From: Flavobacteriales bacterium | GTDB lineage: Bacteria > Bacteroidota > Bacteroidia > Flavobacteriales_D > Sanyastnellaceae | Length of the DNA stretch: 54,586 bases | Assembly: GCA_016780385.1 (NCBI GenBank) | Contig: JADHLY010000008.1 | Location: 1-54,586, forward strand | Direction: 5' to 3' | Part shown: in pieces, positions 1-54,586 of the stretch | Position numbering within the stretch: the first letter of the stretch is position 1 | Layout of the letters: the number at the start of each line of letters is the position of its first letter | The notes under the pieces: model-generated | The model's input: the letters and a program-made list of their open reading frames with translations, nothing else | Told to the model about the DNA's origin: nothing | Database searches by the model: none | Position numbers and translations under genes: made by a program

Positions 1-551
1 ATGTCGGACAGCGTACATGACATGCGCGCCAATGGCTGCACTCCAGAAAGGTGGTCGAGCACTTCACTGAGGTTCGCAGCGCCATGGACTTCGGCCGAGG
101 GCAGGATCGCGGCTTCCGCTGCTGAGGCCTGCGGAAGGATGAGGCTGCAACCGGAAGGGGAAGGCCCTGCGGCGGCGTGGGCCAATGCCAGTCCGCCCCG
201 AACCGCGCGCAGCGAGCCGTCCAAGGCCAACTCTCCCATGATGAGCGGGTGCTCGAGGGGTGCGGCGTCGATTTGACCCGAGGCGGCCAGGATACCGAGC
301 GCAAGAGGAAGGTCATACGCCGCGCCTTCCTTGCGCAGTCCAGCCGGTGCGAGGTTGATGGTGATGCCTTTGCCTGGCCAGCGGAAGCCGAGGTGCTCGA
401 TGGCACTTTTGATGCGCTGTTGGCTTTCGCGCACGGCGCTGTCGGGGAGCCCCACCATCAGGAAATGAATGCCGCGGTCTACCCGCACTTCCACGGTGAC
501 AGGCACGGCCTCGACCCCGCTTAGCGCGGCCGCATGCAATCGAACCAACAT
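1..551 (-). CDS. comM: YifB/ComM-family Mg-chelatase-like AAA+ ATPase, N-terminal part (cut by window edge)
   Basis: The minus strand is open from an ATG at 551 to the left edge, giving 183 codons with no stop. The translation begins MLVRLHAAALSGVEAV and contains VGLPDSAVRESQQR, TINLAPAGLRKEGAAYDLPL and IMGELALDGSLRAVRGG. These are signatures of the N-terminal ChlI-like domain of the YifB/ComM family. ComM is a hexameric helicase that promotes branch migration during natural transformation; many homologues have no assigned role. The Walker A and B motifs would lie beyond the edge, so ATPase function cannot be confirmed here. It ends 11 bases downstream of the gmhA stop and may be co-transcribed with it. 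Confidence 0.88.
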   Translation of the reverse strand, partial: MLVRLHAAALSGVEAVPVTVEVRVDRGIHFLMVGLPDSAVRESQQRIKSAIEHLGFRWPGKGITINLAPAGLRKEGAAYDLPLALGILAASGQIDAAPLEHPLIMGELALDGSLRAVRGGLALAHAAAGPSPSGCSLILPQASAAEAAILPSAEVHGAANLSEVLDHLSGVQPLARMSCTLSD

Positions 552-562
552 GGAGAAAGGAA

Positions 563-1141
563 TCAGGCGTTGTGCGCCTCGATGTGGTCAATCAAGGCGT
601 GGATGCACTTGATGTGCACCTCCTGAATCCGGTCGGCATGCCCGTTCCAGGGCACCCGGATTTCGGCATCGCAGAGGGGTGCCAAAGCGCCGCCATCCTT
701 GCCCGTCAATCCGACGACGGACATCCCCAACAAACGGGCGGCTTCAGCCGCGCGCAAGACATTGGCGGATTGGCCCGATGTCGAAATGGCGAGGAGCACA
801 TCTCCCGGCTTGCCCATGGCCTCCACAAATCGCGCGAACACGGCGTCAAATCCATAGTCGTTGCCCACACAGGTAAGGTGGGAAGGGTCAGAGATCGATA
901 GGGCCGGCAAGGCGCGTCGGTCATCACGGTACCGCCCTGTCAGCTCCTCGGCGAAGTGCATCGCGTCACACATGGAGCCTCCGTTGCCACACGATATGAC
1001 CTTGCCGCCAGAGCGGATGGCCTCGGCCATCAAATCCCCCGCCTGACCGAGGGCCGCCAGGTGCCGGTCGTCCGCCATGAAATCGCGCAGGACTTTTTCT
1101 GCTTCCTCGAAATGCTGCCTGATGCTGTGGGCTCTATCCAT
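563..1141 (-). CDS. gmhA: Phosphoheptose isomerase (sedoheptulose-7-phosphate isomerase)
   Basis: The predicted protein has 192 residues, the usual GmhA length. It would convert sedoheptulose 7-phosphate to D-glycero-D-manno-heptose 7-phosphate, the first step towards LPS core heptose. The SIS-domain phosphate loop is CGNGGS at about residues 51-56. It is followed by [13 protein letters not shown], which carries the likely catalytic H62 and E66. ISTSGQS at 119-125 is the second sugar-phosphate loop. [11 protein letters not shown] at 171-181 supplies the conserved Gln and His. I chose the ATG at 1141 because E. coli GmhA starts at the equivalent point. An in-frame TTG at 1156 would add five residues. 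Confidence 0.9.
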
Positions 1142-1232
1142 GGGGGCAATGTGCAAGACGCAAGCTAACGACCGACCGGAGTTGTGTGGATGATGGGGTT
1201 GCGTTTACCGTCGTGCGCACCGAAGAAGACCT

Positions 1233-3677
1233 TCAGCGGCCGGCATTGAAACGCGCCATGTTCTCCTCAAGGAAGGCGATGAACTTATCGGGGTCGGGGT
1301 CGTATCCCACGCCCGTTCCTACTGCTTCACCGTCATGGTCGATCATGACGTAAAAAGGCTGTGCATTGGTGCCAAAGCGCGAGGCCTGCAGATAGGTCCA
1401 CTTGTTGCCCACGGTGCGCACCCGGAAGTCCTTGCCCCCGAATTGTTCCACCCGCTGCTCAGACTCAGGCAGGGCCTTGCGTTCATCCACATACAATGAG
1501 ACCAGCACCGCCTCCTCAGTGAGGTACTTTACGACCTCGGGGTGCGGCCACACCTGCTCTTCCATCTTGCGGCAATTGACACAAGCCCATCCCGTAAAGT
1601 CCAAGATCATGGGCTTGCCTTCTGCCCGGGCAGCAGCCAAACCTTCATCGTAGTCGCGGAAGCGGGCTTCCACATGGCCCGAGGCGGCATGGTCTCCCCC
1701 ACCGTGGCCCCCTGCGCTGACACTGCCGGAACTTTCCGAATAGAACATGGGGGGTGGGAACCCGGAAATCAAATTGAGCGGAGCGCCCCACATACCGGGC
1801 ATCATGTAGATGGCCAGCACAAGGAAGGCCGTTCCAAGGCTCCAACGTCCCACGCTCATGCGCTCCAGTTTGCTGTCATGGGGAAAACGCAGCCCACCAT
1901 AGAGGTACACGGCAATGCACAGCGCCACAGCGATCCAAATGGCGATGAAGAGCTCGCGCTTGAGGAGACCCAACTGCAGCACGAGGTCAGCATTGGAGAG
2001 GAATTTGAAGGCAAAACCAATTTCGAGTAGGCCGAGCACCACCTTGACACTGGTGAGCCAACCGCCGCTTTGGGGCAGCGAGTTCAGCCATCCTGGAAAG
2101 GCGCTGAAGAGCGCAAAGGGAATCGCCAGGGCCAAGGAGAATCCAAACATGACCGCGATGGGACCACCGAAATTACCAGTAGCCGCTCCGGCAAGGGCAC
2201 TGCCCACAAGCGGGCCTGTGCAGCTGAAGCTGACAATGGCGAGCGTGGCGGCCATGAAGAAGATGCCGATCAAACCGCCGCGGTCAGCCTGAGCGTCCAC
2301 TTTGTTGGCCCAGCTCGTCGGGAGCTGGATTTCAAAGGCGCCAAGGAAACTGACCCCGAAGACCACCAAGAGCACAAACAAGAAGAGGTTGAAGAAGGGG
2401 TCGGTCGAAATCAGATTGAGCACGTCCACCCCGAAAACCGCCGTCAGCACGAGCCCGAGGCCAGTGTAGATGAAGATGATGCTCGCCCCGTAAATCAGCG
2501 CATTGCGGATGCCCTCTGCGCGGGTCTTGGATTGCTTGGTGAAGAAGCTCACCGTCATGGGGATCAATGGAAAGACGCAAGGGGTAAACAGCGCCGCAAA
2601 CCCGAGCCCCATGCCCAATAAGAACAGCACCAAGAGGCCATCATCGCCTGCTTCGTCCTCAGAAGTGCCGGGCTCGCCTTGGCCAGGGCAGAGCTCGGGG
2701 ACCGCTTCGTTGAGGGCTTCATCCAAGGGGAGGTAGAATTCGACGTCTGGTGGGAAGATGCACTTCGTGTCGTCGCACGTCATGTAGGTCAGCAGGCCGT
2801 CCACTTTTTCGGGCCTGTCGCCCGACCAGGTCATGTCCAACGCCCAGCGCACCGTGCCTTCGAAGGACTTGACGTCCTTGTCGAAGTTGGGGTCGAAATG
2901 GACTTCAGGGGTGCACTCCCTGAGGTCGCCGACCTGGATGCCTTCTGTCGCCACGGTGATGGCGGTGGGGATGGGGCCGTCGAGCGGGTCGTTGTCGTTG
3001 CTGTACACGTGCCAACCCGCTTCAATCTCCGCAGTGGCCACCAGCGTGGCCGCATTCTCGCCAGTGGCATAGAGCGTGATGTCCCATTGGACCGGGTCGT
3101 AGATGCCCATGGGGGCCTCCTCCGAGGCTCCGTCATCAAACGCACCTCCGGAATGGCCTCCGCCGCAATAGTCGGGCTTGGCGCTCTCAGGGCGCAGGTC
3201 GGCGAGGGCCAGGGCGAAGTCGACGTCTTCAGGTGGAAGGCACTTGCTTTCGTCGCAGACCATAAAGGTGAGGTAGCCCTTGATGGTATCTGGAATGGCG
3301 CCCGGAAAAGACAGGGTGTGCACCCAATGGGTTTCTTCCTCGAAGAAGAGGAGGTCCATCATGAAATTGGGGTCGTACTCGAGGTGCGGTTCGCACTCTG
3401 ATGCCGCTGTGTCTGCCGTTTGGACGCCCTCTGTATCAAAGGTGAACGACGTAGGAATGGGGCCGTCGAAAGGGTTCAAGAACTGGCTGTAGACGTGCCA
3501 GCCCGACTCAATATCGGCGTGGAAATCGAGGTCAATGGTGCCGTCCCCATTGTCATACATGGCGAAGTCCCAAGCCACAGGGTCGTGGATCTGGGCCTGA
3601 AGGGTTGGAGCCCCTGCCGCCACAATGCAGGCGAGGGCAAACCAAGAGAAAAGGAGCTGTAGTGGCTTCACGGACAC
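1233..3677 (-). CDS. dsbD: Thiol:disulfide interchange protein DsbD with two N-terminal domains
   Basis: This 814-residue inner-membrane reductase would pass electrons from cytoplasmic thioredoxin to periplasmic proteins. A signal peptide (about residues 1-28, ending TLQA) precedes two homologous DsbD-alpha-type domains at about 31-165 and 193-325. Each contains an E-x-GWHVYS motif, a DGPIPT motif and a C-x4-C pair (C141/C146 and C301/C306). About eight membrane helices follow, with FTPCVFPLIP (C367) and SFSCTGPLVG supplying the transmembrane cysteine pair. The C-terminal thioredoxin domain has GWACVNCRKM. Standard DsbD is roughly 560-600 residues, and the extra length is largely the duplicated alpha domain. 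The start is GTG at 3677, with a second GTG at 3671. A weak TATCTTTC box lies at 3701-3694. Confidence 0.93.
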   Translation of the reverse strand: MSVKPLQLLFSWFALACIVAAGAPTLQAQIHDPVAWDFAMYDNGDGTIDLDFHADIESGWHVYSQFLNPFDGPIPTSFTFDTEGVQTADTAASECEPHLEYDPNFMMDLLFFEEETHWVHTLSFPGAIPDTIKGYLTFMVCDESKCLPPEDVDFALALADLRPESAKPDYCGGGHSGGAFDDGASEEAPMGIYDPVQWDITLYATGENAATLVATAEIEAGWHVYSNDNDPLDGPIPTAITVATEGIQVGDLRECTPEVHFDPNFDKDVKSFEGTVRWALDMTWSGDRPEKVDGLLTYMTCDDTKCIFPPDVEFYLPLDEALNEAVPELCPGQGEPGTSEDEAGDDGLLVLFLLGMGLGFAALFTPCVFPLIPMTVSFFTKQSKTRAEGIRNALIYGASIIFIYTGLGLVLTAVFGVDVLNLISTDPFFNLFLFVLLVVFGVSFLGAFEIQLPTSWANKVDAQADRGGLIGIFFMAATLAIVSFSCTGPLVGSALAGAATGNFGGPIAVMFGFSLALAIPFALFSAFPGWLNSLPQSGGWLTSVKVVLGLLEIGFAFKFLSNADLVLQLGLLKRELFIAIWIAVALCIAVYLYGGLRFPHDSKLERMSVGRWSLGTAFLVLAIYMMPGMWGAPLNLISGFPPPMFYSESSGSVSAGGHGGGDHAASGHVEARFRDYDEGLAAARAEGKPMILDFTGWACVNCRKMEEQVWPHPEVVKYLTEEAVLVSLYVDERKALPESEQRVEQFGGKDFRVRTVGNKWTYLQASRFGTNAQPFYVMIDHDGEAVGTGVGYDPDPDKFIAFLEENMARFNAGR

Positions 3678-3770
3678 GTTGCTTTGCGGGCGCGAAAGAT
3701 AATGCCGGTAGGCGGCGTCAAGCCACTTTCTGGGGCCAACGGTTGCGAATCAGCACGAGCGAGGGGCCAA

Positions 3771-4493
3771 TCAAAGGGCGATTTCCTGCCCTGGGCTCAA
3801 GCCGAAGCGCTTGCGGATGAGGCCGCTTCCGAGGTAAACAAGCGGGGTGTCCAATGCGGCCACCAGCACCTTGAAGCCAAACCCATTGACCAGCAGCGCC
3901 CCGAAAAGCCCCCATTCAATTTCCCCCACGCTGCACAACAGCACCAGCACCACGACCGTGTCCACGAATTGGGAAGGGATGGTCGAGAAATTGTTGCGCA
4001 GCCAGAGTTTTCGGCCCCCTGTGCGGTGTTTCCAGAAGTGGAAAATCCGGACATCTAGGAACTGGGCGATGAGGTAAGCAGCCATGGAAGCGCCCACGGC
4101 CAGCAACGTCTGTCCGAAGACGTGGTCGAATTCTCCATCGGATACAGGAGACCACGCTGTCGCCGAGGCCCCACCGGCTATGGTGATGATGCCCAGCGTG
4201 AACACGGACGCAACCAATCCACCCTTCACCACATCGTCGGCCCGTTTTTTCCCAAAGACTTCGGAAATGAGGTCGGTCACGAGGAAGGTCAAGGGGTAGG
4301 CCAACAGCCCGACGCTGGCTTCGAAGGTGTACCCCGCGCCAGGCAGGGTCCAGAAAAAGAACTTCCGGAAGATGAGGTTGCACGTCACCAGGCTCGCGAT
4401 GAACAAGGCTGCCAGCGCGAGATAGAGCCCCAATGCCCATTCGCGGTCGCGTTCTGAGGCAGGCTTGAGGGGTGGGGCGAGTTCGGCGTTCAT
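3771..4493 (-). CDS. yhhQ: Queuosine precursor transporter, YhhQ family
   Basis: The 240-residue polytopic membrane protein has about six hydrophobic segments. The family signature is present: LVTCNLIFRKFF, then LAYPLTFLVTDLISEVFGKKRADDVV, and a C-terminal NNFSTIPSQFVDTVVVLVL. YhhQ/COG1738 proteins import queuosine precursors (preQ0, preQ1) for tRNA modification. No queuosine biosynthesis gene is in the window. The ATG at 4493 is preferred over the upstream in-frame start at 4508 because an exact TAACTTTG box sits at 4513-4506, which would overlap that longer coding sequence. The coding region ends 93 bases from dsbD. The tilS stop lies just upstream at 4511, so it may also be read through from tilS. 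Confidence 0.88.
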   Translation of the reverse strand: MNAELAPPLKPASERDREWALGLYLALAALFIASLVTCNLIFRKFFFWTLPGAGYTFEASVGLLAYPLTFLVTDLISEVFGKKRADDVVKGGLVASVFTLGIITIAGGASATAWSPVSDGEFDHVFGQTLLAVGASMAAYLIAQFLDVRIFHFWKHRTGGRKLWLRNNFSTIPSQFVDTVVVLVLLCSVGEIEWGLFGALLVNGFGFKVLVAALDTPLVYLGSGLIRKRFGLSPGQEIAL

Positions 4494-4505
4494 GGGGGCA
4501 GCGCG

Positions 4506-4513
4506 CAAAGTTA
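4506..4513 (-). promoter_or_regulatory. Exact TAnnTTTG -7 box (TAACTTTG) before yhhQ
   Basis: TAACTTTG on the minus strand ends 12 nt before the yhhQ ATG at 4493. It matches the Bacteroidota -7 consensus at every fixed position. I see no TTG about 19 nt upstream, so the -33 element is missing or degenerate. The box overlaps the end of tilS. Confidence 0.45.
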
Positions 4514-5887
4514 TTTGGAAGGCGTCCAGCTCAGGTGAAGCAATGGCTGTCCGGTTGCATCAGAGGGTGAAGTCGGCAAGGCAACAAGACGGCTGATGCG
4601 GTGCCCGACGAGCCAGACGATCTGACCGGCGGCGTCTTCAAGCACCCATTGGCCGTTGCGGTCGGCGGCGGGCACCTTGCGCTGGGTCAGGATATCGGAG
4701 ACAAGCTGGTGGCCTGTCATGCCGAGCGGGGCCATGCGGTCGCCATCTGTCCAGGTCCGAAGCTGCAAAGGCATGGCCAGGTCCGTCAGCACGACATCGG
4801 CGGTGAGGTCCCCAGCATCGGGCGTGTGAGGCCCATCCGCAGTCGAAGTGTGCCAGGTCAAGGTGCCGTCAGGCGTGTCGATACTGCCGTGGGCATGATC
4901 CAAGGCAGGGTCCCAATTTCTGGGCGACCGGTCCAGCTCACCGGCCATCGCATGGACGACCAGGGCATCGCGTTCCCGGATGACAACATGGGTGGCCGAA
5001 GCATGGCGGCGGCCGACTTCGGTGTCGGGTTGTGCCAAAGCGGCCAAGGCAGCGGCCTGCGCGGGGCCAAAACCGAAGGCTTCGCCCCACACCCCGAGCA
5101 GGTGCAGCGCCGAGGGCGCTTGTCTGACCGCATCGAGCGGCAAGGTCAGGGGGTCATCCGCCACAGTGCTGTGAAGGGACTCGATGTGCTGGCGCCACTC
5201 CGTCGCCAGGGCACCCATGCGCTCCAGCCCGTGGGCCCATCCCGGACGGATGCTGTCCAGCAGGGGAATCAGCTCGCCCCGGATGCGGTTGCGCAGAAAG
5301 TCGGGCAGGGCATTGGTCGGGTCTTCGCGCCAAGGGGTATTGGCCTGTTCCAATGCTGCCCTCAGCATGGATTTTTCGATGTCCAGAAAAGGCCGGCCAA
5401 GCGCAAAACCCCATTGGGTCTGCCATGGCGACATGCCGGCAAGGGCCTCAGGGCGGCTGCCCCGAAGCAGGTGCAGGAGCCGCGTTTCCCTTTGGTCATC
5501 GGCGTGGTGTGCGGTGAGCACGATACCGCCTGGCCCTGTAGCTGTGGCCATCCAGCCATAGCGGGCCGCGCGGGCCGCCGCCTCCAATCCCAAGGACTTG
5601 CGTTCCGCAGAGGTGGTCAGGCCCTGCACGGCATGTTCCTGGAAGGCCCATCCTTTTTGTGCAGTGCGTTCTCGCACAAAAGCCAAAATATCCGCGGCCT
5701 GAGGGTGCAATCCGTGGTCGACGTGCAGCACGCCGAAGTCCCAAGGCAGCCCATCGGCTGCTTCCAGCAGGGCCATGGAGTCCAAGCCGCCAGATACCGC
5801 GAGCCATACGCGGCTATGACGTGGTGTGCTGCGGCGGTCCAACAGGCCGTGAACCGCCCTGCTGAGGGTGGACATGATCTCAGCCAT
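4511..5887 (-). CDS. tilS: tRNA(Ile)-lysidine synthase
   Basis: TilS attaches lysine to C34 of the AUA-reading tRNA-Ile2 using ATP, changing its decoding from AUG to AUA. The N-type ATP-pyrophosphatase P-loop SGGLDS is at about residues 32-37. HVDHGLHPQA and TAHHADDQRETRLLHLLRGS follow, and EDPTNALPDFLRNRIR is another TilS hallmark. The C-terminal region (LRTWTDGDRMAPLGM) matches the TilS C-terminal tRNA-binding domain. The predicted length is 458 residues. The open frame runs further upstream into pabB, but the family start fits the ATG at 5887, which overlaps the pabB stop by 8 nt. An ATG at 5875 is an alternative. The overlap implies translational coupling to pabB. Confidence 0.93.
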   Translation of the reverse strand: MAEIMSTLSRAVHGLLDRRSTPRHSRVWLAVSGGLDSMALLEAADGLPWDFGVLHVDHGLHPQAADILAFVRERTAQKGWAFQEHAVQGLTTSAERKSLGLEAAARAARYGWMATATGPGGIVLTAHHADDQRETRLLHLLRGSRPEALAGMSPWQTQWGFALGRPFLDIEKSMLRAALEQANTPWREDPTNALPDFLRNRIRGELIPLLDSIRPGWAHGLERMGALATEWRQHIESLHSTVADDPLTLPLDAVRQAPSALHLLGVWGEAFGFGPAQAAALAALAQPDTEVGRRHASATHVVIRERDALVVHAMAGELDRSPRNWDPALDHAHGSIDTPDGTLTWHTSTADGPHTPDAGDLTADVVLTDLAMPLQLRTWTDGDRMAPLGMTGHQLVSDILTQRKVPAADRNGQWVLEDAAGQIVWLVGHRISRLVALPTSPSDATGQPLLHLSWTPSK

Positions 5888-7244
5888 GTTTTCCCTGCAT
5901 TGTGCGCTCTTCCGGCGCCGCATTTGTTCCTGCCCCCAAGACTTCGAGCACCGATTGCGCTTTGAGGAGGGTCTCTGCCCATTCGCTGTCCGCGGCCGCC
6001 AAGGCCGTGATGGCGCCACCGACATGTACGCTCCAGCGGCTTTGGGCGCGGTCAATCACCGCCGTCCGGATGACCACATTCAGATGGAAATCGCCTGCAT
6101 CTCCTGCGCCGTTGGGCTCGGCCCACCCGAGGGTGCCGGAATAGAGCCCGCGCTGCACCGGCTCGGTTACTGCCGTGATTTCCATGGCCCTCAATTTGGG
6201 CGCCCCCGTCATGCTGCCCATGGGAAATGTGGCCCGGAGGATATCGGCGAAGCACACATCGTCGCGCACTGTGCACGACACAGTGGAGACCATTTGATGG
6301 ACGTTGCGAAAGCTGTAGATGCCGCAGAGCTCGTCGACCTCCACGCTGGCGGGCCGAGCCACCCGGCTGAGGTCATTGCGTACGAGGTCGGTGATCATGA
6401 CGTTTTCAGCGCGCTCTTTGGGATCTGTGCGCAAGCGTTCGGCCGCTTCGGCATCGGCTTGAGGGTCGGCCATCCGTGCCGCGGTGCCCTTGATGGGCCG
6501 AGAGACGAGCCGTCCGCCTTCGCGCTGAAGGAAGCACTCCGGACTCGCGCACAGGATGTCCACCACACCACTTGTGACGAACGCTGAGTACGGCGCCAGC
6601 GTGCGCGCTACCAGGGCGCCAAAGGCCGAGTGCGCGCTGAAGTCCTCAGGCAAAGCGCCGTTGAGCTCTCGGCAGAGGTTCAGTTCGTAGATGTCACCAC
6701 GGAGGATGTGGCGGTGGACTTTTTCAAAGGCCGCGCGATAGGTGTCCGCGTGGAGGCTGCTCGAAACGGGCAGCGCATGCGCCCCGTCATGCAACTCAGG
6801 GCCTGCTGTGATGGGGTGGGCAACAGCCGATTCCATGGCCGCTGCCAAGGCGGCATCGTCAGGAGCGGTCAGCCAATGGCAAGAAGCCTGAGGGCCGGTT
6901 CCTTTAAATGCCAGCACCGCCTCAGGTTCCACCCAATGCACCACGGGCAACGCCACATGGGGCGGCTTCTGGTCAGGCAAATCCAACATGGGGTCCGCCC
7001 TCAACTGGTCGTATCCAATCCAGCCGACGCACCGCCCTGAGGCCGCGCCGACAAATGCGCCGATTTGATCAAATGCGTCGGCGGTCGCTGTGGAAAGGGT
7101 GAGCCGCCGGCGCTCACCAATGGCGAGCATACCGCTGATGGCCCCCGGATGGTCGGAGGCATCCAGCAACAGCCAAGGGGCATGCTCGCCCAGACCTTGA
7201 AGGTCGGGCAGGGCCAAATGGGACGACGTTGCTGTGGGGTTCAC
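5880..7244 (-). CDS. pabB: Aminodeoxychorismate synthase component I
   Basis: The 454-residue chorismate-binding enzyme would convert chorismate to 4-amino-4-deoxychorismate for folate synthesis. The C-terminal half carries the family motifs: LRGDIYELNLCREL, PECFLQREGGRLVSRPIKGT, ERAENVMITDLVRNDLSRV and FPMGSMTGAPKLRAMEI. The PIKGT lysine (K252) is the residue that distinguishes PabB-type enzymes from anthranilate synthase, which has PIAGT. No pabA (glutaminase) or pabC (lyase) is adjacent. It starts at a GTG 3 nt downstream of hemH and overlaps tilS, so hemH, pabB and tilS look like one transcript. Confidence 0.92.
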   Translation of the reverse strand: MNPTATSSHLALPDLQGLGEHAPWLLLDASDHPGAISGMLAIGERRRLTLSTATADAFDQIGAFVGAASGRCVGWIGYDQLRADPMLDLPDQKPPHVALPVVHWVEPEAVLAFKGTGPQASCHWLTAPDDAALAAAMESAVAHPITAGPELHDGAHALPVSSSLHADTYRAAFEKVHRHILRGDIYELNLCRELNGALPEDFSAHSAFGALVARTLAPYSAFVTSGVVDILCASPECFLQREGGRLVSRPIKGTAARMADPQADAEAAERLRTDPKERAENVMITDLVRNDLSRVARPASVEVDELCGIYSFRNVHQMVSTVSCTVRDDVCFADILRATFPMGSMTGAPKLRAMEITAVTEPVQRGLYSGTLGWAEPNGAGDAGDFHLNVVIRTAVIDRAQSRWSVHVGGAITALAAADSEWAETLLKAQSVLEVLGAGTNAAPEERTMQGKHG

Positions 7245-7247
7245 CCC

Positions 7248-8282
7248 TCAAAGATGGCGCTTGATCAAATGGGTCACGGCATCGGCCCAATCGTCCTCTG
7301 CGTTGAGGCTGGGCACCAGGTCGAGGTGTTCCCCGCCGTGCTCCTCGAAAATCTCCACGTATTCTTCCCCGATCTCCACGGTGGTTTCGAGGCAATCGGC
7401 CACGAATGCGGGAGAAAACACCAGCATTTTCTTGCACCCGTCCTTGGCGCGTTCCTCGATGACCTTATCGCTGAAGGGGGTCAGCCACTTCTTGTCCAGT
7501 CGGCTTTGGAAGGCCACGCTGTAACGGTCCTCGGGGATGCCCAAGCGCTTGACGAGCTCCCGCGTTGTGGCATAGCAGGTGGCCTTGTAGCAGAACTTGT
7601 TTTCCTCGTTGATTTCCGACTCACAGCTGTGGTTGGCGCAACGGCGGTCTTCGTAGACTTTGTCCACTTGCCGGGTGGGGACGCCGTGGTAGCTGAAGAG
7701 AATGTGGTCGTAGGCGTCCAGGTCGAATTGCTTTCCCCGTGCCTCGAAACAGGACAAGTAGCCTTCGTCATCCCAGTATTGGCTGATCATGCGCACTTCC
7801 GGAATGACATACCATTTAGAAATGAGCCGCATCGCCTCTTGGTGGGTGCTGCCGGTGGTCGCCGAAGCGTACTGCGCATACAGGGGAAGCACCACGATTC
7901 GGTCATAGCCCGCTTGGCGCATCTGCTCCAATACCATGGGCATGCTGGGCTGTTGGTAGCGCATGGCGAAATGCACGTGCAGTTCACCGAGTTCAGGGTG
8001 GGCCTCAGACAGGGCCGTGCAACGCTCGGCGACCTTTCGGGTCAGTTCTTCTCCGTGCAACAGCAAGGGGGAGCCTTTGTCCGTCCACACCTTCTTGTAT
8101 TCCCGAGAGCTGCTGAAGCGGCGGAGGGGCGAAATGATGCCACGTACCAGAATTTGACGGGGCAGCCAGGGAATGTCGATCACCCGGCCATCCGAGAGAA
8201 ATTCGGTGAGGTAGCGGCCGACTGCGGCAGGACGCGGATTGTCCGGTGTGCCGAGGTTGATAAGGAGAATGCCAGTCTTCAT
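7248..8282 (-). CDS. hemH: Ferrochelatase with a four-cysteine insert
   Basis: The 344-residue enzyme would insert Fe2+ into protoporphyrin IX at the last step of haem synthesis. The N terminus LLINLGTPDNP is diagnostic. The metal-binding His is in FSYHG (H199) and the conserved Glu is in ADCLET (E299). Between them are C215, C220, C231 and C236 (C-x4-C-x10-C-x4-C). These sit in a segment similar to Bacteroidota HemH proteins and may hold an iron-sulfur cluster or zinc. The start is ATG at 8282. The gene leads a likely hemH-pabB-tilS transcript. Confidence 0.95.
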   Translation of the reverse strand: MKTGILLINLGTPDNPRPAAVGRYLTEFLSDGRVIDIPWLPRQILVRGIISPLRRFSSSREYKKVWTDKGSPLLLHGEELTRKVAERCTALSEAHPELGELHVHFAMRYQQPSMPMVLEQMRQAGYDRIVVLPLYAQYASATTGSTHQEAMRLISKWYVIPEVRMISQYWDDEGYLSCFEARGKQFDLDAYDHILFSYHGVPTRQVDKVYEDRRCANHSCESEINEENKFCYKATCYATTRELVKRLGIPEDRYSVAFQSRLDKKWLTPFSDKVIEERAKDGCKKMLVFSPAFVADCLETTVEIGEEYVEIFEEHGGEHLDLVPSLNAEDDWADAVTHLIKRHL

Positions 8283-8345
8283 GGATGGATGTGCAACAGA
8301 ACAGGAGGGTTACAATCCCGCTCCCACATGGTTCGCCAGCGGGGC

Positions 8346-9749
8346 TCAGATGTGCAAGGCACGGTCTCCAGTAGCGGCCAGGGCCGCCTCTTTGATCGCC
8401 TCGGTAAATGTGGGGTGTGCATGGCTCATGCGGGCAACATCCTCTGCGGAGGCCCGGAACTCCATGGCGACCACGGCCTCGGCGATCATGTCCGCGGCGC
8501 GCGGCCCACAGATGTGCACGCCCAAGATTTCATCGGTGTCGGCATGGGCCAGGACCTTGACGACCCCATCGGTGTCCATGGAGGCGCGGGCGCGGCCCGA
8601 TGCCTTGAACGGAAAGCTGCCCGTTTTGTAAGCCACCCCATCGGCCTTGAGCTGCTCCTCGGTGCGGCCCACCGCGGCCACCTCCGGCCAGGTGTAGACA
8701 ACCCCGGGGATGAGGTTGTGGTCGATGTGCGGCTTCTGTCCGGCCATGTGCTCCACAGCATAGATGCCTTCTTCTTCGGCTTTGTGGGCCAGCATGGCGC
8801 CTTTTACCACATCGCCGATGGCATACACGTGGGGCTGGGCGGTGCGCAGGTGGGCATCGACCTCCACCCGTCCGCGCCCGTCGAGGGCGAGGCCAACCTT
8901 GTCGAGGCCCAGTCCTTGGGTATATGGCTTCCGGCCAACGGCCACCAGGCAGTAGTCCACCTCCCAGGTCACTTCCTTGCCCTTTTTGTCGTCCGCTTTG
9001 ACCACGGCTTTGTCGCCGGCGTTCGTGACTTCCTTCACGCCGTGAGAGAGGTGGAACTTCACCCCGATTTTTTTCATCGAGCGCTGTAGCTCCTTGCCCA
9101 TGGTGCGGTCCATGGTGGGAATGATGGCGTCTTGGTATTCGATCACATGGACTTCTGTGCCCAGTCGGGCATAGACCGAGCCCAATTCGAGCCCGATCAC
9201 GCCCCCGCCGATGATGGCCATTGTTTTGGGCAACTGCGGCAGCTCGAGGGCTTCCGTGGATGTGATGATTCGGTCTCCGTCAATTGAAATAAAGGGCAGG
9301 CTTGCGGGCTCTGAGCCAGTGGCGATCAGGATGCGGTCAGCAGAAATCTGGGTCGCTGCACCGTCGGCTGGGGTGACTTCCACGGTGTGGGCATCGACAA
9401 AGGCGCCCATTCCTTGGAGCACGGTGATTCCGTTTTTCTCCATGAGGTAATCCACGCCGGCCACGGTCTGGTCTACTACTTCTTGTTTGCGGGCGATCAT
9501 GCGCGGGAAGTCGATGTCGAGCCCCCCTACTTTGATGCCGTGGGTCTCGAATTCCTTGCTGGCTTTGAGGTAGTGCTCAGAGCTGTCGAGCAAGGCCTTG
9601 GATGGAATGCACCCCACATTGAGGCAGGTTCCGCCGAGGGTGCCGCGCTTTTCTACAAGGGCCGTTTTGAAGCCGAGTTGGGCGCCGCGGATGGCCGCCA
9701 CATATCCGCCGGGTCCGGCGCCAATCACCACGAGGTCGTACTTGTCCAT
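8346..9749 (-). CDS. lpdA: Dihydrolipoyl dehydrogenase (E3)
   Basis: This FAD-dependent disulfide oxidoreductase reoxidises dihydrolipoamide in 2-oxoacid dehydrogenase complexes and would serve the sucA-sucB complex encoded at 16793-20866. The protein starts MDKYDLVVIGAGPGGYVAA (FAD-binding GxGxxG). The redox-active disulfide is GGTCLNVGCIPSKALL. The NAD site is IIGGGVIGLELGSVYARLG, and AIGDVVKGAMLAHKAEEEG is the second FAD motif. The C-terminal HAHPTFTEA carries the catalytic His-Glu pair. The length is 467 residues. The frame stays open upstream, but the ATG at 9749 matches the family start. A TACCTTCG box lies at 9771-9764. Confidence 0.96.
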   Translation of the reverse strand: MDKYDLVVIGAGPGGYVAAIRGAQLGFKTALVEKRGTLGGTCLNVGCIPSKALLDSSEHYLKASKEFETHGIKVGGLDIDFPRMIARKQEVVDQTVAGVDYLMEKNGITVLQGMGAFVDAHTVEVTPADGAATQISADRILIATGSEPASLPFISIDGDRIITSTEALELPQLPKTMAIIGGGVIGLELGSVYARLGTEVHVIEYQDAIIPTMDRTMGKELQRSMKKIGVKFHLSHGVKEVTNAGDKAVVKADDKKGKEVTWEVDYCLVAVGRKPYTQGLGLDKVGLALDGRGRVEVDAHLRTAQPHVYAIGDVVKGAMLAHKAEEEGIYAVEHMAGQKPHIDHNLIPGVVYTWPEVAAVGRTEEQLKADGVAYKTGSFPFKASGRARASMDTDGVVKVLAHADTDEILGVHICGPRAADMIAEAVVAMEFRASAEDVARMSHAHPTFTEAIKEAALAATGDRALHI

Positions 9750-9842
9750 GTTTGTCAGAACGGTTGGAGGTGCGAAGGTAAAGCCGCACCCTCGGGTGAA
9801 CCATAGGAGTTCGCGCATGTTGCCTTTCCTTTGCGCCCGCCC

Positions 9843-12281
9843 ATGTGGTCCAGACTCGCTACGTTCATCCTCAGGGGACGCCTTCCCATTCTGCTGGTAC
9901 TCCTTGTGATCACGGCGGGCATGGCTTCGCGCATCGATGAGTTGGGCATCCGCTACAAGTTCGGCGGGTTGTTGCCGGACGATGATCCTGCGCTGGTCGA
10001 CTATAACTCTTTCCTCGACCAATTTGGCGAGGAGGGCAACGTGGTGGCCCTCGGAATTCAAGACGACCGTCTCGATTCGCTGGCCGTGTTTCAACAGTGG
10101 TGGGACCTCGATGCGGCACTCCGCGCAGTACGGGTGCCAGTTGACAGCCTGCGGCCGGATGGAACGCCGTGGACCGTCAATGTGGTGGACAGCGTGTTTG
10201 GCTTCCGCACAGCGGTACAACTGACCCGACAGGACGACCCCAAGCGCTTTGTCATGGAGCCGGTCATACCAGACCGCCCCGAAACACAGGCCGAATTGGA
10301 CAGCGTCCTCAAGCGGCTTCGGAGCTTGCCGTTTTACCAGGGTTTCCTTCACACCGATGTGGGCGCCACCATACAGATGGTGTACGTCAATGCCCCCTTG
10401 TTCAACTCGGAAAACCGGGGACGTTCAGTGGAATTGCTCGTCGAGGAAGTTGAGCGTTTTGAGCAATCGACGGGGGTCGATGTCCATGTGTCGGGATTGC
10501 CGTACATCCGCACGGAAGTCACCACTAAAATCAAGCGCGAACTCGGGCTGTTCATCGGACTGGCCGCCTTGGTGACGGCGTTGCTGCTCTTGCTGTTTTT
10601 CCGCAATGCCGTCGTCGTGGCCGTGTGCATGTTGGTCGTGGGGACGGGCGTCATTTGGTCATTGGGCAGCATCGTCCTGTTTGATTACAAACTGACGGCT
10701 TTGATGGGGCTGATTCCCCCGCTGATGATCGTGATTGGGGTGCCCAATTGCATCTACCTGCTCAACAAATACCACGCGGAATTCAAGCGCCATGGCAACA
10801 AGGGCCTCGCCCTGACGCGCATGGTAAAAAAGGTGGGCAACGCGACGTTCATGACCAATGCCACGACAGCATTGGGCTTTGCGGCGTTCATGTTTACCAC
10901 CAGTGATGTGCTGCAGCAATTCGGGGTGATCGCATCGGTCAACATCCTGGCGATGTTCTGTATTTCGCTGATCATCATTCCGGCGGTATTCAGTTGGTTG
11001 CCGCCACCCAGCCGGAGCCACGTGCGCCACCTGGATCGCCGTTGGGTGTTCCTCGTGGTACACCGTCTCGAGCGTGCCGTAAGCCACCACAGGCGGGGCG
11101 TATATGTGGTGACGGCCGTCGTCCTTTTGCTCGGCATCATCGGCATCTCCAAGATGCGCGTCACGGGCAATGTGGCGGGCGACCTGCCTCAGGAGGACGT
11201 CATCCTGGCCGACTTGCATTGGTTCGAGGACAGGTTCGGGGGCGTGATGCCTTTCGAGGTGGTGGTCCGCACAGACAAGCCCGGTAAAGTCACCCAGCTG
11301 GCCTTTCTCAAAAAGGTGGAGCGGCTGCAACAAGTCTTGTCAGAAGAGCCGCAGCTCTCTCGGTCTGTGTCCCTCGTCGACGGGCTGAAACTGGCCAAGC
11401 AGGGCTTCTTTGGGGGAAATCCGGCCCGCTACTCTTTGCCATCTCGCCGCGAACAGTCCTTTATGGGACCATATCTCACGGGCATGTCAGGCAACGGCAT
11501 CGATGGCGATGGCCGCTACGTGGACAGCGCCCGCACGACCATCAGGGTCTCCGCCCAGGTGGCCGACATCGGCACGCAGGAGATGAATGCTTTGACCGAT
11601 CGGCTGCAACTCCGAATCGACAGCATTTTCCCACCGGACGAACACGAGGTGTTCATGACCGGCACCAGCGTGGTGTTTGTGGAGGGCACGACCTACTTGG
11701 TCAAGAACTTGTTTGTCTCCCTGATGCTGGCCGTACTCGTCATTGCCACGGTGATGTCCATCTTGTTCCGGAGTGCGCGCATGGTGGCCATCAGTCTGTT
11801 GCCCAACCTGGTTCCCCTCATATTCACCGCAGCGGTGATGGGGTATTTCGGCATTGCACTCAAGCCGAGTACCCTGTTGGTGTTCAGCATCGCCTTTGGC
11901 ATTTCGGTGGATGACACGATTCACCTGTTGGCCAAATACCGCCAGGAACTTGACCTTCATGGCTGGAACATGCGCGAAGCCGTGTTGCTGGCTGTGCGCG
12001 AAACAGGAGTGTCCATGATGTACACGAGCATCGTACTGTTCTTCGGCTTCCTGATGTTCTTTGCCTCCGACTTCGAAGGCACCCGTGCGCTGGGCATTTT
12101 GGTGTCCACGACCTTGCTCGTGGCCATGCTGACCAACTTGGTTCTGCTTCCTTCGATGTTGCTTGGCTTCGAGCGCTACATCACGGCCCAGACGTTCAAG
12201 GAACCCCTCCTCGAAATCATCGATGAGGAGGATGACGTGGACCTTGCCGAGCTCGAAGTGAGGGCGGGCCTCAGGGACTAA
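9843..12281 (+). CDS. RND-superfamily (MMPL/Patched-like) membrane exporter
   Basis: The protein has 812 residues and two repeats, each with one helix, a large periplasmic domain and five helices. A helix at about residues 10-30 starts repeat 1. FIGLAALVTALLLLLFF and LTALMGLIPPLMIVIGVPNCIYLLNKYH follow. Repeat 2 ends with LMLAVLVIATVMSILF and FGISVDDTIHLLAKYRQEL. These are COG1033 RND-exporter features. In related families, members export lipids or other hydrophobic molecules; the substrate here is unknown. No membrane-fusion protein or outer-membrane partner is adjacent. I chose the ATG at 9843 over a TTG at 9831. It is divergent from lpdA and is followed by the repeat cluster at 12301 and the oxidase cassette. 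Confidence 0.87.
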   Translation: MWSRLATFILRGRLPILLVLLVITAGMASRIDELGIRYKFGGLLPDDDPALVDYNSFLDQFGEEGNVVALGIQDDRLDSLAVFQQWWDLDAALRAVRVPVDSLRPDGTPWTVNVVDSVFGFRTAVQLTRQDDPKRFVMEPVIPDRPETQAELDSVLKRLRSLPFYQGFLHTDVGATIQMVYVNAPLFNSENRGRSVELLVEEVERFEQSTGVDVHVSGLPYIRTEVTTKIKRELGLFIGLAALVTALLLLLFFRNAVVVAVCMLVVGTGVIWSLGSIVLFDYKLTALMGLIPPLMIVIGVPNCIYLLNKYHAEFKRHGNKGLALTRMVKKVGNATFMTNATTALGFAAFMFTTSDVLQQFGVIASVNILAMFCISLIIIPAVFSWLPPPSRSHVRHLDRRWVFLVVHRLERAVSHHRRGVYVVTAVVLLLGIIGISKMRVTGNVAGDLPQEDVILADLHWFEDRFGGVMPFEVVVRTDKPGKVTQLAFLKKVERLQQVLSEEPQLSRSVSLVDGLKLAKQGFFGGNPARYSLPSRREQSFMGPYLTGMSGNGIDGDGRYVDSARTTIRVSAQVADIGTQEMNALTDRLQLRIDSIFPPDEHEVFMTGTSVVFVEGTTYLVKNLFVSLMLAVLVIATVMSILFRSARMVAISLLPNLVPLIFTAAVMGYFGIALKPSTLLVFSIAFGISVDDTIHLLAKYRQELDLHGWNMREAVLLAVRETGVSMMYTSIVLFFGFLMFFASDFEGTRALGILVSTTLLVAMLTNLVLLPSMLLGFERYITAQTFKEPLLEIIDEEDDVDLAELEVRAGLRD

Positions 12282-12300
12282 GTCGTTGTCTATGATAAAA

Positions 12301-12329
12301 GTCAACGTTTCCGTTGACCCATGTCAACG
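12301..12329. promoter_or_regulatory. Three alternating GTCAACG heptamers at 11-bp steps (operator or RNA switch candidate)
   Basis: GTCAACG occurs at 12301-12307, its reverse complement CGTTGAC at 12312-12318, and GTCAACG again at 12323-12329. The spacers are both 4 bp (TTTC and CCAT), so the heptamers begin exactly 11 bp apart, about one helical turn. The middle copy forms a perfect 7-bp dyad with either neighbour. The cluster lies 19 bp after the exporter stop and 53 bp before the oxidase ATG, the only untranslated stretch ahead of that cassette. No T-run follows, so it does not look like a simple terminator. Confidence 0.6.
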
Positions 12330-12382
12330 GTGTTGTTTCACATTTCTCATTTGTTGCAGTCCGAACTCAATTTCTGACTGCC

Positions 12383-13126
12383 ATGAATGTCTTGCCCCCC
12401 CCTGCACGTGTCACCTTTCTCATCAGTGAGGCTGAAGCACACCGGGCCCTGCATCATCCGTATTTGAACGCCCTCAAAGAGGGTTCTTTGCCCGATCCGA
12501 TGGGGGCGTTGCAACGCTTTGCGTCGGAGTATGCGGTGTATACCCGGTCCTTCCAGAATTACCTGCTCATCTGCATGAGCAAGCTCGAAAACCAGCGACA
12601 CCGCAGCATACTCTTGGAAAACCTCTGTGAGGAAAGCGGCCGCATCGACGAGGATGAATTGGCGGAGATCGCGGAACTGGGCATCCAGCCTGACTGGGTC
12701 CAAGGCGTGCCCCATCCCGAGCTGTTTGCCCGCTTCAGACAGGCCATAGGCGCTGTGGATACTCCGGAGACTGGAGAGGTGGCCCAGACGTGGAAAGAAC
12801 TGTTCATCGCGCAATTGACCCAGGCCAGTGCAGCGGAAGCATTGGGGGCATTGGGGTTGGGTACCGAGAGCATTGTCAAACACTTCTACCGTCCATTGAT
12901 GGAGGCCATCCGCTTGCACACCACAGTGTCCCGGCGTGAGGCGGTGTTTTTTGAGCTGCACGCCGAATTGGACGACGAACATGGCGAATTGATGCTCCAA
13001 ATCGCAGAGGAACTGATCGCTGAGAATCCCGCCAACTATGAAGCGATGAAGCAGGGCATGCGCAAGGCGCTCGGCCTTCGTTCGCTCTTCTGTGACCGCA
13101 TGTTGGAACTGGAAATGAACCGCTAA
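12383..13126 (+). CDS. Haem-oxygenase-like di-iron oxidase (iron-containing redox enzyme family)
   Basis: The all-helical 247-residue protein shows the six-ligand pattern of haem-oxygenase-like di-iron oxidases and oxygenases (the CADD, UndA, SznF superfamily). Ligand candidates are E83 or E84 in ENLCEESG, H111 in HPELF, E162 in GTESIV, and H193/D197/H200 in ELHAELDDEHGE (H-x3-D-x2-H). E84 and H111 are separated by an acidic stretch that looks like an insertion. Characterised members perform N-oxygenation, C-C cleavage or p-aminobenzoate formation, so the reaction here cannot be read from the fold. The ATG at 12383 is preferred because residues encoded upstream of it do not look like the family. 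It is 9 nt upstream of the methyltransferase, implying one operon. Confidence 0.8.
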   Translation: MNVLPPPARVTFLISEAEAHRALHHPYLNALKEGSLPDPMGALQRFASEYAVYTRSFQNYLLICMSKLENQRHRSILLENLCEESGRIDEDELAEIAELGIQPDWVQGVPHPELFARFRQAIGAVDTPETGEVAQTWKELFIAQLTQASAAEALGALGLGTESIVKHFYRPLMEAIRLHTTVSRREAVFFELHAELDDEHGELMLQIAEELIAENPANYEAMKQGMRKALGLRSLFCDRMLELEMNR

Positions 13127-13135
13127 GGCAACACC

Positions 13136-13888
13136 ATGGAAGCAAAAGAGATATATGACGGCCATGCGGACCTCTGGGTCCGCCATGAACCCATCTTGTT
13201 GTCCGACTATTCGGCCAGGCCCAGGGTGCTGGAATTGTGTGGCGATGTCAAGGGGATGTCCATCCTCGACCTCGGCTGTGGCGAGGGCTATGTTGGGCGT
13301 CAACTCGCTCAGCGGGGGGCAACCAGCGTTGAGGGATATGACGTTTCCGATGGCATGATTGACGGGGCCCGAAAGGCGGCCGCAGCTGCGGGTTTGTCCA
13401 ATTTGAAATACGCCGTTTCGGACTTGCGCCAGGCTGAATTCGGTTCGCCACAAGAGCCCGTCGACCTCGTGGTGGCGGTCTTCCTTTTCAACTACATGGA
13501 CGCTGATTCAATGTGCCGCATCCTGAGGCGTACACGGGCTGTTCTCAAGCCGGGTGGGCGTGTCATTTTCACCGTGCCGCATCCCCTTTTGCCGTGGATC
13601 AAGCCCGTTGAAAAGCCCTTTTACATGCGGCCCGAAGGGGGGTATTTGTCGGCCGTTGACGTCCCATTTCCCGGCCGGATTTGGAGGCGTGATGGCGCCT
13701 CTGTGGAAGTTCAAGCTGTCCACAAGACGTTCACGACGTATTTCAACGCCTTGGCAGAGGCTGGTTTCACTGCCATGCCGCTTGTAGAAGAGCTGCACAT
13801 CACCGCCGAACATGTAGCGCTCGACCCGGACTTTTTCGGTCCACTGGTCGACTTGCCGTTGCATGTGGCTTTTTCCCTATCGCCATGA
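13136..13888 (+). CDS. Class I SAM-dependent methyltransferase
   Basis: The protein has 250 residues. Motif I is SILDLGCGEGYVG at about residues 42-54. The acidic end of beta-2 is EGYDVSDGMI, the post-motif is YAVSDLRQAEFG, and LKPGGRVIFTVPHPLLP is motif III. The C-terminal half (PGRIWRRDG, VHKTFTTYFNALAEAGF) resembles small-molecule methyltransferases of the ubiquinone/trans-aconitate type, so the acceptor is more likely a metabolite than RNA or protein. It lies between the di-iron oxidase (9-nt gap) and the TauD-like gene (4-nt ATGA overlap), so its substrate is probably an intermediate of that cassette. Confidence 0.85.
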   Translation: MEAKEIYDGHADLWVRHEPILLSDYSARPRVLELCGDVKGMSILDLGCGEGYVGRQLAQRGATSVEGYDVSDGMIDGARKAAAAAGLSNLKYAVSDLRQAEFGSPQEPVDLVVAVFLFNYMDADSMCRILRRTRAVLKPGGRVIFTVPHPLLPWIKPVEKPFYMRPEGGYLSAVDVPFPGRIWRRDGASVEVQAVHKTFTTYFNALAEAGFTAMPLVEELHITAEHVALDPDFFGPLVDLPLHVAFSLSP

Positions 13889-14808
13889 CCAATCAAATGC
13901 ACCCCCCATTTTCCAACCGGACAACGGTGGTTCGGTTGCCCATCCCGCATGGCTTGAGGATGGCCTTGCCCGCGAGCGATAAGGCGGAATTGGCCTTGGC
14001 TCAAGTGCTCGCAGGTGACGCTGTGCCCCGTTTGAACGTCGACCCGCTCGCCGCGCAGCTCACCTCCACACAAGGCCATGCCGTCTTGGGCGCCCCGGCA
14101 TCGTGGACGGACACTCAACTGCGCTGGGCCTATGCTGTGTTGTTGCGGCAGTTGGGCAGCCTCAATGGCCGCTATGGAAAGTTGTTCGACGTGGTGGATC
14201 AAGGGTTGGACCACACGATCACCAATGCCCCCGTCTCCAAGACCAAGGCGGCCACAGGGATGCACACCGACAGCAGCGATGCCCGGTACAATCCCGATTT
14301 GGTGGGTTTGTTGTGTCTGCAGCCGGGTTCGAGAGGAGGTGAGTCTCTGCTGGCGAGCGCCATTGAGATGTTGGAGCGGCTCAAGCAACGGCACCCTGAA
14401 TTGGAATCCGTAGCCCGAACCCCTTGGCCCCGCGATGTGGTCACGCCTGGACTGGCCCAGGATTTGGCGGCCATTGAAGCCAATGCGATTCCGGTATTCG
14501 CTCAGGATGAGCACGGACCCGTGTTCCGGTACATGCGGTATTGGACGGAGAGGGCCATGGCCAAACTCGGTCAGCCCATCCCGGTGCAATTGACCCGGCT
14601 GTTCGATTTCATTGACGCAGACATGGCCGATAACGCGTTGAATTTCAGACTCAAGCGCGGCGACATTCTGTTGGTCAATAACCGCCTCGTCGTACATGGC
14701 AGGGGTGCGTTCGAGGATGCCCCTGGCGCTGCCCGGCGCTGTTTGGTTCGCGCATGGGTCGATGGATTTGTCGATTCACACGGCGAACGTTTGCCCTTGC
14801 GGGCTTGA
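13885..14808 (+). CDS. TauD/TfdA-family Fe(II)/2-oxoglutarate dioxygenase
   Basis: The predicted 307-residue enzyme carries a complete facial triad: H127 and D129 in GMHTDSS and the distal H271 in [10 protein letters not shown]. Arginines in ARRCLVRAW (R285 or R289) could bind 2-oxoglutarate. NRLVVHGR followed by a conserved arginine about 14-18 residues later is typical of the TauD/clavaminate-synthase-like fold. Such enzymes hydroxylate, desaturate or cyclise small substrates. The start overlaps the methyltransferase stop (ATGA), so translation is probably coupled. rfbA begins 17 nt after the stop, and the transcript may continue into it. Confidence 0.85.
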
Positions 14809-14825
14809 AGCCGGAACTTCCCGGC

Positions 14826-15695
14826 ATGAAAGGCATCGTCCTCGCCGGCGGAAGCGGCACAAGGCTCTATCCGATCACCAAGGCCATCAGCAAGCAGCTG
14901 ATGCCGATCTACGATAAGCCCATGATCTACTACCCCTTGTCCACGCTTATGATCAGCGGGATTCGGGACATTTTGATCATCTCGACCCCCCATGATCTGC
15001 CGGGTTTTCAGCGCCTGTTGGGCGACGGCAGCCAATGGGGATGCACCTTCTCTTACGTGGAGCAGAAGGTGCCCAATGGTCTGGCCCAGGCTTTTGTCCT
15101 TGGCGAGGAATTCATCGGGGACGACAAAGTGGCCCTCGTGCTGGGCGACAACATCTTTTACGGCCGCGGTTTCGGCCGCATTCTCCGGGACAATACCCAA
15201 GTGGAAGGCGCCATGGTGTACGCCTACCATGTGGGCGACCCCGAGCGCTATGGTGTGGTGGAATTCGACGAGGAGGACCGCGTCCTGAGCATCGAGGAAA
15301 AGCCGGCGCAGCCCAAGTCCAATTTTGCAGTGCCCGGCCTCTACTTCTATGACAACAGGGTGGTGGAGATCGCCAAGAACCTCGAGCCGAGTGCCCGCGG
15401 CGAATACGAGATCACGGATGTCAACCGCGCCTATCTCGAAATGGGAGAGCTTTTCGTCTCGAAGCTTGACCGGGGAACGGCATGGCTGGACACAGGCACC
15501 TTCACCTCGTTGACCCAAGCGAGTCAGTATGTGCAGGTCATCGAAGAGCGCCAAGGCCTCAAGATTGCGTGCCTCGAAGAAATCGTCTGGCGCATGGGCT
15601 TCATCGACACCGAGCAAGCGCGGAAGTTGGCCGACGAGCTCGTGAAGAGCGGCTACGGCCAGTACATCCACCAGCAGCTGGACCTCGGACTCTGA
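14826..15695 (+). CDS. rfbA: Glucose-1-phosphate thymidylyltransferase
   Basis: This would form dTDP-glucose from glucose 1-phosphate and dTTP, the first step to dTDP-L-rhamnose. The 289-residue protein opens with [15 protein letters not shown], the nucleotidyltransferase signature. [30 protein letters not shown] and [13 protein letters not shown] follow, all matching RmlA. RfbD, the last enzyme of the pathway, is encoded separately at 30175; rfbB and rfbC are not in the window. The stop codon overlaps the start of the polyprenyl synthetase by one base. Confidence 0.95.
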
Positions 15696-16702
15696 TGGCG
15701 ACAGAGATGACCATGGATACGCTGGTGGCCTACAAAACCGACTTTGAGTCAGGCTGTGCGGAGTTCCTATCCCGCTACCCTGACTCGGAATTGTACGCTC
15801 CGGTGCGCTATTTGATGGGCCTCGGCGGCAAGCGCTTGCGTCCCGCGCTGGTGCTGGCTGCCTGTGAGGCTTGTGGGGGCCAGAAGGCCCAAGCATTGCC
15901 CGCCGCCTTGGCGGTGGAGTTGTTTCACAACTTCACCTTGATGCACGATGACATCATGGACGACGCCCCCCTGCGCCGGGGTCATGCGACGGTGCACGAG
16001 AAATGGAACGACAACCTGTCCATCCTCTCGGGTGATGCCCTGCATGTCATGTCATGCGAGGCCCTGCTCGACGCTCCGGCGGAGGCGCTGCCCGACCTGA
16101 TGCGGACCTTCCACCGCACTGCCTTGGAGGTCTGCGAAGGACAGGAGCAGGACATGGCTTTCGAGTCGCGGGAAGAGGTCGCTTTGGACGAATACATGGA
16201 GATGATCCGGCTCAAGACGTCCGTGTTGCTCGCGGCCTCCCTGCGCATGGGAGGGCGTTCGGCAGGGTCGCGCGAAGAGACGTTGGACGCCCTGTACGAG
16301 TTCGGTTTGCATGTGGGGCTCGCGTTTCAGCTGCAGGATGACTACCTCGACGCCTTTGGCGACCCGGAGAAGTTTGGCAAGCAGGTGGGCGGCGATATCC
16401 TTTCCGACAAGAAGACCTTCCTGCTCATCCGCGCCTTGGAGAAGGCCCACGGGGCCGATTATGATGCCCTTCGGTCTGAGCTCGGCCAGAAAAAGGAAGG
16501 CAAAGTCGGCCGGGTGCTCGATCTCTATCGCCGCCTTGGTGTGGACAGCGAGTTGCGCGATGCCATGGCCGGTCAGGTGGCCTTGGCCGAAGGCGCCCTC
16601 GCCCGTTTCGAGCAATCGAAGTCCGGCGCGCTCCAAGGATCAAAGGCCGCGGTTTCCCTGCTCCACGGCGTCGCCGCCATGGTCACCGAGCGCCTGAGTT
16701 GA
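15695..16702 (+). CDS. Polyprenyl (isoprenyl diphosphate) synthetase
   Basis: The 335-residue trans-prenyltransferase condenses IPP with allylic diphosphates. LGGKRLRPALV binds IPP. The first aspartate-rich motif is HDDIMDDAPLRRG (DDIMD at 85-89, without the two-residue insertion of E. coli-type FPP synthases). The second is LQDDYLDAFGD, and KKTFLLIRAL supplies further phosphate contacts. Chain length cannot be told from the motifs; farnesyl, geranylgeranyl or longer are possible. It is a different isoprenoid step from IspD at 38654. The ATG at 15695 shares a base with the rfbA stop, so translation is probably coupled. Confidence 0.92.
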   Translation: MATEMTMDTLVAYKTDFESGCAEFLSRYPDSELYAPVRYLMGLGGKRLRPALVLAACEACGGQKAQALPAALAVELFHNFTLMHDDIMDDAPLRRGHATVHEKWNDNLSILSGDALHVMSCEALLDAPAEALPDLMRTFHRTALEVCEGQEQDMAFESREEVALDEYMEMIRLKTSVLLAASLRMGGRSAGSREETLDALYEFGLHVGLAFQLQDDYLDAFGDPEKFGKQVGGDILSDKKTFLLIRALEKAHGADYDALRSELGQKKEGKVGRVLDLYRRLGVDSELRDAMAGQVALAEGALARFEQSKSGALQGSKAAVSLLHGVAAMVTERLS

Positions 16703-16792
16703 CCGTCTTACTTATTTGGGGGAAAACCACAAGCCAATGGCTATGTGTGGAGTGCTGACCGGATTAACTTTGTCAGTCGCACCTGCGAATAC

Positions 16793-19555
16793 ATGGATCT
16801 GCATTCCCACCTGAGCAACGCCGAGCCGGCCGCCATTGAAGCGCTCTATCGGCAGTTCCTCGACGACCCCAACTCGGTCGATTCGACCTGGCGTCACTTT
16901 TTTCTCGGTTTTGATTTCGCCCAGCGCGTCTACGGTGAAGACGCCCTTGAGGCGGGCACTGCAGGAGGCACTTCAACCAGCGGAGGCGCTCCTGTGGCCC
17001 CCAAGGAATTCCGCGTCATCAACCTGATCCACGCCTACCGGACCCGGGGACACTTGTTTACCAAGACCAATCCGGTCCGCGCCCGGCGGGACTACAGTCC
17101 AGACCTCAGCATCGGTCATTTCGGGCTCGAGGAGGCCGACCTCGACACGGTGTTTGAGGCGGGCAGTGAAGTCGGCATTGGGGCTGCCCCTCTGCGCGAC
17201 ATCATCGAGCACCTCCAGGAGACTTACTGCCATTCGATCGGCATCGAGTACATGTACATCCGGGAGCCGGAGCGCTGGAACTGGTTCAAGGACCACATTG
17301 AGCTGGCCAACCGCCCTGTGCTCAGTGAGGCGGAGAAGAAGCAGGTGTTCAAGAAGCTCAACCAGGCCACCGTCTTCGAGGAGTTCCTCCAAAAGAAATT
17401 TGTGGGCCAGAAGCGTTTCAGTGTGGAAGGGGGGGAGAGCCTCTTGCCCGCTTTGGACGCCATTGTGGAGCGGGGCAGCGAGTTGGGTGCCAAGGAGTTC
17501 ATCATCGGGATGGCACACCGCGGCCGCTTGAACACCCTCGCGCACATCCTCAACAAGCCGTACACCGACATCTTCGAGGAGTTTGCTGGCAAGGCCTACG
17601 ATCACGGAGAGGAATTTGATGGTGACGTGAAGTACCACATGGGCTACAGCACGGATATCGTGGCCGATACGGGTGTGCCGGTGCACATCACCTTGGCGCC
17701 AAACCCGTCTCACCTCGAGGCGGTTGACCCTGTGGTCGAAGGCATCGCCCGGGCCCGAATTGACCGGGAGCACAAAAGCGAAGACGCCGTAGTGCCCATT
17801 CTCGTGCACGGAGATGCGGCCGTGGCGGGACAGGGCGTGGTGTACGAAGTCGTCCAGATGGCCGAGCTTGACGGTTACCGTGCAGGGGGGACCATCCACC
17901 TTGTGGTCAACAACCAAGTCGGTTTTACCACCAACTACCTCGACGCCCGGACGAGCATCTATTGCACAGATGTGGCCAAGGCGACGCATTGTCCGGTGTT
18001 TCATGTCAATGCTGACGACGCTGAAGCCGTGGTAACGGCCGTTCGCATTGCCCTCGAATACCGCCAGCGTTGGCACCGAGACGTCTTTATCGACCTGCTC
18101 GGATACCGCAAATACGGGCACAACGAAGGCGACGAGCCCAAGTTCACCCAGCCCAAGCTGTACAAGGCCATCCAACAGCACCCCAACGCCCGAGAGCTCT
18201 ACCTCCAGCAATTGGAAGGCGAAGGCACCTTGGACCGCGCCACGGCGGACACCATGCGGGCCGAAGTGGAGGGCCAGCTTGACGCTGCCATGGAAGCGGC
18301 CAAGTCCAGCGAGAAGATTCACGTGACCAACTTCCTTGAGAAGCTGTGGGGCGATTACCGGGTGAAGCAGGCCGGCGACGACGCCATGGAAGTTTGGACC
18401 GGCTTTGACCGGGAAAGGCTGGGCCGTCTGGCCGAAGCGCTGTGCAGCTTGCCCGAGGACAAGAAGTACTTCCGGAAGGTCATGAAGCTCTTCAAGGACC
18501 GCCAGACCATGATCGCGGAGGACCGCCTGGATTGGGGCCTCGGTGAATTGCTCGCATACGGGACGCTGCTCGTCGAAGGGCACCCGGTCAGGGTCAGCGG
18601 CCAAGATGTGGAGCGCGGCACCTTCAGCCACCGCCATGCCGTGGTCAAGGCCGAAGACACCGAGGAGGAGCGCATCCCGCTGAACCACCTCGAAGAAGGT
18701 CAGGAACAGCTTTCCATCTACAACTCCCACCTTAGTGAGTACGGGGTGATGGGCTTCGACTTCGGCTATGCTTATGGCACGCCAGAAGGCCTGACCATCT
18801 GGGAGGCGCAGTTCGGCGACTTCAACAACGGCGCCCAGATCATCATCGACCAGTTCCTCTCCGCGGGCGAGGACAAGTGGAATGCGCCCAACGGCCTGAC
18901 GCTCTTCCTGCCCCACGGCTACGAAGGCATGGGCAGCGAGCACTCCAGTGGTCGCATGGAGCGCTATCTCCAATTGTGCGCCCAGGACAACATGCAGGTG
19001 GCCAATCCGACAACGCCGGCGAACCACTTCCACCTGCTGCGCCGTCAGGTGTTGCGGCCTTTCAGGAAGCCGCTCGTGGTGTTCACCCCCAAAAAATTGC
19101 TGCGCTACCCCGATGCGGTGAGCACCATGGCGGACCTCGCTGAAGGGCGCTTCAAGCCCGTCATTGACGACCCCCAGCGCGGAGGCAGCTCAGCGGATAG
19201 CGTCAAGCACGTGGTCCTGTGTTCCGGTAAATTCTACTACGATTTGCTCGAGGAGCGCAAGAAGCGGGTGCAGGCCGGTGAAATGGACACTTTGGCCTTG
19301 GTTCGTCTAGAACAACTGTACCCATTCCCCACCGCCGAACTCGGTGCCGTCCTCGATCGCTATGAGGAGGCGACACTGTGTTGGGCCCAAGAGGAGCCCG
19401 CCAACATGGGTGCCTTTGCCCACCTCCACCGATTCGGTCCAGGTGTTACCCAGTTTTTCTCGCGTCCAGAGTCCGCAAGTCCCGCATCCGGCAGTCCGGT
19501 CGTGCACGCGGAGCGCCATCAAGCGATCATCGATTCTGTGTTCAACTTGGGTTGA
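16793..19555 (+). CDS. sucA: 2-oxoglutarate dehydrogenase E1 component
   Basis: The 920-residue thiamine-diphosphate enzyme would decarboxylate 2-oxoglutarate in the TCA cycle. It begins MDLHSHLSNAEPAAIEALY, the E2-binding N-terminal motif seen in SucA. IGMAHRGRLNTLAHI, PNPSHLEAVDPVVEG, LVHGDAAVAGQGVVYE and RKYGHNEGDEPKFTQP are catalytic and cofactor-site signatures. The C terminus has FLPHGYEGMGSEHSSGRMER. A GTG at 16745 would add 16 unrelated residues, so the ATG at 16793 is preferred. It forms a pair with sucB 45 nt downstream; the E3 subunit is probably LpdA at 8346. Confidence 0.97.
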   Translation: MDLHSHLSNAEPAAIEALYRQFLDDPNSVDSTWRHFFLGFDFAQRVYGEDALEAGTAGGTSTSGGAPVAPKEFRVINLIHAYRTRGHLFTKTNPVRARRDYSPDLSIGHFGLEEADLDTVFEAGSEVGIGAAPLRDIIEHLQETYCHSIGIEYMYIREPERWNWFKDHIELANRPVLSEAEKKQVFKKLNQATVFEEFLQKKFVGQKRFSVEGGESLLPALDAIVERGSELGAKEFIIGMAHRGRLNTLAHILNKPYTDIFEEFAGKAYDHGEEFDGDVKYHMGYSTDIVADTGVPVHITLAPNPSHLEAVDPVVEGIARARIDREHKSEDAVVPILVHGDAAVAGQGVVYEVVQMAELDGYRAGGTIHLVVNNQVGFTTNYLDARTSIYCTDVAKATHCPVFHVNADDAEAVVTAVRIALEYRQRWHRDVFIDLLGYRKYGHNEGDEPKFTQPKLYKAIQQHPNARELYLQQLEGEGTLDRATADTMRAEVEGQLDAAMEAAKSSEKIHVTNFLEKLWGDYRVKQAGDDAMEVWTGFDRERLGRLAEALCSLPEDKKYFRKVMKLFKDRQTMIAEDRLDWGLGELLAYGTLLVEGHPVRVSGQDVERGTFSHRHAVVKAEDTEEERIPLNHLEEGQEQLSIYNSHLSEYGVMGFDFGYAYGTPEGLTIWEAQFGDFNNGAQIIIDQFLSAGEDKWNAPNGLTLFLPHGYEGMGSEHSSGRMERYLQLCAQDNMQVANPTTPANHFHLLRRQVLRPFRKPLVVFTPKKLLRYPDAVSTMADLAEGRFKPVIDDPQRGGSSADSVKHVVLCSGKFYYDLLEERKKRVQAGEMDTLALVRLEQLYPFPTAELGAVLDRYEEATLCWAQEEPANMGAFAHLHRFGPGVTQFFSRPESASPASGSPVVHAERHQAIIDSVFNLG

Positions 19556-19600
19556 CGACCTTGGTCCCTCTACAACGATTCATCCCCACATTCAGCTCCC

Positions 19601-20866
19601 ATGCCCATCCTTGAAATGAAGGTCCCCAGTCCAGGGGAGTCCATCTCGGAAGTGGAAATCGCCACGTGGTTGGTGTCCGACGGTGATTACGTCTTCAAAG
19701 ACCAGGCCATCGCGGAAGTCGACAGCGACAAGGCCACCCTCGAATTGCCCGCTGAGGCCGCCGGAACCATTACCCTCAAGGCGGAAGAAGGCGACGCCGT
19801 CGCGGTGGGCGCTGTGGTCTGCTTGATCGACACCGATGCAGAGGCTCCGGCCGATGCCGCTCCCCCAGCGGCGGCACCTGCCCCTGCCAAGGCCGCACCT
19901 GCACCCACACCTGCACCCGCACCGGCTCCCGCTGCGGCACCTGCTCCCGCGGCGACGGGCCATGCAGCAGGCCATCCCTCTCCGGCTGCGCGCAAGCACA
20001 TGGACGAGGCCGGTTTGACGGCAGCACAAGTGCACGGCACGGGTCCTGGTGGTCGGATTTTGAAGCAAGACGTACTCGCGGCTTTGGCCAAGGGTGTGCC
20101 CCAACCCCAACTGCCGGGCGCAGGGTGGTCAGGCAGCCGTGAAGTGCGCCGCGAAAAGATGAGCATGCTGCGCCGCAAGGTGGCGGAGCGCCTCGTAGGC
20201 GTCAAGAACGAGACCGCCATGCTGACCACCTTCAACGAGGTGGACATGAAGCCCATCATGGACCTCCGGAAGAAGTACAAGAACCAGTTCAAGGAGACCC
20301 ATGGCGTCGGGCTCGGATTCATGGGCTTCTTTACCAAGGCGGTGACCGCTGCGCTGGAGCTTTATCCCGCGGTCAACGCCATGATCGACGGCAAGGAAAT
20401 GGTCTTGCATGACTATGCCGACATCGGCATCGCCGTGAGCTCGCCCAAGGGCCTCATGGTGCCGGTGGTGCGAAACGCCGAATCCATGACCCTCGATCAA
20501 ATTGAGGCGGAGATCAAGCGGCTCGCCATCCGGGCTCGGGACGGTGAAATCACCGTTGATGAGATGACAGGGGGCACCTTTACCATCACCAACGGAGGGG
20601 TGTTCGGCTCCATGTTGTCCACCCCCATCATCAACCCTCCTCAGAGCGCCATCCTCGGGATGCACAACATCGTCGAACGGCCTGTGGCCATCAACGGCCA
20701 AGTGGAGGTCAGGCCCATCATGTATGTGGCGCTGAGCTACGATCACCGGATCATCGACGGCAAGGAAAGCGTCAGCTTCTTGGTGGCGGTGAAGGAGATG
20801 CTGGAGAATCCAGAGCGCATGCTCTTTGGTTCGAAGGACCCGATGGAAGTCTTGCTCGGCCTCTAA
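19601..20866 (+). CDS. sucB: Dihydrolipoyllysine succinyltransferase (E2)
   Basis: This E2 core subunit (421 residues) transfers succinyl from lipoyl to CoA. The N-terminal lipoyl domain ends with [13 protein letters not shown], where the lysine carries lipoate (about K44). An Ala/Pro-rich linker spans about residues 85-122. A peripheral subunit-binding domain follows ([26 protein letters not shown]). The catalytic domain has [39 protein letters not shown] and [19 protein letters not shown] with the active-site His. One lipoyl domain is present. The gene converges on rodA across a 43-bp gap. Confidence 0.97.
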
Positions 20867-20886
20867 AGTCCTACGCCGTATCGTTT

Positions 20887-20902
20887 GAGGCCGATGGGCC
20901 TC
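20887..20902. terminator. Short hairpin between convergent sucB and rodA
   Basis: GAGGCC (20887-20892) and GGCCTC (20897-20902) form a 6-bp stem with a GATG loop between the convergent stops. There is no strong T-run on either side, only scattered T residues. It may be a weak terminator or simply a local dyad. Confidence 0.35.
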
Positions 20903-20909
20903 CTTGTCG

Positions 20910-22229
20910 TCAGCGGAGGACGCTGAATCGCTCGGCGTCCAGCCGCAGAAGGATGGCGATCATCAGCGCGAACGCCATAAAGCTGGACCCGCCATAGCTC
21001 ATGAAGGGCAAGGGGATGCCGATGACCGGTGCCAGCCCCAGCACCATGCCCACATTGATGAGCATGTGCATGAACAGAATGCCCCCAACGCCATAGGCAT
21101 AGACGCGCGTGAAGGCACTGCGTTGTCGCTCTGCCAGGAAGAGGATGCGGAGGATGAAACCCGCGAACAGGATGAGGAAGATGGTCGAGCCGACGAGCCC
21201 CCATTCCTCCGACCAGGTGCAGAAAATGAAATCGGTTTCCTGCTCAGGGACGAAACCGTAGCCTGTCATGTGGCCGTTGCGCCAACCCATGCCCGTCCAA
21301 CCCCCGGACCCGATGGCGGTCTTGGCATGTCGGATGTTGTAGTCGGCGTCAGGGTTGTCGACCTCCAGTCCAAACAGCACTTGGATGCGCTCCCGCTGGT
21401 GGGGGCGCAACACTTCTTCTAACGCGAGGTGCATGGCGATGGAAAACACCAGCGCAGCGAGGGCAGAAGCGATCGCACGCGTGGTGATCCGGGCCCTGTA
21501 ACGGGGCAGCGTCGCATTGCGCAAGAGCAGGATGCCCCCAGCTCCAATGGCCAGAAACAGCAACCAAAACCGGTAGATCCCATTGGCCTCACCCACCACT
21601 GGATAGGTCAGGTCACCGGCGCCGGAGAGGATGGTCAATACCGCCATGACCACGGCCGCGAAACCCACGATGAGCACAGCGCCAGACAGTCCTTCCCGGT
21701 ACATGGCAAACACAAATCCGAGGAACACCAGCACGGTTCCTGCATCGGGCTGGAGCAGGATGAGGCCGGCGGGGATCCCCACGATGACCGCGGCCCGCAG
21801 GCGTTGCCCAAAGGCCTTGAGCCCCCCTTCCTTGGAGCAATACCAGGCCAGCGCGAGCGCTGCGCCCATCTTGGCGAATTCCGAGGGTTGAATGCCAAAT
21901 CCTCCGACGCCAAACCAAGACCGGGCGCCCCCCACTTTTTTGCCGATGACCAACACCAGGCTGCAGAGCAGCAGTTGCGCACCGTAGTTGAGCCAAGCTG
22001 TGCGGATGAAGAAGGTGCCCTCAATTTGAAGGATCAGAAAGCCCACCAGCAGGCTGACCAGCAGCCAGAGTCCTTGTTTGCCATGCAATGTGCCCAGGCC
22101 CCATTCTACAGGTCCGTCAGGTCCCGTCGCCGCCGAGATCAGGTTGAACCATCCCAATCCCGCCAAGGCGAGGAAGAGGACGATGGTCAGGCCATCGATG
22201 TTGCGCAGTATGTCGGAATTCCGCGTCAT
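20910..22229 (-). CDS. rodA: Peptidoglycan glycosyltransferase RodA (SEDS family)
   Basis: RodA polymerises lipid II into glycan strands during elongation, acting with PBP2. The 439-residue protein has about ten membrane helices. SEDS signatures visible include GGARSWFGVGGFGIQPSEFAKMGAALAL (written as overlapping motifs: ARSWFG, QPSEFAK), LLQPDAGTVLVFLG, and the C-terminal LFMHMLINVGMVLGLAPVIGIPLPF (HMLINVGM, GIPLPF). SYGGSS is the usual C-terminal loop. The insertion between the middle helices is longer than in E. coli RodA. The start overlaps the mrdA stop (ATGA), and it is the last gene of the mreBCD-mrdA-rodA operon. Confidence 0.95.
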   Translation of the reverse strand: MTRNSDILRNIDGLTIVLFLALAGLGWFNLISAATGPDGPVEWGLGTLHGKQGLWLLVSLLVGFLILQIEGTFFIRTAWLNYGAQLLLCSLVLVIGKKVGGARSWFGVGGFGIQPSEFAKMGAALALAWYCSKEGGLKAFGQRLRAAVIVGIPAGLILLQPDAGTVLVFLGFVFAMYREGLSGAVLIVGFAAVVMAVLTILSGAGDLTYPVVGEANGIYRFWLLFLAIGAGGILLLRNATLPRYRARITTRAIASALAALVFSIAMHLALEEVLRPHQRERIQVLFGLEVDNPDADYNIRHAKTAIGSGGWTGMGWRNGHMTGYGFVPEQETDFIFCTWSEEWGLVGSTIFLILFAGFILRILFLAERQRSAFTRVYAYGVGGILFMHMLINVGMVLGLAPVIGIPLPFMSYGGSSFMAFALMIAILLRLDAERFSVLR

Positions 22230-24100
22230 GGGGATTCAGGCTGTGCGTCCATCACGGGAACAGCCTCGGCTGTGGCCGGCTCGGGTTCGGGATAGGGGTC
22301 CGTCAGGTCTGCTTCCAAGATTCGGTTCAACCGGTTGACATTGGCCACCGACCCGGTGAGGTATTGCTCAATCAGCAAGGCTGCAATGGGGGCTGCCCAT
22401 TGCCCTCCGAATCCCGCATTTTCCACATAGACGCTGACGGCAATCTGCGGATTGTCCTCGGGTGCAAAGGCGATGAATACAGAGTGGTCCTTGCGCGGCT
22501 CATCCTGCACGGTGCCGGTTTTTCCGCATACCGCAATGCCATCAATGCGTGCGCGCCTTCCGGTACCGGACGGGTCTTCGACCACCTGGCGCATGGCCTT
22601 GATCACCGGTTCGAAGTGGACGGCATCGACTTCGGTGTCCATCCGGAGCCCCAATCCTGAGGGCTTGCCCATGTTGCCCACAGATCGGATGAAGTGCGGT
22701 GTTCGGTACCAACCTCTGTTGGCGAGGGTCGCGGCCAGGTTGGCCATTTGAAGCGGGGTGGTCAGCAGCTCTCCTTCGCCGATTGAAATGGAGTAAATGG
22801 TGCCAAAATCCCAACTGCCCTTCCCATAGACGCCATCGTAGTAGGCACTGCCGGGGATGTTGCCCTTGGAAGTGCCTGGAAGCCTTCCTCCAAGGTTGGT
22901 CCCGAATCCAAAGGCCATGACGCGGTTCCGCCAAGCGTCAAGACCAGCCGCTGCCCGCTCAAACCGGTCTTTCCCGTCGGCGGAATTGACCACGCGCTGC
23001 ATCACTTTGTAGAAATAAGGGTTGCAGCTGTGAATCACCGCATTGCTCAAGTTGTCTTGCGTGTGTGGGCCATGACAACCAATGATGCTGCGGTCGCACA
23101 CAAACCGGGTGTTGGGTCGAATCTCCCCTTCGTCCAAGGCCACAAGGCCCTGTACCATTTTCCAAATTGACCCCGGGCGGTAGGTGGCTTTGACGGCGCG
23201 GTTGAACAGCGGCTTGTCCGGATCCGCCATGAGCGCGTTGTAGGTCTTGCCTCGCTGGGAACCCACAAGCAGATCGGGATCGAATCCCGGGGCGGAGACC
23301 ATGGCGAGCACCTCGCCCGATTTGGGTTCAATGGCCACAACACTGCCCTTTTTCTGCTGCATGAGGCGCTCTGCAAACGCCTGCAAGTCGCGGTCTAGCG
23401 TGAGGGTGAGGTCTTGCCCAGACTCGGCAGGCTTGTCATTGCCCTCTCCTGTGGCGGTGTCGCGCACCCGGTTCCGGGCATCGACGACCACGGATTCTCG
23501 TCCCTTGACGCCGCGCAATTCGAGCTCGTAAACCCGCTCCAATCCACTGCGGCCAATCCGGTCCCCCATGCGATAGAACGGATCGGAATTGAGATCGTCC
23601 CGCGACGCTTCCGCATATTCCCCGATGAGGTGGCCCGCGATGCCGTGGATGTGGTCACGCACGGGCCTTGTTCGGAAGGAAAACCCTGGAAACTGGTGGA
23701 CGGAAGCGGCCATACGGGCGTGTTCCACCACATCGATGCCCCTGCGGACATTGGATTTTTTGTATCGGCTGTAGCGCTTCGCCTTGGAGAGGGCCTCCTC
23801 GAGTTCCCCTATGGTCATGCCGGTCCAAGCGGCGGTTTTGGCGACGAAGGCGCTGTCCATTTCGGGCAATTCCCTGGGCAACACCATCAGGTCGTGCGCG
23901 GCACGCGACCCCACCAGCAATTCGCCATGACGGTCCAGGAGCAAGCCCCTGCTGGGCGGAATGGAGTGCCGGTCGCTGGTCAGGGTTGTGGCCTTTTCCT
24001 TCCACTCGGGCTGCCAAATCTGCAAGCTGAACAAGCGAAGGATGAAGGCGCCAGTGAAGAAGATCACCAACAACACCACTGTGCGGAACCGGACATCCAT
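22226..24100 (-). CDS. mrdA: Penicillin-binding protein 2 (transpeptidase)
   Basis: The 624-residue class B PBP crosslinks peptidoglycan in the elongasome. One N-terminal helix (about 7-25) anchors it. PSRGLLLDRHGELLV is the pedestal-domain signature. Transpeptidase motifs are SIWK (S311 nucleophile, K314), SCN (358-360) and KTGT in AVCGKTGTVQ. The open frame extends upstream into mreD, but ATG 24100 overlaps the mreD stop in an ATGA arrangement and starts just before the anchor helix, so I use it. The gene is embedded in the cell-shape operon. Confidence 0.95.
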   Translation of the reverse strand: MDVRFRTVVLLVIFFTGAFILRLFSLQIWQPEWKEKATTLTSDRHSIPPSRGLLLDRHGELLVGSRAAHDLMVLPRELPEMDSAFVAKTAAWTGMTIGELEEALSKAKRYSRYKKSNVRRGIDVVEHARMAASVHQFPGFSFRTRPVRDHIHGIAGHLIGEYAEASRDDLNSDPFYRMGDRIGRSGLERVYELELRGVKGRESVVVDARNRVRDTATGEGNDKPAESGQDLTLTLDRDLQAFAERLMQQKKGSVVAIEPKSGEVLAMVSAPGFDPDLLVGSQRGKTYNALMADPDKPLFNRAVKATYRPGSIWKMVQGLVALDEGEIRPNTRFVCDRSIIGCHGPHTQDNLSNAVIHSCNPYFYKVMQRVVNSADGKDRFERAAAGLDAWRNRVMAFGFGTNLGGRLPGTSKGNIPGSAYYDGVYGKGSWDFGTIYSISIGEGELLTTPLQMANLAATLANRGWYRTPHFIRSVGNMGKPSGLGLRMDTEVDAVHFEPVIKAMRQVVEDPSGTGRRARIDGIAVCGKTGTVQDEPRKDHSVFIAFAPEDNPQIAVSVYVENAGFGGQWAAPIAALLIEQYLTGSVANVNRLNRILEADLTDPYPEPEPATAEAVPVMDAQPESP

Positions 24101-24612
24101 CAGTGGGTGGGGTTGCGTCGGTCCGGAGTGTAGACCATCATGTGCAAGACCACGCAACACATGGTCGTGAAGGCCGCACTGGTCAGGCTGGGCAATATGG
24201 CACTCGGCAACAGCTGCCAATACCAATTGGACACGACCATCAGGACCAGGTGGTAGAGGACGGCAGCGATGAGGGTGAATCCAATCAGCCAACTCGAGCC
24301 CATGTCCTGCAGGGTCGGTCGGTCGGTGATTTCATAACCTTCTCGAGGAGAGAACAAGCGGTGCAAGGCAGGCAAGGCTCCACCCAACGCCGTTGCGGCA
24401 ACCATGTGCTGTCCGTAGGTTCCCAGCGCCACATCCAATCCCGTTCCCATTGCAAAACCACTGAGTAGCTTCAAAAAAGGACTGGCTTGGGGTGGAACGA
24501 GGAGCAAAGCCCACAGGGCCCACTCGGGCCGTGTCCATTCTCCAAATGGAGTCACATCCCTCAGAATGAAGGCCTGCAACAGCACCATCAGCAACATCCG
24601 GAGCGCGGTCAT
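24100..24612 (-). CDS. mreD: Rod-shape-determining protein MreD
   Basis: The 170-residue integral membrane protein has five to six hydrophobic stretches (for example LRMLLMVLLQAFIL, LWALLLVPPQ, GFTLIAAVLYHLVLMVV). MreD is poorly conserved in sequence, and the assignment rests on size, topology, the early FILRDVTPFG motif and its position between mreC and mrdA. It would couple MreC and MreB to the peptidoglycan synthases. Both ends overlap neighbours by ATGA. Confidence 0.85.
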   Translation of the reverse strand: MTALRMLLMVLLQAFILRDVTPFGEWTRPEWALWALLLVPPQASPFLKLLSGFAMGTGLDVALGTYGQHMVAATALGGALPALHRLFSPREGYEITDRPTLQDMGSSWLIGFTLIAAVLYHLVLMVVSNWYWQLLPSAILPSLTSAAFTTMCCVVLHMMVYTPDRRNPTH

Positions 24613-25421
24613 GGCTGCAGTTCAGGTTGTGCAAGGACGACCCGTTCAGAGTCGGCGCGGTGAATGATGAATTCGAGGTGTTGTGTGGCGTTGAAGTCCA
24701 CGGCAGAGGCTACACTGACTTTCATGAAGTCCGCGCCAGGCTTGCGTTCCGAGTCAATGACAGTGCCCAAGAGGACGTTCGGAGGGAAACGGAGATCATA
24801 CCCAGAGGTGAACACAGAGTCGCCCGGGGTGGCTTGCACGTGCCGGGGCACGTCATTGAGCTGCAATACGTTGACATCGCGGCCGTCCCAGCCCAATGAG
24901 GCCACGGGACCGCCTTTTCCGATCCGGCAGCTCCATGCGGTGCCACTGTGAAGCAAGGTCAAAATCCGACTGTGGCCTTCACCCACGTCCTCGACGGTAC
25001 CAAAAGCCGCGCCACCGGCCAACACCCCCATGCCTGGGGTGATGCCTTCTGCGCGCCCGGGCGTCGCCAATGAAAGCGTGTGGGGCTTGCCATCGGGTCC
25101 TTTGATGAGCATGCCGCTGCGCACAGACCACCCAAGCAAGGTGTCTTCACGCCAGGTGTCCGCCATGTTCATGGAAAGCAACTGAGACCTGAGTGCTGCA
25201 TTCTCAGCAGCGAGTTGGACGTTCTCTTCGGAGAGGTGCAGGTAGTTGGACCACTCATGCCGCTGCTCGTCAATCATAGAGGAGACCGCACCCGTTTTTT
25301 GAAACCAGCTGGAGCGTGCGGCGCCGTTGTTGCGCAACAGTACTGAGACCGACACCGCCATCAAGGCGATGAAGGTGAGGGTAAACGCGTTTCGTTGGAG
25401 GAGCAGCCAGAGGTTCCGCAT
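24609..25421 (-). CDS. mreC: Rod-shape-determining protein MreC
   Basis: The 270-residue bitopic protein has a short cytoplasmic N terminus, one helix at about 11-30, a coiled-coil dimerisation region (SNYLHLSEENVQLAAENAAL) and the periplasmic beta-rich core. NVLQLNDVPRHVQATPGDSVFTSGYDLRFPPNVLLGTVI covers the family motif GDxVxTSG (here GDSVFTSG). MreC scaffolds the elongasome in the periplasm. It lies 13 nt after mreB and overlaps mreD. Confidence 0.93.
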   Translation of the reverse strand: MRNLWLLLQRNAFTLTFIALMAVSVSVLLRNNGAARSSWFQKTGAVSSMIDEQRHEWSNYLHLSEENVQLAAENAALRSQLLSMNMADTWREDTLLGWSVRSGMLIKGPDGKPHTLSLATPGRAEGITPGMGVLAGGAAFGTVEDVGEGHSRILTLLHSGTAWSCRIGKGGPVASLGWDGRDVNVLQLNDVPRHVQATPGDSVFTSGYDLRFPPNVLLGTVIDSERKPGADFMKVSVASAVDFNATQHLEFIIHRADSERVVLAQPELQP

Positions 25422-25434
25422 CGGCAGACCGGCG

Positions 25435-26460
25435 TCACTCGCGCATCAGGAAGGCGAAATTCTCGACGTTTTTGAGGGCGATGGCCGTACCGCGTGCCAC
25501 GGCCCGCAAAGGCTCTTCAGCCACGTGCACCGGCAGTCTTGTCTTGGAACTGATCCGCTTGTCCAAGCCACGCAACAATGCGCCGCCACCCGCTAGGAAG
25601 ATGCCCGTCTTGTAGATGTCGGCCGACAGTTCAGGAGGGGTGTTCTCGAGGCAGCTCAGGATGGCCTCCTCAATCTTGGAGATGGACTTGTCCAACGCCA
25701 TCGCGATTTCGGCGTAGCTCACCTGGATCTCTTTCGGGATACCGGTCATCAGGTCGCGTCCCCGCACGGCGTAATCCTCTGGCGGCTCATCGAGCTCCGT
25801 CAAGGCACTCCCGACTTCGATTTTGATTTGCTCGGCCGTGCGCTCACCCACGAGGATGTTGTGCTGCCGGCGCATATACTCTTCGATGTCCTGCGTGAAT
25901 TCGTCACCGGCCACGCGGATGTTCTTGTCCGTGACAATGCCACCGAGGGCAATCACAGCGATTTCCGAAGTGCCACCGCCGATGTCGATGATCATGTTGC
26001 CCATGGGCTCTTCGACATCGATGCCGATTCCGATGGCGGCCGCCATGGGCTCGTGGATGAGGAAGACTTCCTTGGCACCGGCGTGTTCTGCGCTGTCTTT
26101 GACCGCGCGCTTCTCCACTTCAGTGATGCCCGAAGGGATGCAAATCACCATGCGCAGGGAAGGGTTGAACAAGCTTCTGCGGCGCTTGATCATGCGGATC
26201 ATGCCCTTGATCATGTCTTCCGCACTTTGGAAGTCCGCGATCACGCCGTCCTTGAGCGGTCGGACCGTTTTGATGTTCTCGTGGGTCTTGCCGTGCATCT
26301 GCTGGGCTTGACGCCCGATGGCCACGGTTTTGTTCGAGGCGCGATCCTTGGCAACAATGGAGGGTTCGTCCACCACCGCTTGATCTTCGTAGTAGATGAC
26401 AGTGTTGGCAGTCCCGAGATCGATGGCGATCTCCTGCATGAAGAAATTGAACAGGCCCAT
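25435..26460 (-). CDS. mreB: Cell-shape-determining actin homologue MreB
   Basis: The 341-residue bacterial actin forms membrane-bound filaments that orient wall synthesis. Visible signatures are the phosphate-1 loop IDLGTANT, CIPSGITEVEKRAVKDSAEHAGA, the phosphate-2 loop IDIGGGTSEIAVI, and the adenosine motif LAGGGALLRGL. Length and motifs fit the family. A CAAATTTG box (one mismatch to TAnnTTTG) ends 5 nt before the ATG, so the operon may have its own near-leaderless promoter downstream of purH. Confidence 0.97.
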   Translation of the reverse strand: MGLFNFFMQEIAIDLGTANTVIYYEDQAVVDEPSIVAKDRASNKTVAIGRQAQQMHGKTHENIKTVRPLKDGVIADFQSAEDMIKGMIRMIKRRRSLFNPSLRMVICIPSGITEVEKRAVKDSAEHAGAKEVFLIHEPMAAAIGIGIDVEEPMGNMIIDIGGGTSEIAVIALGGIVTDKNIRVAGDEFTQDIEEYMRRQHNILVGERTAEQIKIEVGSALTELDEPPEDYAVRGRDLMTGIPKEIQVSYAEIAMALDKSISKIEEAILSCLENTPPELSADIYKTGIFLAGGGALLRGLDKRISSKTRLPVHVAEEPLRAVARGTAIALKNVENFAFLMRE

Positions 26461-26562
26461 TGCTTCAAATTTGGTGTTTTAACGGGAGAAATCCGCGCTC
26501 TGTTGCGGAAGAATCAACACGTTAGACGGTGGATAAGCCCCGTTTTAGATTCCCTTGTGAAA

Positions 26563-28086
26563 TCAGTGCCGGAAATGGCGCACCCCTGTGGTCACCATGG
26601 CCATCCCGTGGGCGTCGCAATAGGCGATGCTCTCGCCGTCTTTGATGCTGCCGCCGGGCTGCACAACCGCCGCGATACCGGCCTTGTCCGCGATCTCCAC
26701 ACAGTCGGGGAAGGGGAAGAAAGCGTCGCTCGCCATGGAAGCGCCTTCCAGAGAGAAGCCCATGCGTCCGGCCTTGTCGATGGCTTGGTTGAGGGCATCC
26801 ACCCGTGACGTCTGACCGGTGCCGCTGGCGAGCAGCTGACCGCCTTTGGCCAGCACAATGGTGTTGGACCGGGTGTGCTTGGCCAGTTTGAGGGCAAAAG
26901 CGAGGTCTTCGGTTTGCGCGTCAGTGGGTGCCACCTGCGTCACGCAGGTGAAGGCACCGGCGCCTTCAATCTGGTCGTCGGGCTGCTGCACGAGATAACC
27001 GCCGAGGGCACTGCGCACGAGCTTGCTTGCGCTCGGCCAACGCTGTTGTTGCAGCAGAATGCGGTTTTTCTTTCCGCTCAGGAGCGCCAAGGCTTCCGGG
27101 GCAAAAGAAGGCGCGATGACCACTTCGCAAAACAGCGTGTGCAGGGCTTCTGCCGTATCGATGTCCAACGGACGGTTCATGATCACGACGCCGCCAAAAG
27201 CAGAAATCGGGTCGCCCGCCAAGGCATCGGCATAGGCCGTGGAAAGCGCGTCGCGCGTGGCCAGACCACATGCGTTGTTGTGCTTCAGTATGGCCACAGT
27301 AGGGGCATCGTCTTTGAATTCAGCCATCAACTGCACCGCAGCATCCACATCGAGCAGGTTGTTGTAGCTCAGCGCCTTGCCATTGTGTTGGGTGAAAAGC
27401 CCGTCGAGATCGCCGTAGAAGGCGCCCGGCTGGTGTGGGTTCTCCCCGTAGCGCAGGGAGGTGGAAGTGGTCTCCAACACGGACAGCACTTCCGGGTTGC
27501 CTCCTTCGCGAACCCAACGGCCAATCGCAGCGTCGTATCCCGAAGACACGCCAAAGGCCGCACCGGCCATGTTTCTACGGAAATCGAGGCCCGTGGTCAT
27601 GCCCTCGCCGAGTGCGGTCACGAGGTCGCCGTACTGGTCTCGCGAAGGGATGCACACCACATCGCGGAAGTTCTTGGCCGCCGCGCGGATGAGGGCGATG
27701 CCTCCGATGTCAATTTTCTCGATGATCTCGTCCTCTTCGGCACCTGAGGCGAGGGTCTCCTCAAAGGGGTAGAGGTCCACGATGACCAGGTCGATGGGGC
27801 CGATGCCGTGGTCTGCGACGTCTACATCATCTGGGCCGAAGTCGCGTCGGGCGAGAATACCGCCAAACACCATTGGATGCAGGGTTTTCACCCGTCCGCC
27901 CAGCATTTCAGCCGTTTGCGTCACCGATTCGACGGGGGTGACGGGGGCCCCAAGCGCTTCAATCGCGCGCTGCGTGCCCCCGGTCGAGAGGATTTCGACG
28001 CCATGTGCATGCAGGCGGTCGACGATGGGGGCAAGTCCTTCCTTGTGAAAGACGGAAATCAGGGCACGGCGGATGGGGCGTTCCAT
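26563..28086 (-). CDS. purH: Bifunctional AICAR formyltransferase / IMP cyclohydrolase
   Basis: The last two steps of purine biosynthesis are combined in this 507-residue protein. The N-terminal cyclohydrolase (MGS-like) domain begins RRALISVFHKEGLAPIVDRL and contains STGGTQRAIEALG and GGRVKTLHP. The C-terminal formyltransferase has the catalytic lysine-histidine motif LKHNNACG and GQTSRVDALNQAI near the end. SDAFFPFPDCVE is also typical. The order purH then mreBCD is common in Bacteroidota, but a 102-bp gap separates them. A TAATTTCG box at 28121-28114 would give a leader of about 23-27 nt. Confidence 0.96.
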   Translation of the reverse strand: MERPIRRALISVFHKEGLAPIVDRLHAHGVEILSTGGTQRAIEALGAPVTPVESVTQTAEMLGGRVKTLHPMVFGGILARRDFGPDDVDVADHGIGPIDLVIVDLYPFEETLASGAEEDEIIEKIDIGGIALIRAAAKNFRDVVCIPSRDQYGDLVTALGEGMTTGLDFRRNMAGAAFGVSSGYDAAIGRWVREGGNPEVLSVLETTSTSLRYGENPHQPGAFYGDLDGLFTQHNGKALSYNNLLDVDAAVQLMAEFKDDAPTVAILKHNNACGLATRDALSTAYADALAGDPISAFGGVVIMNRPLDIDTAEALHTLFCEVVIAPSFAPEALALLSGKKNRILLQQQRWPSASKLVRSALGGYLVQQPDDQIEGAGAFTCVTQVAPTDAQTEDLAFALKLAKHTRSNTIVLAKGGQLLASGTGQTSRVDALNQAIDKAGRMGFSLEGASMASDAFFPFPDCVEIADKAGIAAVVQPGGSIKDGESIAYCDAHGMAMVTTGVRHFRH

Positions 28087-28169
28087 GGTGTTGTGGCGGG
28101 GTTGCGGAAGCGGCGAAATTAGCCCACGTTGGGGTCCTGTACTAACCCGTGGTCCGTAGCTTAGCGCAC

Positions 28170-29408
28170 ATGTCGCGCAGGCTTTTCGTAGAGAGTTTTA
28201 TTCAAGCTTGGCAAGCGCTGGTGACCAACCGGCTCCGGACCCTCCTGTCATTGCTGGGGGTGATGATCGGAATCTTCATGATCACGGCCGTATTCGCGGT
28301 CTCCGATTCGCTCGAAGAAAACCTCAAAGGCATCTTCAGTTCGGTGAGAAGCGACGTCCTCTTTGTGGAGAAGATGCCGTGGACATTCTCTGCCGGGTAT
28401 CCTTGGTGGAAATACGCGGTGCGGCGAGACCCGACGCTTGAGGACGCCAAGATGCTGGCGGGCCGCTTGCCATCCGCGCGCACGATTGCCTTCCAAACGG
28501 GCAGCTCGACGACCATTGAGAAGGGCAGCAGCAGCTTTGCCGGTGCGCGCATGGGTGCGGTCACCCTTGAGTACCTCGATGTTATGGAATTGGACATCGC
28601 GGAAGGCCGGTTTTTTTCGCCGCGGGAAGTGCAAGCAGGCGTTCCGGTGGTGCTCATTGGAAGGGAAATCGCGGACCGGTTGTTCCCCGATGGGAATGCC
28701 CTGGACCAGACCTGCACTGTGGAAGGGCGCACGGCCCGCGTCATCGGTATTTTGGCCGAGGAAGGGACTTCCATTGTGGGCAGTGGGTCGGACGACCTCG
28801 CCTTGATTCCCGTCACCTTCGGTCAGCAACTGGTCAATTTCCGAGGGGTCAAGACGTCCATTCTGATCCGCGCGATGGAAGGGGTCGACCTCGAGGTCCT
28901 CAAAGGAGAATTAATCGCGGCATATCGGCCATTGCGCCGTTTGCATCCCCGAGAGGACAATGACTTCGCGGTCAACGAAGTCGAGATGCTGACCGCTTTC
29001 ATCGATGTGATTTTCGGTCAGGTAGAATACGGGGTGTGGTTCATCGGGGTCTTTGCCATCCTCATTGGGTGCTTTTCCGTGGCCAACATCATGTTTGTTT
29101 CCGTCAAGGAGCGCACGCCACTGATCGGGGTTCAGAAGGCGCTTGGTGCCAAGCGCAGTTTCGTGCTCGCCCAATTCCTCACGGAAGCTGTGGCGCTGTG
29201 CATCATTGGGGCGCTGCTTGCCTTGTTTGCAGTGGGCCTGCTGGTGGTGTCGGTCAACCTCCTTTCGGATGGCATGTCCTTGGTCTTCGGGCCAGAGCGG
29301 TTTTTGCTCGGCCTGGGCATCGCCGTGGTCAGTGGTATCATCTCCGGTTTGGCGCCGGCCCTTCAAGCGGCTCGCATGGATCCCGTGGAAGCCATGCGGG
29401 CCGCCTGA
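28170..29408 (+). CDS. ABC transporter permease, MacB/FtsX type
   Basis: The 412-residue protein has one N-terminal helix (LLSLLGVMIGIFMITAVFA), a periplasmic MacB-like domain of about 230 residues, and three C-terminal helices. FtsX-domain motifs include NIMFVSVKERTPLIGVQKALGAKRSFV and PALQAARMDPVEAMRAA at the C terminus. Type VII permeases transmit force to periplasmic partners for lipoprotein, drug or peptide handling. No ATPase gene is adjacent, so the partner is encoded elsewhere. The ATG at 28170 is preferred over a GTG at 28149. A TAGCTTAG box ends 5 nt before it. Its stop abuts the stop of the next, convergent gene (TGATCA). Confidence 0.88.
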   Translation: MSRRLFVESFIQAWQALVTNRLRTLLSLLGVMIGIFMITAVFAVSDSLEENLKGIFSSVRSDVLFVEKMPWTFSAGYPWWKYAVRRDPTLEDAKMLAGRLPSARTIAFQTGSSTTIEKGSSSFAGARMGAVTLEYLDVMELDIAEGRFFSPREVQAGVPVVLIGREIADRLFPDGNALDQTCTVEGRTARVIGILAEEGTSIVGSGSDDLALIPVTFGQQLVNFRGVKTSILIRAMEGVDLEVLKGELIAAYRPLRRLHPREDNDFAVNEVEMLTAFIDVIFGQVEYGVWFIGVFAILIGCFSVANIMFVSVKERTPLIGVQKALGAKRSFVLAQFLTEAVALCIIGALLALFAVGLLVVSVNLLSDGMSLVFGPERFLLGLGIAVVSGIISGLAPALQAARMDPVEAMRAA

Positions 29409-30101
29409 TCAGAAGCCGAAACTGAGTCCCATCGTCCCAGTTTGGTGCTGGTTGTCAGCAATGTCAAATGCGCCTTCAGGGTCAGAAGGGCTGTGCAGGT
29501 CCAATTGGCCGCCGTATTGCGCTCCATAACGCACAACGAGGAAGGCCGTGCGCGACAACCGCAAACGGGCTCCGGCTGACCATCCATACTGCAGGGTGGG
29601 GTCCAAGGAAGGCACCGCATAACCGATGCGCTCACCCAGTGCGTCAAAGTCGCGCCGGTCCACAGCGGTCGCGGCCACGCCGACCTCTCCCTCAAGGAAA
29701 GGCCGGAAAGCCCCCACGAGTGGGTCGAACCGCACCACGCCATGGACGGTATTCATGGCGAGACGATACCGCGATTCCACCACCTCTTGTTCGGGGTTTT
29801 CTGCGTTGTTGGCGTTTGCTGCCATGGAGGATTGGCCAAGGTGACCCAGCCCAAGCCGAATCCCCGTGCGGAATGGACTGCGGCTACGGGCAAACCAAGC
29901 GAGGTCGCCGAGCAGGTGGTACTGGGCGTTTCCTGCCACCGAAACTTGTGTGCTGCCCAGGGACATCTCAAAGGAGCTCGCGCGTTGCGGGATACCCGAA
30001 CACAGGTTTTGCGCTTGTGCATTGGGCACCGCGGTCAGGGCGAGAATGAGGGCCCCAGCATACAGGGCCGTTGGGGAGAAAGAAGGGCGTTGGTTTTTCA
30101 T
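29409..30101 (-). CDS. Outer-membrane beta-barrel protein, function unknown
   Basis: From ATG 30101 the product is 230 residues with a clear signal peptide (hydrophobic LYAGALILALTAVPNAQA, then QN). The mature part has alternating amphipathic strands: SFEMSLGSTQVSVAGN, RTGIRLGLGHLGQ, LRLSRTAFLVVRYGAQYGG, and a C-terminal TGTMGLSFGF ending in phenylalanine, as outer-membrane barrels do. It resembles small eight-stranded porin-like proteins. No specific family is recognisable. An in-frame ATG at 30128 would extend the n-region by nine residues and is also plausible. It is transcribed divergently from rfbD. Confidence 0.75.
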   Translation of the reverse strand: MKNQRPSFSPTALYAGALILALTAVPNAQAQNLCSGIPQRASSFEMSLGSTQVSVAGNAQYHLLGDLAWFARSRSPFRTGIRLGLGHLGQSSMAANANNAENPEQEVVESRYRLAMNTVHGVVRFDPLVGAFRPFLEGEVGVAATAVDRRDFDALGERIGYAVPSLDPTLQYGWSAGARLRLSRTAFLVVRYGAQYGGQLDLHSPSDPEGAFDIADNQHQTGTMGLSFGF

Positions 30102-30174
30102 GGTGAACGCTTTGATGTTGTTCTTCATGCACATTGCGTGCCAAACCCATGGGCGGGGCTGTTTTCTTTGTGGT

Positions 30175-31062
30175 ATGCGAATCGCCATCACAGGGACAAC
30201 GGGACAATTGGGGGGCCGATTGCACGCCCTGTCTGAAAGCGAAGTTGCCCACGGCATGACGCTTTTGGCGCTTGGGCGTGACCGGTTGGACCTTTTGAAT
30301 CCAGCGACCATCCCTGCTGCCTTGGACGCAATGGGTCCAGATGTGATCATCAGTTGTGCGGCCTACACGGCGGTAGATGCAGCAGAAGACGATGCCGACA
30401 CCGCCTTCAAGGTCAACGGTGAGGCGCCGGGTTTACTCGGTAAGGCGTGCGCAGACCGCGGCATTCAAGTCGTGCACATCAGCACGGACTACGTATTTGA
30501 CGGGAGGGGGCAACGCCCCTATTTGCCGTCGGACCAGACGGGGCCCACTGGCATATACGGGGCGAGTAAGCTGGCCGGAGAGCGTGCTTTGCTCGGCGCC
30601 TTACCGTCCGCATCAATCGTCAGGGTAGGCTGGTTGTATGACCGCGAAGGCCAGAACTTTCTGAATACCATGTTGCGGTTGGCCGCCGATCGAGACGTCC
30701 TTTCTGTCGTGGACGACCAGCTTGGTTGTCCCACCCACGTGGGCGACTTCGCCGCCGATTTGCTCCAGTGGGTGCGGTTGGGGGCTGAAAATCCACAGGC
30801 GACATCAGGCGTGCACCATTACGGCCATTCAGGCATCACCAGTTGGTGGGGATTCGCCTCGGAAATCATGCGGCACCGCGCGCCCCATGTCCGAGTAGAC
30901 GCAGTGCAGTCTGACGCCTTTCCTACCCGGGCGACCCGACCCGCATACAGCAAACTCGACGAGGCTGATTTTTTCGCACGGCTCGGCCGACCCTCCATTT
31001 CGTGGAAGGTGGCACTCGAACGGTGTCTGAGCGCGAAATTTGACACGACCAATCTTTCCTGA
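30175..31062 (+). CDS. rfbD: dTDP-4-dehydrorhamnose reductase
   Basis: The enzyme reduces dTDP-4-dehydro-L-rhamnose to dTDP-L-rhamnose with NAD(P)H. The 295-residue extended SDR begins MRIAITGTTGQLGGRL (GxxGxxG). It contains PDVIISCAAYTAVDAAE, HISTDYVFDG and the catalytic Tyr-Lys pair as YGASKLAGE. The frame is open for about 300 nt upstream, but the ATG at 30175 matches the family. A TTTCTTTG box (one mismatch to TAnnTTTG) ends exactly 4 nt before it. It is followed 2 nt later by the phosphoglucomutase gene. Confidence 0.94.
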   Translation: MRIAITGTTGQLGGRLHALSESEVAHGMTLLALGRDRLDLLNPATIPAALDAMGPDVIISCAAYTAVDAAEDDADTAFKVNGEAPGLLGKACADRGIQVVHISTDYVFDGRGQRPYLPSDQTGPTGIYGASKLAGERALLGALPSASIVRVGWLYDREGQNFLNTMLRLAADRDVLSVVDDQLGCPTHVGDFAADLLQWVRLGAENPQATSGVHHYGHSGITSWWGFASEIMRHRAPHVRVDAVQSDAFPTRATRPAYSKLDEADFFARLGRPSISWKVALERCLSAKFDTTNLS

Positions 31063-31064
31063 CC

Positions 31065-32774
31065 ATGAACCTCGACGCCATCCGAAACAAGGCTGCAGCC
31101 TGGACCCGAGCACCGCACGATGTCGCCACGCGCGAAGCGGTCCAGAAAATGCTGGATGACGCGGATTCCGGTCCGCTGATGGAGGCCTTCCACCAAGACC
31201 TCGCTTTCGGTACGGGGGGCATGCGCGGCATCATGGGTCCGGGAACGAACCGCATGAACGCGGCAGTGGTCGCCATGGCAACGCAAGGACTGGCGGATTA
31301 CCTCTCTGCTCATCACCCTGGCGAAAAGGCCGTGGCCATTGCACATGACAGCCGGCACCGCAGCGATGAATTCACACAGGTTGCCGCGGAAGTACTGGCC
31401 GGAAACGGCATCACCGCTCACGTGTTTGATGGGCTGCGCCCCACCCCAGAGTTGAGTTTTGCCATCCGCCAGCTGGGGTGCCAGGGCGGAATCGTGATCA
31501 CAGCGAGCCACAACCCCAAGGAGTACAACGGATACAAAGTCTATTGGGGCGATGGGGGTCAAATTGTCCCGCCTCATGACAAAGGCATCATCACTTGCGT
31601 CCGCGCGGTCAGCGGCTTGGAAGCGGTAAAGCGGTCCGCATCGGATGACCCACTCATCCAGACCATCGGACCGGCACTTGACCGGGAATACCATGCGGCC
31701 ATTGCATCCCACCGCCTCGACCAGGAGCTATTGGAAGAGGGCTCGGATCTGAGCGTGGTGTTTTCGCCCTTGCACGGGACTGGAGCGGTGAGCATGGCGC
31801 CAGCCTTGGAGGCATGCGGCTTCCGCAATGTGGAGGTGTTGGCGGCCCAGGCCAAGCCTGATGGCGCATTTCCGACCGTAGAATCTCCCAACCCGGAGGA
31901 GGCGAGCGCACTGAGGATGGCGCTGGAGCGGGCCGAGGAAACCGGCGCGGATTTGGTGCTCGCCACCGATCCGGATTCAGACCGTGTTGGGGCTGCCGTC
32001 CGCGATTCCGAGGGTCAATTTCGACTGCTGAATGGCAACGAGCTGGCCTCCTTGCTGGTGCAATACGTCCTGAAGACCAAGGCTGAACGCGGCGGTCTTG
32101 AAGAAGGTGATTTCGTGGCGCGAACCATTGTGACCACCCGCTTGATTTCTGAAATCGCGGCCGCCTTTGATGTGCCCGTGGCCGAGACCTTGACCGGTTT
32201 CAAGTGGATTGCTGCGGAGATCCTGGCCCGCGAAGGCCGGGGGCAATTTTTGGTGGGAGGGGAAGAAAGCTATGGTTACCTGATCGGCGATGAGGTGCGG
32301 GACAAAGACGCCATCGCGGCGGCGGCCATGATCGCCGAAATGGCCCACGTCGAGTGGCGCAAAGGCCGCACGCTCCTCGACCGGTTGCGCGACTTGCACC
32401 GGCATTACGGCATGTACCGCGAGGCGCTGGTGTCCCTCAAGCGCGAAGGCATCAAGGGCGCAGAAGAAATCCGCGAAATGATGGCCGGATTTCGCACAAA
32501 TCCGCCTGCAATGCTGGGCGGAACGGCCATCGTGGAAGTGCGCGACCACTTCGAAGGTTGGAACGGCATGCCCGCATCAAACGTGATCCAGTTCCTCACC
32601 AGCGATGGAGACTTGGTTACGGCGCGTCCATCGGGTACGGAGCCCAAGATCAAGTTCTACTTCTCGGTGCGTGCCAATTGGCAGGAGGGTACTCCACACA
32701 CGGATGCTTGGGCTGCACTTGGACAGCGGATTGCCCAACTAGGGGAGGACCTCGGTGTTGAGGTCAAGCTCTGA
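31065..32774 (+). CDS. Phosphoglucomutase / phosphomannomutase
   Basis: The 569-residue alpha-D-phosphohexomutase would interconvert hexose 1- and 6-phosphates. The active-site phosphoserine loop is TASHNPKEYNG (S148). The metal-binding loop is ATDPDSDRVG, the sugar-specificity loop is GGEESYGYL, and the C-terminal phosphate loop is RPSGTEPKIKFY. GTGGMRGIMGPGTNRMN near the N terminus is typical of the PgcA-like long form. It lies 2 nt from rfbD, and supply of glucose 1-phosphate for dTDP-rhamnose is a plausible link, though the enzyme is also general. Confidence 0.93.
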   Translation: MNLDAIRNKAAAWTRAPHDVATREAVQKMLDDADSGPLMEAFHQDLAFGTGGMRGIMGPGTNRMNAAVVAMATQGLADYLSAHHPGEKAVAIAHDSRHRSDEFTQVAAEVLAGNGITAHVFDGLRPTPELSFAIRQLGCQGGIVITASHNPKEYNGYKVYWGDGGQIVPPHDKGIITCVRAVSGLEAVKRSASDDPLIQTIGPALDREYHAAIASHRLDQELLEEGSDLSVVFSPLHGTGAVSMAPALEACGFRNVEVLAAQAKPDGAFPTVESPNPEEASALRMALERAEETGADLVLATDPDSDRVGAAVRDSEGQFRLLNGNELASLLVQYVLKTKAERGGLEEGDFVARTIVTTRLISEIAAAFDVPVAETLTGFKWIAAEILAREGRGQFLVGGEESYGYLIGDEVRDKDAIAAAAMIAEMAHVEWRKGRTLLDRLRDLHRHYGMYREALVSLKREGIKGAEEIREMMAGFRTNPPAMLGGTAIVEVRDHFEGWNGMPASNVIQFLTSDGDLVTARPSGTEPKIKFYFSVRANWQEGTPHTDAWAALGQRIAQLGEDLGVEVKL

Positions 32775-32794
32775 TTGGCGCGCTGATCCCGACC

Positions 32795-33298
32795 TCAGAG
32801 TTCGGGAACCCAAGGATCGATCAGCGGGAGAAGGGTGCGGGCCGTCGCATCCAGCCATGGCCACAGGTGGCTGTCCTTGAGCCAAGTCTCGGGCATCCAT
32901 CCCGTACCCAAGGTCCCTTGGATGACCAACAACAAGATGGACCAGAAGAGCCAGGATCTGCCGGTGGAGAACACCAGCCCTCCAATACGGTCAATCGGCT
33001 TCAAGGCCGTGATGTCGATCATTTTTTCGAGCAGCCTGCCGAGCAGGTGCACGGCTACGGCGACCGCGATGAAAGTCAGGGCAAAAGAGAGGATGCCGAT
33101 ATAGGCTTTGCCAACGGCGAATTGCGCATCGAGCCAAGCGGCAGCGATGTCCGACCCAAAAAGGGCAGCGTAAGCCCCCATGAACAACGCGGCCAGCCCC
33201 GTAACCTCCAAGATGAAACCGCGCCGCACCCCGCGGATGGCTCCCCAGAGCAATGGGATGGCCAAGACGATATCGATGGGACTGATTCCTTCGGGCAT
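32795..33298 (-). CDS. CvpA-family membrane protein
   Basis: The 167-residue protein has four hydrophobic segments. The CvpA signature is present: ISPIDIVLAIPLLWGAIRGVRRGFILEV and later LKPIDRIGGLVFSTGRSWL. The family is named after a colicin V production locus in E. coli, and its biochemical role is unclear. The ATG at 33298 begins the family-like sequence; the open frame beyond it overlaps the divergent acetyltransferase gene. A TAGATTGC box shared with that gene's promoter lies 8 nt upstream. Confidence 0.87.
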   Translation of the reverse strand: MPEGISPIDIVLAIPLLWGAIRGVRRGFILEVTGLAALFMGAYAALFGSDIAAAWLDAQFAVGKAYIGILSFALTFIAVAVAVHLLGRLLEKMIDITALKPIDRIGGLVFSTGRSWLFWSILLLVIQGTLGTGWMPETWLKDSHLWPWLDATARTLLPLIDPWVPEL

Positions 33299-33312
33299 GT
33301 CGCTCTGCAATC

Positions 33313-33320
33313 TACGTTTG
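33313..33320 (+). promoter_or_regulatory. Exact TAnnTTTG -7 box (TACGTTTG) before the acetyltransferase gene
   Basis: TACGTTTG ends 5 nt before the ATG at 33326. On the opposite strand TAGATTGC begins with the same TA base pair and points towards cvpA, so the two divergent genes may share an overlapping promoter. No clear -33 TTG is seen. Confidence 0.5.
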
Positions 33321-33325
33321 CAGCC

Positions 33326-33817
33326 ATGAATGTAGCCGGCAGAATCAGAAAGGCACAGGCGGAGGACATCCCCAAGACCCATGCGCTCATCCGTGAACTC
33401 GCCGAATACGAGCGGGCCTTGGATGAGGTTAACATAGGCGTCGCCACCTTGCTCGAGGATGGTTTTGGCCCCAATCCCGCCTATGGTTTGATCGTCGTGG
33501 AGCCCGCCGACCGCGATGAGGTGGTGGGCATCGCCCTTCATTACGAGAAGTACAGCACTTGGAATGGCCGGTGTCTGTTCCTCGAAGACCTCGTGGTGAC
33601 CGCTTCTGAGCGCGGCAAGGGCTACGGCAAACAACTGTTTGCGGCGTGCGCTGCCGAAGCTGTCGAGCGGGGCTGTGCCTACATGCAGTGGCAAGTATTG
33701 GACTGGAACACCCCGGCCATCGATTTCTACAAGTCCCTCGGCGCCGATGTGAGCAGCGATTGGCTCAATGGACGCCTGGAAGGAACAGCGCTCAAGTCAC
33801 TGGCGGTGGGTTCATGA
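33326..33817 (+). CDS. GNAT N-acetyltransferase, diamine/spermidine acetyltransferase-like
   Basis: The 163-residue protein resembles the SSAT/thialysine acetyltransferase branch of GNAT. HYEKYSTWNGRCLFLEDLVV matches the SSAT core, and ERGKGYGKQLF is the acetyl-CoA pyrophosphate loop (R/QxxGxG/A). QWQVLDWNTPAIDFYKSLGA covers motif B with the conserved tyrosine. The acceptor is probably a polyamine or lysine analogue, but this is inferred from similarity only. Its stop overlaps the aspartate kinase start (ATGATG). Confidence 0.85.
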   Translation: MNVAGRIRKAQAEDIPKTHALIRELAEYERALDEVNIGVATLLEDGFGPNPAYGLIVVEPADRDEVVGIALHYEKYSTWNGRCLFLEDLVVTASERGKGYGKQLFAACAAEAVERGCAYMQWQVLDWNTPAIDFYKSLGADVSSDWLNGRLEGTALKSLAVGS

Positions 33818-34881
33818 TGCGCCAGGTCCACAAATTTGGGGGCGCTTCCGTGCGGGATGCACAGGCGGTGTGCAATGTTGGCCGCATCGTTGATGACCTC
33901 TGTACCCGCGGAATCCATCCCATTGTGGTGGTCAGTGCCATGGCCAAGTCCACCAACGCGCTGGAGGCCATATGGTCGGCCTTACCGTACGGCGGCGATT
34001 GGCAGGGTGCTTGTTCGGCGTTTCTGGACTTCCATGCCAGCGTGGCAGCGGAGTTGGAACTCCCTACGGAATTACTTGATGCGGATGTAGCCGCTTTTAA
34101 GGCGGTGGCGCAACGGTTGACGGGTCAGCCGGCGGACGACGAGGCGTACGATGCGTTGGTGGGGTTCGGTGAACGGTTCTCCACCAGATTGGTTCATGCC
34201 CACCTGGCGCAAAGGGGCCTCCGTGCCGTCTGGCAGTCGGCTTGGCAATGGGTAAAGACGGATGCCCACCATCGTGCGGCGGTGGTTGATGTCCCCTCTA
34301 CCGGCACGGCGGTGAGGGCGGCTCTGGAACGGCTTGGTGAAGATGTTGCCGTGACGCAAGGGTTTGTGGGGGGCAGTGCGGACGGGAAGCCCACGACATT
34401 GGGCCGGGAAGGTTCGGATTACACGGGGGCTTTGCTGGCCGAGGCCTCAGGTGCAGAGCGGCTCGTGGTATGGAAGGATGTTGAGGGGGTGATGACGGGA
34501 GATCCCCGCCGCTGGCCTTTGGCAGAGAAAGTCAATGCGCTGGACCATGCGACAGCAGAACGCATGAGCCGCGCAGGGGCAGGCGTGTTGCACCCCTCGA
34601 CCATGGCGCCCCTCCAGCGCAGTGGAATCCCTCTTGAGGTGCGGAGTTTCCAGCACCCTGACCGCGCAGGCACGGTCATCAGCGGTGCCCAGCCTGATCA
34701 TCCACTGCCCAGGCTCTGGGCGTTTGAAGGCGCGGGGGACCATGCCGTTGTCCGGTGTGTGACCGGATCACCGCAAGGTGTGGTAGAAGAATGGAACCGC
34801 GCGTTTCCGGAACGACCTGCCGACAGCACAACGGCAGACCCAGACATTCCAGGGTGTTTCCAATTGGGGTTCACACCCTGA
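33814..34881 (+). CDS. Aspartate kinase, short form without a recognisable ACT pair
   Basis: The 355-residue protein begins MMRQVHKFGGASVRDA (amino-acid-kinase K-F-G-G). It retains VVSAMAKSTNALE, FGERFSTRL, TTLGREGSDYTGALLA and VEGVMTGDPRRWPLAEKV, so it would phosphorylate aspartate for lysine, threonine and methionine synthesis. The kinase domain ends near residue 290 (DRAGTVIS), leaving only about 65 residues. Typical LysC proteins have about 150 more residues that form two ACT domains. Feedback control may therefore be lost or reside elsewhere. ATG 33814 overlaps the acetyltransferase stop; ATG 33817 is equally possible. GREGSDY replaces the more usual GRGGSDT. Confidence 0.85.
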   Translation: MMRQVHKFGGASVRDAQAVCNVGRIVDDLCTRGIHPIVVVSAMAKSTNALEAIWSALPYGGDWQGACSAFLDFHASVAAELELPTELLDADVAAFKAVAQRLTGQPADDEAYDALVGFGERFSTRLVHAHLAQRGLRAVWQSAWQWVKTDAHHRAAVVDVPSTGTAVRAALERLGEDVAVTQGFVGGSADGKPTTLGREGSDYTGALLAEASGAERLVVWKDVEGVMTGDPRRWPLAEKVNALDHATAERMSRAGAGVLHPSTMAPLQRSGIPLEVRSFQHPDRAGTVISGAQPDHPLPRLWAFEGAGDHAVVRCVTGSPQGVVEEWNRAFPERPADSTTADPDIPGCFQLGFTP

Positions 34882-34905
34882 GCAACCAGACCACTCCAAG
34901 CCATT

Positions 34906-34943
34906 AAAAAAGCCGGTCCCTCTGTGCAGAGAAGCCGGCTTTT
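34906..34943. terminator. Bidirectional intrinsic terminator between aspartate kinase and DUF2795 genes
   Basis: AAAAGCCGG (34908-34916) pairs with CCGGCTTTT (34935-34943), giving a 9-bp stem flanked by A-runs on the left and T-runs on the right. The loop contains an inner CTCT/AGAG pairing. The layout works for both convergent genes. Confidence 0.85.
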
Positions 34944-34962
34944 CCCCATGAGACTGGGGATG

Positions 34963-35184
34963 CTAGTATTCGTCCTCGTTAAAGAAGAAATCTTCTTTTG
35001 ACGGGTAGTCGGGCCAGATGTCCTCGATGGTATCGTAGCTCTCCTGATCATCTTCGATTTGCTGCAGGTTTTCTACCACTTCGAGTGGTGCGCCTGTGCG
35101 CATGGCAAAGTCGATTAACTCGTCCTTGGTGGCGGGCCAGGGAGCGTCTTCGAGGTATGAGGCAAGTTCAAGTGTCCAATACAT
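34963..35184 (-). CDS. DUF2795 small protein
   Basis: The 73-residue acidic protein starts MYWTLELASYLEDAPWPATK and ends WPDYPSKEDFFFNEDEY. From memory it matches the highly conserved DUF2795 protein found across Bacteroidota. Its function is unknown. The N-terminal part (ATKDELIDFAMRTGAPLEVVENL) looks helical, and the acidic tail may bind partners or metal. It is monocistronic: a clear promoter precedes it and a bidirectional terminator follows it. Confidence 0.92.
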   Translation of the reverse strand: MYWTLELASYLEDAPWPATKDELIDFAMRTGAPLEVVENLQQIEDDQESYDTIEDIWPDYPSKEDFFFNEDEY

Positions 35185-35206
35185 GTTGTGTCACATTTGG
35201 GCGCGG

Positions 35207-35236
35207 CAAAAGTAGACGAGCTTCAATTCTGTGCAA
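35207..35236 (-). promoter_or_regulatory. Bacteroidota promoter for the DUF2795 gene
   Basis: On the minus strand TTG (35236-35234) is separated by 19 nt from an exact TACTTTTG box (35214-35207). This fits the Bacteroidota -33/-7 arrangement (TTG-N19-TAnnTTTG). The start codon is 22 nt downstream of the box, giving a short leader. Confidence 0.65.
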
Positions 35237-35277
35237 GCCCTACGTGAAACGTCGGCAAAAAGTTCAGCCCGCGGGCA

Positions 35278-35826
35278 TTATTTCGGGGTACGGGGCCACT
35301 TTTCTTCGGCGACACCTTCTTGCTGAGCAGCCCAACGGCCCAGTGTAAACAGGGCATCGCTCAGCCGATTGAGGTAGCGCATGGCCGCTTCTGGCTGTTT
35401 GACAAGCCGGTCCAACGCCACCGCGCGGCGCTCCGCTCTGCGACACACCGTGCGGGCCACATGACAGGCGCTGACGGCTGGTGAGCCTCCAGGCAGCACA
35501 AAATGGCGCAGGGGTGGCAGGTCCTTTTCCAATTCGTCGATCCAATGTTCGAGGCCTTCGACTTCTGCAGTCTCCACGCGCGGTTGGCCTTCGCGCGGCC
35601 CATTGGGGTCGGCAAACATCCCGCCGATGCGAAACAGGTGGTCCTGCACATCCCGGATGGCCTCTTCCTGCGGTGCGAGCGCGTTGTGGTCCAGCACCCC
35701 ACCGAGGAGAGCATTCAATTCATCGACCGTGCCATAGGCTTCGATGCGGGCATCGTCCTTGTGCACACGGGAGCCATCAAACAAGGAAGTCTCGCCGCCA
35801 TCGCCGGTACGGGTGTAGATACGCAT
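35278..35826 (-). CDS. Cob(I)yrinic acid a,c-diamide adenosyltransferase, PduO type
   Basis: The 182-residue ATP:corrinoid adenosyltransferase makes adenosylcobalamin. The ATP-binding N terminus is YTRTGDGGETSLFDGSRV, followed by KDDARIEAYGTVDELNA. The corrinoid/ATP-site helix has FVLPGGSPAVSACHVARTVCRRAERR and the C-terminal YLNRLSDALFTLGRW. These motifs are those of PduO-type ATR. AdoCbl would serve methylmalonyl-CoA mutase, whose epimerase partner is encoded at 48833. ATG 35826 is preceded by CACCTTTG with a 4-nt gap. It is divergent from the dCMP deaminase gene. Confidence 0.94.
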   Translation of the reverse strand: MRIYTRTGDGGETSLFDGSRVHKDDARIEAYGTVDELNALLGGVLDHNALAPQEEAIRDVQDHLFRIGGMFADPNGPREGQPRVETAEVEGLEHWIDELEKDLPPLRHFVLPGGSPAVSACHVARTVCRRAERRAVALDRLVKQPEAAMRYLNRLSDALFTLGRWAAQQEGVAEEKWPRTPK

Positions 35827-35904
35827 GGTGCAAAGGTGCGCCTCTTCGCGGAACCGCGGCCTTTTGAGGTACAAGGGAAGGAGGCCGGGGCCTAACTTCG
35901 CTGT

Positions 35905-36333
35905 GTGGACGCAGACAAGCAGCAACGGTATGACAGGGCTTACCTCCGCATGGCGCGCGAGTGGGCGGCGTTGTCGCACTGCCAGCGCAAGCAGGTGGGG
36001 GCGCTGATTGTGCGCGATGGCATGATCGTTTCAGACGGATACAATGGCACGCCGAGCGGCATGCCCAACGCCTGCGAAAACGACCAAGGCGAGACTCATT
36101 GGTATGTGTTGCACGCCGAGGCCAACGCCATCACCAAGCTGGCCCGATCCTCTCACACTGCGAAGGGCGCGACACTGTATATCACCTTGTCTCCTTGCAG
36201 AGAATGCGCCAAGCTCATTCACCAGGTGGGCATCCGGCGTTTGGTGTACATCGATGCGTACAAAGACGATTCGGGATTGAAATTTCTGAACCAAGTCGGG
36301 GTCGAAATTGTACGTTTCCCGAATGACCTCTGA
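35905..36333 (+). CDS. dCMP deaminase (ComEB-like)
   Basis: The 142-residue zinc enzyme would deaminate dCMP to dUMP for dTMP synthesis. The zinc site is formed by HAEANAI (His, catalytic Glu) and SPCRECAKLI (two Cys). SDGYNGTPSGMPN and THWYVLHAEAN are typical of the dCMP branch rather than the cytidine branch. The start is GTG at 35905. A TAACTTCG box lies at 35893-35900, leaving exactly 4 nt. The stop lies inside the downstream protease gene (11-nt overlap). Confidence 0.92.
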   Translation: MDADKQQRYDRAYLRMAREWAALSHCQRKQVGALIVRDGMIVSDGYNGTPSGMPNACENDQGETHWYVLHAEANAITKLARSSHTAKGATLYITLSPCRECAKLIHQVGIRRLVYIDAYKDDSGLKFLNQVGVEIVRFPNDL

Positions 36334-37999
36334 ACGTCCCCCCGTCCCCAGGGCTTGGTTGCCCTTGGCCTTGGGCCTTGCCCTCATGTTGGGCGCTTAT
36401 CTGGGCCGTGGATTGAACCGGGAAGAGGCCATCTGGAATGTGCATGGACCCGGTTTCGTACCCACAGGCCAAGTGCTGTCATCCGTATTGGACCGCATCG
36501 ATCGGATGTACGTGGACCCCGTCGACCGATCGCGTTTGACCGAAGTGGCCATCGACGCCATCCTCGATGAGCTCGATCCGCACAGCGATTGGTTCAGCAG
36601 GGCGGAATTGGCGGCCATGGCAGAGCCCATGGAAGGCAATTTCGAGGGCATTGGCGTTGAGTTTTTGCTGCAAGAAGACACCATCATGGTGGTCACCCCC
36701 ATTCCTGGAGGGCCCAGCGCAGCCGCTGGAATCAAGGCCGGCGACCGCATTGTGGCGGTGGACGACTCTGTGATAGCGGGCACCGGTTTGACCAACACCA
36801 AGGTCATGCAGCTTCTCAAGGGGCCAGCGGGCACCGAAGTGAAATTGGGGCTGTTCCGACCCGGCATTTCTGTGGAAGATTCCTTGGCGGTCAACATTCG
36901 GCGGGGGCGGATCCCCATCCACAGCGTGGTGTCGTCGGAGGTGTTGGAGGACAACGTAGGCTACATCAAGGTTATCCGTTTTGCCCGAAACACCAACGTG
37001 GAATTTGAGGATGCCCTGTTCGCTTTGCGCCAGGCCGGGGCCGAACGTTTTGTGCTCGACTTGAGGGGCAATGGCGGCGGCTACTTGCACGCGGCAGTGC
37101 CGATGGTGGAGCTGTTTCTCGAGGAAGGCGACCTCATCGTCTACACAGAGGGGGCCTCGCAGCCCAGGAGGGAGTTCGTGACCGAACGCCCAGGGGCATT
37201 CCGGCACGAACCGCTGGTGGTCATGGTCGACGAAGGCAGTGCTTCGGCCAGCGAGATTTTTGCAGGGGCCATTCAGGACCACGACCGCGGTGTGGTGGTG
37301 GGCCGGAGGACCTTCGGCAAGGGGTTGGTCCAAGAGGAGTTTCCCGTGGCTGACCGCGGGGCTTTGCGCCTGACCGTGGCGCGTTATTACACGCCCAGTG
37401 GCCGTTCCATTCAGCGGCCATATGGCAGTGGTGTGGACTACGAAGAGGAGTGGAGGGACCGGGAAGCGCGGGGTGAATACCTCGAGGCCGACAGCGTGTT
37501 GCAGGTGGACTCATTGGCCTACGGCACGAGCAGTGGCCGAACGGTGTATGGCGGGGGCGGTATCGCGCCTGATTTGTTTGTACCGCTCGATACGGGCAGT
37601 TTCCCGGGCTCCTTTCGAGAGCTGGTTTACGCTGGGCGTATCCGGGAGCACGCCTTCCTGTTGACTGAGGAAAAACGTGTTGAATTGGAAGCCATGCAAG
37701 ACGTCGCCACCTTCCTCGAAGCGGTGGCATCGGGTTACGACCTCGGGACCGCCTCCCTCATCGACGAGACGTTTACCCCCGATGAAGGGCGGGAACGGGC
37801 AGAGGAATTGACCCAAAGGCGCCTTGTGGAGCGCATCGCTCACAATGTGTGGGGCGAGTCCGCGGGCCACAGGTCTGCCCTCCAATGGGACAACGAATGG
37901 CGCAGTGCCATCGCCGCATTTGATACATTGGACATCATTCTGGGGCTCATGCCGCCAGCACCACCTGTGGATGCGGCACCTGAACCCGAGGAGAATTAA
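36323..37999 (+). CDS. S41-family C-terminal processing peptidase (CtpA/Prc-like)
   Basis: The 558-residue envelope protease has an N-terminal anchor helix (about residues 11-27, [17 protein letters not shown]). A PDZ domain at about 95-180 includes [20 protein letters not shown]. The catalytic core has [28 protein letters not shown] (nucleophile Ser) and [10 protein letters not shown] (catalytic Lys). It would trim or degrade periplasmic proteins. The ATG at 36323 overlaps the dCMP deaminase stop by 11 nt. TACGTTTC sits 4 nt before it, so it may also have its own promoter inside the deaminase gene. A proline-rich tail ends the protein. Confidence 0.92.
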
Positions 38000-38004
38000 T
38001 TTTG
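37997..38004 (+). promoter_or_regulatory. Exact TAnnTTTG -7 box (TAATTTTG) before the superoxide dismutase gene
   Basis: TAATTTTG starts with the TAA stop codon of the protease gene and ends 27 nt before the sod ATG, so the leader would be about 23 nt. No -33 TTG is visible at the expected distance. Confidence 0.5.
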
Positions 38005-38031
38005 ACCGCACAATACCCAACAACCCCAGAC

Positions 38032-38637
38032 ATGGCTTTCGAACTCCCCGCACTTCCCTACGCTTATGACGCCCTCGAGCCCCACATCGATGCGCGCACC
38101 ATGGAAATCCACCACGGCAAGCACCACGCCGGCTACACGGCCAAGCTGAATGCCGCCATCGAGGGCACAGACCTCGCCGGCAAGTCCATCGAGGAGCTCT
38201 GCGCTCAGCATGCCGACAACGGTGCAGTCCGCAACAACGGCGGCGGTTACTACAACCACAACATGTTTTGGACGAGCATGTCGCCCAACGGAGGGGGCGC
38301 ACCTTCTGGCGACCTCGGTGCCGCCATCGACGCGGCCTTTGGCAGCTACGACGGTTTCAAGGAGGCCTTTTCAGCGGCAGCGGCGACCCGCTTCGGCAGT
38401 GGCTGGGCTTGGCTCTGTGTCCAAAACGGGACACTCGAGGTCTGCTCTTCCGCCAACCAGGACAACCCGCTGATGGACGGCGTGGGCTGCGGTGGACACC
38501 CCATCCTCGGACTCGATGTCTGGGAGCACGCTTACTACTTGAACTACCAGAACCGGCGCCCCGATTACATCGCGGCGTTCTTCAACGTCATCGACTGGAA
38601 CGCCATTTCTGAGCGTTTCGCCGCTGCACGCGGATGA
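38032..38637 (+). CDS. Superoxide dismutase, Fe/Mn family
   Basis: The 201-residue cytoplasmic enzyme dismutates superoxide. Metal ligands are in [12 protein letters not shown] (first His), NHNMFW (second His) and LDVWEHAYY (Asp and His). [11 protein letters not shown] and the C-terminal INWN-like VIDWNAIS are family hallmarks. Fe versus Mn use is not decided by these motifs. An in-frame start at 38002 would add ten unrelated residues. It is co-directional with the protease and ispD genes. Confidence 0.95.
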
Positions 38638-38653
38638 TTTCTGGCTGAGCCGC

Positions 38654-39343
38654 ATGCGATCCCTCATCCTCGTCGCGGGCGGCACAGGCACCCGCATGAA
38701 CCGGCCGGTGGCCAAGCAGTTTTTGCCGCTTGGTGACCGGCCGGTCATCGTACATACCCTCGGCCGATTCAGGGAGGCCTACCCCGATTTGCACGTGGTC
38801 TTGGTGCTCCATGAGAGCCTGCACCCCACTTGGGAAGAAGTGGTCAAGGCCCACCCGGAAGCGCGCGTAGAATGCGTGGTCAATGGGGGAGAGGAGCGTT
38901 TTCACTCTGTGCTGAACGGCCTGAGGGCTTTGCCAGAAGGTGCGGGCTGGGTGGGCATTCACGATGCCGTCCGCCCTTTTGTCGAAGTGGAGACCATCCA
39001 ACGCTGCTACAATGCGGCGGCGGCGCATGGTGGGGCGATCCCCGTAGTGCCTGTCAAGGACACCATCCGTCAGGTGGGCGAACAGGGCAGCGCCCCTTTG
39101 GACCGCGCAACGCTGCGCGGTGTGCAGACGCCGCAGGTATTTTCCTTGCCGCAATTGCGGGCCGCCTATGGGGTGGAATACCAATCTTGGTTTACCGACG
39201 ATGCATCAGTGTGGGAAGCGGCCGGCAACACGCTGACCCTTGTGGATGGGGACCTCCACAACATTAAAATCACCACCCCAGAAGACCTCTTGAGCGCAGA
39301 AGCCTTCCTCAGCCTGCGGACAGCGTCTGACGGGCGGGCATAA
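38654..39343 (+). CDS. ispD: 2-C-methyl-D-erythritol 4-phosphate cytidylyltransferase
   Basis: IspD transfers CMP to MEP in the non-mevalonate isoprenoid pathway. The 229-residue protein starts SLILVAGGTGTRMNRPVAKQF with the Gly-rich CTP loop. It contains VNGGEERFHSVLNGL, VGIHDAVRPFV and the C-terminal GDLHNIKITTPEDL. The 3' end overlaps the 3' end of the convergent CPBP protease gene by 35 bp. No ispF lies nearby. Confidence 0.95.
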   Translation: MRSLILVAGGTGTRMNRPVAKQFLPLGDRPVIVHTLGRFREAYPDLHVVLVLHESLHPTWEEVVKAHPEARVECVVNGGEERFHSVLNGLRALPEGAGWVGIHDAVRPFVEVETIQRCYNAAAAHGGAIPVVPVKDTIRQVGEQGSAPLDRATLRGVQTPQVFSLPQLRAAYGVEYQSWFTDDASVWEAAGNTLTLVDGDLHNIKITTPEDLLSAEAFLSLRTASDGRA

Positions 39344-40205
39344 AACGGTGGTAGGCCAATAGTGTGGCCGCGGTCAGGACGGCTCCGAGTACTACGGTCC
39401 ACGCCTCCAATTCAAACAAATCCTCGGTCATGCTGCCTGTGCTCCAGAAGGTTACGGCAGCTGCGGCGTTGTTGACGAAGTGGGCGACCATACCTGGAAG
39501 GATGCTGCCACTGCGGTAGGCCAACCATCCAAACAGCGCGCCGAGGAGCACACGGGGCAGAAAGCCGTAAAACTGGAAGTGGATGGCGCTGAAGATGACG
39601 GAGGCGATGGCGATGCCCAACCAGGGCTTGCCCGTCGCCTTGATCAACAAAGGCTGCAATGCGCCTCGAAAGGCAAGCTCTTCGAACACGGCAGGCACCA
39701 GTGCAACACTGAGGATGACCACGATGCGCTTGGGCCCAGAGGCGGCGACCAGGAAGGCGGTGACGGCCTCGAGGAGTTCTTCCAAGGGTTTGAATGCAGC
39801 TTCCAACACGGAGCCCTCAGGAATGGCGGCGAGGTTCCATTCATAGCTGATCGCCATCAACGGCGCCGAGAAAAAAGTAGCCAGGATGACGAGCAGCAGG
39901 CCCACTGGAGCCAGCGACCGGCGCGTGGCCACAAGGCCCACGGGCACAGCGCGCTGCCACATGGCTGCGGCGATGAACACGGCCCCTCCAAAGCCAAGGG
40001 CTTGGCTGATGAAGTTCTGTAAATGCAGTTGCCACCAATCGCTATTGCTAGAAGGAATGGTCCCTCCTGGAGCGATTTCGATGGCCTGATCAAAAAACAA
40101 TGGCCCAGTGAGGCCGGCGACTACCGACGCGGTCACGGAGCACACGACTGCAATCCCGAAAAAGATGAGGGATCGGCTCAGCGCTTGGAGTTGTTCGTTG
40201 TTCAC
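39309..40205 (-). CDS. CPBP-family intramembrane metalloprotease (CAAX/Abi)
   Basis: The 298-residue membrane protein has about seven to eight helices. The CPBP motifs are EELAFRGALQPLL (EExxxR) and FSAIHFQFYGFLPRVLLG (the conserved His in motif 2), followed by NNAAAAV (motif 3). Such proteases act on membrane or prenylated substrates, or serve as immunity proteins in bacteriocin loci. No bacteriocin gene is seen here. The start is GTG at 40205, 9 nt after the dusB stop, so the two are probably co-transcribed. Its last 35 bp lie antisense to ispD. Confidence 0.9.
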   Translation of the reverse strand: MNNEQLQALSRSLIFFGIAVVCSVTASVVAGLTGPLFFDQAIEIAPGGTIPSSNSDWWQLHLQNFISQALGFGGAVFIAAAMWQRAVPVGLVATRRSLAPVGLLLVILATFFSAPLMAISYEWNLAAIPEGSVLEAAFKPLEELLEAVTAFLVAASGPKRIVVILSVALVPAVFEELAFRGALQPLLIKATGKPWLGIAIASVIFSAIHFQFYGFLPRVLLGALFGWLAYRSGSILPGMVAHFVNNAAAAVTFWSTGSMTEDLFELEAWTVVLGAVLTAATLLAYHRFMPARQTLSAG

Positions 40206-40214
40206 GCTGTGAAT

Positions 40215-41210
40215 CTACGCTGTGGGCGCACTGCCCATGTATTCTTCTGCCACCTTGTCGAGTTGCGCATGCAGGGCGGCCGGGTCCTCCTCCGTCACCA
40301 GGATCAGCCGGTGCTGTTTGAAGTGCGAAAGCCCGCGGAAATAGTTGGCGTAGTGGCGGCGCATCTCCACGACCCCCAGTCGCTCGCCCTTCCATTCGAG
40401 GCTGTGCACCAAGTGCGTCCTGGCCGCTTCGACCCGGTCGGCTACGGTTGGCCGGGGGAGGTGCTCGCCTGTGGCGAAGTAGTGTTTGATCTCATCGAAA
40501 ATCCACGGGTTTCCGATGCTGCCACGGCCGATCATGATGCCGTCCACACCGTATTCCTGGCGGTAGGCGAGGGCCTTTTCCGGCGTGTCGATGTCTCCGT
40601 TGCCAAACACAGGGATGTGCATGTTTGGATTCTCCTTCACCGCTCGGATGAGGGACCAATCCGCTTCTCCTTTGTACATCTGGGCGCGCGTGCGACCGTG
40701 GATGGAGATGGCCTGTATGCCCGCGTCTTGCAGGCGTTCTGCGACTTCGACGATGTACTTGGAGTTGTCGTCCCAGCCCAAGCGGGTCTTGACCGTGACA
40801 GGGAGGTCCACAGCCTCCACGATTTCCTTGGTCATGGACACCATTTTTGGGATGTCCTGAAGGATGCCGGCTCCAGCGCCTTTGCAGGCGACTTTCTTGA
40901 CCGGACAACCGTAATTGATGTCGAGCACATCGGGCCCTGAAGCCGCGGAAATCTCGGCGGCACGGCGCATGGAATCGATCTCCGACCCGAAGATTTGAAT
41001 CCCCACTGGCCGCTCCTTCTCGTAGATGTCGAGTTTCTGTCGGCTTTTGGCCGCATCGCGGATGAGGCCTTCGGAGCTGATGAACTCCGTGTACATCATG
41101 TCGGCACCGTGCTTTTTACAGAGCGTGCGGAACGGCGGATCACTCACGTCCTCCATGGGGGCCAGGAGGAGGGGGAATTCGCCGAGTTCTACGGGGCCAA
41201 TGCGGACCAT
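40215..41210 (-). CDS. dusB: tRNA-dihydrouridine synthase
   Basis: The 331-residue flavoenzyme reduces uridines in the D-loop of tRNA. It begins with FPLLLAPMEDVSDPPFR (FMN-binding). It has the catalytic cysteine in DINYGCPVKKV and SIHGRTRAQMYKGEADW and GIMIGRGSIGNPW for phosphate and FMN. The match to the DusB branch is from memory of the family. An exact TAATTTTG box at 41222-41215 ends 4 nt before the ATG and reuses the TAA stop of the upstream permease gene. Confidence 0.93.
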   Translation of the reverse strand: MVRIGPVELGEFPLLLAPMEDVSDPPFRTLCKKHGADMMYTEFISSEGLIRDAAKSRQKLDIYEKERPVGIQIFGSEIDSMRRAAEISAASGPDVLDINYGCPVKKVACKGAGAGILQDIPKMVSMTKEIVEAVDLPVTVKTRLGWDDNSKYIVEVAERLQDAGIQAISIHGRTRAQMYKGEADWSLIRAVKENPNMHIPVFGNGDIDTPEKALAYRQEYGVDGIMIGRGSIGNPWIFDEIKHYFATGEHLPRPTVADRVEAARTHLVHSLEWKGERLGVVEMRRHYANYFRGLSHFKQHRLILVTEEDPAALHAQLDKVAEEYMGSAPTA

Positions 41211-41214
41211 GCTG

Positions 41215-41222
41215 CAAAATTA
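41215..41222 (-). promoter_or_regulatory. Exact TAnnTTTG box (TAATTTTG), 4 nt before the dusB start
   Basis: The box is a perfect match to the -7 consensus. With the usual Bacteroidota spacing, transcription would begin at or next to the A of the dusB ATG, making the mRNA leaderless. Confidence 0.5.
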
Positions 41223-42464
41223 GCCCGCATCGGGCACCATGCGACGCACGAGGTACGCGACCATGGCCGCGCTGAAGGTGCCGCCTACGCCGAGGACGAC
41301 AAACGCCACGCCCAACACGTCTCCTGCATGCAATGCCACAGGGTAAGCCGGTACCATGGCGCCTTCAAGCCGCACGAGTCCAAACCGGTCTTGCAGCAGG
41401 ACCAAGGCCACGCCAATCGCGATGCCGGCAGCGGCGCCCAGGGCGTTGATGAGTACCCCCTGCCAGCTGAACACCTGTCGGACTTCCCGACCTGTCATGC
41501 CGATGGCGGTCAAGGTGGCCACATCCCGCCGTTTGTCGAGCAGGAGCATGGTGAGGGCGGCGAGGATGTTGAAGGCGGCCACCACCAGAATAAAGCTGAG
41601 GATGGCGAAAGTGGCCCATTTCTCTGCGCGGCTCGTGGCGTGAATCAGGGCGTTTTTTTCGCGCCGGGTGCGGGTGGTCAATTCAGGCGGAAGCTCGGTG
41701 TCAAGGGTTTCCCGCAACCGCGTCACGTCCCACCCTTCGGCCGTCACCAGTTCTATTCGGGAGACCTGGTCGGGCCGCTGCAGGACTTGCTGCGCGAAGG
41801 AGAGGCTGCTCACGATGGTCCGGGTGTCGATGTCGGCATTGATCGAGAAAGTGCCGCAAACGGGAAGGGATCCGGTGACCATCATGCGTTCTGCCCCACC
41901 ATCGAGCAAGCTGCGCCCTTGCATGGAACCCAAACTCCGGCCCCGTTTGGGCGCGGCCACAGTGAGCTGTGCGGGGGCGTCACCGCCGTAGGGCAGGCGC
42001 AATTGGCTGGCGATGCCCAACCCCACATAGCCGCAGTCCACGCCAAGGGTGTCGGCGCGGAGGGATGCACCACGGATGAGGCGCTGGTCCAACCCGGTGT
42101 GCGTTCCATGGGCCAGGTCGAATCCAATCAGCGTGCACACCCGAGGTTCTCCTTGGCGGCGCACCACCACATCTTGCTCGAGCACACCGCCCGCGTGGGC
42201 TACGCCGGGATGGGCCTCAAGACTGTCGATCCAAGCGGCGGGCACCACACGGCCTTCAGTTGGCAGGATGGCGAGCTCAGTATCGAGGCTGGAGAACAGC
42301 TCTTCGACGAGGTTTTCGATGCCGTTGAATGCACTGAGGATGGCGATCATCGCTGCGGCCACGGCGGCCACAACGACCACTGAGATCCCCGATACCAAGT
42401 GGATCAGGCGCTGGGATTTGCGGGACCAGAGGTACCGGCGTGCGATGCGGAACGACACGTTCAC
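41220..42464 (-). CDS. LolC/LolE-like ABC transporter permease
   Basis: The 414-residue FtsX-type permease has an N-terminal helix (LIHLVSGISVVVVAAVAAAMIAIL), a long periplasmic domain, and three C-terminal helices. The motif RRYLWSRKSQRLIHLVSGIS is typical of LolC/E N termini, and LLDKRRDVATLTAIGMTGREVRQVF of the FtsX domain. It may help release lipoproteins to the outer membrane. No LolD ATPase is adjacent. The start is GTG at 42464, preceded by TAATTTGG with a 4-nt gap. The stop codon forms the start of the dusB promoter box. Confidence 0.87.
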   Translation of the reverse strand: MNVSFRIARRYLWSRKSQRLIHLVSGISVVVVAAVAAAMIAILSAFNGIENLVEELFSSLDTELAILPTEGRVVPAAWIDSLEAHPGVAHAGGVLEQDVVVRRQGEPRVCTLIGFDLAHGTHTGLDQRLIRGASLRADTLGVDCGYVGLGIASQLRLPYGGDAPAQLTVAAPKRGRSLGSMQGRSLLDGGAERMMVTGSLPVCGTFSINADIDTRTIVSSLSFAQQVLQRPDQVSRIELVTAEGWDVTRLRETLDTELPPELTTRTRREKNALIHATSRAEKWATFAILSFILVVAAFNILAALTMLLLDKRRDVATLTAIGMTGREVRQVFSWQGVLINALGAAAGIAIGVALVLLQDRFGLVRLEGAMVPAYPVALHAGDVLGVAFVVLGVGGTFSAAMVAYLVRRMVPDAG

Positions 42465-42521
42465 CGGGCCAAATTAGGTTTCAGCGCCGAGCGGGCTCAA
42501 CTTTGGTAGACAAAAGCGGGC

Positions 42522-43790
42522 ATGCAACCCATGCGGACTCGGATTCTTTTCAAGTTGCTGATGCTCTTGTGGCTCTCGGGAACGGTCTCAGGATTGGCCC
42601 AAAGCACCTATGTGCCGTCCGGAGATGGTCCGGGGGATTGGGAGACCGTCGCCCCCGAACTCTCCCTCGGCTGGTGCAACGAGGGCATGGATTCCCTCGC
42701 AGATTTTCTCGACGACAGAGAAACCAAAGCCTTCATCGTGTTGCAAAGCGGGCGGATGGCCGTGGAATGGTATTTTGATGACTTCACGCAAGACAGCCTC
42801 TGGTATTGGGCCTCTGCAGGCAAAGTGGTGACCGGAGCGTTGATTGGGAAAGCCGCAGATGAAGGCTTTCTCGGTTTGGAAAATCCCACCTCGGATTACT
42901 TGGGCGAGGGTTGGACAGATTGTCCGGAAACAGAGCCTGACATCACGGTACTCAACCAATTGACCATGACCTCGGGCTTGGACGACGGTGTGCTGAACCC
43001 CGACTGCACTTTGCCTGCTTGTTTGGGGTGCCTGGACGATCCTGGTGCACGGTGGGCCTATCACAATGGTGTCTATGGCCAGCTGACTGAGGTCCTCTCT
43101 GAGGCTACGGGGATGGGGCACAACCTGTACCTCGCGACGCGGCTCAATCAACCCATCGGCACGTCCATGTTCTATTTGCCTTCGGGATTCAATCGCGTGC
43201 TCATCAGCAAGCCACGTGACATGGCCCGGTTTGGTTTGTTGGCCCTGCGTCAGGGCATCTGGGCAGGTGACACCATCCTGCCCCCGGGCTATCTGGCGCA
43301 GGCCATGAGCCCCAGTCAGGCGTTGAATCCTTCGTATGGGCACCTGTGGTGGCTCAATGGACAATCGGCTTACCAGTTGGCCACTACGCAGTTCGTTTTG
43401 CCCGGACCCCTCATACCCAGCGCACCGTCAGACTTGGTGGCGGGACTCGGTAAGGATGACCAAAAGCTCTATGTGATTCCTTCGGCCGACCGCGTCATCA
43501 TCCGCATGGGGAACGATGCCGGCGACGGCGTGCTGGCAGGTTCTTCTTTTGATGAATTGCTGTGGCAACGGTTGGATGCCCTGGATGCTGCAGCGTGGAC
43601 CTGTGGTTGCAATGGCGACCTCAATGGGGATGGAATCCGGTCGGTGGCAGACCTGGTGCTCTTGTTGGGCGACTTCGGGTGCGCAACTGCGGATCCAACT
43701 TGTCCTGCCGACCTCACAGGTGACGGGGCGACCCTTGTTTCAGATGTCCTCGCCCTGCTCGCAGGATTCGGGGTGCCGTGCAACCCCTGA
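42522..43790 (+). CDS. Secreted beta-lactamase-family serine hydrolase with dockerin-like tail
   Basis: The 422-residue protein has a signal peptide (KLLMLLWLSGTVSGLAQ). The class C/DD-peptidase-like domain carries the nucleophile motif SAGK (S98, K101) and YHN (Y-x-N motif); the third motif is unclear, with HLWWLNG nearby. SAGK replaces the more common S-x-T-K. Residues about 365-422 hold two EF-hand-like loops, DLNGDGIRSVAD and DLTGDGATLVSD, bracketed by cysteines, as in dockerin-type C-terminal modules of marine Bacteroidota. Substrate is unknown; esterase or peptidase activity is as likely as lactam hydrolysis. It interrupts the minus-strand run between rbfA and the LolE-like gene. A CAACTTTG box lies 16 nt upstream of the ATG. 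Confidence 0.85.
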   Translation: MQPMRTRILFKLLMLLWLSGTVSGLAQSTYVPSGDGPGDWETVAPELSLGWCNEGMDSLADFLDDRETKAFIVLQSGRMAVEWYFDDFTQDSLWYWASAGKVVTGALIGKAADEGFLGLENPTSDYLGEGWTDCPETEPDITVLNQLTMTSGLDDGVLNPDCTLPACLGCLDDPGARWAYHNGVYGQLTEVLSEATGMGHNLYLATRLNQPIGTSMFYLPSGFNRVLISKPRDMARFGLLALRQGIWAGDTILPPGYLAQAMSPSQALNPSYGHLWWLNGQSAYQLATTQFVLPGPLIPSAPSDLVAGLGKDDQKLYVIPSADRVIIRMGNDAGDGVLAGSSFDELLWQRLDALDAAAWTCGCNGDLNGDGIRSVADLVLLLGDFGCATADPTCPADLTGDGATLVSDVLALLAGFGVPCNP

Positions 43791-43796
43791 CCGCTT

Positions 43797-44147
43797 TCAA
43801 TCGCCCTTCAGCAAGCCGTCGATTTCTTCGTAGCGGTCGAGGCTGTCGTCCAGGAAAAACCGCAGCTCGGGCATTTTGCGCAAGTGCTTGCCGACTTTGC
43901 TGGCGAGGATTTTTCGGATGTGAAACGCTTCTGCCTCGACCAGCGCAAGGCCCTCCTCCGGCTTCCCTACTGAAGCGATGGGCATGAAGCTGAGGTAGAC
44001 CCGCGCCAGCGACAGGTCTGGCGTCAACCGCACCGTGGTCACGGTGATGAAATGACCGCCGAAGCGCATGGAAGCCTCACGCTGGAGAAGGCTTCCGATT
44101 TCTTTTTGGAGCAATGCCGCGAGGCGTTCCTGTCGAATTCCGGCCAT
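43797..44147 (-). CDS. rbfA: Ribosome-binding factor A
   Basis: The 116-residue KH-fold protein matures the 30S subunit (16S 5' end, cold adaptation). RQERLAALLQKEIGSLLQRE, FITVTTVRLTPDLSLARVYLSF and KHLRKMPELRFFLDDSLDRYEEID are RbfA signatures. It ends 6 nt from the convergent beta-lactamase-family gene and is 21 nt downstream of hflX. Confidence 0.94.
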   Translation of the reverse strand: MAGIRQERLAALLQKEIGSLLQREASMRFGGHFITVTTVRLTPDLSLARVYLSFMPIASVGKPEEGLALVEAEAFHIRKILASKVGKHLRKMPELRFFLDDSLDRYEEIDGLLKGD

Positions 44148-44168
44148 GTGTGTGGTGGATGAGGAGGT

Positions 44169-45347
44169 TCAGTAGAGGAAATGGTTGTGAGGAAAACGCT
44201 GGACATGCAGTTCCCGGACTTCGGCGTACAGCACTTCCCGGAGGCTGTCCATGCCTTCTTTCGTCTTGGCGGAGAGAAACAGCACTGGCCCGTCGTGGTC
44301 GGCAAAGCGTCGGCGCAGCCCTTCGATAAGCAAATCACGGTCTACCTCACCGTCAGGGTCTTGGAGCTGATCAATTTTGTTGAAGATCAACATGGTGCGC
44401 TGGGCCCCCGCGCCAATTTCTGCCAGGGTTTCCTCGACCACGCGCAGGTGGTCTTCAAACTGAGGGTGGGACACATCGATGACGTGTACCAAGAGGTCGC
44501 TTTCGCGGGTCTCATCGAGCGTGCTCTTGAAGCTTTCGACGAGCTGGTGGGGCAGCTTGCGGATAAAGCCAACCGTGTCGCTGAGGAGGAAGGGCAGGTT
44601 GTGCACGACCACTTTGCGGACCGTTGTGTCCAGTGTGGCGAAGAGTTTGTCTTCTGCGAAGACTTCGGACTTCGCGAGGCGGTTCATCAGGGTCGACTTC
44701 CCGGCGTTGGTGTAGCCTACAAGGGCGACGCGGACCAAGGCACCGCGGTTGCCGCGTTGGGTGGCCATCTGTCGGTCAATGGCGGCGAGGTCCTTCTTGA
44801 GGGCGCTGATGCGGTCCCGGATGATTCGGCGGTCCGTCTCGATTTCTTTTTCACCAGGGCCCTTCATGCCGATGCCTCCTTTCTGTTTTTGAAGGTGGGT
44901 CCACATGTTGGTCAGCCTCGGCAGCAGGTATTGGTACTGTGCCAGCTCGACTTGTGTCTTGGCGTGAGCGGTGCGGGCGCGTTGGGCGAAGATGTCGAGG
45001 ATGAGGTTGGCCCGATCCAGGACCTTGGTCTCCGGCAGGGCCTCTCCGAGGTTGCGCAGTTGGGAGGGGCTCAATTCGTCATCGAAAATGAGCAGGTCGA
45101 TGTCGTGCTCCTCGATGTACTCGGTGATTTCCTGGAACTTCCCCTTGCCGACAAACGTCCTGACGTCAGGGTGGTCGAGCGATTGCGTGAACGTGTGGAT
45201 GGTCTCGGCGTTGGCCGTGCGCGCCAAGAATTCAAGCTCGTCAAGGTACTCGGCGAGCAGGTCGCGCGGTTGGTCTCGGGTGGCGAGTCCAACGAGCACA
45301 GCGCGTTCTGGTTTGCCGTCTTTCCGGGCGAGTGGCTTCTCCAGCAT
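44169..45347 (-). CDS. hflX: Ribosome-associated GTPase HflX
   Basis: This 392-residue TRAFAC GTPase splits stalled ribosomes and has helicase-like activity on rRNA. The N-terminal HflX domain contains DELSPSQLRNLGEAL. The Gly-rich linker GGIGMKGPGEKEIETDRR and a helical segment follow. The G domain has G1 GYTNAGKSTLMNRL, G3 DTVGFI and G4 NKID. The start ATG overlaps the cytochrome c stop (ATGA), placing it in one transcript with the two upstream cytochrome-like genes. Confidence 0.95.
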   Translation of the reverse strand: MLEKPLARKDGKPERAVLVGLATRDQPRDLLAEYLDELEFLARTANAETIHTFTQSLDHPDVRTFVGKGKFQEITEYIEEHDIDLLIFDDELSPSQLRNLGEALPETKVLDRANLILDIFAQRARTAHAKTQVELAQYQYLLPRLTNMWTHLQKQKGGIGMKGPGEKEIETDRRIIRDRISALKKDLAAIDRQMATQRGNRGALVRVALVGYTNAGKSTLMNRLAKSEVFAEDKLFATLDTTVRKVVVHNLPFLLSDTVGFIRKLPHQLVESFKSTLDETRESDLLVHVIDVSHPQFEDHLRVVEETLAEIGAGAQRTMLIFNKIDQLQDPDGEVDRDLLIEGLRRRFADHDGPVLFLSAKTKEGMDSLREVLYAEVRELHVQRFPHNHFLY

Positions 45348-45688
45348 CAGTCTCTGAAGCGTTCGATGTACTGGGCGACCGCCCGAATCTCTGCCTTGTT
45401 CAAGACGTCTTTCTGGCCCGGCATGGTCCCTTTTCCATAAGTGATGAGGGCCATGCGCTCCTCCAAGGTCAGGTCGGATAGGCTCAAGTCAGGAGACTTG
45501 GAAGCCATGAGCTTTCCGTTGTCGCCATGACAGAGAGAGCACTTGCGGATGTACAGCGCCCGGGCCTGCACCTCGCTCACCTCTTGGCCGCCAGAAGGGG
45601 CCTCTTGGGGCGCAGATTCGCCACAACCTGAACTGACGAGTACCAGCAGTCCCGCGAGCGGAATAATGAGCTTGCGCAGGGGGTTCAC
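45347..45688 (-). CDS. Small c-type cytochrome, probable lipoprotein
   Basis: The 113-residue product has a hydrophobic N terminus (LIIPLAGLLVLVSSGC) and a likely lipid-attached Cys22. One haem site is CSLCH (50-54), and M89 in KGTMPG is the likely sixth ligand. Size and motifs fit class I cytochrome c of the cbb3/c-553 kind. I chose the GTG at 45688 because it overlaps the upstream stop as GTGA. A GTG at 45691 is equally possible. The lipobox is not ideal (Ser at -3), so a membrane anchor instead of lipidation is possible. It would carry electrons in the periplasm. Confidence 0.82.
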   Translation of the reverse strand: MNPLRKLIIPLAGLLVLVSSGCGESAPQEAPSGGQEVSEVQARALYIRKCSLCHGDNGKLMASKSPDLSLSDLTLEERMALITYGKGTMPGQKDVLNKAEIRAVAQYIERFRD

Positions 45689-46137
45689 CACCAGCCGTAT
45701 GCTTCGAAACCGGGACGGAAGGGCCAAGGAATGCTCGCGAGAATGATCACGAGTGAGATGGAGAACCAGATGGCCTGACGGCGAAATTTGGTCCGGTCGT
45801 CTGCAGCGCGTTTGGAAAGACTGTGCCCTAGGGTACCCAGGATCACAGCGATGAGCATGGTCACCATGTGCTCCAGCGAAAAGAAGCGCAAGACGGTGTC
45901 GCCCATGGCGTCTGCACTGCCCAACATGCTGCTCCACCCCTTGCTGAAATAGAGGGCAAAGCCGAGCACCAGTTGGAGGTGCAAAGCGATCATGGTGAAG
46001 AGGCCGCGTTTGTAGTCGCCCTTGCCAAAGCTGCGGCCTCCAGACATTCCGGAGAAGGCTTTGATGATGGAGAGCAACATGAGGATGAGGACGACCCAGC
46101 GCAGGGCCCCGTGGAGGTGTTGGATACCGGTCAACAT
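45685..46137 (-). CDS. Four-helix membrane protein, cytochrome b-like
   Basis: The 150-residue protein has four hydrophobic helices at about 11-30, 45-66, 88-106 and 122-140. Histidines lie in or next to the first three: H7/H9 in QHLHGALRW, H53 in ALHLQLVLG, H90 in LEHMV and H105 in LGHSL. Similar Bacteroidota proteins are sometimes labelled cytochrome B. Haem binding is plausible from the His placement but not proven. It overlaps the cytochrome c gene by 4 nt, supporting a redox pair. The ATG at 46137 is preceded by TATCTTCG with a 4-nt gap, back to back with the SDR promoter. Confidence 0.7.
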   Translation of the reverse strand: MLTGIQHLHGALRWVVLILMLLSIIKAFSGMSGGRSFGKGDYKRGLFTMIALHLQLVLGFALYFSKGWSSMLGSADAMGDTVLRFFSLEHMVTMLIAVILGTLGHSLSKRAADDRTKFRRQAIWFSISLVIILASIPWPFRPGFEAYGWW

Positions 46138-46167
46138 GGGACGAAGATACGTGGGTACCTTGCGCCC

Positions 46168-46944
46168 ATGCGACTCGACCTGAAAGGAAAACACGCCCTG
46201 GTATGTGGAGCGTCCCAAGGCATCGGTTTGGCGGCGGCCAGGGAGCTGGCGGAATTGGGGGCCCAGTGCACCCTCATGGCCCGCAATGCCGAGCGACTGG
46301 AAGCCGCCGTCACAGGGCTTCCCGGAGAAGGGCACGCCACTGCAGTGGCGGATTTCACGCAACCTGATGCGGTGGCTGCCGCCGCCCGAAGTGTAGTGGA
46401 CCGCGCCCCCGTTCACATCCTCATCAACAACACCGGTGGCCCTCCAGGAGGACCGGCCCATGCGGCAGATGCTGAGGCTTATCTCGCGGCCTTCACCCAG
46501 CATTTGGTGTGCAATCAGCGCCTCGTTCAGGCCGTCCTTTCCGGGATGCGCGCCGCAGGCGGTGGCCGTATCGTCAACGTGATTTCAACCTCAGTCAAAC
46601 AGCCACTGGACGGTTTGGGTGTATCCAATACGGTGCGCGGTGCTGTGGCTAATTGGGCCAAAACACTGGCCAACGAGCTCGGCCCCGATGGCATCACCGT
46701 GAACAACGTTCTGCCCGGAGCCACCCGTACGGCCCGCTTGGATCAAATCGCCGAGGCCAAGGCCGCCAAGACCGGACAAACGCCCGAACAGGTGCTCTCG
46801 GGCATGGCACAGGCGGTCCCGTTGCGCCGGCTCGGAGAGGCGGAGGAAATAGGGTCAGCCATTGCCTTCCTCTGCAGCCCTGCAGCAGCCTACATCAGCG
46901 GCATCAACCTGCCTGTAGATGGCGGTCGCACCCGCTCCCTTTGA
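46168..46944 (+). CDS. SDR-family protein lacking the catalytic Tyr-Lys pair
   Basis: The 258-residue Rossmann protein has the cofactor motif GASQGIG (14-20), the NNTGGPPGG variant of the NNAG motif, and NVISTS with the catalytic-type serine (S140). At the position of YxxxK there is SNTVR, so Tyr becomes S153 and Lys becomes R157. The C-terminal NNVLPGATRT and SGINLPVDGG are normal. Several SDR subgroups annotated as 3-oxoacyl-ACP reductases share this SN-xx-R pattern, and their activity is unknown. TACCTTGC lies 4 nt before the ATG. It is divergent from the cytochrome b-like gene. Confidence 0.87.
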   Translation: MRLDLKGKHALVCGASQGIGLAAARELAELGAQCTLMARNAERLEAAVTGLPGEGHATAVADFTQPDAVAAAARSVVDRAPVHILINNTGGPPGGPAHAADAEAYLAAFTQHLVCNQRLVQAVLSGMRAAGGGRIVNVISTSVKQPLDGLGVSNTVRGAVANWAKTLANELGPDGITVNNVLPGATRTARLDQIAEAKAAKTGQTPEQVLSGMAQAVPLRRLGEAEEIGSAIAFLCSPAAAYISGINLPVDGGRTRSL

Positions 46945-46989
46945 CCCTTTGGATTTTCAACACCGGAGGACGCTCATAAATCTTCATCC

Positions 46990-48410
<1,421 letters not shown>

Positions 48411-48487
48411 GGGTTCTTACGGTGTGTAGTCTAAAGACGACAAAAGGTGTCAAAGCGGCTCCTACTTCATAACACAACACCCCTTTC

Positions 48488-48495
48488 TACGTTTG
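48488..48495 (+). promoter_or_regulatory. Exact TAnnTTTG box (TACGTTTG) for sRNA copy 1
   Basis: The box ends 4 nt before G48500, the predicted first base of RNA copy 1. A TTC at 48466-48468 lies 19 nt upstream of the box, a one-base departure from the -33 TTG. Confidence 0.6.
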
Positions 48496-48499
48496 TAAT

Positions 48500-48602
48500 G
48501 TCAACGGCGCGCATAAAGCCGTTGGTGCCACGAGGCAAGCGTGGCTGGCAAGCAATTTGGTTAAGTGAAGCGCCCTGGAAACGTCCGGGGCGCTTTCGTT
48601 TT
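48500..48602 (+). ncRNA. Tandem structured small RNA, copy 1
   Basis: The predicted RNA of about 103 nt begins at the base of hairpin 1: CAACGGC (48502-48508) pairs with GCCGTTG (48518-48524). Hairpin 2 is GCCACG/CGTGGC with a seven-base loop, in the segment 48528-48546. A 20-nt single-stranded linker (48547-48566) is identical in both copies. The RNA ends in a 12-bp terminator hairpin with loop AAACGT and a T-rich tail. No start codon with a meaningful reading frame is evident. Copy 2 begins 207 nt downstream with the same architecture. I do not recognise the family. Flavo-1-type RNAs of Bacteroidota are one possibility to test. Confidence 0.72.
48567..48602 (+). terminator. Intrinsic terminator of sRNA copy 1
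   Basis: GAAGCGCCCTGG (48567-48578) pairs with CCGGGGCGCTTT (48585-48596) around the loop AAACGT. The stem has 12 pairs including two G-T wobbles and is followed by TTTCGTTTT. Confidence 0.88.
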
Positions 48603-48694
48603 AGGGCCCTTTTTAGGTACAGATTTAAGGACGTAGGTCTTTGCTGACATGAAGCACGAAATGCCATCCTACACGGTACACTGAAGGTGGAATG

Positions 48695-48702
48695 TAGGTT
48701 TG
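48695..48702 (+). promoter_or_regulatory. Exact TAnnTTTG box (TAGGTTTG) for sRNA copy 2
   Basis: The box ends 4 nt before G48707, the predicted first base of RNA copy 2, the same spacing as in copy 1. No clear -33 element is visible. Confidence 0.55.
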
Positions 48703-48706
48703 ATGT

Positions 48707-48812
48707 GTTAACGGCACGCATTAAAGCCGTTAGTGCCACGAAGCAAGCGTGGCAGGCAAGCAATTTGGTTAAGTAAAGCGCCCTGGAAACGTCCGGGGCG
48801 CTTTTGTTGTTT
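48707..48812 (+). ncRNA. Tandem structured small RNA, copy 2
   Basis: This copy repeats the layout of the RNA at 48500. Hairpin 1 is TAACGGC (48709-48715) with GCCGTTA (48726-48732). Its closing pair is T-A, where copy 1 has C-G, a compensatory change. Hairpin 2 is TGCCACG (48734-48740) with CGTGGCA (48748-48754). The linker 48755-48774 is identical to copy 1. The terminator hairpin and T-rich tail end near 48812. Differences between copies fall in loops or preserve pairing, which favours a conserved RNA structure over a coding sequence. Confidence 0.72.
48775..48812 (+). terminator. Intrinsic terminator of sRNA copy 2
   Basis: AAAGCGCCCTGG (48775-48786) pairs with CCGGGGCGCTTT (48793-48804), 12 pairs with loop AAACGT and a TTGTTGTTT-like tail. 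The outer A-T pair replaces the G-T wobble of copy 1. Confidence 0.88.
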
Positions 48813-48832
48813 GGGCTGGCTTGTTGGGGACG

Positions 48833-49228
48833 TTAAACGTCCGTACACAACTCAATCAGCACCCGGGCGGTGTCCCCGGGATGAAGAAACGCGATGCGCT
48901 TGCCGTCTGCCCCTTCCTTAGGAGGGGTAACCACCCGATAGCCGAGCGATTGCAGCCGTTCCAATTCAGCTTCCAGATCGTCAACATGGAAGGCGATGTG
49001 GTGCAGCCCAGCCCCGCGTTTTTCGAGATGGCGTGCAATGGCGCTGTCTTCTGAAGTGGGGACGAGCAGTTCAATCTTGGCCGATCCCGCTTGAAAAAAT
49101 GAGGTGAGCACCGATTCTCCTGCGACCTCTTCCCGCTTGTAAGCGGGGCTGCCAAGAACCTCACCAAAGACTTTTTCGGCGGCCTCGAGGTCTTCCACTG
49201 CGATGCCGATGTGTTCAAGCTTTTTCAT
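48833..49228 (-). CDS. mce: Methylmalonyl-CoA epimerase
   Basis: The 131-residue vicinal-oxygen-chelate protein interconverts (R)- and (S)-methylmalonyl-CoA. It starts KKLEHIGIAVEDLEAAEKVF (first metal His). It contains KIELLVPTSEDSAIARHLEKRGAGLHHIAFHVDDL (second His and Glu region, motif LHHIAFHVDD) and ends FLHPGDTARVLIEL. It fits the propionyl-CoA to succinyl-CoA route, with the corrinoid adenosyltransferase at 35278 providing coenzyme. The mutase genes are not in the window. The start overlaps the kmo stop (ATGA). The converging small-RNA terminator lies just beyond its 3' end. Confidence 0.94.
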   Translation of the reverse strand: MKKLEHIGIAVEDLEAAEKVFGEVLGSPAYKREEVAGESVLTSFFQAGSAKIELLVPTSEDSAIARHLEKRGAGLHHIAFHVDDLEAELERLQSLGYRVVTPPKEGADGKRIAFLHPGDTARVLIELCTDV

Positions 49229-50628
49229 GTTGCGAGGTTGGGCATGCGCTCTGCGGCGAGGGTGAGGGCGTGTTGGGCCACTTCATCGCTGTCCCAGCAG
49301 GTTTCGATGTCTTCCCTGTCCATGACTTCATCCATGATGCCGTCTTGGATTTCTCCAAGGGCGAGCGCGTCGCGGTACGCCAGGTGGGAGAAGGTGACCA
49401 TGGAGTACAAGGGCGTCCACTGTTCTGGAAAATCAGCCGTCAACCGCCGTTCGATGCGCTTGCGCAGCAGGAAACGGGGGTCACCCGTTCGGTCGCGCAT
49501 CTCAATGAAGTTGCGCAAAGCCAGGTCGCCGATGGCATCACCGTTGGGCTTGCGGGCTTCACTGAAGGTCCGGAGGAGCCCTCCCCATTGATCGGGTTGG
49601 GGGGCACCGCTGTGGGCATCGAGCATGTCCGCGAGTACCCTTACGTCTTCAAATCCACTGTTCATGCCCTGGCCGTAAAAAGGCACAATGGCGTGGGCAG
49701 CGTCGCCCAGCAGGACCACACGGTCTCCATGGTACCAAGGGTTGCAGCGGGTCATCACCAGCGAGCTCGTGGGGTGAGCGGCCCATTCTTTCTCGAAGTG
49801 AGGCAGGTGCTGCAGCACATCTGGAAAGTGTTGCTCGAAATAGGCGCGGGCCTCGGGCGCCTCTTCGATGCCGTCAAATGCGTCTTCTCCTTCGTAAGGG
49901 GCAAACAAGGTGCAGGTGAAGGTCTTGTCGGGGTTGGGCAATGCCATGAGCATGAAATGGCCGCGGGGCCAGATGTGCAGGGCTTCCGGATCGATGGCGA
50001 AGTCCCCTTCGGCATTGGGCGGCATGGCCACCTCCTTGTAGCCGTGTTCGAGGTAGGACTGGCTGAAATCAAAACGGTCCCGGCGCATCATGCGAGATCG
50101 GACGGCACTGAAAGCCCCGTCGGTGCCAAACACGCGGTCGTGCAGGGCGGAGGTGTCGTTTTTGAAGCGCAGCGCCACACCATTCTCGGCTTCTGCAAAG
50201 TCGAGCAGGGCATGGTCAAATTTGACCTCCACCTTGCCCGTCGCTTCTGCTTCCTCGAGAAGGATGCGGTTCAATGGGCCGCGTGCTACGGAGTAGATGC
50301 ATTGGTCGTCTCCAAAACGTCCACGGTTGGGCAAGCCGTAAGGCTGATAGGTCAGTGCGCCGGCTGTATCGTGCATGCAGCGCGCCTTTACTGGCATGGC
50401 GATGCGCCGCACGGCGTCCATTGCGCCGGCCACCTCCAAGGCCCGCCATCCGCGCTCGCTCAACGCGAGGTTGATGGACCGCCCAGCGGCATCGCCCACT
50501 TTACGCGGGTCTGGTCGGCGTTCGTAGACCGTCACGCGATGCCCGCGGTTGGCGAGGACCAGGGCCAACAAACTGCCGACGAGTCCAGCGCCGACAACGG
50601 CCAAAGACTGCTCCCTGTCGCGCGTCAT
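49225..50628 (-). CDS. kmo: Kynurenine 3-monooxygenase
   Basis: The 467-residue FAD aromatic hydroxylase would convert L-kynurenine to 3-hydroxykynurenine with NADPH and O2. The N-terminal dinucleotide motif is VVGAGLVGSLLAL and the NADPH/FAD motif GDAAHAIVPFYGQGMNSGFED is diagnostic of KMO. RSINLALSERGWRAL and CMHDTAGALTYQPYG are also KMO-like. Other kynurenine pathway genes are not in the window. It overlaps both neighbours by 4 nt (metB upstream, mce downstream). Confidence 0.93.
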   Translation of the reverse strand: MTRDREQSLAVVGAGLVGSLLALVLANRGHRVTVYERRPDPRKVGDAAGRSINLALSERGWRALEVAGAMDAVRRIAMPVKARCMHDTAGALTYQPYGLPNRGRFGDDQCIYSVARGPLNRILLEEAEATGKVEVKFDHALLDFAEAENGVALRFKNDTSALHDRVFGTDGAFSAVRSRMMRRDRFDFSQSYLEHGYKEVAMPPNAEGDFAIDPEALHIWPRGHFMLMALPNPDKTFTCTLFAPYEGEDAFDGIEEAPEARAYFEQHFPDVLQHLPHFEKEWAAHPTSSLVMTRCNPWYHGDRVVLLGDAAHAIVPFYGQGMNSGFEDVRVLADMLDAHSGAPQPDQWGGLLRTFSEARKPNGDAIGDLALRNFIEMRDRTGDPRFLLRKRIERRLTADFPEQWTPLYSMVTFSHLAYRDALALGEIQDGIMDEVMDREDIETCWDSDEVAQHALTLAAERMPNLAT

Positions 50629-51788
50629 GCGTCGAGGGCCTGGGCGAGGTCGGCGATGAGGTCTTCGCTGTCTTCCACACCGCAGCTGATGCGGATGAGG
50701 CTGTCGTTGATACCCAACTTGGCGCGCTGGTCGGCGGGCACTGAGGCGTGGGTCATCAAGGCGGGGTGTTCAATGAGGCTTTCGACACCACCCAGGGATT
50801 CGGCCAGCGCGAAGACCTTCGTAGTCTCACACACCTTGCGGGAAGCCGCCAGGCTGTCATCGGCGAGCGTGAAGCTGATCATGCCCCCGAAGTCGTTCAT
50901 CTGGCGCGCGGCCACATCGTGGTTGGGAGAGCTGGGGAGTCCAGGCCAATACACCTTGTCCACTTTTGGGTGCGCGGCGAGCCATTCAGCAATGGCGCGG
51001 CCATTGACGCAGTGTTGTCGAACACGGATGCCGAGGGTTTTGATCCCGCGCAACACAAGGAAGCAGTCCATCGGACCTGGAATGGCACCCACATTGTTCT
51101 GCAGGGTGCGCAGGGCGGCGTCGGTTTCCGCATCCTTGGTCATCAGGGCTCCCATGACCACGTCGGAGTGGCCCCCCAAGTACTTGGTCACACTGTGCAT
51201 GACGATGTCCGCGCCACACTCCAGTGGGCGTTGCAAAGCGGGGGTCGCAAACGTATTGTCCACAGCCAACTTGGCGGCATGTCCGTCGAGCAGTTTGGCG
51301 ACAGCGGCGATGTCCGTGATGCGCATCAGGGGGTTGGTGGGCGTCTCCAACCACACAAGGCGGGTGCGGTCATTGAGTGCCGCAGCAACGTTGGCCGCAT
51401 CCTGGGTGTCCACAAAGTGAAAGCGAATGCCCAGGGGCTCATAATGGGTAGTAAAAAGCCGCCGCGTTCCGCCGTAGAGGTCGTCTCCTGCAATGACTTC
51501 GTCACCGGGCCGCAGCGTCATCATGACAGCGTCCACCGCGGCGAGTCCGCTCGAAAAGGCCAGTCCATGTTGGCCCCCTTCCAAGGCCGCAAAAGCCGCT
51601 TCCAGCGCATCGCGCGTGGGATTGGAAGAACGGCTGTACTCGTAGCCTTTGTGCTGACCAATGCCCTCTTGCACGTAGGTGGAGGTCATGTATACTGGGG
51701 TCATGATGGCTCCCGTTCCTGGATCGGGCTCCACACCGGCGTGCACGGCAAGGGTGCTAAAGCCTTGTGTCTTGTTCTCGTTCGACAT
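50625..51788 (-). CDS. metB: Cystathionine gamma-synthase or gamma-lyase (PLP)
   Basis: The 387-residue Cys/Met-metabolism PLP enzyme has the family motifs YEYSRSSNPTRDALE, AGDDLYGGTRRLF and ETPTNPLMRITDI, the PLP lysine in MHSVTKYLGGHSD, and SLGGVESLIEHPALMTHAS. Synthase and lyase activities are not separable from these motifs, so the symbol is the commoner assignment. GACCTTTG lies exactly 4 nt before the ATG. It is first gene of a metB-kmo-mce transcript with ATGA overlaps. Confidence 0.88.
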   Translation of the reverse strand: MSNENKTQGFSTLAVHAGVEPDPGTGAIMTPVYMTSTYVQEGIGQHKGYEYSRSSNPTRDALEAAFAALEGGQHGLAFSSGLAAVDAVMMTLRPGDEVIAGDDLYGGTRRLFTTHYEPLGIRFHFVDTQDAANVAAALNDRTRLVWLETPTNPLMRITDIAAVAKLLDGHAAKLAVDNTFATPALQRPLECGADIVMHSVTKYLGGHSDVVMGALMTKDAETDAALRTLQNNVGAIPGPMDCFLVLRGIKTLGIRVRQHCVNGRAIAEWLAAHPKVDKVYWPGLPSSPNHDVAARQMNDFGGMISFTLADDSLAASRKVCETTKVFALAESLGGVESLIEHPALMTHASVPADQRAKLGINDSLIRISCGVEDSEDLIADLAQALDA

Positions 51789-51812
51789 GGCGCAAAGGTC
51801 GGAACTCCGGCC

Positions 51813-52859
51813 CTACTCTGCGCGCCGTGTCCGCCTCAACCATCCCGGAATCACCAACACACCGAGGAGCAGGTAGATGAAATGGGTGGCCATGCGCCAA
51901 ATCAACATGGTCATGGCAGGCGCCACCAGTGAAGAAGAAAGCGCAAACCACGGTTCGAAGAAGGCGCCCAAAAGCCATTCCGCAATGCCGCTTGATCCCG
52001 GTGTTGGACTGATGAGCAAATAGACCCACATGACGAGCTGCCGGGCCACGATGGTTAGGGGTTCCAATGCCCCGAGCGGCGCAACCACCATCGCCATCAC
52101 GGCCACCAGGGTCAAGAAACGAGCGGTCCAACTTGCCATGGTCGCGCAAAAGGCGCCCACCCAGAGCTTGAGTGGCAATGACTTCATCTCCCCTGCGCTC
52201 ACCTTCAGGTCGTCCGCGAATTGGGAGATGCCCTCACGCCAGCGGTGCAGCCACTTCTGTTGAGCGCACCAGCGGATGGTGCGGTGGGTGGTCTCAGGCG
52301 CCAAGAAGAGGCCCAATGCGATGATGCCCGCGAGCACGAGCAAGCTGATCCAACCCGCCCAGAAAACCCACCACCCGATGGTGCTATCAAAGTCTTCGGG
52401 CGCGACAGAATCCCCCAGCGTTAGAAGCAGGGGTGGAACGGCCAAAATGTAAAAGAGCTCATCCAACAGGGCGGTGGAGAAGACCAATGCTGTGCCCTTT
52501 CCAGCGGTCATGCCCTGTCGGTGCAATCCCCAGATGGCCACAGCTCCGCCGCCGACGATGCCGGGGGTAATGGCGGAGGCAAATTCCCACAAAACAGTGG
52601 TTTCAATGGCCATTTTCCATGAAAGCTGGTGGTGCGAGAGCCACCTCAGTCTCAGCACATAGCCGAGGTCCCGCATCAGCACGAGCCCCACGAGTCCCAC
52701 GAGCGCAAACGGCCAACCCGGGAGGGTAAGTGAGCCCTCCACGGCGGACCAGCCCCCATGGGTTTCGACCGTCCGAAAGAGCATGACTCCGACCACGGTC
52801 AAACCGATGACCAGCGGCAACAGCGCGCGCAACATGCGGGGAGGTTTGACGCCGGTCAT
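51813..52859 (-). CDS. Flippase-like (LPG-synthase TM / UPF0104) membrane protein
   Basis: The 348-residue protein has about eight membrane helices. The family motifs include LRLRWLSHHQLSWKMAIETTVLWEFASAITPGIVGGGAVAIWGLHRQGM (core: TPGIVGGGA), FSTALLDELFYIL and ISPTPGSSGIAEWLLG. Relatives include the transmembrane half of lysyl-phosphatidylglycerol synthase and AglD-like proteins that move or modify lipids. There is no soluble aminoacyl-transfer domain. The start overlaps the radical-SAM gene stop (ATGA), so the two are co-translated. Confidence 0.87.
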   Translation of the reverse strand: MTGVKPPRMLRALLPLVIGLTVVGVMLFRTVETHGGWSAVEGSLTLPGWPFALVGLVGLVLMRDLGYVLRLRWLSHHQLSWKMAIETTVLWEFASAITPGIVGGGAVAIWGLHRQGMTAGKGTALVFSTALLDELFYILAVPPLLLTLGDSVAPEDFDSTIGWWVFWAGWISLLVLAGIIALGLFLAPETTHRTIRWCAQQKWLHRWREGISQFADDLKVSAGEMKSLPLKLWVGAFCATMASWTARFLTLVAVMAMVVAPLGALEPLTIVARQLVMWVYLLISPTPGSSGIAEWLLGAFFEPWFALSSSLVAPAMTMLIWRMATHFIYLLLGVLVIPGWLRRTRRAE

Positions 52860-53959
52860 GCCCAGACCTCGGTGCCTTCGCTGCAGTTCCTGCACATGTC
52901 GATGCCGGCCCTATGCGTGAAGACCGACTCCCGGAAAGCGTGGTAAGCGTCGCTGTGCCAAATCTGACGGAAAGCCGCTCCGTCCTCCGCTTGGCCCATG
53001 CCGTGGGTGGCGTCCTTGTCAAAACAACAGGGCACCACCTGCCCATCCCAGGTCACCACGGCGCCTTGCCACATCCGCCAACAGCGGTCCGGCATGGGGT
53101 TGCGCAACACCCATCTGCCCGAGGGGTCCCGGTCATAACGCCTCAACCGGGGGTCTTGGGTCAACAACGGGTGGTCGTCACGAGGCGCGTCCAGCTGGGC
53201 GGTCTTGACCACAAATTCGTCCACCCCCCAGGTGCGCGCCATCTGGCGCATGGTGGGCAATTGGTGCTCGTTGGTGCCGACCACCAGAAACTGCCAAACA
53301 ACGTGGGGCGCGCGGCGACCGAGGCGTTTTTTGGCGTCCATGATGTGGCGGGTGGCTTCGAGCACCTTCTCCAGTTTACCGCCGACGCGGTAGGCGGAAT
53401 AGGCTTCTTGGTCCGCCCCGTCGATGGAGATAATGAGGCGGTCAATCCCACTCTTGATGATGCGCTCGGCGCGTTCAGGGGTGATGTGGTGTGCGTTGGT
53501 AGACGTGCTGACATAGAGGCCCTCACGCTTGCCGATGGCCACCAATTCATCCATGCCCGGGTTGAGGTAGGGCTCGCCCTGGAAGTAGAGGTTCAAATAG
53601 ACCAAATCCCGACCGAGTCCTGCGGGGCCCGAGAGGAGGGCGGAGAGCCGGTCGGGGTCTAGCATGCCCGTAGGCCGCGTAAAGGACCGCAATCCGCTTG
53701 GGCATTCCGGACAGCGGAGGTTGCAGGAGGTGGTGGGTTCTACGCTCAGGCTCATGGGCCAGGCCTGCATGGGGGAGAGCGCCTCCCTGCTGTTGGACTT
53801 TCCGCTGGCATCGGCGGCCCTGAATCCGCGCCACAGCGCAGCGGCGTTGGCCAGTTTTCTGAAATCCAACGGAGCAAAACGCGCCTTTCGGTCGCGCCAC
53901 TTTGCCCACCCCCGAGACAGGTCGGTCCGTTCAGGGCGCGGAGCGGGTGGGGATGCCAT
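52856..53959 (-). CDS. Radical SAM / SPASM-domain protein of unknown substrate
   Basis: The 367-residue enzyme binds a [4Fe-4S] cluster through CNLRCPEC (C-x3-C-x2-C) in SVEPTTSCNLRCPECPSG. The partial TIM barrel follows with YLNLYFQGEPYLNP, STSTNAHHI and LIISIDGADQEAYSAYRVGG. The C-terminal SPASM region has CWRMW, VVPCCFDKDATHGMG and IDMCRNC for auxiliary clusters. The family includes peptide-modifying and carbohydrate- or lipid-modifying enzymes, and no precursor peptide gene is seen nearby. ATG 53959 is preferred over TTG 53989. It is divergent from the DUF3109 gene. Confidence 0.9.
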   Translation of the reverse strand: MASPPAPRPERTDLSRGWAKWRDRKARFAPLDFRKLANAAALWRGFRAADASGKSNSREALSPMQAWPMSLSVEPTTSCNLRCPECPSGLRSFTRPTGMLDPDRLSALLSGPAGLGRDLVYLNLYFQGEPYLNPGMDELVAIGKREGLYVSTSTNAHHITPERAERIIKSGIDRLIISIDGADQEAYSAYRVGGKLEKVLEATRHIMDAKKRLGRRAPHVVWQFLVVGTNEHQLPTMRQMARTWGVDEFVVKTAQLDAPRDDHPLLTQDPRLRRYDRDPSGRWVLRNPMPDRCWRMWQGAVVTWDGQVVPCCFDKDATHGMGQAEDGAAFRQIWHSDAYHAFRESVFTHRAGIDMCRNCSEGTEVWA

Positions 53960-54041
53960 GGTGGAAGTCACAGTGGGCAAGTTACCCAAGGGACGGCGCG
54001 CGGTGGGCGATTTGGCGGTTGGAGGGGCTTAAATTGCGGTT

Positions 54042-54586
54042 GTGATCCTCATCGACGATACCCTGCTTTCGACCGAGTTGTTTGACAGAAAGTTCTGCTG
54101 CGACTTGAAGGCCTGCAAGGGCGCCTGTTGCGTGGAAGGAGAAAGTGGGGCCCCGCTAGAGCCAGAGGAGTTGGCCCAAGTGGAGGCGGCGTTTCCCATC
54201 ATCAAGCACAGGCTCAAACCCGACAGCTTGGCGGTGATCGAAAAGGAGGGTTTACACGTGGTCGATGGAGACGGCGACCATGTCACGCCCATTGTTGACG
54301 GCAAGGAGTGTGTGTACGCCACCTTCGATGATGATGGCACGGCCAAATGCGCTTTTGAACAGGCCCACCGCGCAGGCGAAATCGAATGGCAGAAGCCGAT
54401 CAGCTGTCACCTTTATCCCATTCGGTTGACCGCGCTGAAGGACCTCGTGGCGGTGAACTATCACCAATGGCCCATCTGCAACAGTGCCATTTCTTGTGGT
54501 GCCGGGTTGGACCTCAGTGTGCTTCAATTTTGCAAGTCTTCCTTGACCCGGCGGTTTGGCGAGGCTTGGTTTGAAGAAGCATCTGT
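54042..54586 (+). CDS. DUF3109 cysteine-rich protein, N-terminal part (cut by window edge)
   Basis: A frame opens with GTG at 54042 and stays open for 181 codons to the right edge. The protein begins MILIDDTLLSTELFDRKFCCDL and contains ACKGACCVEGESGAPLEPEE, KPISCHLYPIR and YHQWPICNSA. It matches the DUF3109 family of Bacteroidota, whose Cys-rich motifs resemble YkgJ-type metal-binding proteins. The role is unknown. TAAATTGC ends 4 nt before the GTG. The stop lies beyond the window. Confidence 0.9.
   Translation, partial: MILIDDTLLSTELFDRKFCCDLKACKGACCVEGESGAPLEPEELAQVEAAFPIIKHRLKPDSLAVIEKEGLHVVDGDGDHVTPIVDGKECVYATFDDDGTAKCAFEQAHRAGEIEWQKPISCHLYPIRLTALKDLVAVNYHQWPICNSAISCGAGLDLSVLQFCKSSLTRRFGEAWFEEAS

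Follow-up and report, generated by a model that had tools for sequence, protein, structure and literature searches.

Tandem FNR/CRP-type boxes as a predicted operator of an oxidase-methyltransferase-dioxygenase cassette in an uncultured Flavobacteriales genus

Results

Three alternating heptamers form part of two tandem palindromes

The stretch of DNA analysed here (the window; 54,586 nucleotides, contig JADHLY010000008.1 of a Flavobacteriales genome, G000) carries three genes, flanked by RND and rfbA genes, for an iron-containing redox enzyme, a methyltransferase and a dioxygenase. The features of this cassette and of its leader are as follows.

12292..12305, plus strand: box 1, an FNR/CRP-type palindrome, ATGAT-AAAA-GTCAA (ATGATAAAAGTCAA), with a degenerate left half; predicted centre at -63.5
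12314..12327, plus strand: box 2, TTGAC-CCAT-GTCAA (TTGACCCATGTCAA), an exact palindrome; predicted centre at -41.5
12301-12307 (plus), 12312-12318 (minus) and 12323-12329 (plus): GTCAACG heptamers, with 4-bp spacers and 11-bp steps
12301..12329, plus strand: span of the three heptamers, made up of the right half of box 1 and both halves of box 2
12350..12357, plus strand: predicted -7 element TTTGTTGC, positions -12 to -5; an approximate match only
12362, plus strand: predicted transcription start, from the placement of the -7 element
12383..13126, plus strand: cassette gene 1, haem-oxygenase-like iron-containing redox enzyme (PF14518), 247 aa
13136..13888, plus strand: cassette gene 2, SAM-dependent methyltransferase, 250 aa
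13885..14808, plus strand: cassette gene 3, TauD/TfdA-type 2-oxoglutarate dioxygenase, 307 aa

The original prediction had described three GTCAACG heptamers of alternating orientation ahead of the cassette, and their coordinates, spacers and steps were all found exactly as described. The window shows no enrichment of GTCAACG by itself, with 11 copies against 8.3 expected. None of 100 dinucleotide shuffles contained the alternating triple at this spacing, and a search for triples of any heptamer with an equal spacer of 0-10 bp returned one in the window, as against two in 200 simulated windows. We conclude that the triple in the window is not due to chance. The heptamers are accompanied by a fourth, degenerate half-site, TGAT, at 12293-12296, and the inverted repeat around box 2 is perfect over 18 bp (CGTTGACCCATGTCAACG, 12312-12329).

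We compared the cassette leaders of 11 genomes of the same genus, including that of the window; the orthologous leaders were found through homology of the cassette DNA and proteins, independently of the motif. A pair of TGAC/TGAT-N4-GTCA/ATCA palindromes, with starts exactly 22 bp apart, was present in 10 of the 11 leaders, while the surrounding bases diverge. Only the TGAC/GTCA cores are kept in the orthologues, and the identity of the heptamers is lost. The boxes are 14-bp palindromes with a TGAC-N4-GTCA core, and their centres are 22 bp, or two helical turns, apart. Both have the symmetry of CRP/FNR-type sites (TGA and TCA half-sites separated by 6 bp), which is perfect in box 2, the left half-site of box 1 being TGAT. 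We read the element as two separate FNR/CRP-type palindromes and not as a three-site array. The alternation and the 11-bp step of the heptamers would follow from tandem N4 palindromes phased at 22 bp, with flanking bases that agree by chance. The proposal of an operator for the cassette stands insofar as the element is operator-like and is conserved upstream of orthologous cassettes in related genomes, and the placement of its sites on one face of the helix agrees with the phasing; the three equivalent sites sharing a middle one have to be given up, since the orthologues have two palindromes 22 bp apart.

The RND and rfbA genes are adjacent, with no cassette and no tandem box between them, in genomes G084, G091 and G094. 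Relocated cassettes in G091 and G094 have a box pair that has decayed and is comparably far from the gene for the oxidase; at the relocated cassettes L209 and L205, box 1 is retained and box 2 has decayed. Moreover, in G087, which is without the oxidase and methyltransferase genes, perfect tandem boxes lie directly before the dioxygenase gene alone (L101). Judged from these loci, the tandem boxes follow the cassette. The cassette itself (window 12383-14808; L101, L203-L207, L209) is mobile or dispensable, being absent from the RND-rfbA interval of G084, moved in G091 and G094 and reduced to the dioxygenase gene in G087. No relatives of the cassette oxidase were found in a scan of IMG/VR.

The tandem boxes recur upstream of other genes

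We collected further sites by pattern searches for close matches to the tandem pattern in 17 genomes of the genus and 97 genomes from other genera of the family. With up to two mismatches, the pattern was found in all 17 genomes of the genus, at 1-11 sites each, as against 0-3 for the reversed pattern. With at most one mismatch, the 17 genomes of the genus gave 62 sites, against 2 for the reversed control, and the 97 genomes of other genera gave 28, against 0; most of the genomes are incomplete assemblies from metagenomes, and the counts are not phylogenetically independent. When two exact boxes were sought with the gap left free between 0 and 30 bp, the 24 matches in the genus had a gap of 10 (20 matches) or 11 bp (4 matches) only, and the control gave none. 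Only three non-coding tandem sites in G000 itself pass at one or two mismatches; a match with two mismatches on its contig C21 falls in a coding frame and was put down to chance. We take the tandem boxes to be a regulon signal.

In the genus, the boxes precede the gene for a NO synthase oxygenase (PF02898), with that for a beta-carbonic anhydrase on their other side in divergent orientation. A second divergent pair of genes codes for a Dps-like ferritin and a secreted protein. Further putative targets encode an OB-fold protein, the large subunit of exonuclease VII (xseA), small secreted proteins, a sulfotransferase and a tryptophan-halogenase-like FAD protein. In the other genera of this family and order, the boxes lie upstream of ccoN and ccoS (cbb3 oxidase) and of genes for Hsp20, UspA, a sulfide-quinone-reductase-like protein (SQR) and a PAS histidine kinase, a set of the type that is classic for FNR and FixK.

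At L090:6248-8379, L092, L093, L097 and L103, all from relatives in the genus, the tandem boxes lie between the divergently oriented genes for NO synthase oxygenase and beta-carbonic anhydrase. Proteorhodopsin-like and brp/blh-like genes (L091:374-2048 and 5302-6876) are near the box-bearing gene for the tryptophan-halogenase-like FAD protein. At L224:3597-5083, a gene 3' of a tandem box with a gap of 11 bp codes for a secreted protein with a CASCHH motif that resembles di-haem peroxidases.

A conserved block downstream of the boxes resembles the Bacteroidota -7 element

The sequences downstream of the boxes were stacked for 25 gene types, weighted by type. A single block is conserved, at a constant distance from the boxes. 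Position +24 is A in 61% of cases, +27 and +28 are T in 83% and 78%, +29 is T or G, and +30 is G in 47%. The -7 element of Flavobacterium psychrophilum is TAnnTTTG or TAnnTTGY, at positions -12 to -5 (PMC9723704), and we assign the block at +23 to +30 to the Bacteroidota -7 element by this likeness. No conserved -33 element was seen in the stack. Placing the -7 element in this way puts the predicted start of the cassette transcript at about 12362. Relative to this predicted start, the centre of box 1 is at -63.5 and that of box 2 at -41.5, the latter being the position of a class II activator site. The pair is predicted to have the geometry of class II activation by CRP/FNR proteins, with a second, upstream dimer in class III-like fashion.

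A receiver-CRP hybrid is the candidate regulator

A search of the genus with HTH_Crp found only two kinds of CRP/FNR protein, one of 350 and one of 213 aa; a third CRP-like group of matches proved to be DtxR/MntR proteins. The 213-aa protein may be a sulfur-responsive regulator (L099:3850-7717). The longer protein is a receiver-cNMP_binding-HTH_Crp hybrid, here called REC-CRP, and provides the genome with a CRP/FNR regulator of the cognate type:

G000:C8:32090-33139, minus strand: REC-CRP, receiver-cNMP_binding-HTH_Crp hybrid, 350 aa

Its recognition helix reads VGTA[KT]ESLIR[AT]LSDFK, with DFR in some members, and the Glu and Arg positions that CRP and FNR use are invariant in 28 sequences of the family. 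The helix was also compared with those of E. coli CRP and FNR, and the recognition Glu aligns with the solved structure of M. tuberculosis CRP. An N-terminal cysteine cluster of the FNR type is absent from the REC-CRP sequence, the N-terminus being the receiver domain. In CRP/FNR regulators, residues 180/181 predict the half-site, and the published consensus of one subgroup, HcpR, is TTGACnnnnGTCAA (PMC1274295).

In G022, G025, G031, G037 and G040, the distance between a tandem box and the REC-CRP gene is no more than about 7 kb. The gene order is box-Hsp20-PAS kinase-REC-CRP in G025 and G031, followed in G031 by UspA, and in G037 a tandem box is between REC-CRP and UspA. Outside the genus, tandem boxes with at most one mismatch were found in 14 of 37 genomes with REC-CRP and in 4 of 60 without it (Fisher p = 0.00025, kinship ignored); the other 23 genomes with REC-CRP have no tandem site at one mismatch. 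REC-CRP was not found in two box-bearing genomes of the genus, G087 and G097, which are incomplete (64% and 60% complete). The link between REC-CRP and the boxes is thus a statistical one. A PAS histidine kinase, its PAS domain matched by sequence, accompanies REC-CRP in other genera. Searches for this kinase in the genus gave matches to the kinase core only and no full-length orthologue, and REC-CRP appears to be an orphan there. We regard REC-CRP as the most likely binder of the boxes. No direct description of receiver-CRP fusions, or of Bacteroidota FNR regulons with such a motif, was found in a search of the open literature.

Discussion

We think it likely that the two boxes form a tandem operator of FNR/CRP dimer sites that activates the cassette in class II/III-like fashion, with REC-CRP as the likeliest activator. 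An activator dimer of the CRP/FNR family would bind each box, both on the same face of the DNA; the proximal dimer, on box 2, would contact RNA polymerase as in class II promoters and the distal one would help, in a class III-like manner. The promoter would be of the Bacteroidota sigma-A type without a recognisable -33 element. The cassette would be switched on alongside a small regulon of genes for NO synthase, carbonic anhydrase, Dps-like ferritin, the OB-fold protein, xseA, the sulfotransferase and others. REC-CRP has the make-up of a phosphorylation-type regulator, and its binding, activation and phosphorylation are proposed here from sequence. In other genera, REC-CRP together with the PAS histidine kinase may control cbb3 oxidase, Hsp20 and UspA, a microaerobic or redox programme, and the signal of this ancestral system is probably oxygen limitation or redox. 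For the genus, low oxygen or redox is a conservative guess from the relatives of REC-CRP.

That a different transcription factor binds the boxes, either the stand-alone 213-aa CRP/FNR protein (L099:7085-7717, minus strand) or a dimeric regulator from outside the CRP family that has a TGAC-N4-GTCA site, seems to us unlikely. Short palindromes of this kind are bound by several regulator families, and the 213-aa protein occurs in 11 of the 17 genomes of the genus; it was not, however, detected in G091 and G093, which bear boxes and are 96% and 97% complete. Its recognition helix has Val at the position where CRP/FNR proteins that read TTGA or GTGA have Glu (rule from PMC1274295), and the neighbours of its gene (L099:3850-7717) code for a SulP transporter and for an MBL-fold protein similar to persulfide dioxygenases, which suggests a sulfur role. 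Genomic linkage and the cco/Hsp20/UspA regulon also fit REC-CRP. An operator for an oligomeric repressor, made of three equivalent heptamers, would account for the three exact copies at 11-bp steps in G000, but the orthologues have four half-sites arranged as two N4-spaced palindromes, and the flanks of the heptamers vary. Moreover, the sites are upstream of the -7 element, at the fixed positions -41.5 and -63.5, with no conserved -33 element, which is the geometry of an activator; we hold a repressor of this sort to be very improbable.

The original prediction also raised a leader switch, in which the middle arm would pair with either neighbour and two mutually exclusive 7-bp hairpins would control the cassette mRNA. 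The RNA fold of the region in G000 is good (-28 kcal/mol, z = -4.3), although this is expected for any perfect palindrome. Most orthologues keep 4-6 of the 7 pairs of the first hairpin and 4-7 of the second, with only the TGAC/GTCA core constant, so that conserved alternative helices within the transcript were not found. The repeats are upstream of the predicted transcript, which would start at about 12362, and this argues against an RNA switch. Unrelated genes also have the tandem element ahead of them, in either orientation, and it is found between divergent genes; a search of Rfam gave no match. A leader switch is therefore scarcely credible.

The tandem operator with REC-CRP also bears on how the regulon may have changed. 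The cbb3 oxidase is missing from 16 of the 17 genomes of the genus and was found only in G094. This lone copy (L217; G094:C421:3266-5386) is 69 percent identical to that of another genus and may be contamination or a relic. Together with the apparent orphan state of REC-CRP, the absence of cbb3 oxidase from 16 of 17 genomes suggests that the regulon has been rewired: the operator architecture seems to have been kept, with a change of targets to NO synthase, carbonic anhydrase, Dps and the oxidase-methyltransferase-dioxygenase cassette. It is a tentative idea, somewhat less probable than its negation, that a microaerobic REC-CRP lost its kinase and, nearly always, cbb3, and drives a new regulon through operators strictly phased at 22 bp in response to a new input, possibly a cross-talking kinase or NO itself. 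The analysis yields an operator code that can be tested, namely two TGAC-N4-GTCA boxes at 22 bp followed after a further 23 bp by a -7 element. It names a candidate regulator for this uncultured genus of Flavobacteriales and brings a bacterial NO synthase and the uncharacterised oxidase-methyltransferase-dioxygenase cassette under one predicted switch. It may also provide a clean case of regulon rewiring, with the operator architecture retained and the ancestral cbb3 targets and partner kinase lost.

The FNR box is TTGATnnnnATCAA and the FixK/FnrN box TTGANCNNGATCAANG, at -41.5 in class II promoters. The present boxes share with them the TTGA-N6-TCAA dimer geometry, the predicted position at -41.5 and, in relatives, cbb3 oxidase, Hsp20 and UspA as targets. 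They differ in being typically tandem at 22 (23) bp, in their preference for TTGAC/GTCAA and in the Bacteroidota -7 promoter, and the candidate regulator, unlike FNR, is a receiver-domain hybrid without the iron-sulfur cysteine cluster. The alphaproteobacterial FixL-FixJ-FixK oxygen cascade likewise brings together a PAS kinase, a receiver, a CRP-type DNA-binding module and cbb3 targets; here, in contrast, receiver and CRP module are in one protein and the kinase is apparently missing in the genus. Cyanobacterial HcpR, of the same CRP/FNR family, has sites of identical 14-bp consensus (PMC1274295), but these are single sites controlling hcp and norB, and no hcp target was among the sites read here. 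Finally, the class III CRP promoters of E. coli also use a tandem pair of dimer sites, one at -41.5 and one farther upstream, whereas in the present operators the spacing is fixed at 22 or 23 bp and the putative regulator is from another subgroup.

Follow-up and report, generated by a model that had tools for sequence, protein, structure and literature searches.

What do the two nearly identical units that sit in tandem between gdhA and mce encode, and on what would their products act? The window is the whole stretch of DNA that was analyzed, 54,586 nt from a Flavobacteriales bacterium. The initial annotation of this DNA had proposed a duplicated regulatory RNA, each copy with its own promoter and terminator, and had suspected the linker within it of being a target-recognition site. 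The first proposal is supported by conservation, by covariation and by a conserved promoter and operator, in the absence of RNA data. The second gains support from the 3' half of the linker, UUUGGUUAAG, which is common to all related RNAs and whose complement occurs in mRNA start regions. Regulation by small RNAs (sRNAs) is poorly known in Bacteroidota.

Two tandem units between gdhA and mce

The predicted starts of the two units, G48500 and G48707, lie 207 nt apart (the repeat blocks, 208 nt), and the copies are 94% identical across 87 nt, which bears out the earlier description of a tandem duplicate between gdhA and mce. The gdhA product has a Pfam match to ELFV_dehydrog, and the glyoxalase-fold neighbor is read here as methylmalonyl-CoA epimerase (mce). 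All of the parts described from the letters alone were found in both copies: an exact TAnnTTTG box (TACGTTTG at 48488-48495 and TAGGTTTG at 48695-48702) whose end lies 4 nt 5' of the start G, hairpin 1, hairpin 2, an identical 20-nt linker and a terminator of 12-13 bp. The two differences in pairing between the copies, C-G versus T-A in hairpin 1 and G-T versus A-T in the outer terminator pair, are also as had been claimed. The features are as follows:

48426..48466 (+), phased operator of copy 1: GTAGT at 48426-48430, GACGACA at 48436-48442 and TCCTACT at 48460-48466, placed by a box spacing kept in 21 copies
48488..48495 (+), promoter box TAnnTTTG of copy 1, TACGTTTG
48500..about 48602 (+), predicted transcript of small RNA copy 1; 127.3 bits
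48501..48525 (+), hairpin 1 of copy 1; three pairs with changes on both sides
48527..48545 (+), hairpin 2 of copy 1; its loop, AGGCAAG, repeats the start of the linker
48547..48566 (+), linker of copy 1, GGCAAGCAATTTGGTTAAGT; family seed module TTTGGTTAAG at 48556-48565
48567..48602 (+), intrinsic terminator of copy 1; 13 bp, loop AACG, T-rich tail
48633..48673 (+), phased operator of copy 2: GTAGG at about 48633-48637, a TGACAT-type site at about 48643-48648 and TCCTACA at 48667-48673
48695..48702 (+), promoter box TAnnTTTG of copy 2, TAGGTTTG
48707..about 48811 (+), predicted transcript of small RNA copy 2; 131.2 bits
48708..48733 (+), hairpin 1 of copy 2
48734..48754 (+), hairpin 2 of copy 2
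48755..48774 (+), linker of copy 2, GGCAAGCAATTTGGTTAAGT; family seed module at 48764-48773
48775..48811 (+), intrinsic terminator of copy 2

The motif GGCAAG(C) occurs twice per copy, once within the loop of hairpin 2 and once where the linker begins (48533-48539 and 48546-48553 in copy 1; likewise in copy 2), and the loop motif has variants in some copies. It is possible that the repeat is a duplicated recognition element.

Promoter and operator

TAnnTTTG at -12 to -5 is the box of the main sigma factor (sigma-A) mapped in Flavobacterium psychrophilum (PMC9723704), and the distance from box to start in both copies is the one mapped in that species. When 21 upstream regions were aligned on the box, they had in common TCYTACA at -28, a GNCTACA-like site at -52 and, at -62, GTAGG/GTCGG, the reverse complement of CCTAC; little else was conserved. 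The pattern TCYTAC-N22-TAnnTTTG occurs twice in the window's own genome, exactly at the two copies. As far as the sequence pattern goes, the operator looks like the site of a dedicated activator; the factor is unidentified.

Fold and conservation within the genus

The predicted folds of the two copies beat those of shuffled sequences (z -2.5 and -3.6). An alignment of relatives without conserved pairing would have spoken against the RNA; instead, pairing was kept in a 20-copy alignment from the genus, where 97% of cells are paired, six pairs are changed on both sides versus 0.9 in shuffles, and the covariation score exceeds that of all 500 shuffles. These shuffle statistics are inflated by relatedness; slid controls also fall far below. 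Compensatory changes back three helices. Within the genus, hairpin 2 and most of the terminator stem are nearly invariant, and support from paired changes therefore comes mainly from hairpin 1 and two terminator pairs. This is a small correction to the earlier description. The linker segment GGCAAGCAATTTGGT is invariant across the 20 aligned copies, and the predicted ensemble leaves the linker open only in part.

In a first RNAalifold model, TTTG of the promoter was paired with CAAGC. This pairing was dropped because the promoter box lies outside the transcript, and the structure model was rebuilt from the start site. A small ORF with a conserved frame was not found: the G008 copy has a frame-changing insertion, and the stems change compensatorily. 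No ATG occurs inside either predicted transcript.

Of the 16 other genus genomes, 15 have a blastn match to the unit, with one to three copies each; no other genus has one, and phage records gave no match to the unit. The terminator was recovered in 16 of 17 genus genomes. The loci examined lie between gdhA and mce, apart from two extra G005 copies and from the loci in G003 and G005 that differ in one flank. Because features of copy 2 (TTAATTAAAG) are common to several species, the tandem pair, to judge from these sequences, probably predates those species.

Two kinds of rearrangement were seen in relatives. In copy 1 of G006 (L006, G006:C3:135378-135488, minus strand), the terminator hairpin is inverted and the rest of the unit is unchanged; thus, the hairpin was kept despite its sequence being turned round. 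At L015 and L016 (G003 and G005), linker and terminator are kept and an unrelated 5' part stands in place of hairpins 1 and 2; this comparison of sequences suggests an exchange of 5' bodies.

A 3' module shared across the bacterial family

With a covariance model of the whole unit, 66 of the 114 genomes in the bacterial family were hit, and the hits included tandem clusters outside the window's genus. The part common to these hits is 3' only, and consists of UUUGGUUAAG, one to a few nucleotides and then the terminator, usually with loop AACG; the 5' parts differ among the RNAs that bear this module. We took TTTGGTTAAG sites from four genomes regardless of structure, with counts read from listings. 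A terminator stands directly after 6 of 9 exact sites in the own genome (at C41, C51, C60, twice at C61, and C62), and the corresponding counts were 4 of 6, 8 of 16 and about half in three relatives. Random window positions are followed by a terminator in 0.66% of cases. Only an alignment of the wider family makes the terminator covariation overwhelming: the model of the module alone has 12 pairs and 68 compensatory cells, reached in 0 of 500 shuffles. This model hits 107 of 114 family genomes, with 1-10 copies each, as compared to 3 of about 185 other genomes of the order; in a phylum-wide sample of 296, there was one weak module place outside the family.

No family in Rfam 15 matches the window or 16 other loci at the gathering threshold, and below it only chance-level hits of other families appeared. 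Flavo-1 and other Bacteroidota motifs in Rfam, likewise short structured RNAs of the same phylum, are among those that did not match. The literature, of which subscription journals were not covered, yielded no description of a family from this group or with this motif. As far as this coverage goes, the sRNA family is previously undescribed; it is present in nearly all genomes of a single marine Flavobacteriales family, and is apparently the first to be defined for this group.

Several other module RNAs are preceded by what appear by eye to be sigma-54-type -24/-12 promoters (GG-N10-GC in L110 and L170). Promoters of this type (TTGGCACGGGGCTTGCA and variants) were noted at L110, L127, L128, L027, L129 and L170, several of which adjoin a thiolase-like gene; examples are G000:C41:1785-1900 and G000:C62:10725-10815, both on the minus strand. 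Tandem clusters of three to four module RNAs occur in other genera (L113, L114, L119-L123). The first member of such clusters has, by eye, an ECF-like promoter (GAAACCT ... CCCCGTA), and several of the cluster RNAs carry repeated GUUAAG motifs. At L160 and L178, module and terminator stand directly after the stop codons of protein genes; some module RNAs may therefore be derived from 3' UTRs.

Predicted targets

The perfect complement of the module, TTAACCAA, occurs 16 times in the own genome, and six of these occurrences are the modules themselves. Of the remainder, one is located 18 nt 5' of the ATG for a secreted repeat protein of 2775 aa, which has a signal peptide, GCTDxxACNY repeats and a C terminus resembling a type IX sorting domain. 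The predicted targets are giant secreted GCTDPxACNYD-repeat proteins with the module complement in the translation-initiation region. In G017 and G027, independent exact sites precede homologous proteins, with UACCUUAACCAAAA exactly 8 nt before the AUG. The G091 ortholog, which was found by synteny and tblastn rather than by motif, has the identical 14-nt UACCUUAACCAAAA, again 8 nt before the AUG. Among these three related species, the 48 nt upstream of the site are 19-33% identical, which is about chance. A second G091 homolog pairs with the seed via two G-U pairs.

When 211 start regions from 320 kb of G091 were ranked by duplex energy, the top two were both members of the repeat-protein family, a result obtained with 0 of 300 shuffled seeds; the top 10 partners included eight signal-peptide proteins (1 of 300 shuffled seeds). 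This enrichment is not entirely free of bias, as synteny with the target guided the choice of stretch. For G027, 277 start regions from 400 kb picked arbitrarily were ranked, and the best is that of another paralog, of 2418 aa; beyond this top hit the enrichment is modest (8 of 200 shuffles). The own linker pairs with the own target at 14 of 16 positions, in register, and with the bare module this target ranks 4th of 339. Within the sequence stretches examined, only one of the five paralogs in the own genome has the site; the G006 ortholog has none upstream of its start codon, and signal-peptide genes are not generally enriched among predicted partners in the own genome. The evidence for a conserved unpaired seed complementary to translation-start regions, one mark of a trans-acting base-pairing sRNA, is strong in the relatives and weaker in the window's own genus.

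Targets reached through the other half of the linker, GGCAAGCAA, were also considered. Exact complements of it outside the RNAs themselves number 28 in the own genome and show no clear excess near ATG starts, and this candidate was rejected.

A proposed shared-seed mechanism

We consider it probable, though well short of settled, that the copies are genes for trans-acting, shared-seed sRNAs of about 100 nt with surface-protein mRNAs as targets, for which there are no transcript or interaction data. The conservation, the helices, the operator, the shared module, the taxonomic limits and the conserved complementary sites are observed; transcription is inferred. Each copy would be transcribed from its own TAnnTTTG promoter, probably activated by an unidentified regulator on the phased CCTACA-type sites, and the transcripts would end at the intrinsic terminators. 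Hairpins 1 and 2 would form the 5' body of the RNA, and the exposed linker would present the seed UUUGGUUAAG directly 5' of the terminator, as would many sRNAs of the family with different 5' bodies and promoter types. The seed would then pair just upstream of the start codon in mRNAs of the giant repeat proteins, which are probably type IX secreted, and pairing would block ribosome binding. Most likely, the sRNA family represses surface-protein translation, although experimental data are lacking; repression rather than activation, and hence the sign of regulation, is inferred from the position of the site before the AUG. The target in the window's own species is likewise an inference.

More tentatively, and with slightly more doubt than confidence, we suggest that the whole family, in which no Hfq is detectable, uses one 3' seed as the common address of many sRNAs under separate regulation, so that signals converge on the same surface-protein mRNAs. 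Different signals would converge in this way because sRNAs with sigma-A plus activator, sigma-54 and ECF-like promoters share the seed. We have not found a modular sRNA regulon of this type described.

An unlikely but not negligible alternative is that a shared RNA-binding protein, such as a chaperone or RNase adaptor, docks on the module, and that the variable 5' parts pair with targets. Hfq, for example, brings together otherwise unrelated sRNAs. The position of the module, always directly 5' of the terminator and common to RNAs with unrelated 5' bodies, would suit such a protein, as would the small number of perfect complements outside the RNAs themselves in the own genus. The known candidates fail, however, because Hfq was found in none of 30 relatives, in a search that recovered its positive controls, and RRM_1 proteins, which are present in other genera, were found in none of the 17 genus genomes. 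Several of those genomes are incomplete, but absence from all 17 by chance alone is unlikely. Moreover, a seed, unlike a protein site, predicts what is seen in three species, a perfectly conserved complement set at a constant distance 5' of the start codon.

It is far less credible that the units are mainly 3' ends, that is, strong terminators shared by gdhA and other genes and duplicated in tandem without any separate RNA. By eye there is no other obvious terminator between gdhA and copy 1, and the stop-codon-adjacent modules at L160 and L178 have the arrangement expected of 3' ends; yet hairpins, linker, promoter box and operator are all conserved 5' of the terminator, copy 2 has an operator and promoter of its own, and a single-stranded 10-nt element is unnecessary for termination. 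Least credence is given to a role as decoys. CsrB-type RNAs titrate CsrA, and repeated UUUGGUUAAG/GUUAAG motifs might similarly titrate a regulator, given that one RNA can carry several GUUAAG-like repeats in other genera; however, each window copy has a single module, no candidate protein is known, and the complementarity to leaders would be left unexplained.

Several known systems are similar in part. In enterobacteria, the sigma-E sRNAs MicA and RybB have separate bodies and act near the start codon of envelope-protein mRNAs; they are Hfq-dependent, have 5' seeds and rely on one sigma factor. The module RNAs would resemble them as several sRNAs with separate bodies that act on envelope-protein mRNAs near the start codon, but differ in the other three respects. 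The closest described system is FopS/GibS of Bacteroides (PMC11697453), which by analogy the module RNAs may work like; membership could not be shown, and the FopS structure is stated to be deposited in Rfam (PMC11697453). Both are multi-copy paralogous sRNAs of Hfq-less Bacteroidota with a shared seed, an intrinsic terminator and targets at the start codon of envelope-protein mRNAs. In contrast, the FopS seed lies in a single-stranded 5' stretch, whereas that of the module RNAs lies directly before the terminator behind widely different 5' bodies, and FopS binds the RRM protein RbpB, whereas no RRM_1 protein was found in the window's genus. Rfp18 of Flavobacterium psychrophilum (PMC9723704) is also a structured Flavobacteriales sRNA that affects secreted proteins (metalloproteases), but it is predicted to pair through its third stem-loop, and outside the present family the module gave only single weak hits. 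The family described here has an explicit seed, a testable target class in the giant repeat proteins and, within the genus, no known chaperone. It makes testable how base-pairing sRNAs operate in Hfq-less Bacteroidota and how these bacteria control costly surface proteins.

Other complements of the module

A perfect complement of the module, CTTAACCAAA, also lies upstream of a tyrosine recombinase gene (Phage_integrase), 15 nt from its ATG, at G000:C55:31998 (L143, L330). The same complement is part of a conserved intergenic element at G000:C38:63970 (L131/L297) and G006:C5:74573 (L136), where it is placed between a hairpin and a terminator-like repeat; this element is possibly an RNA sponge for the module.
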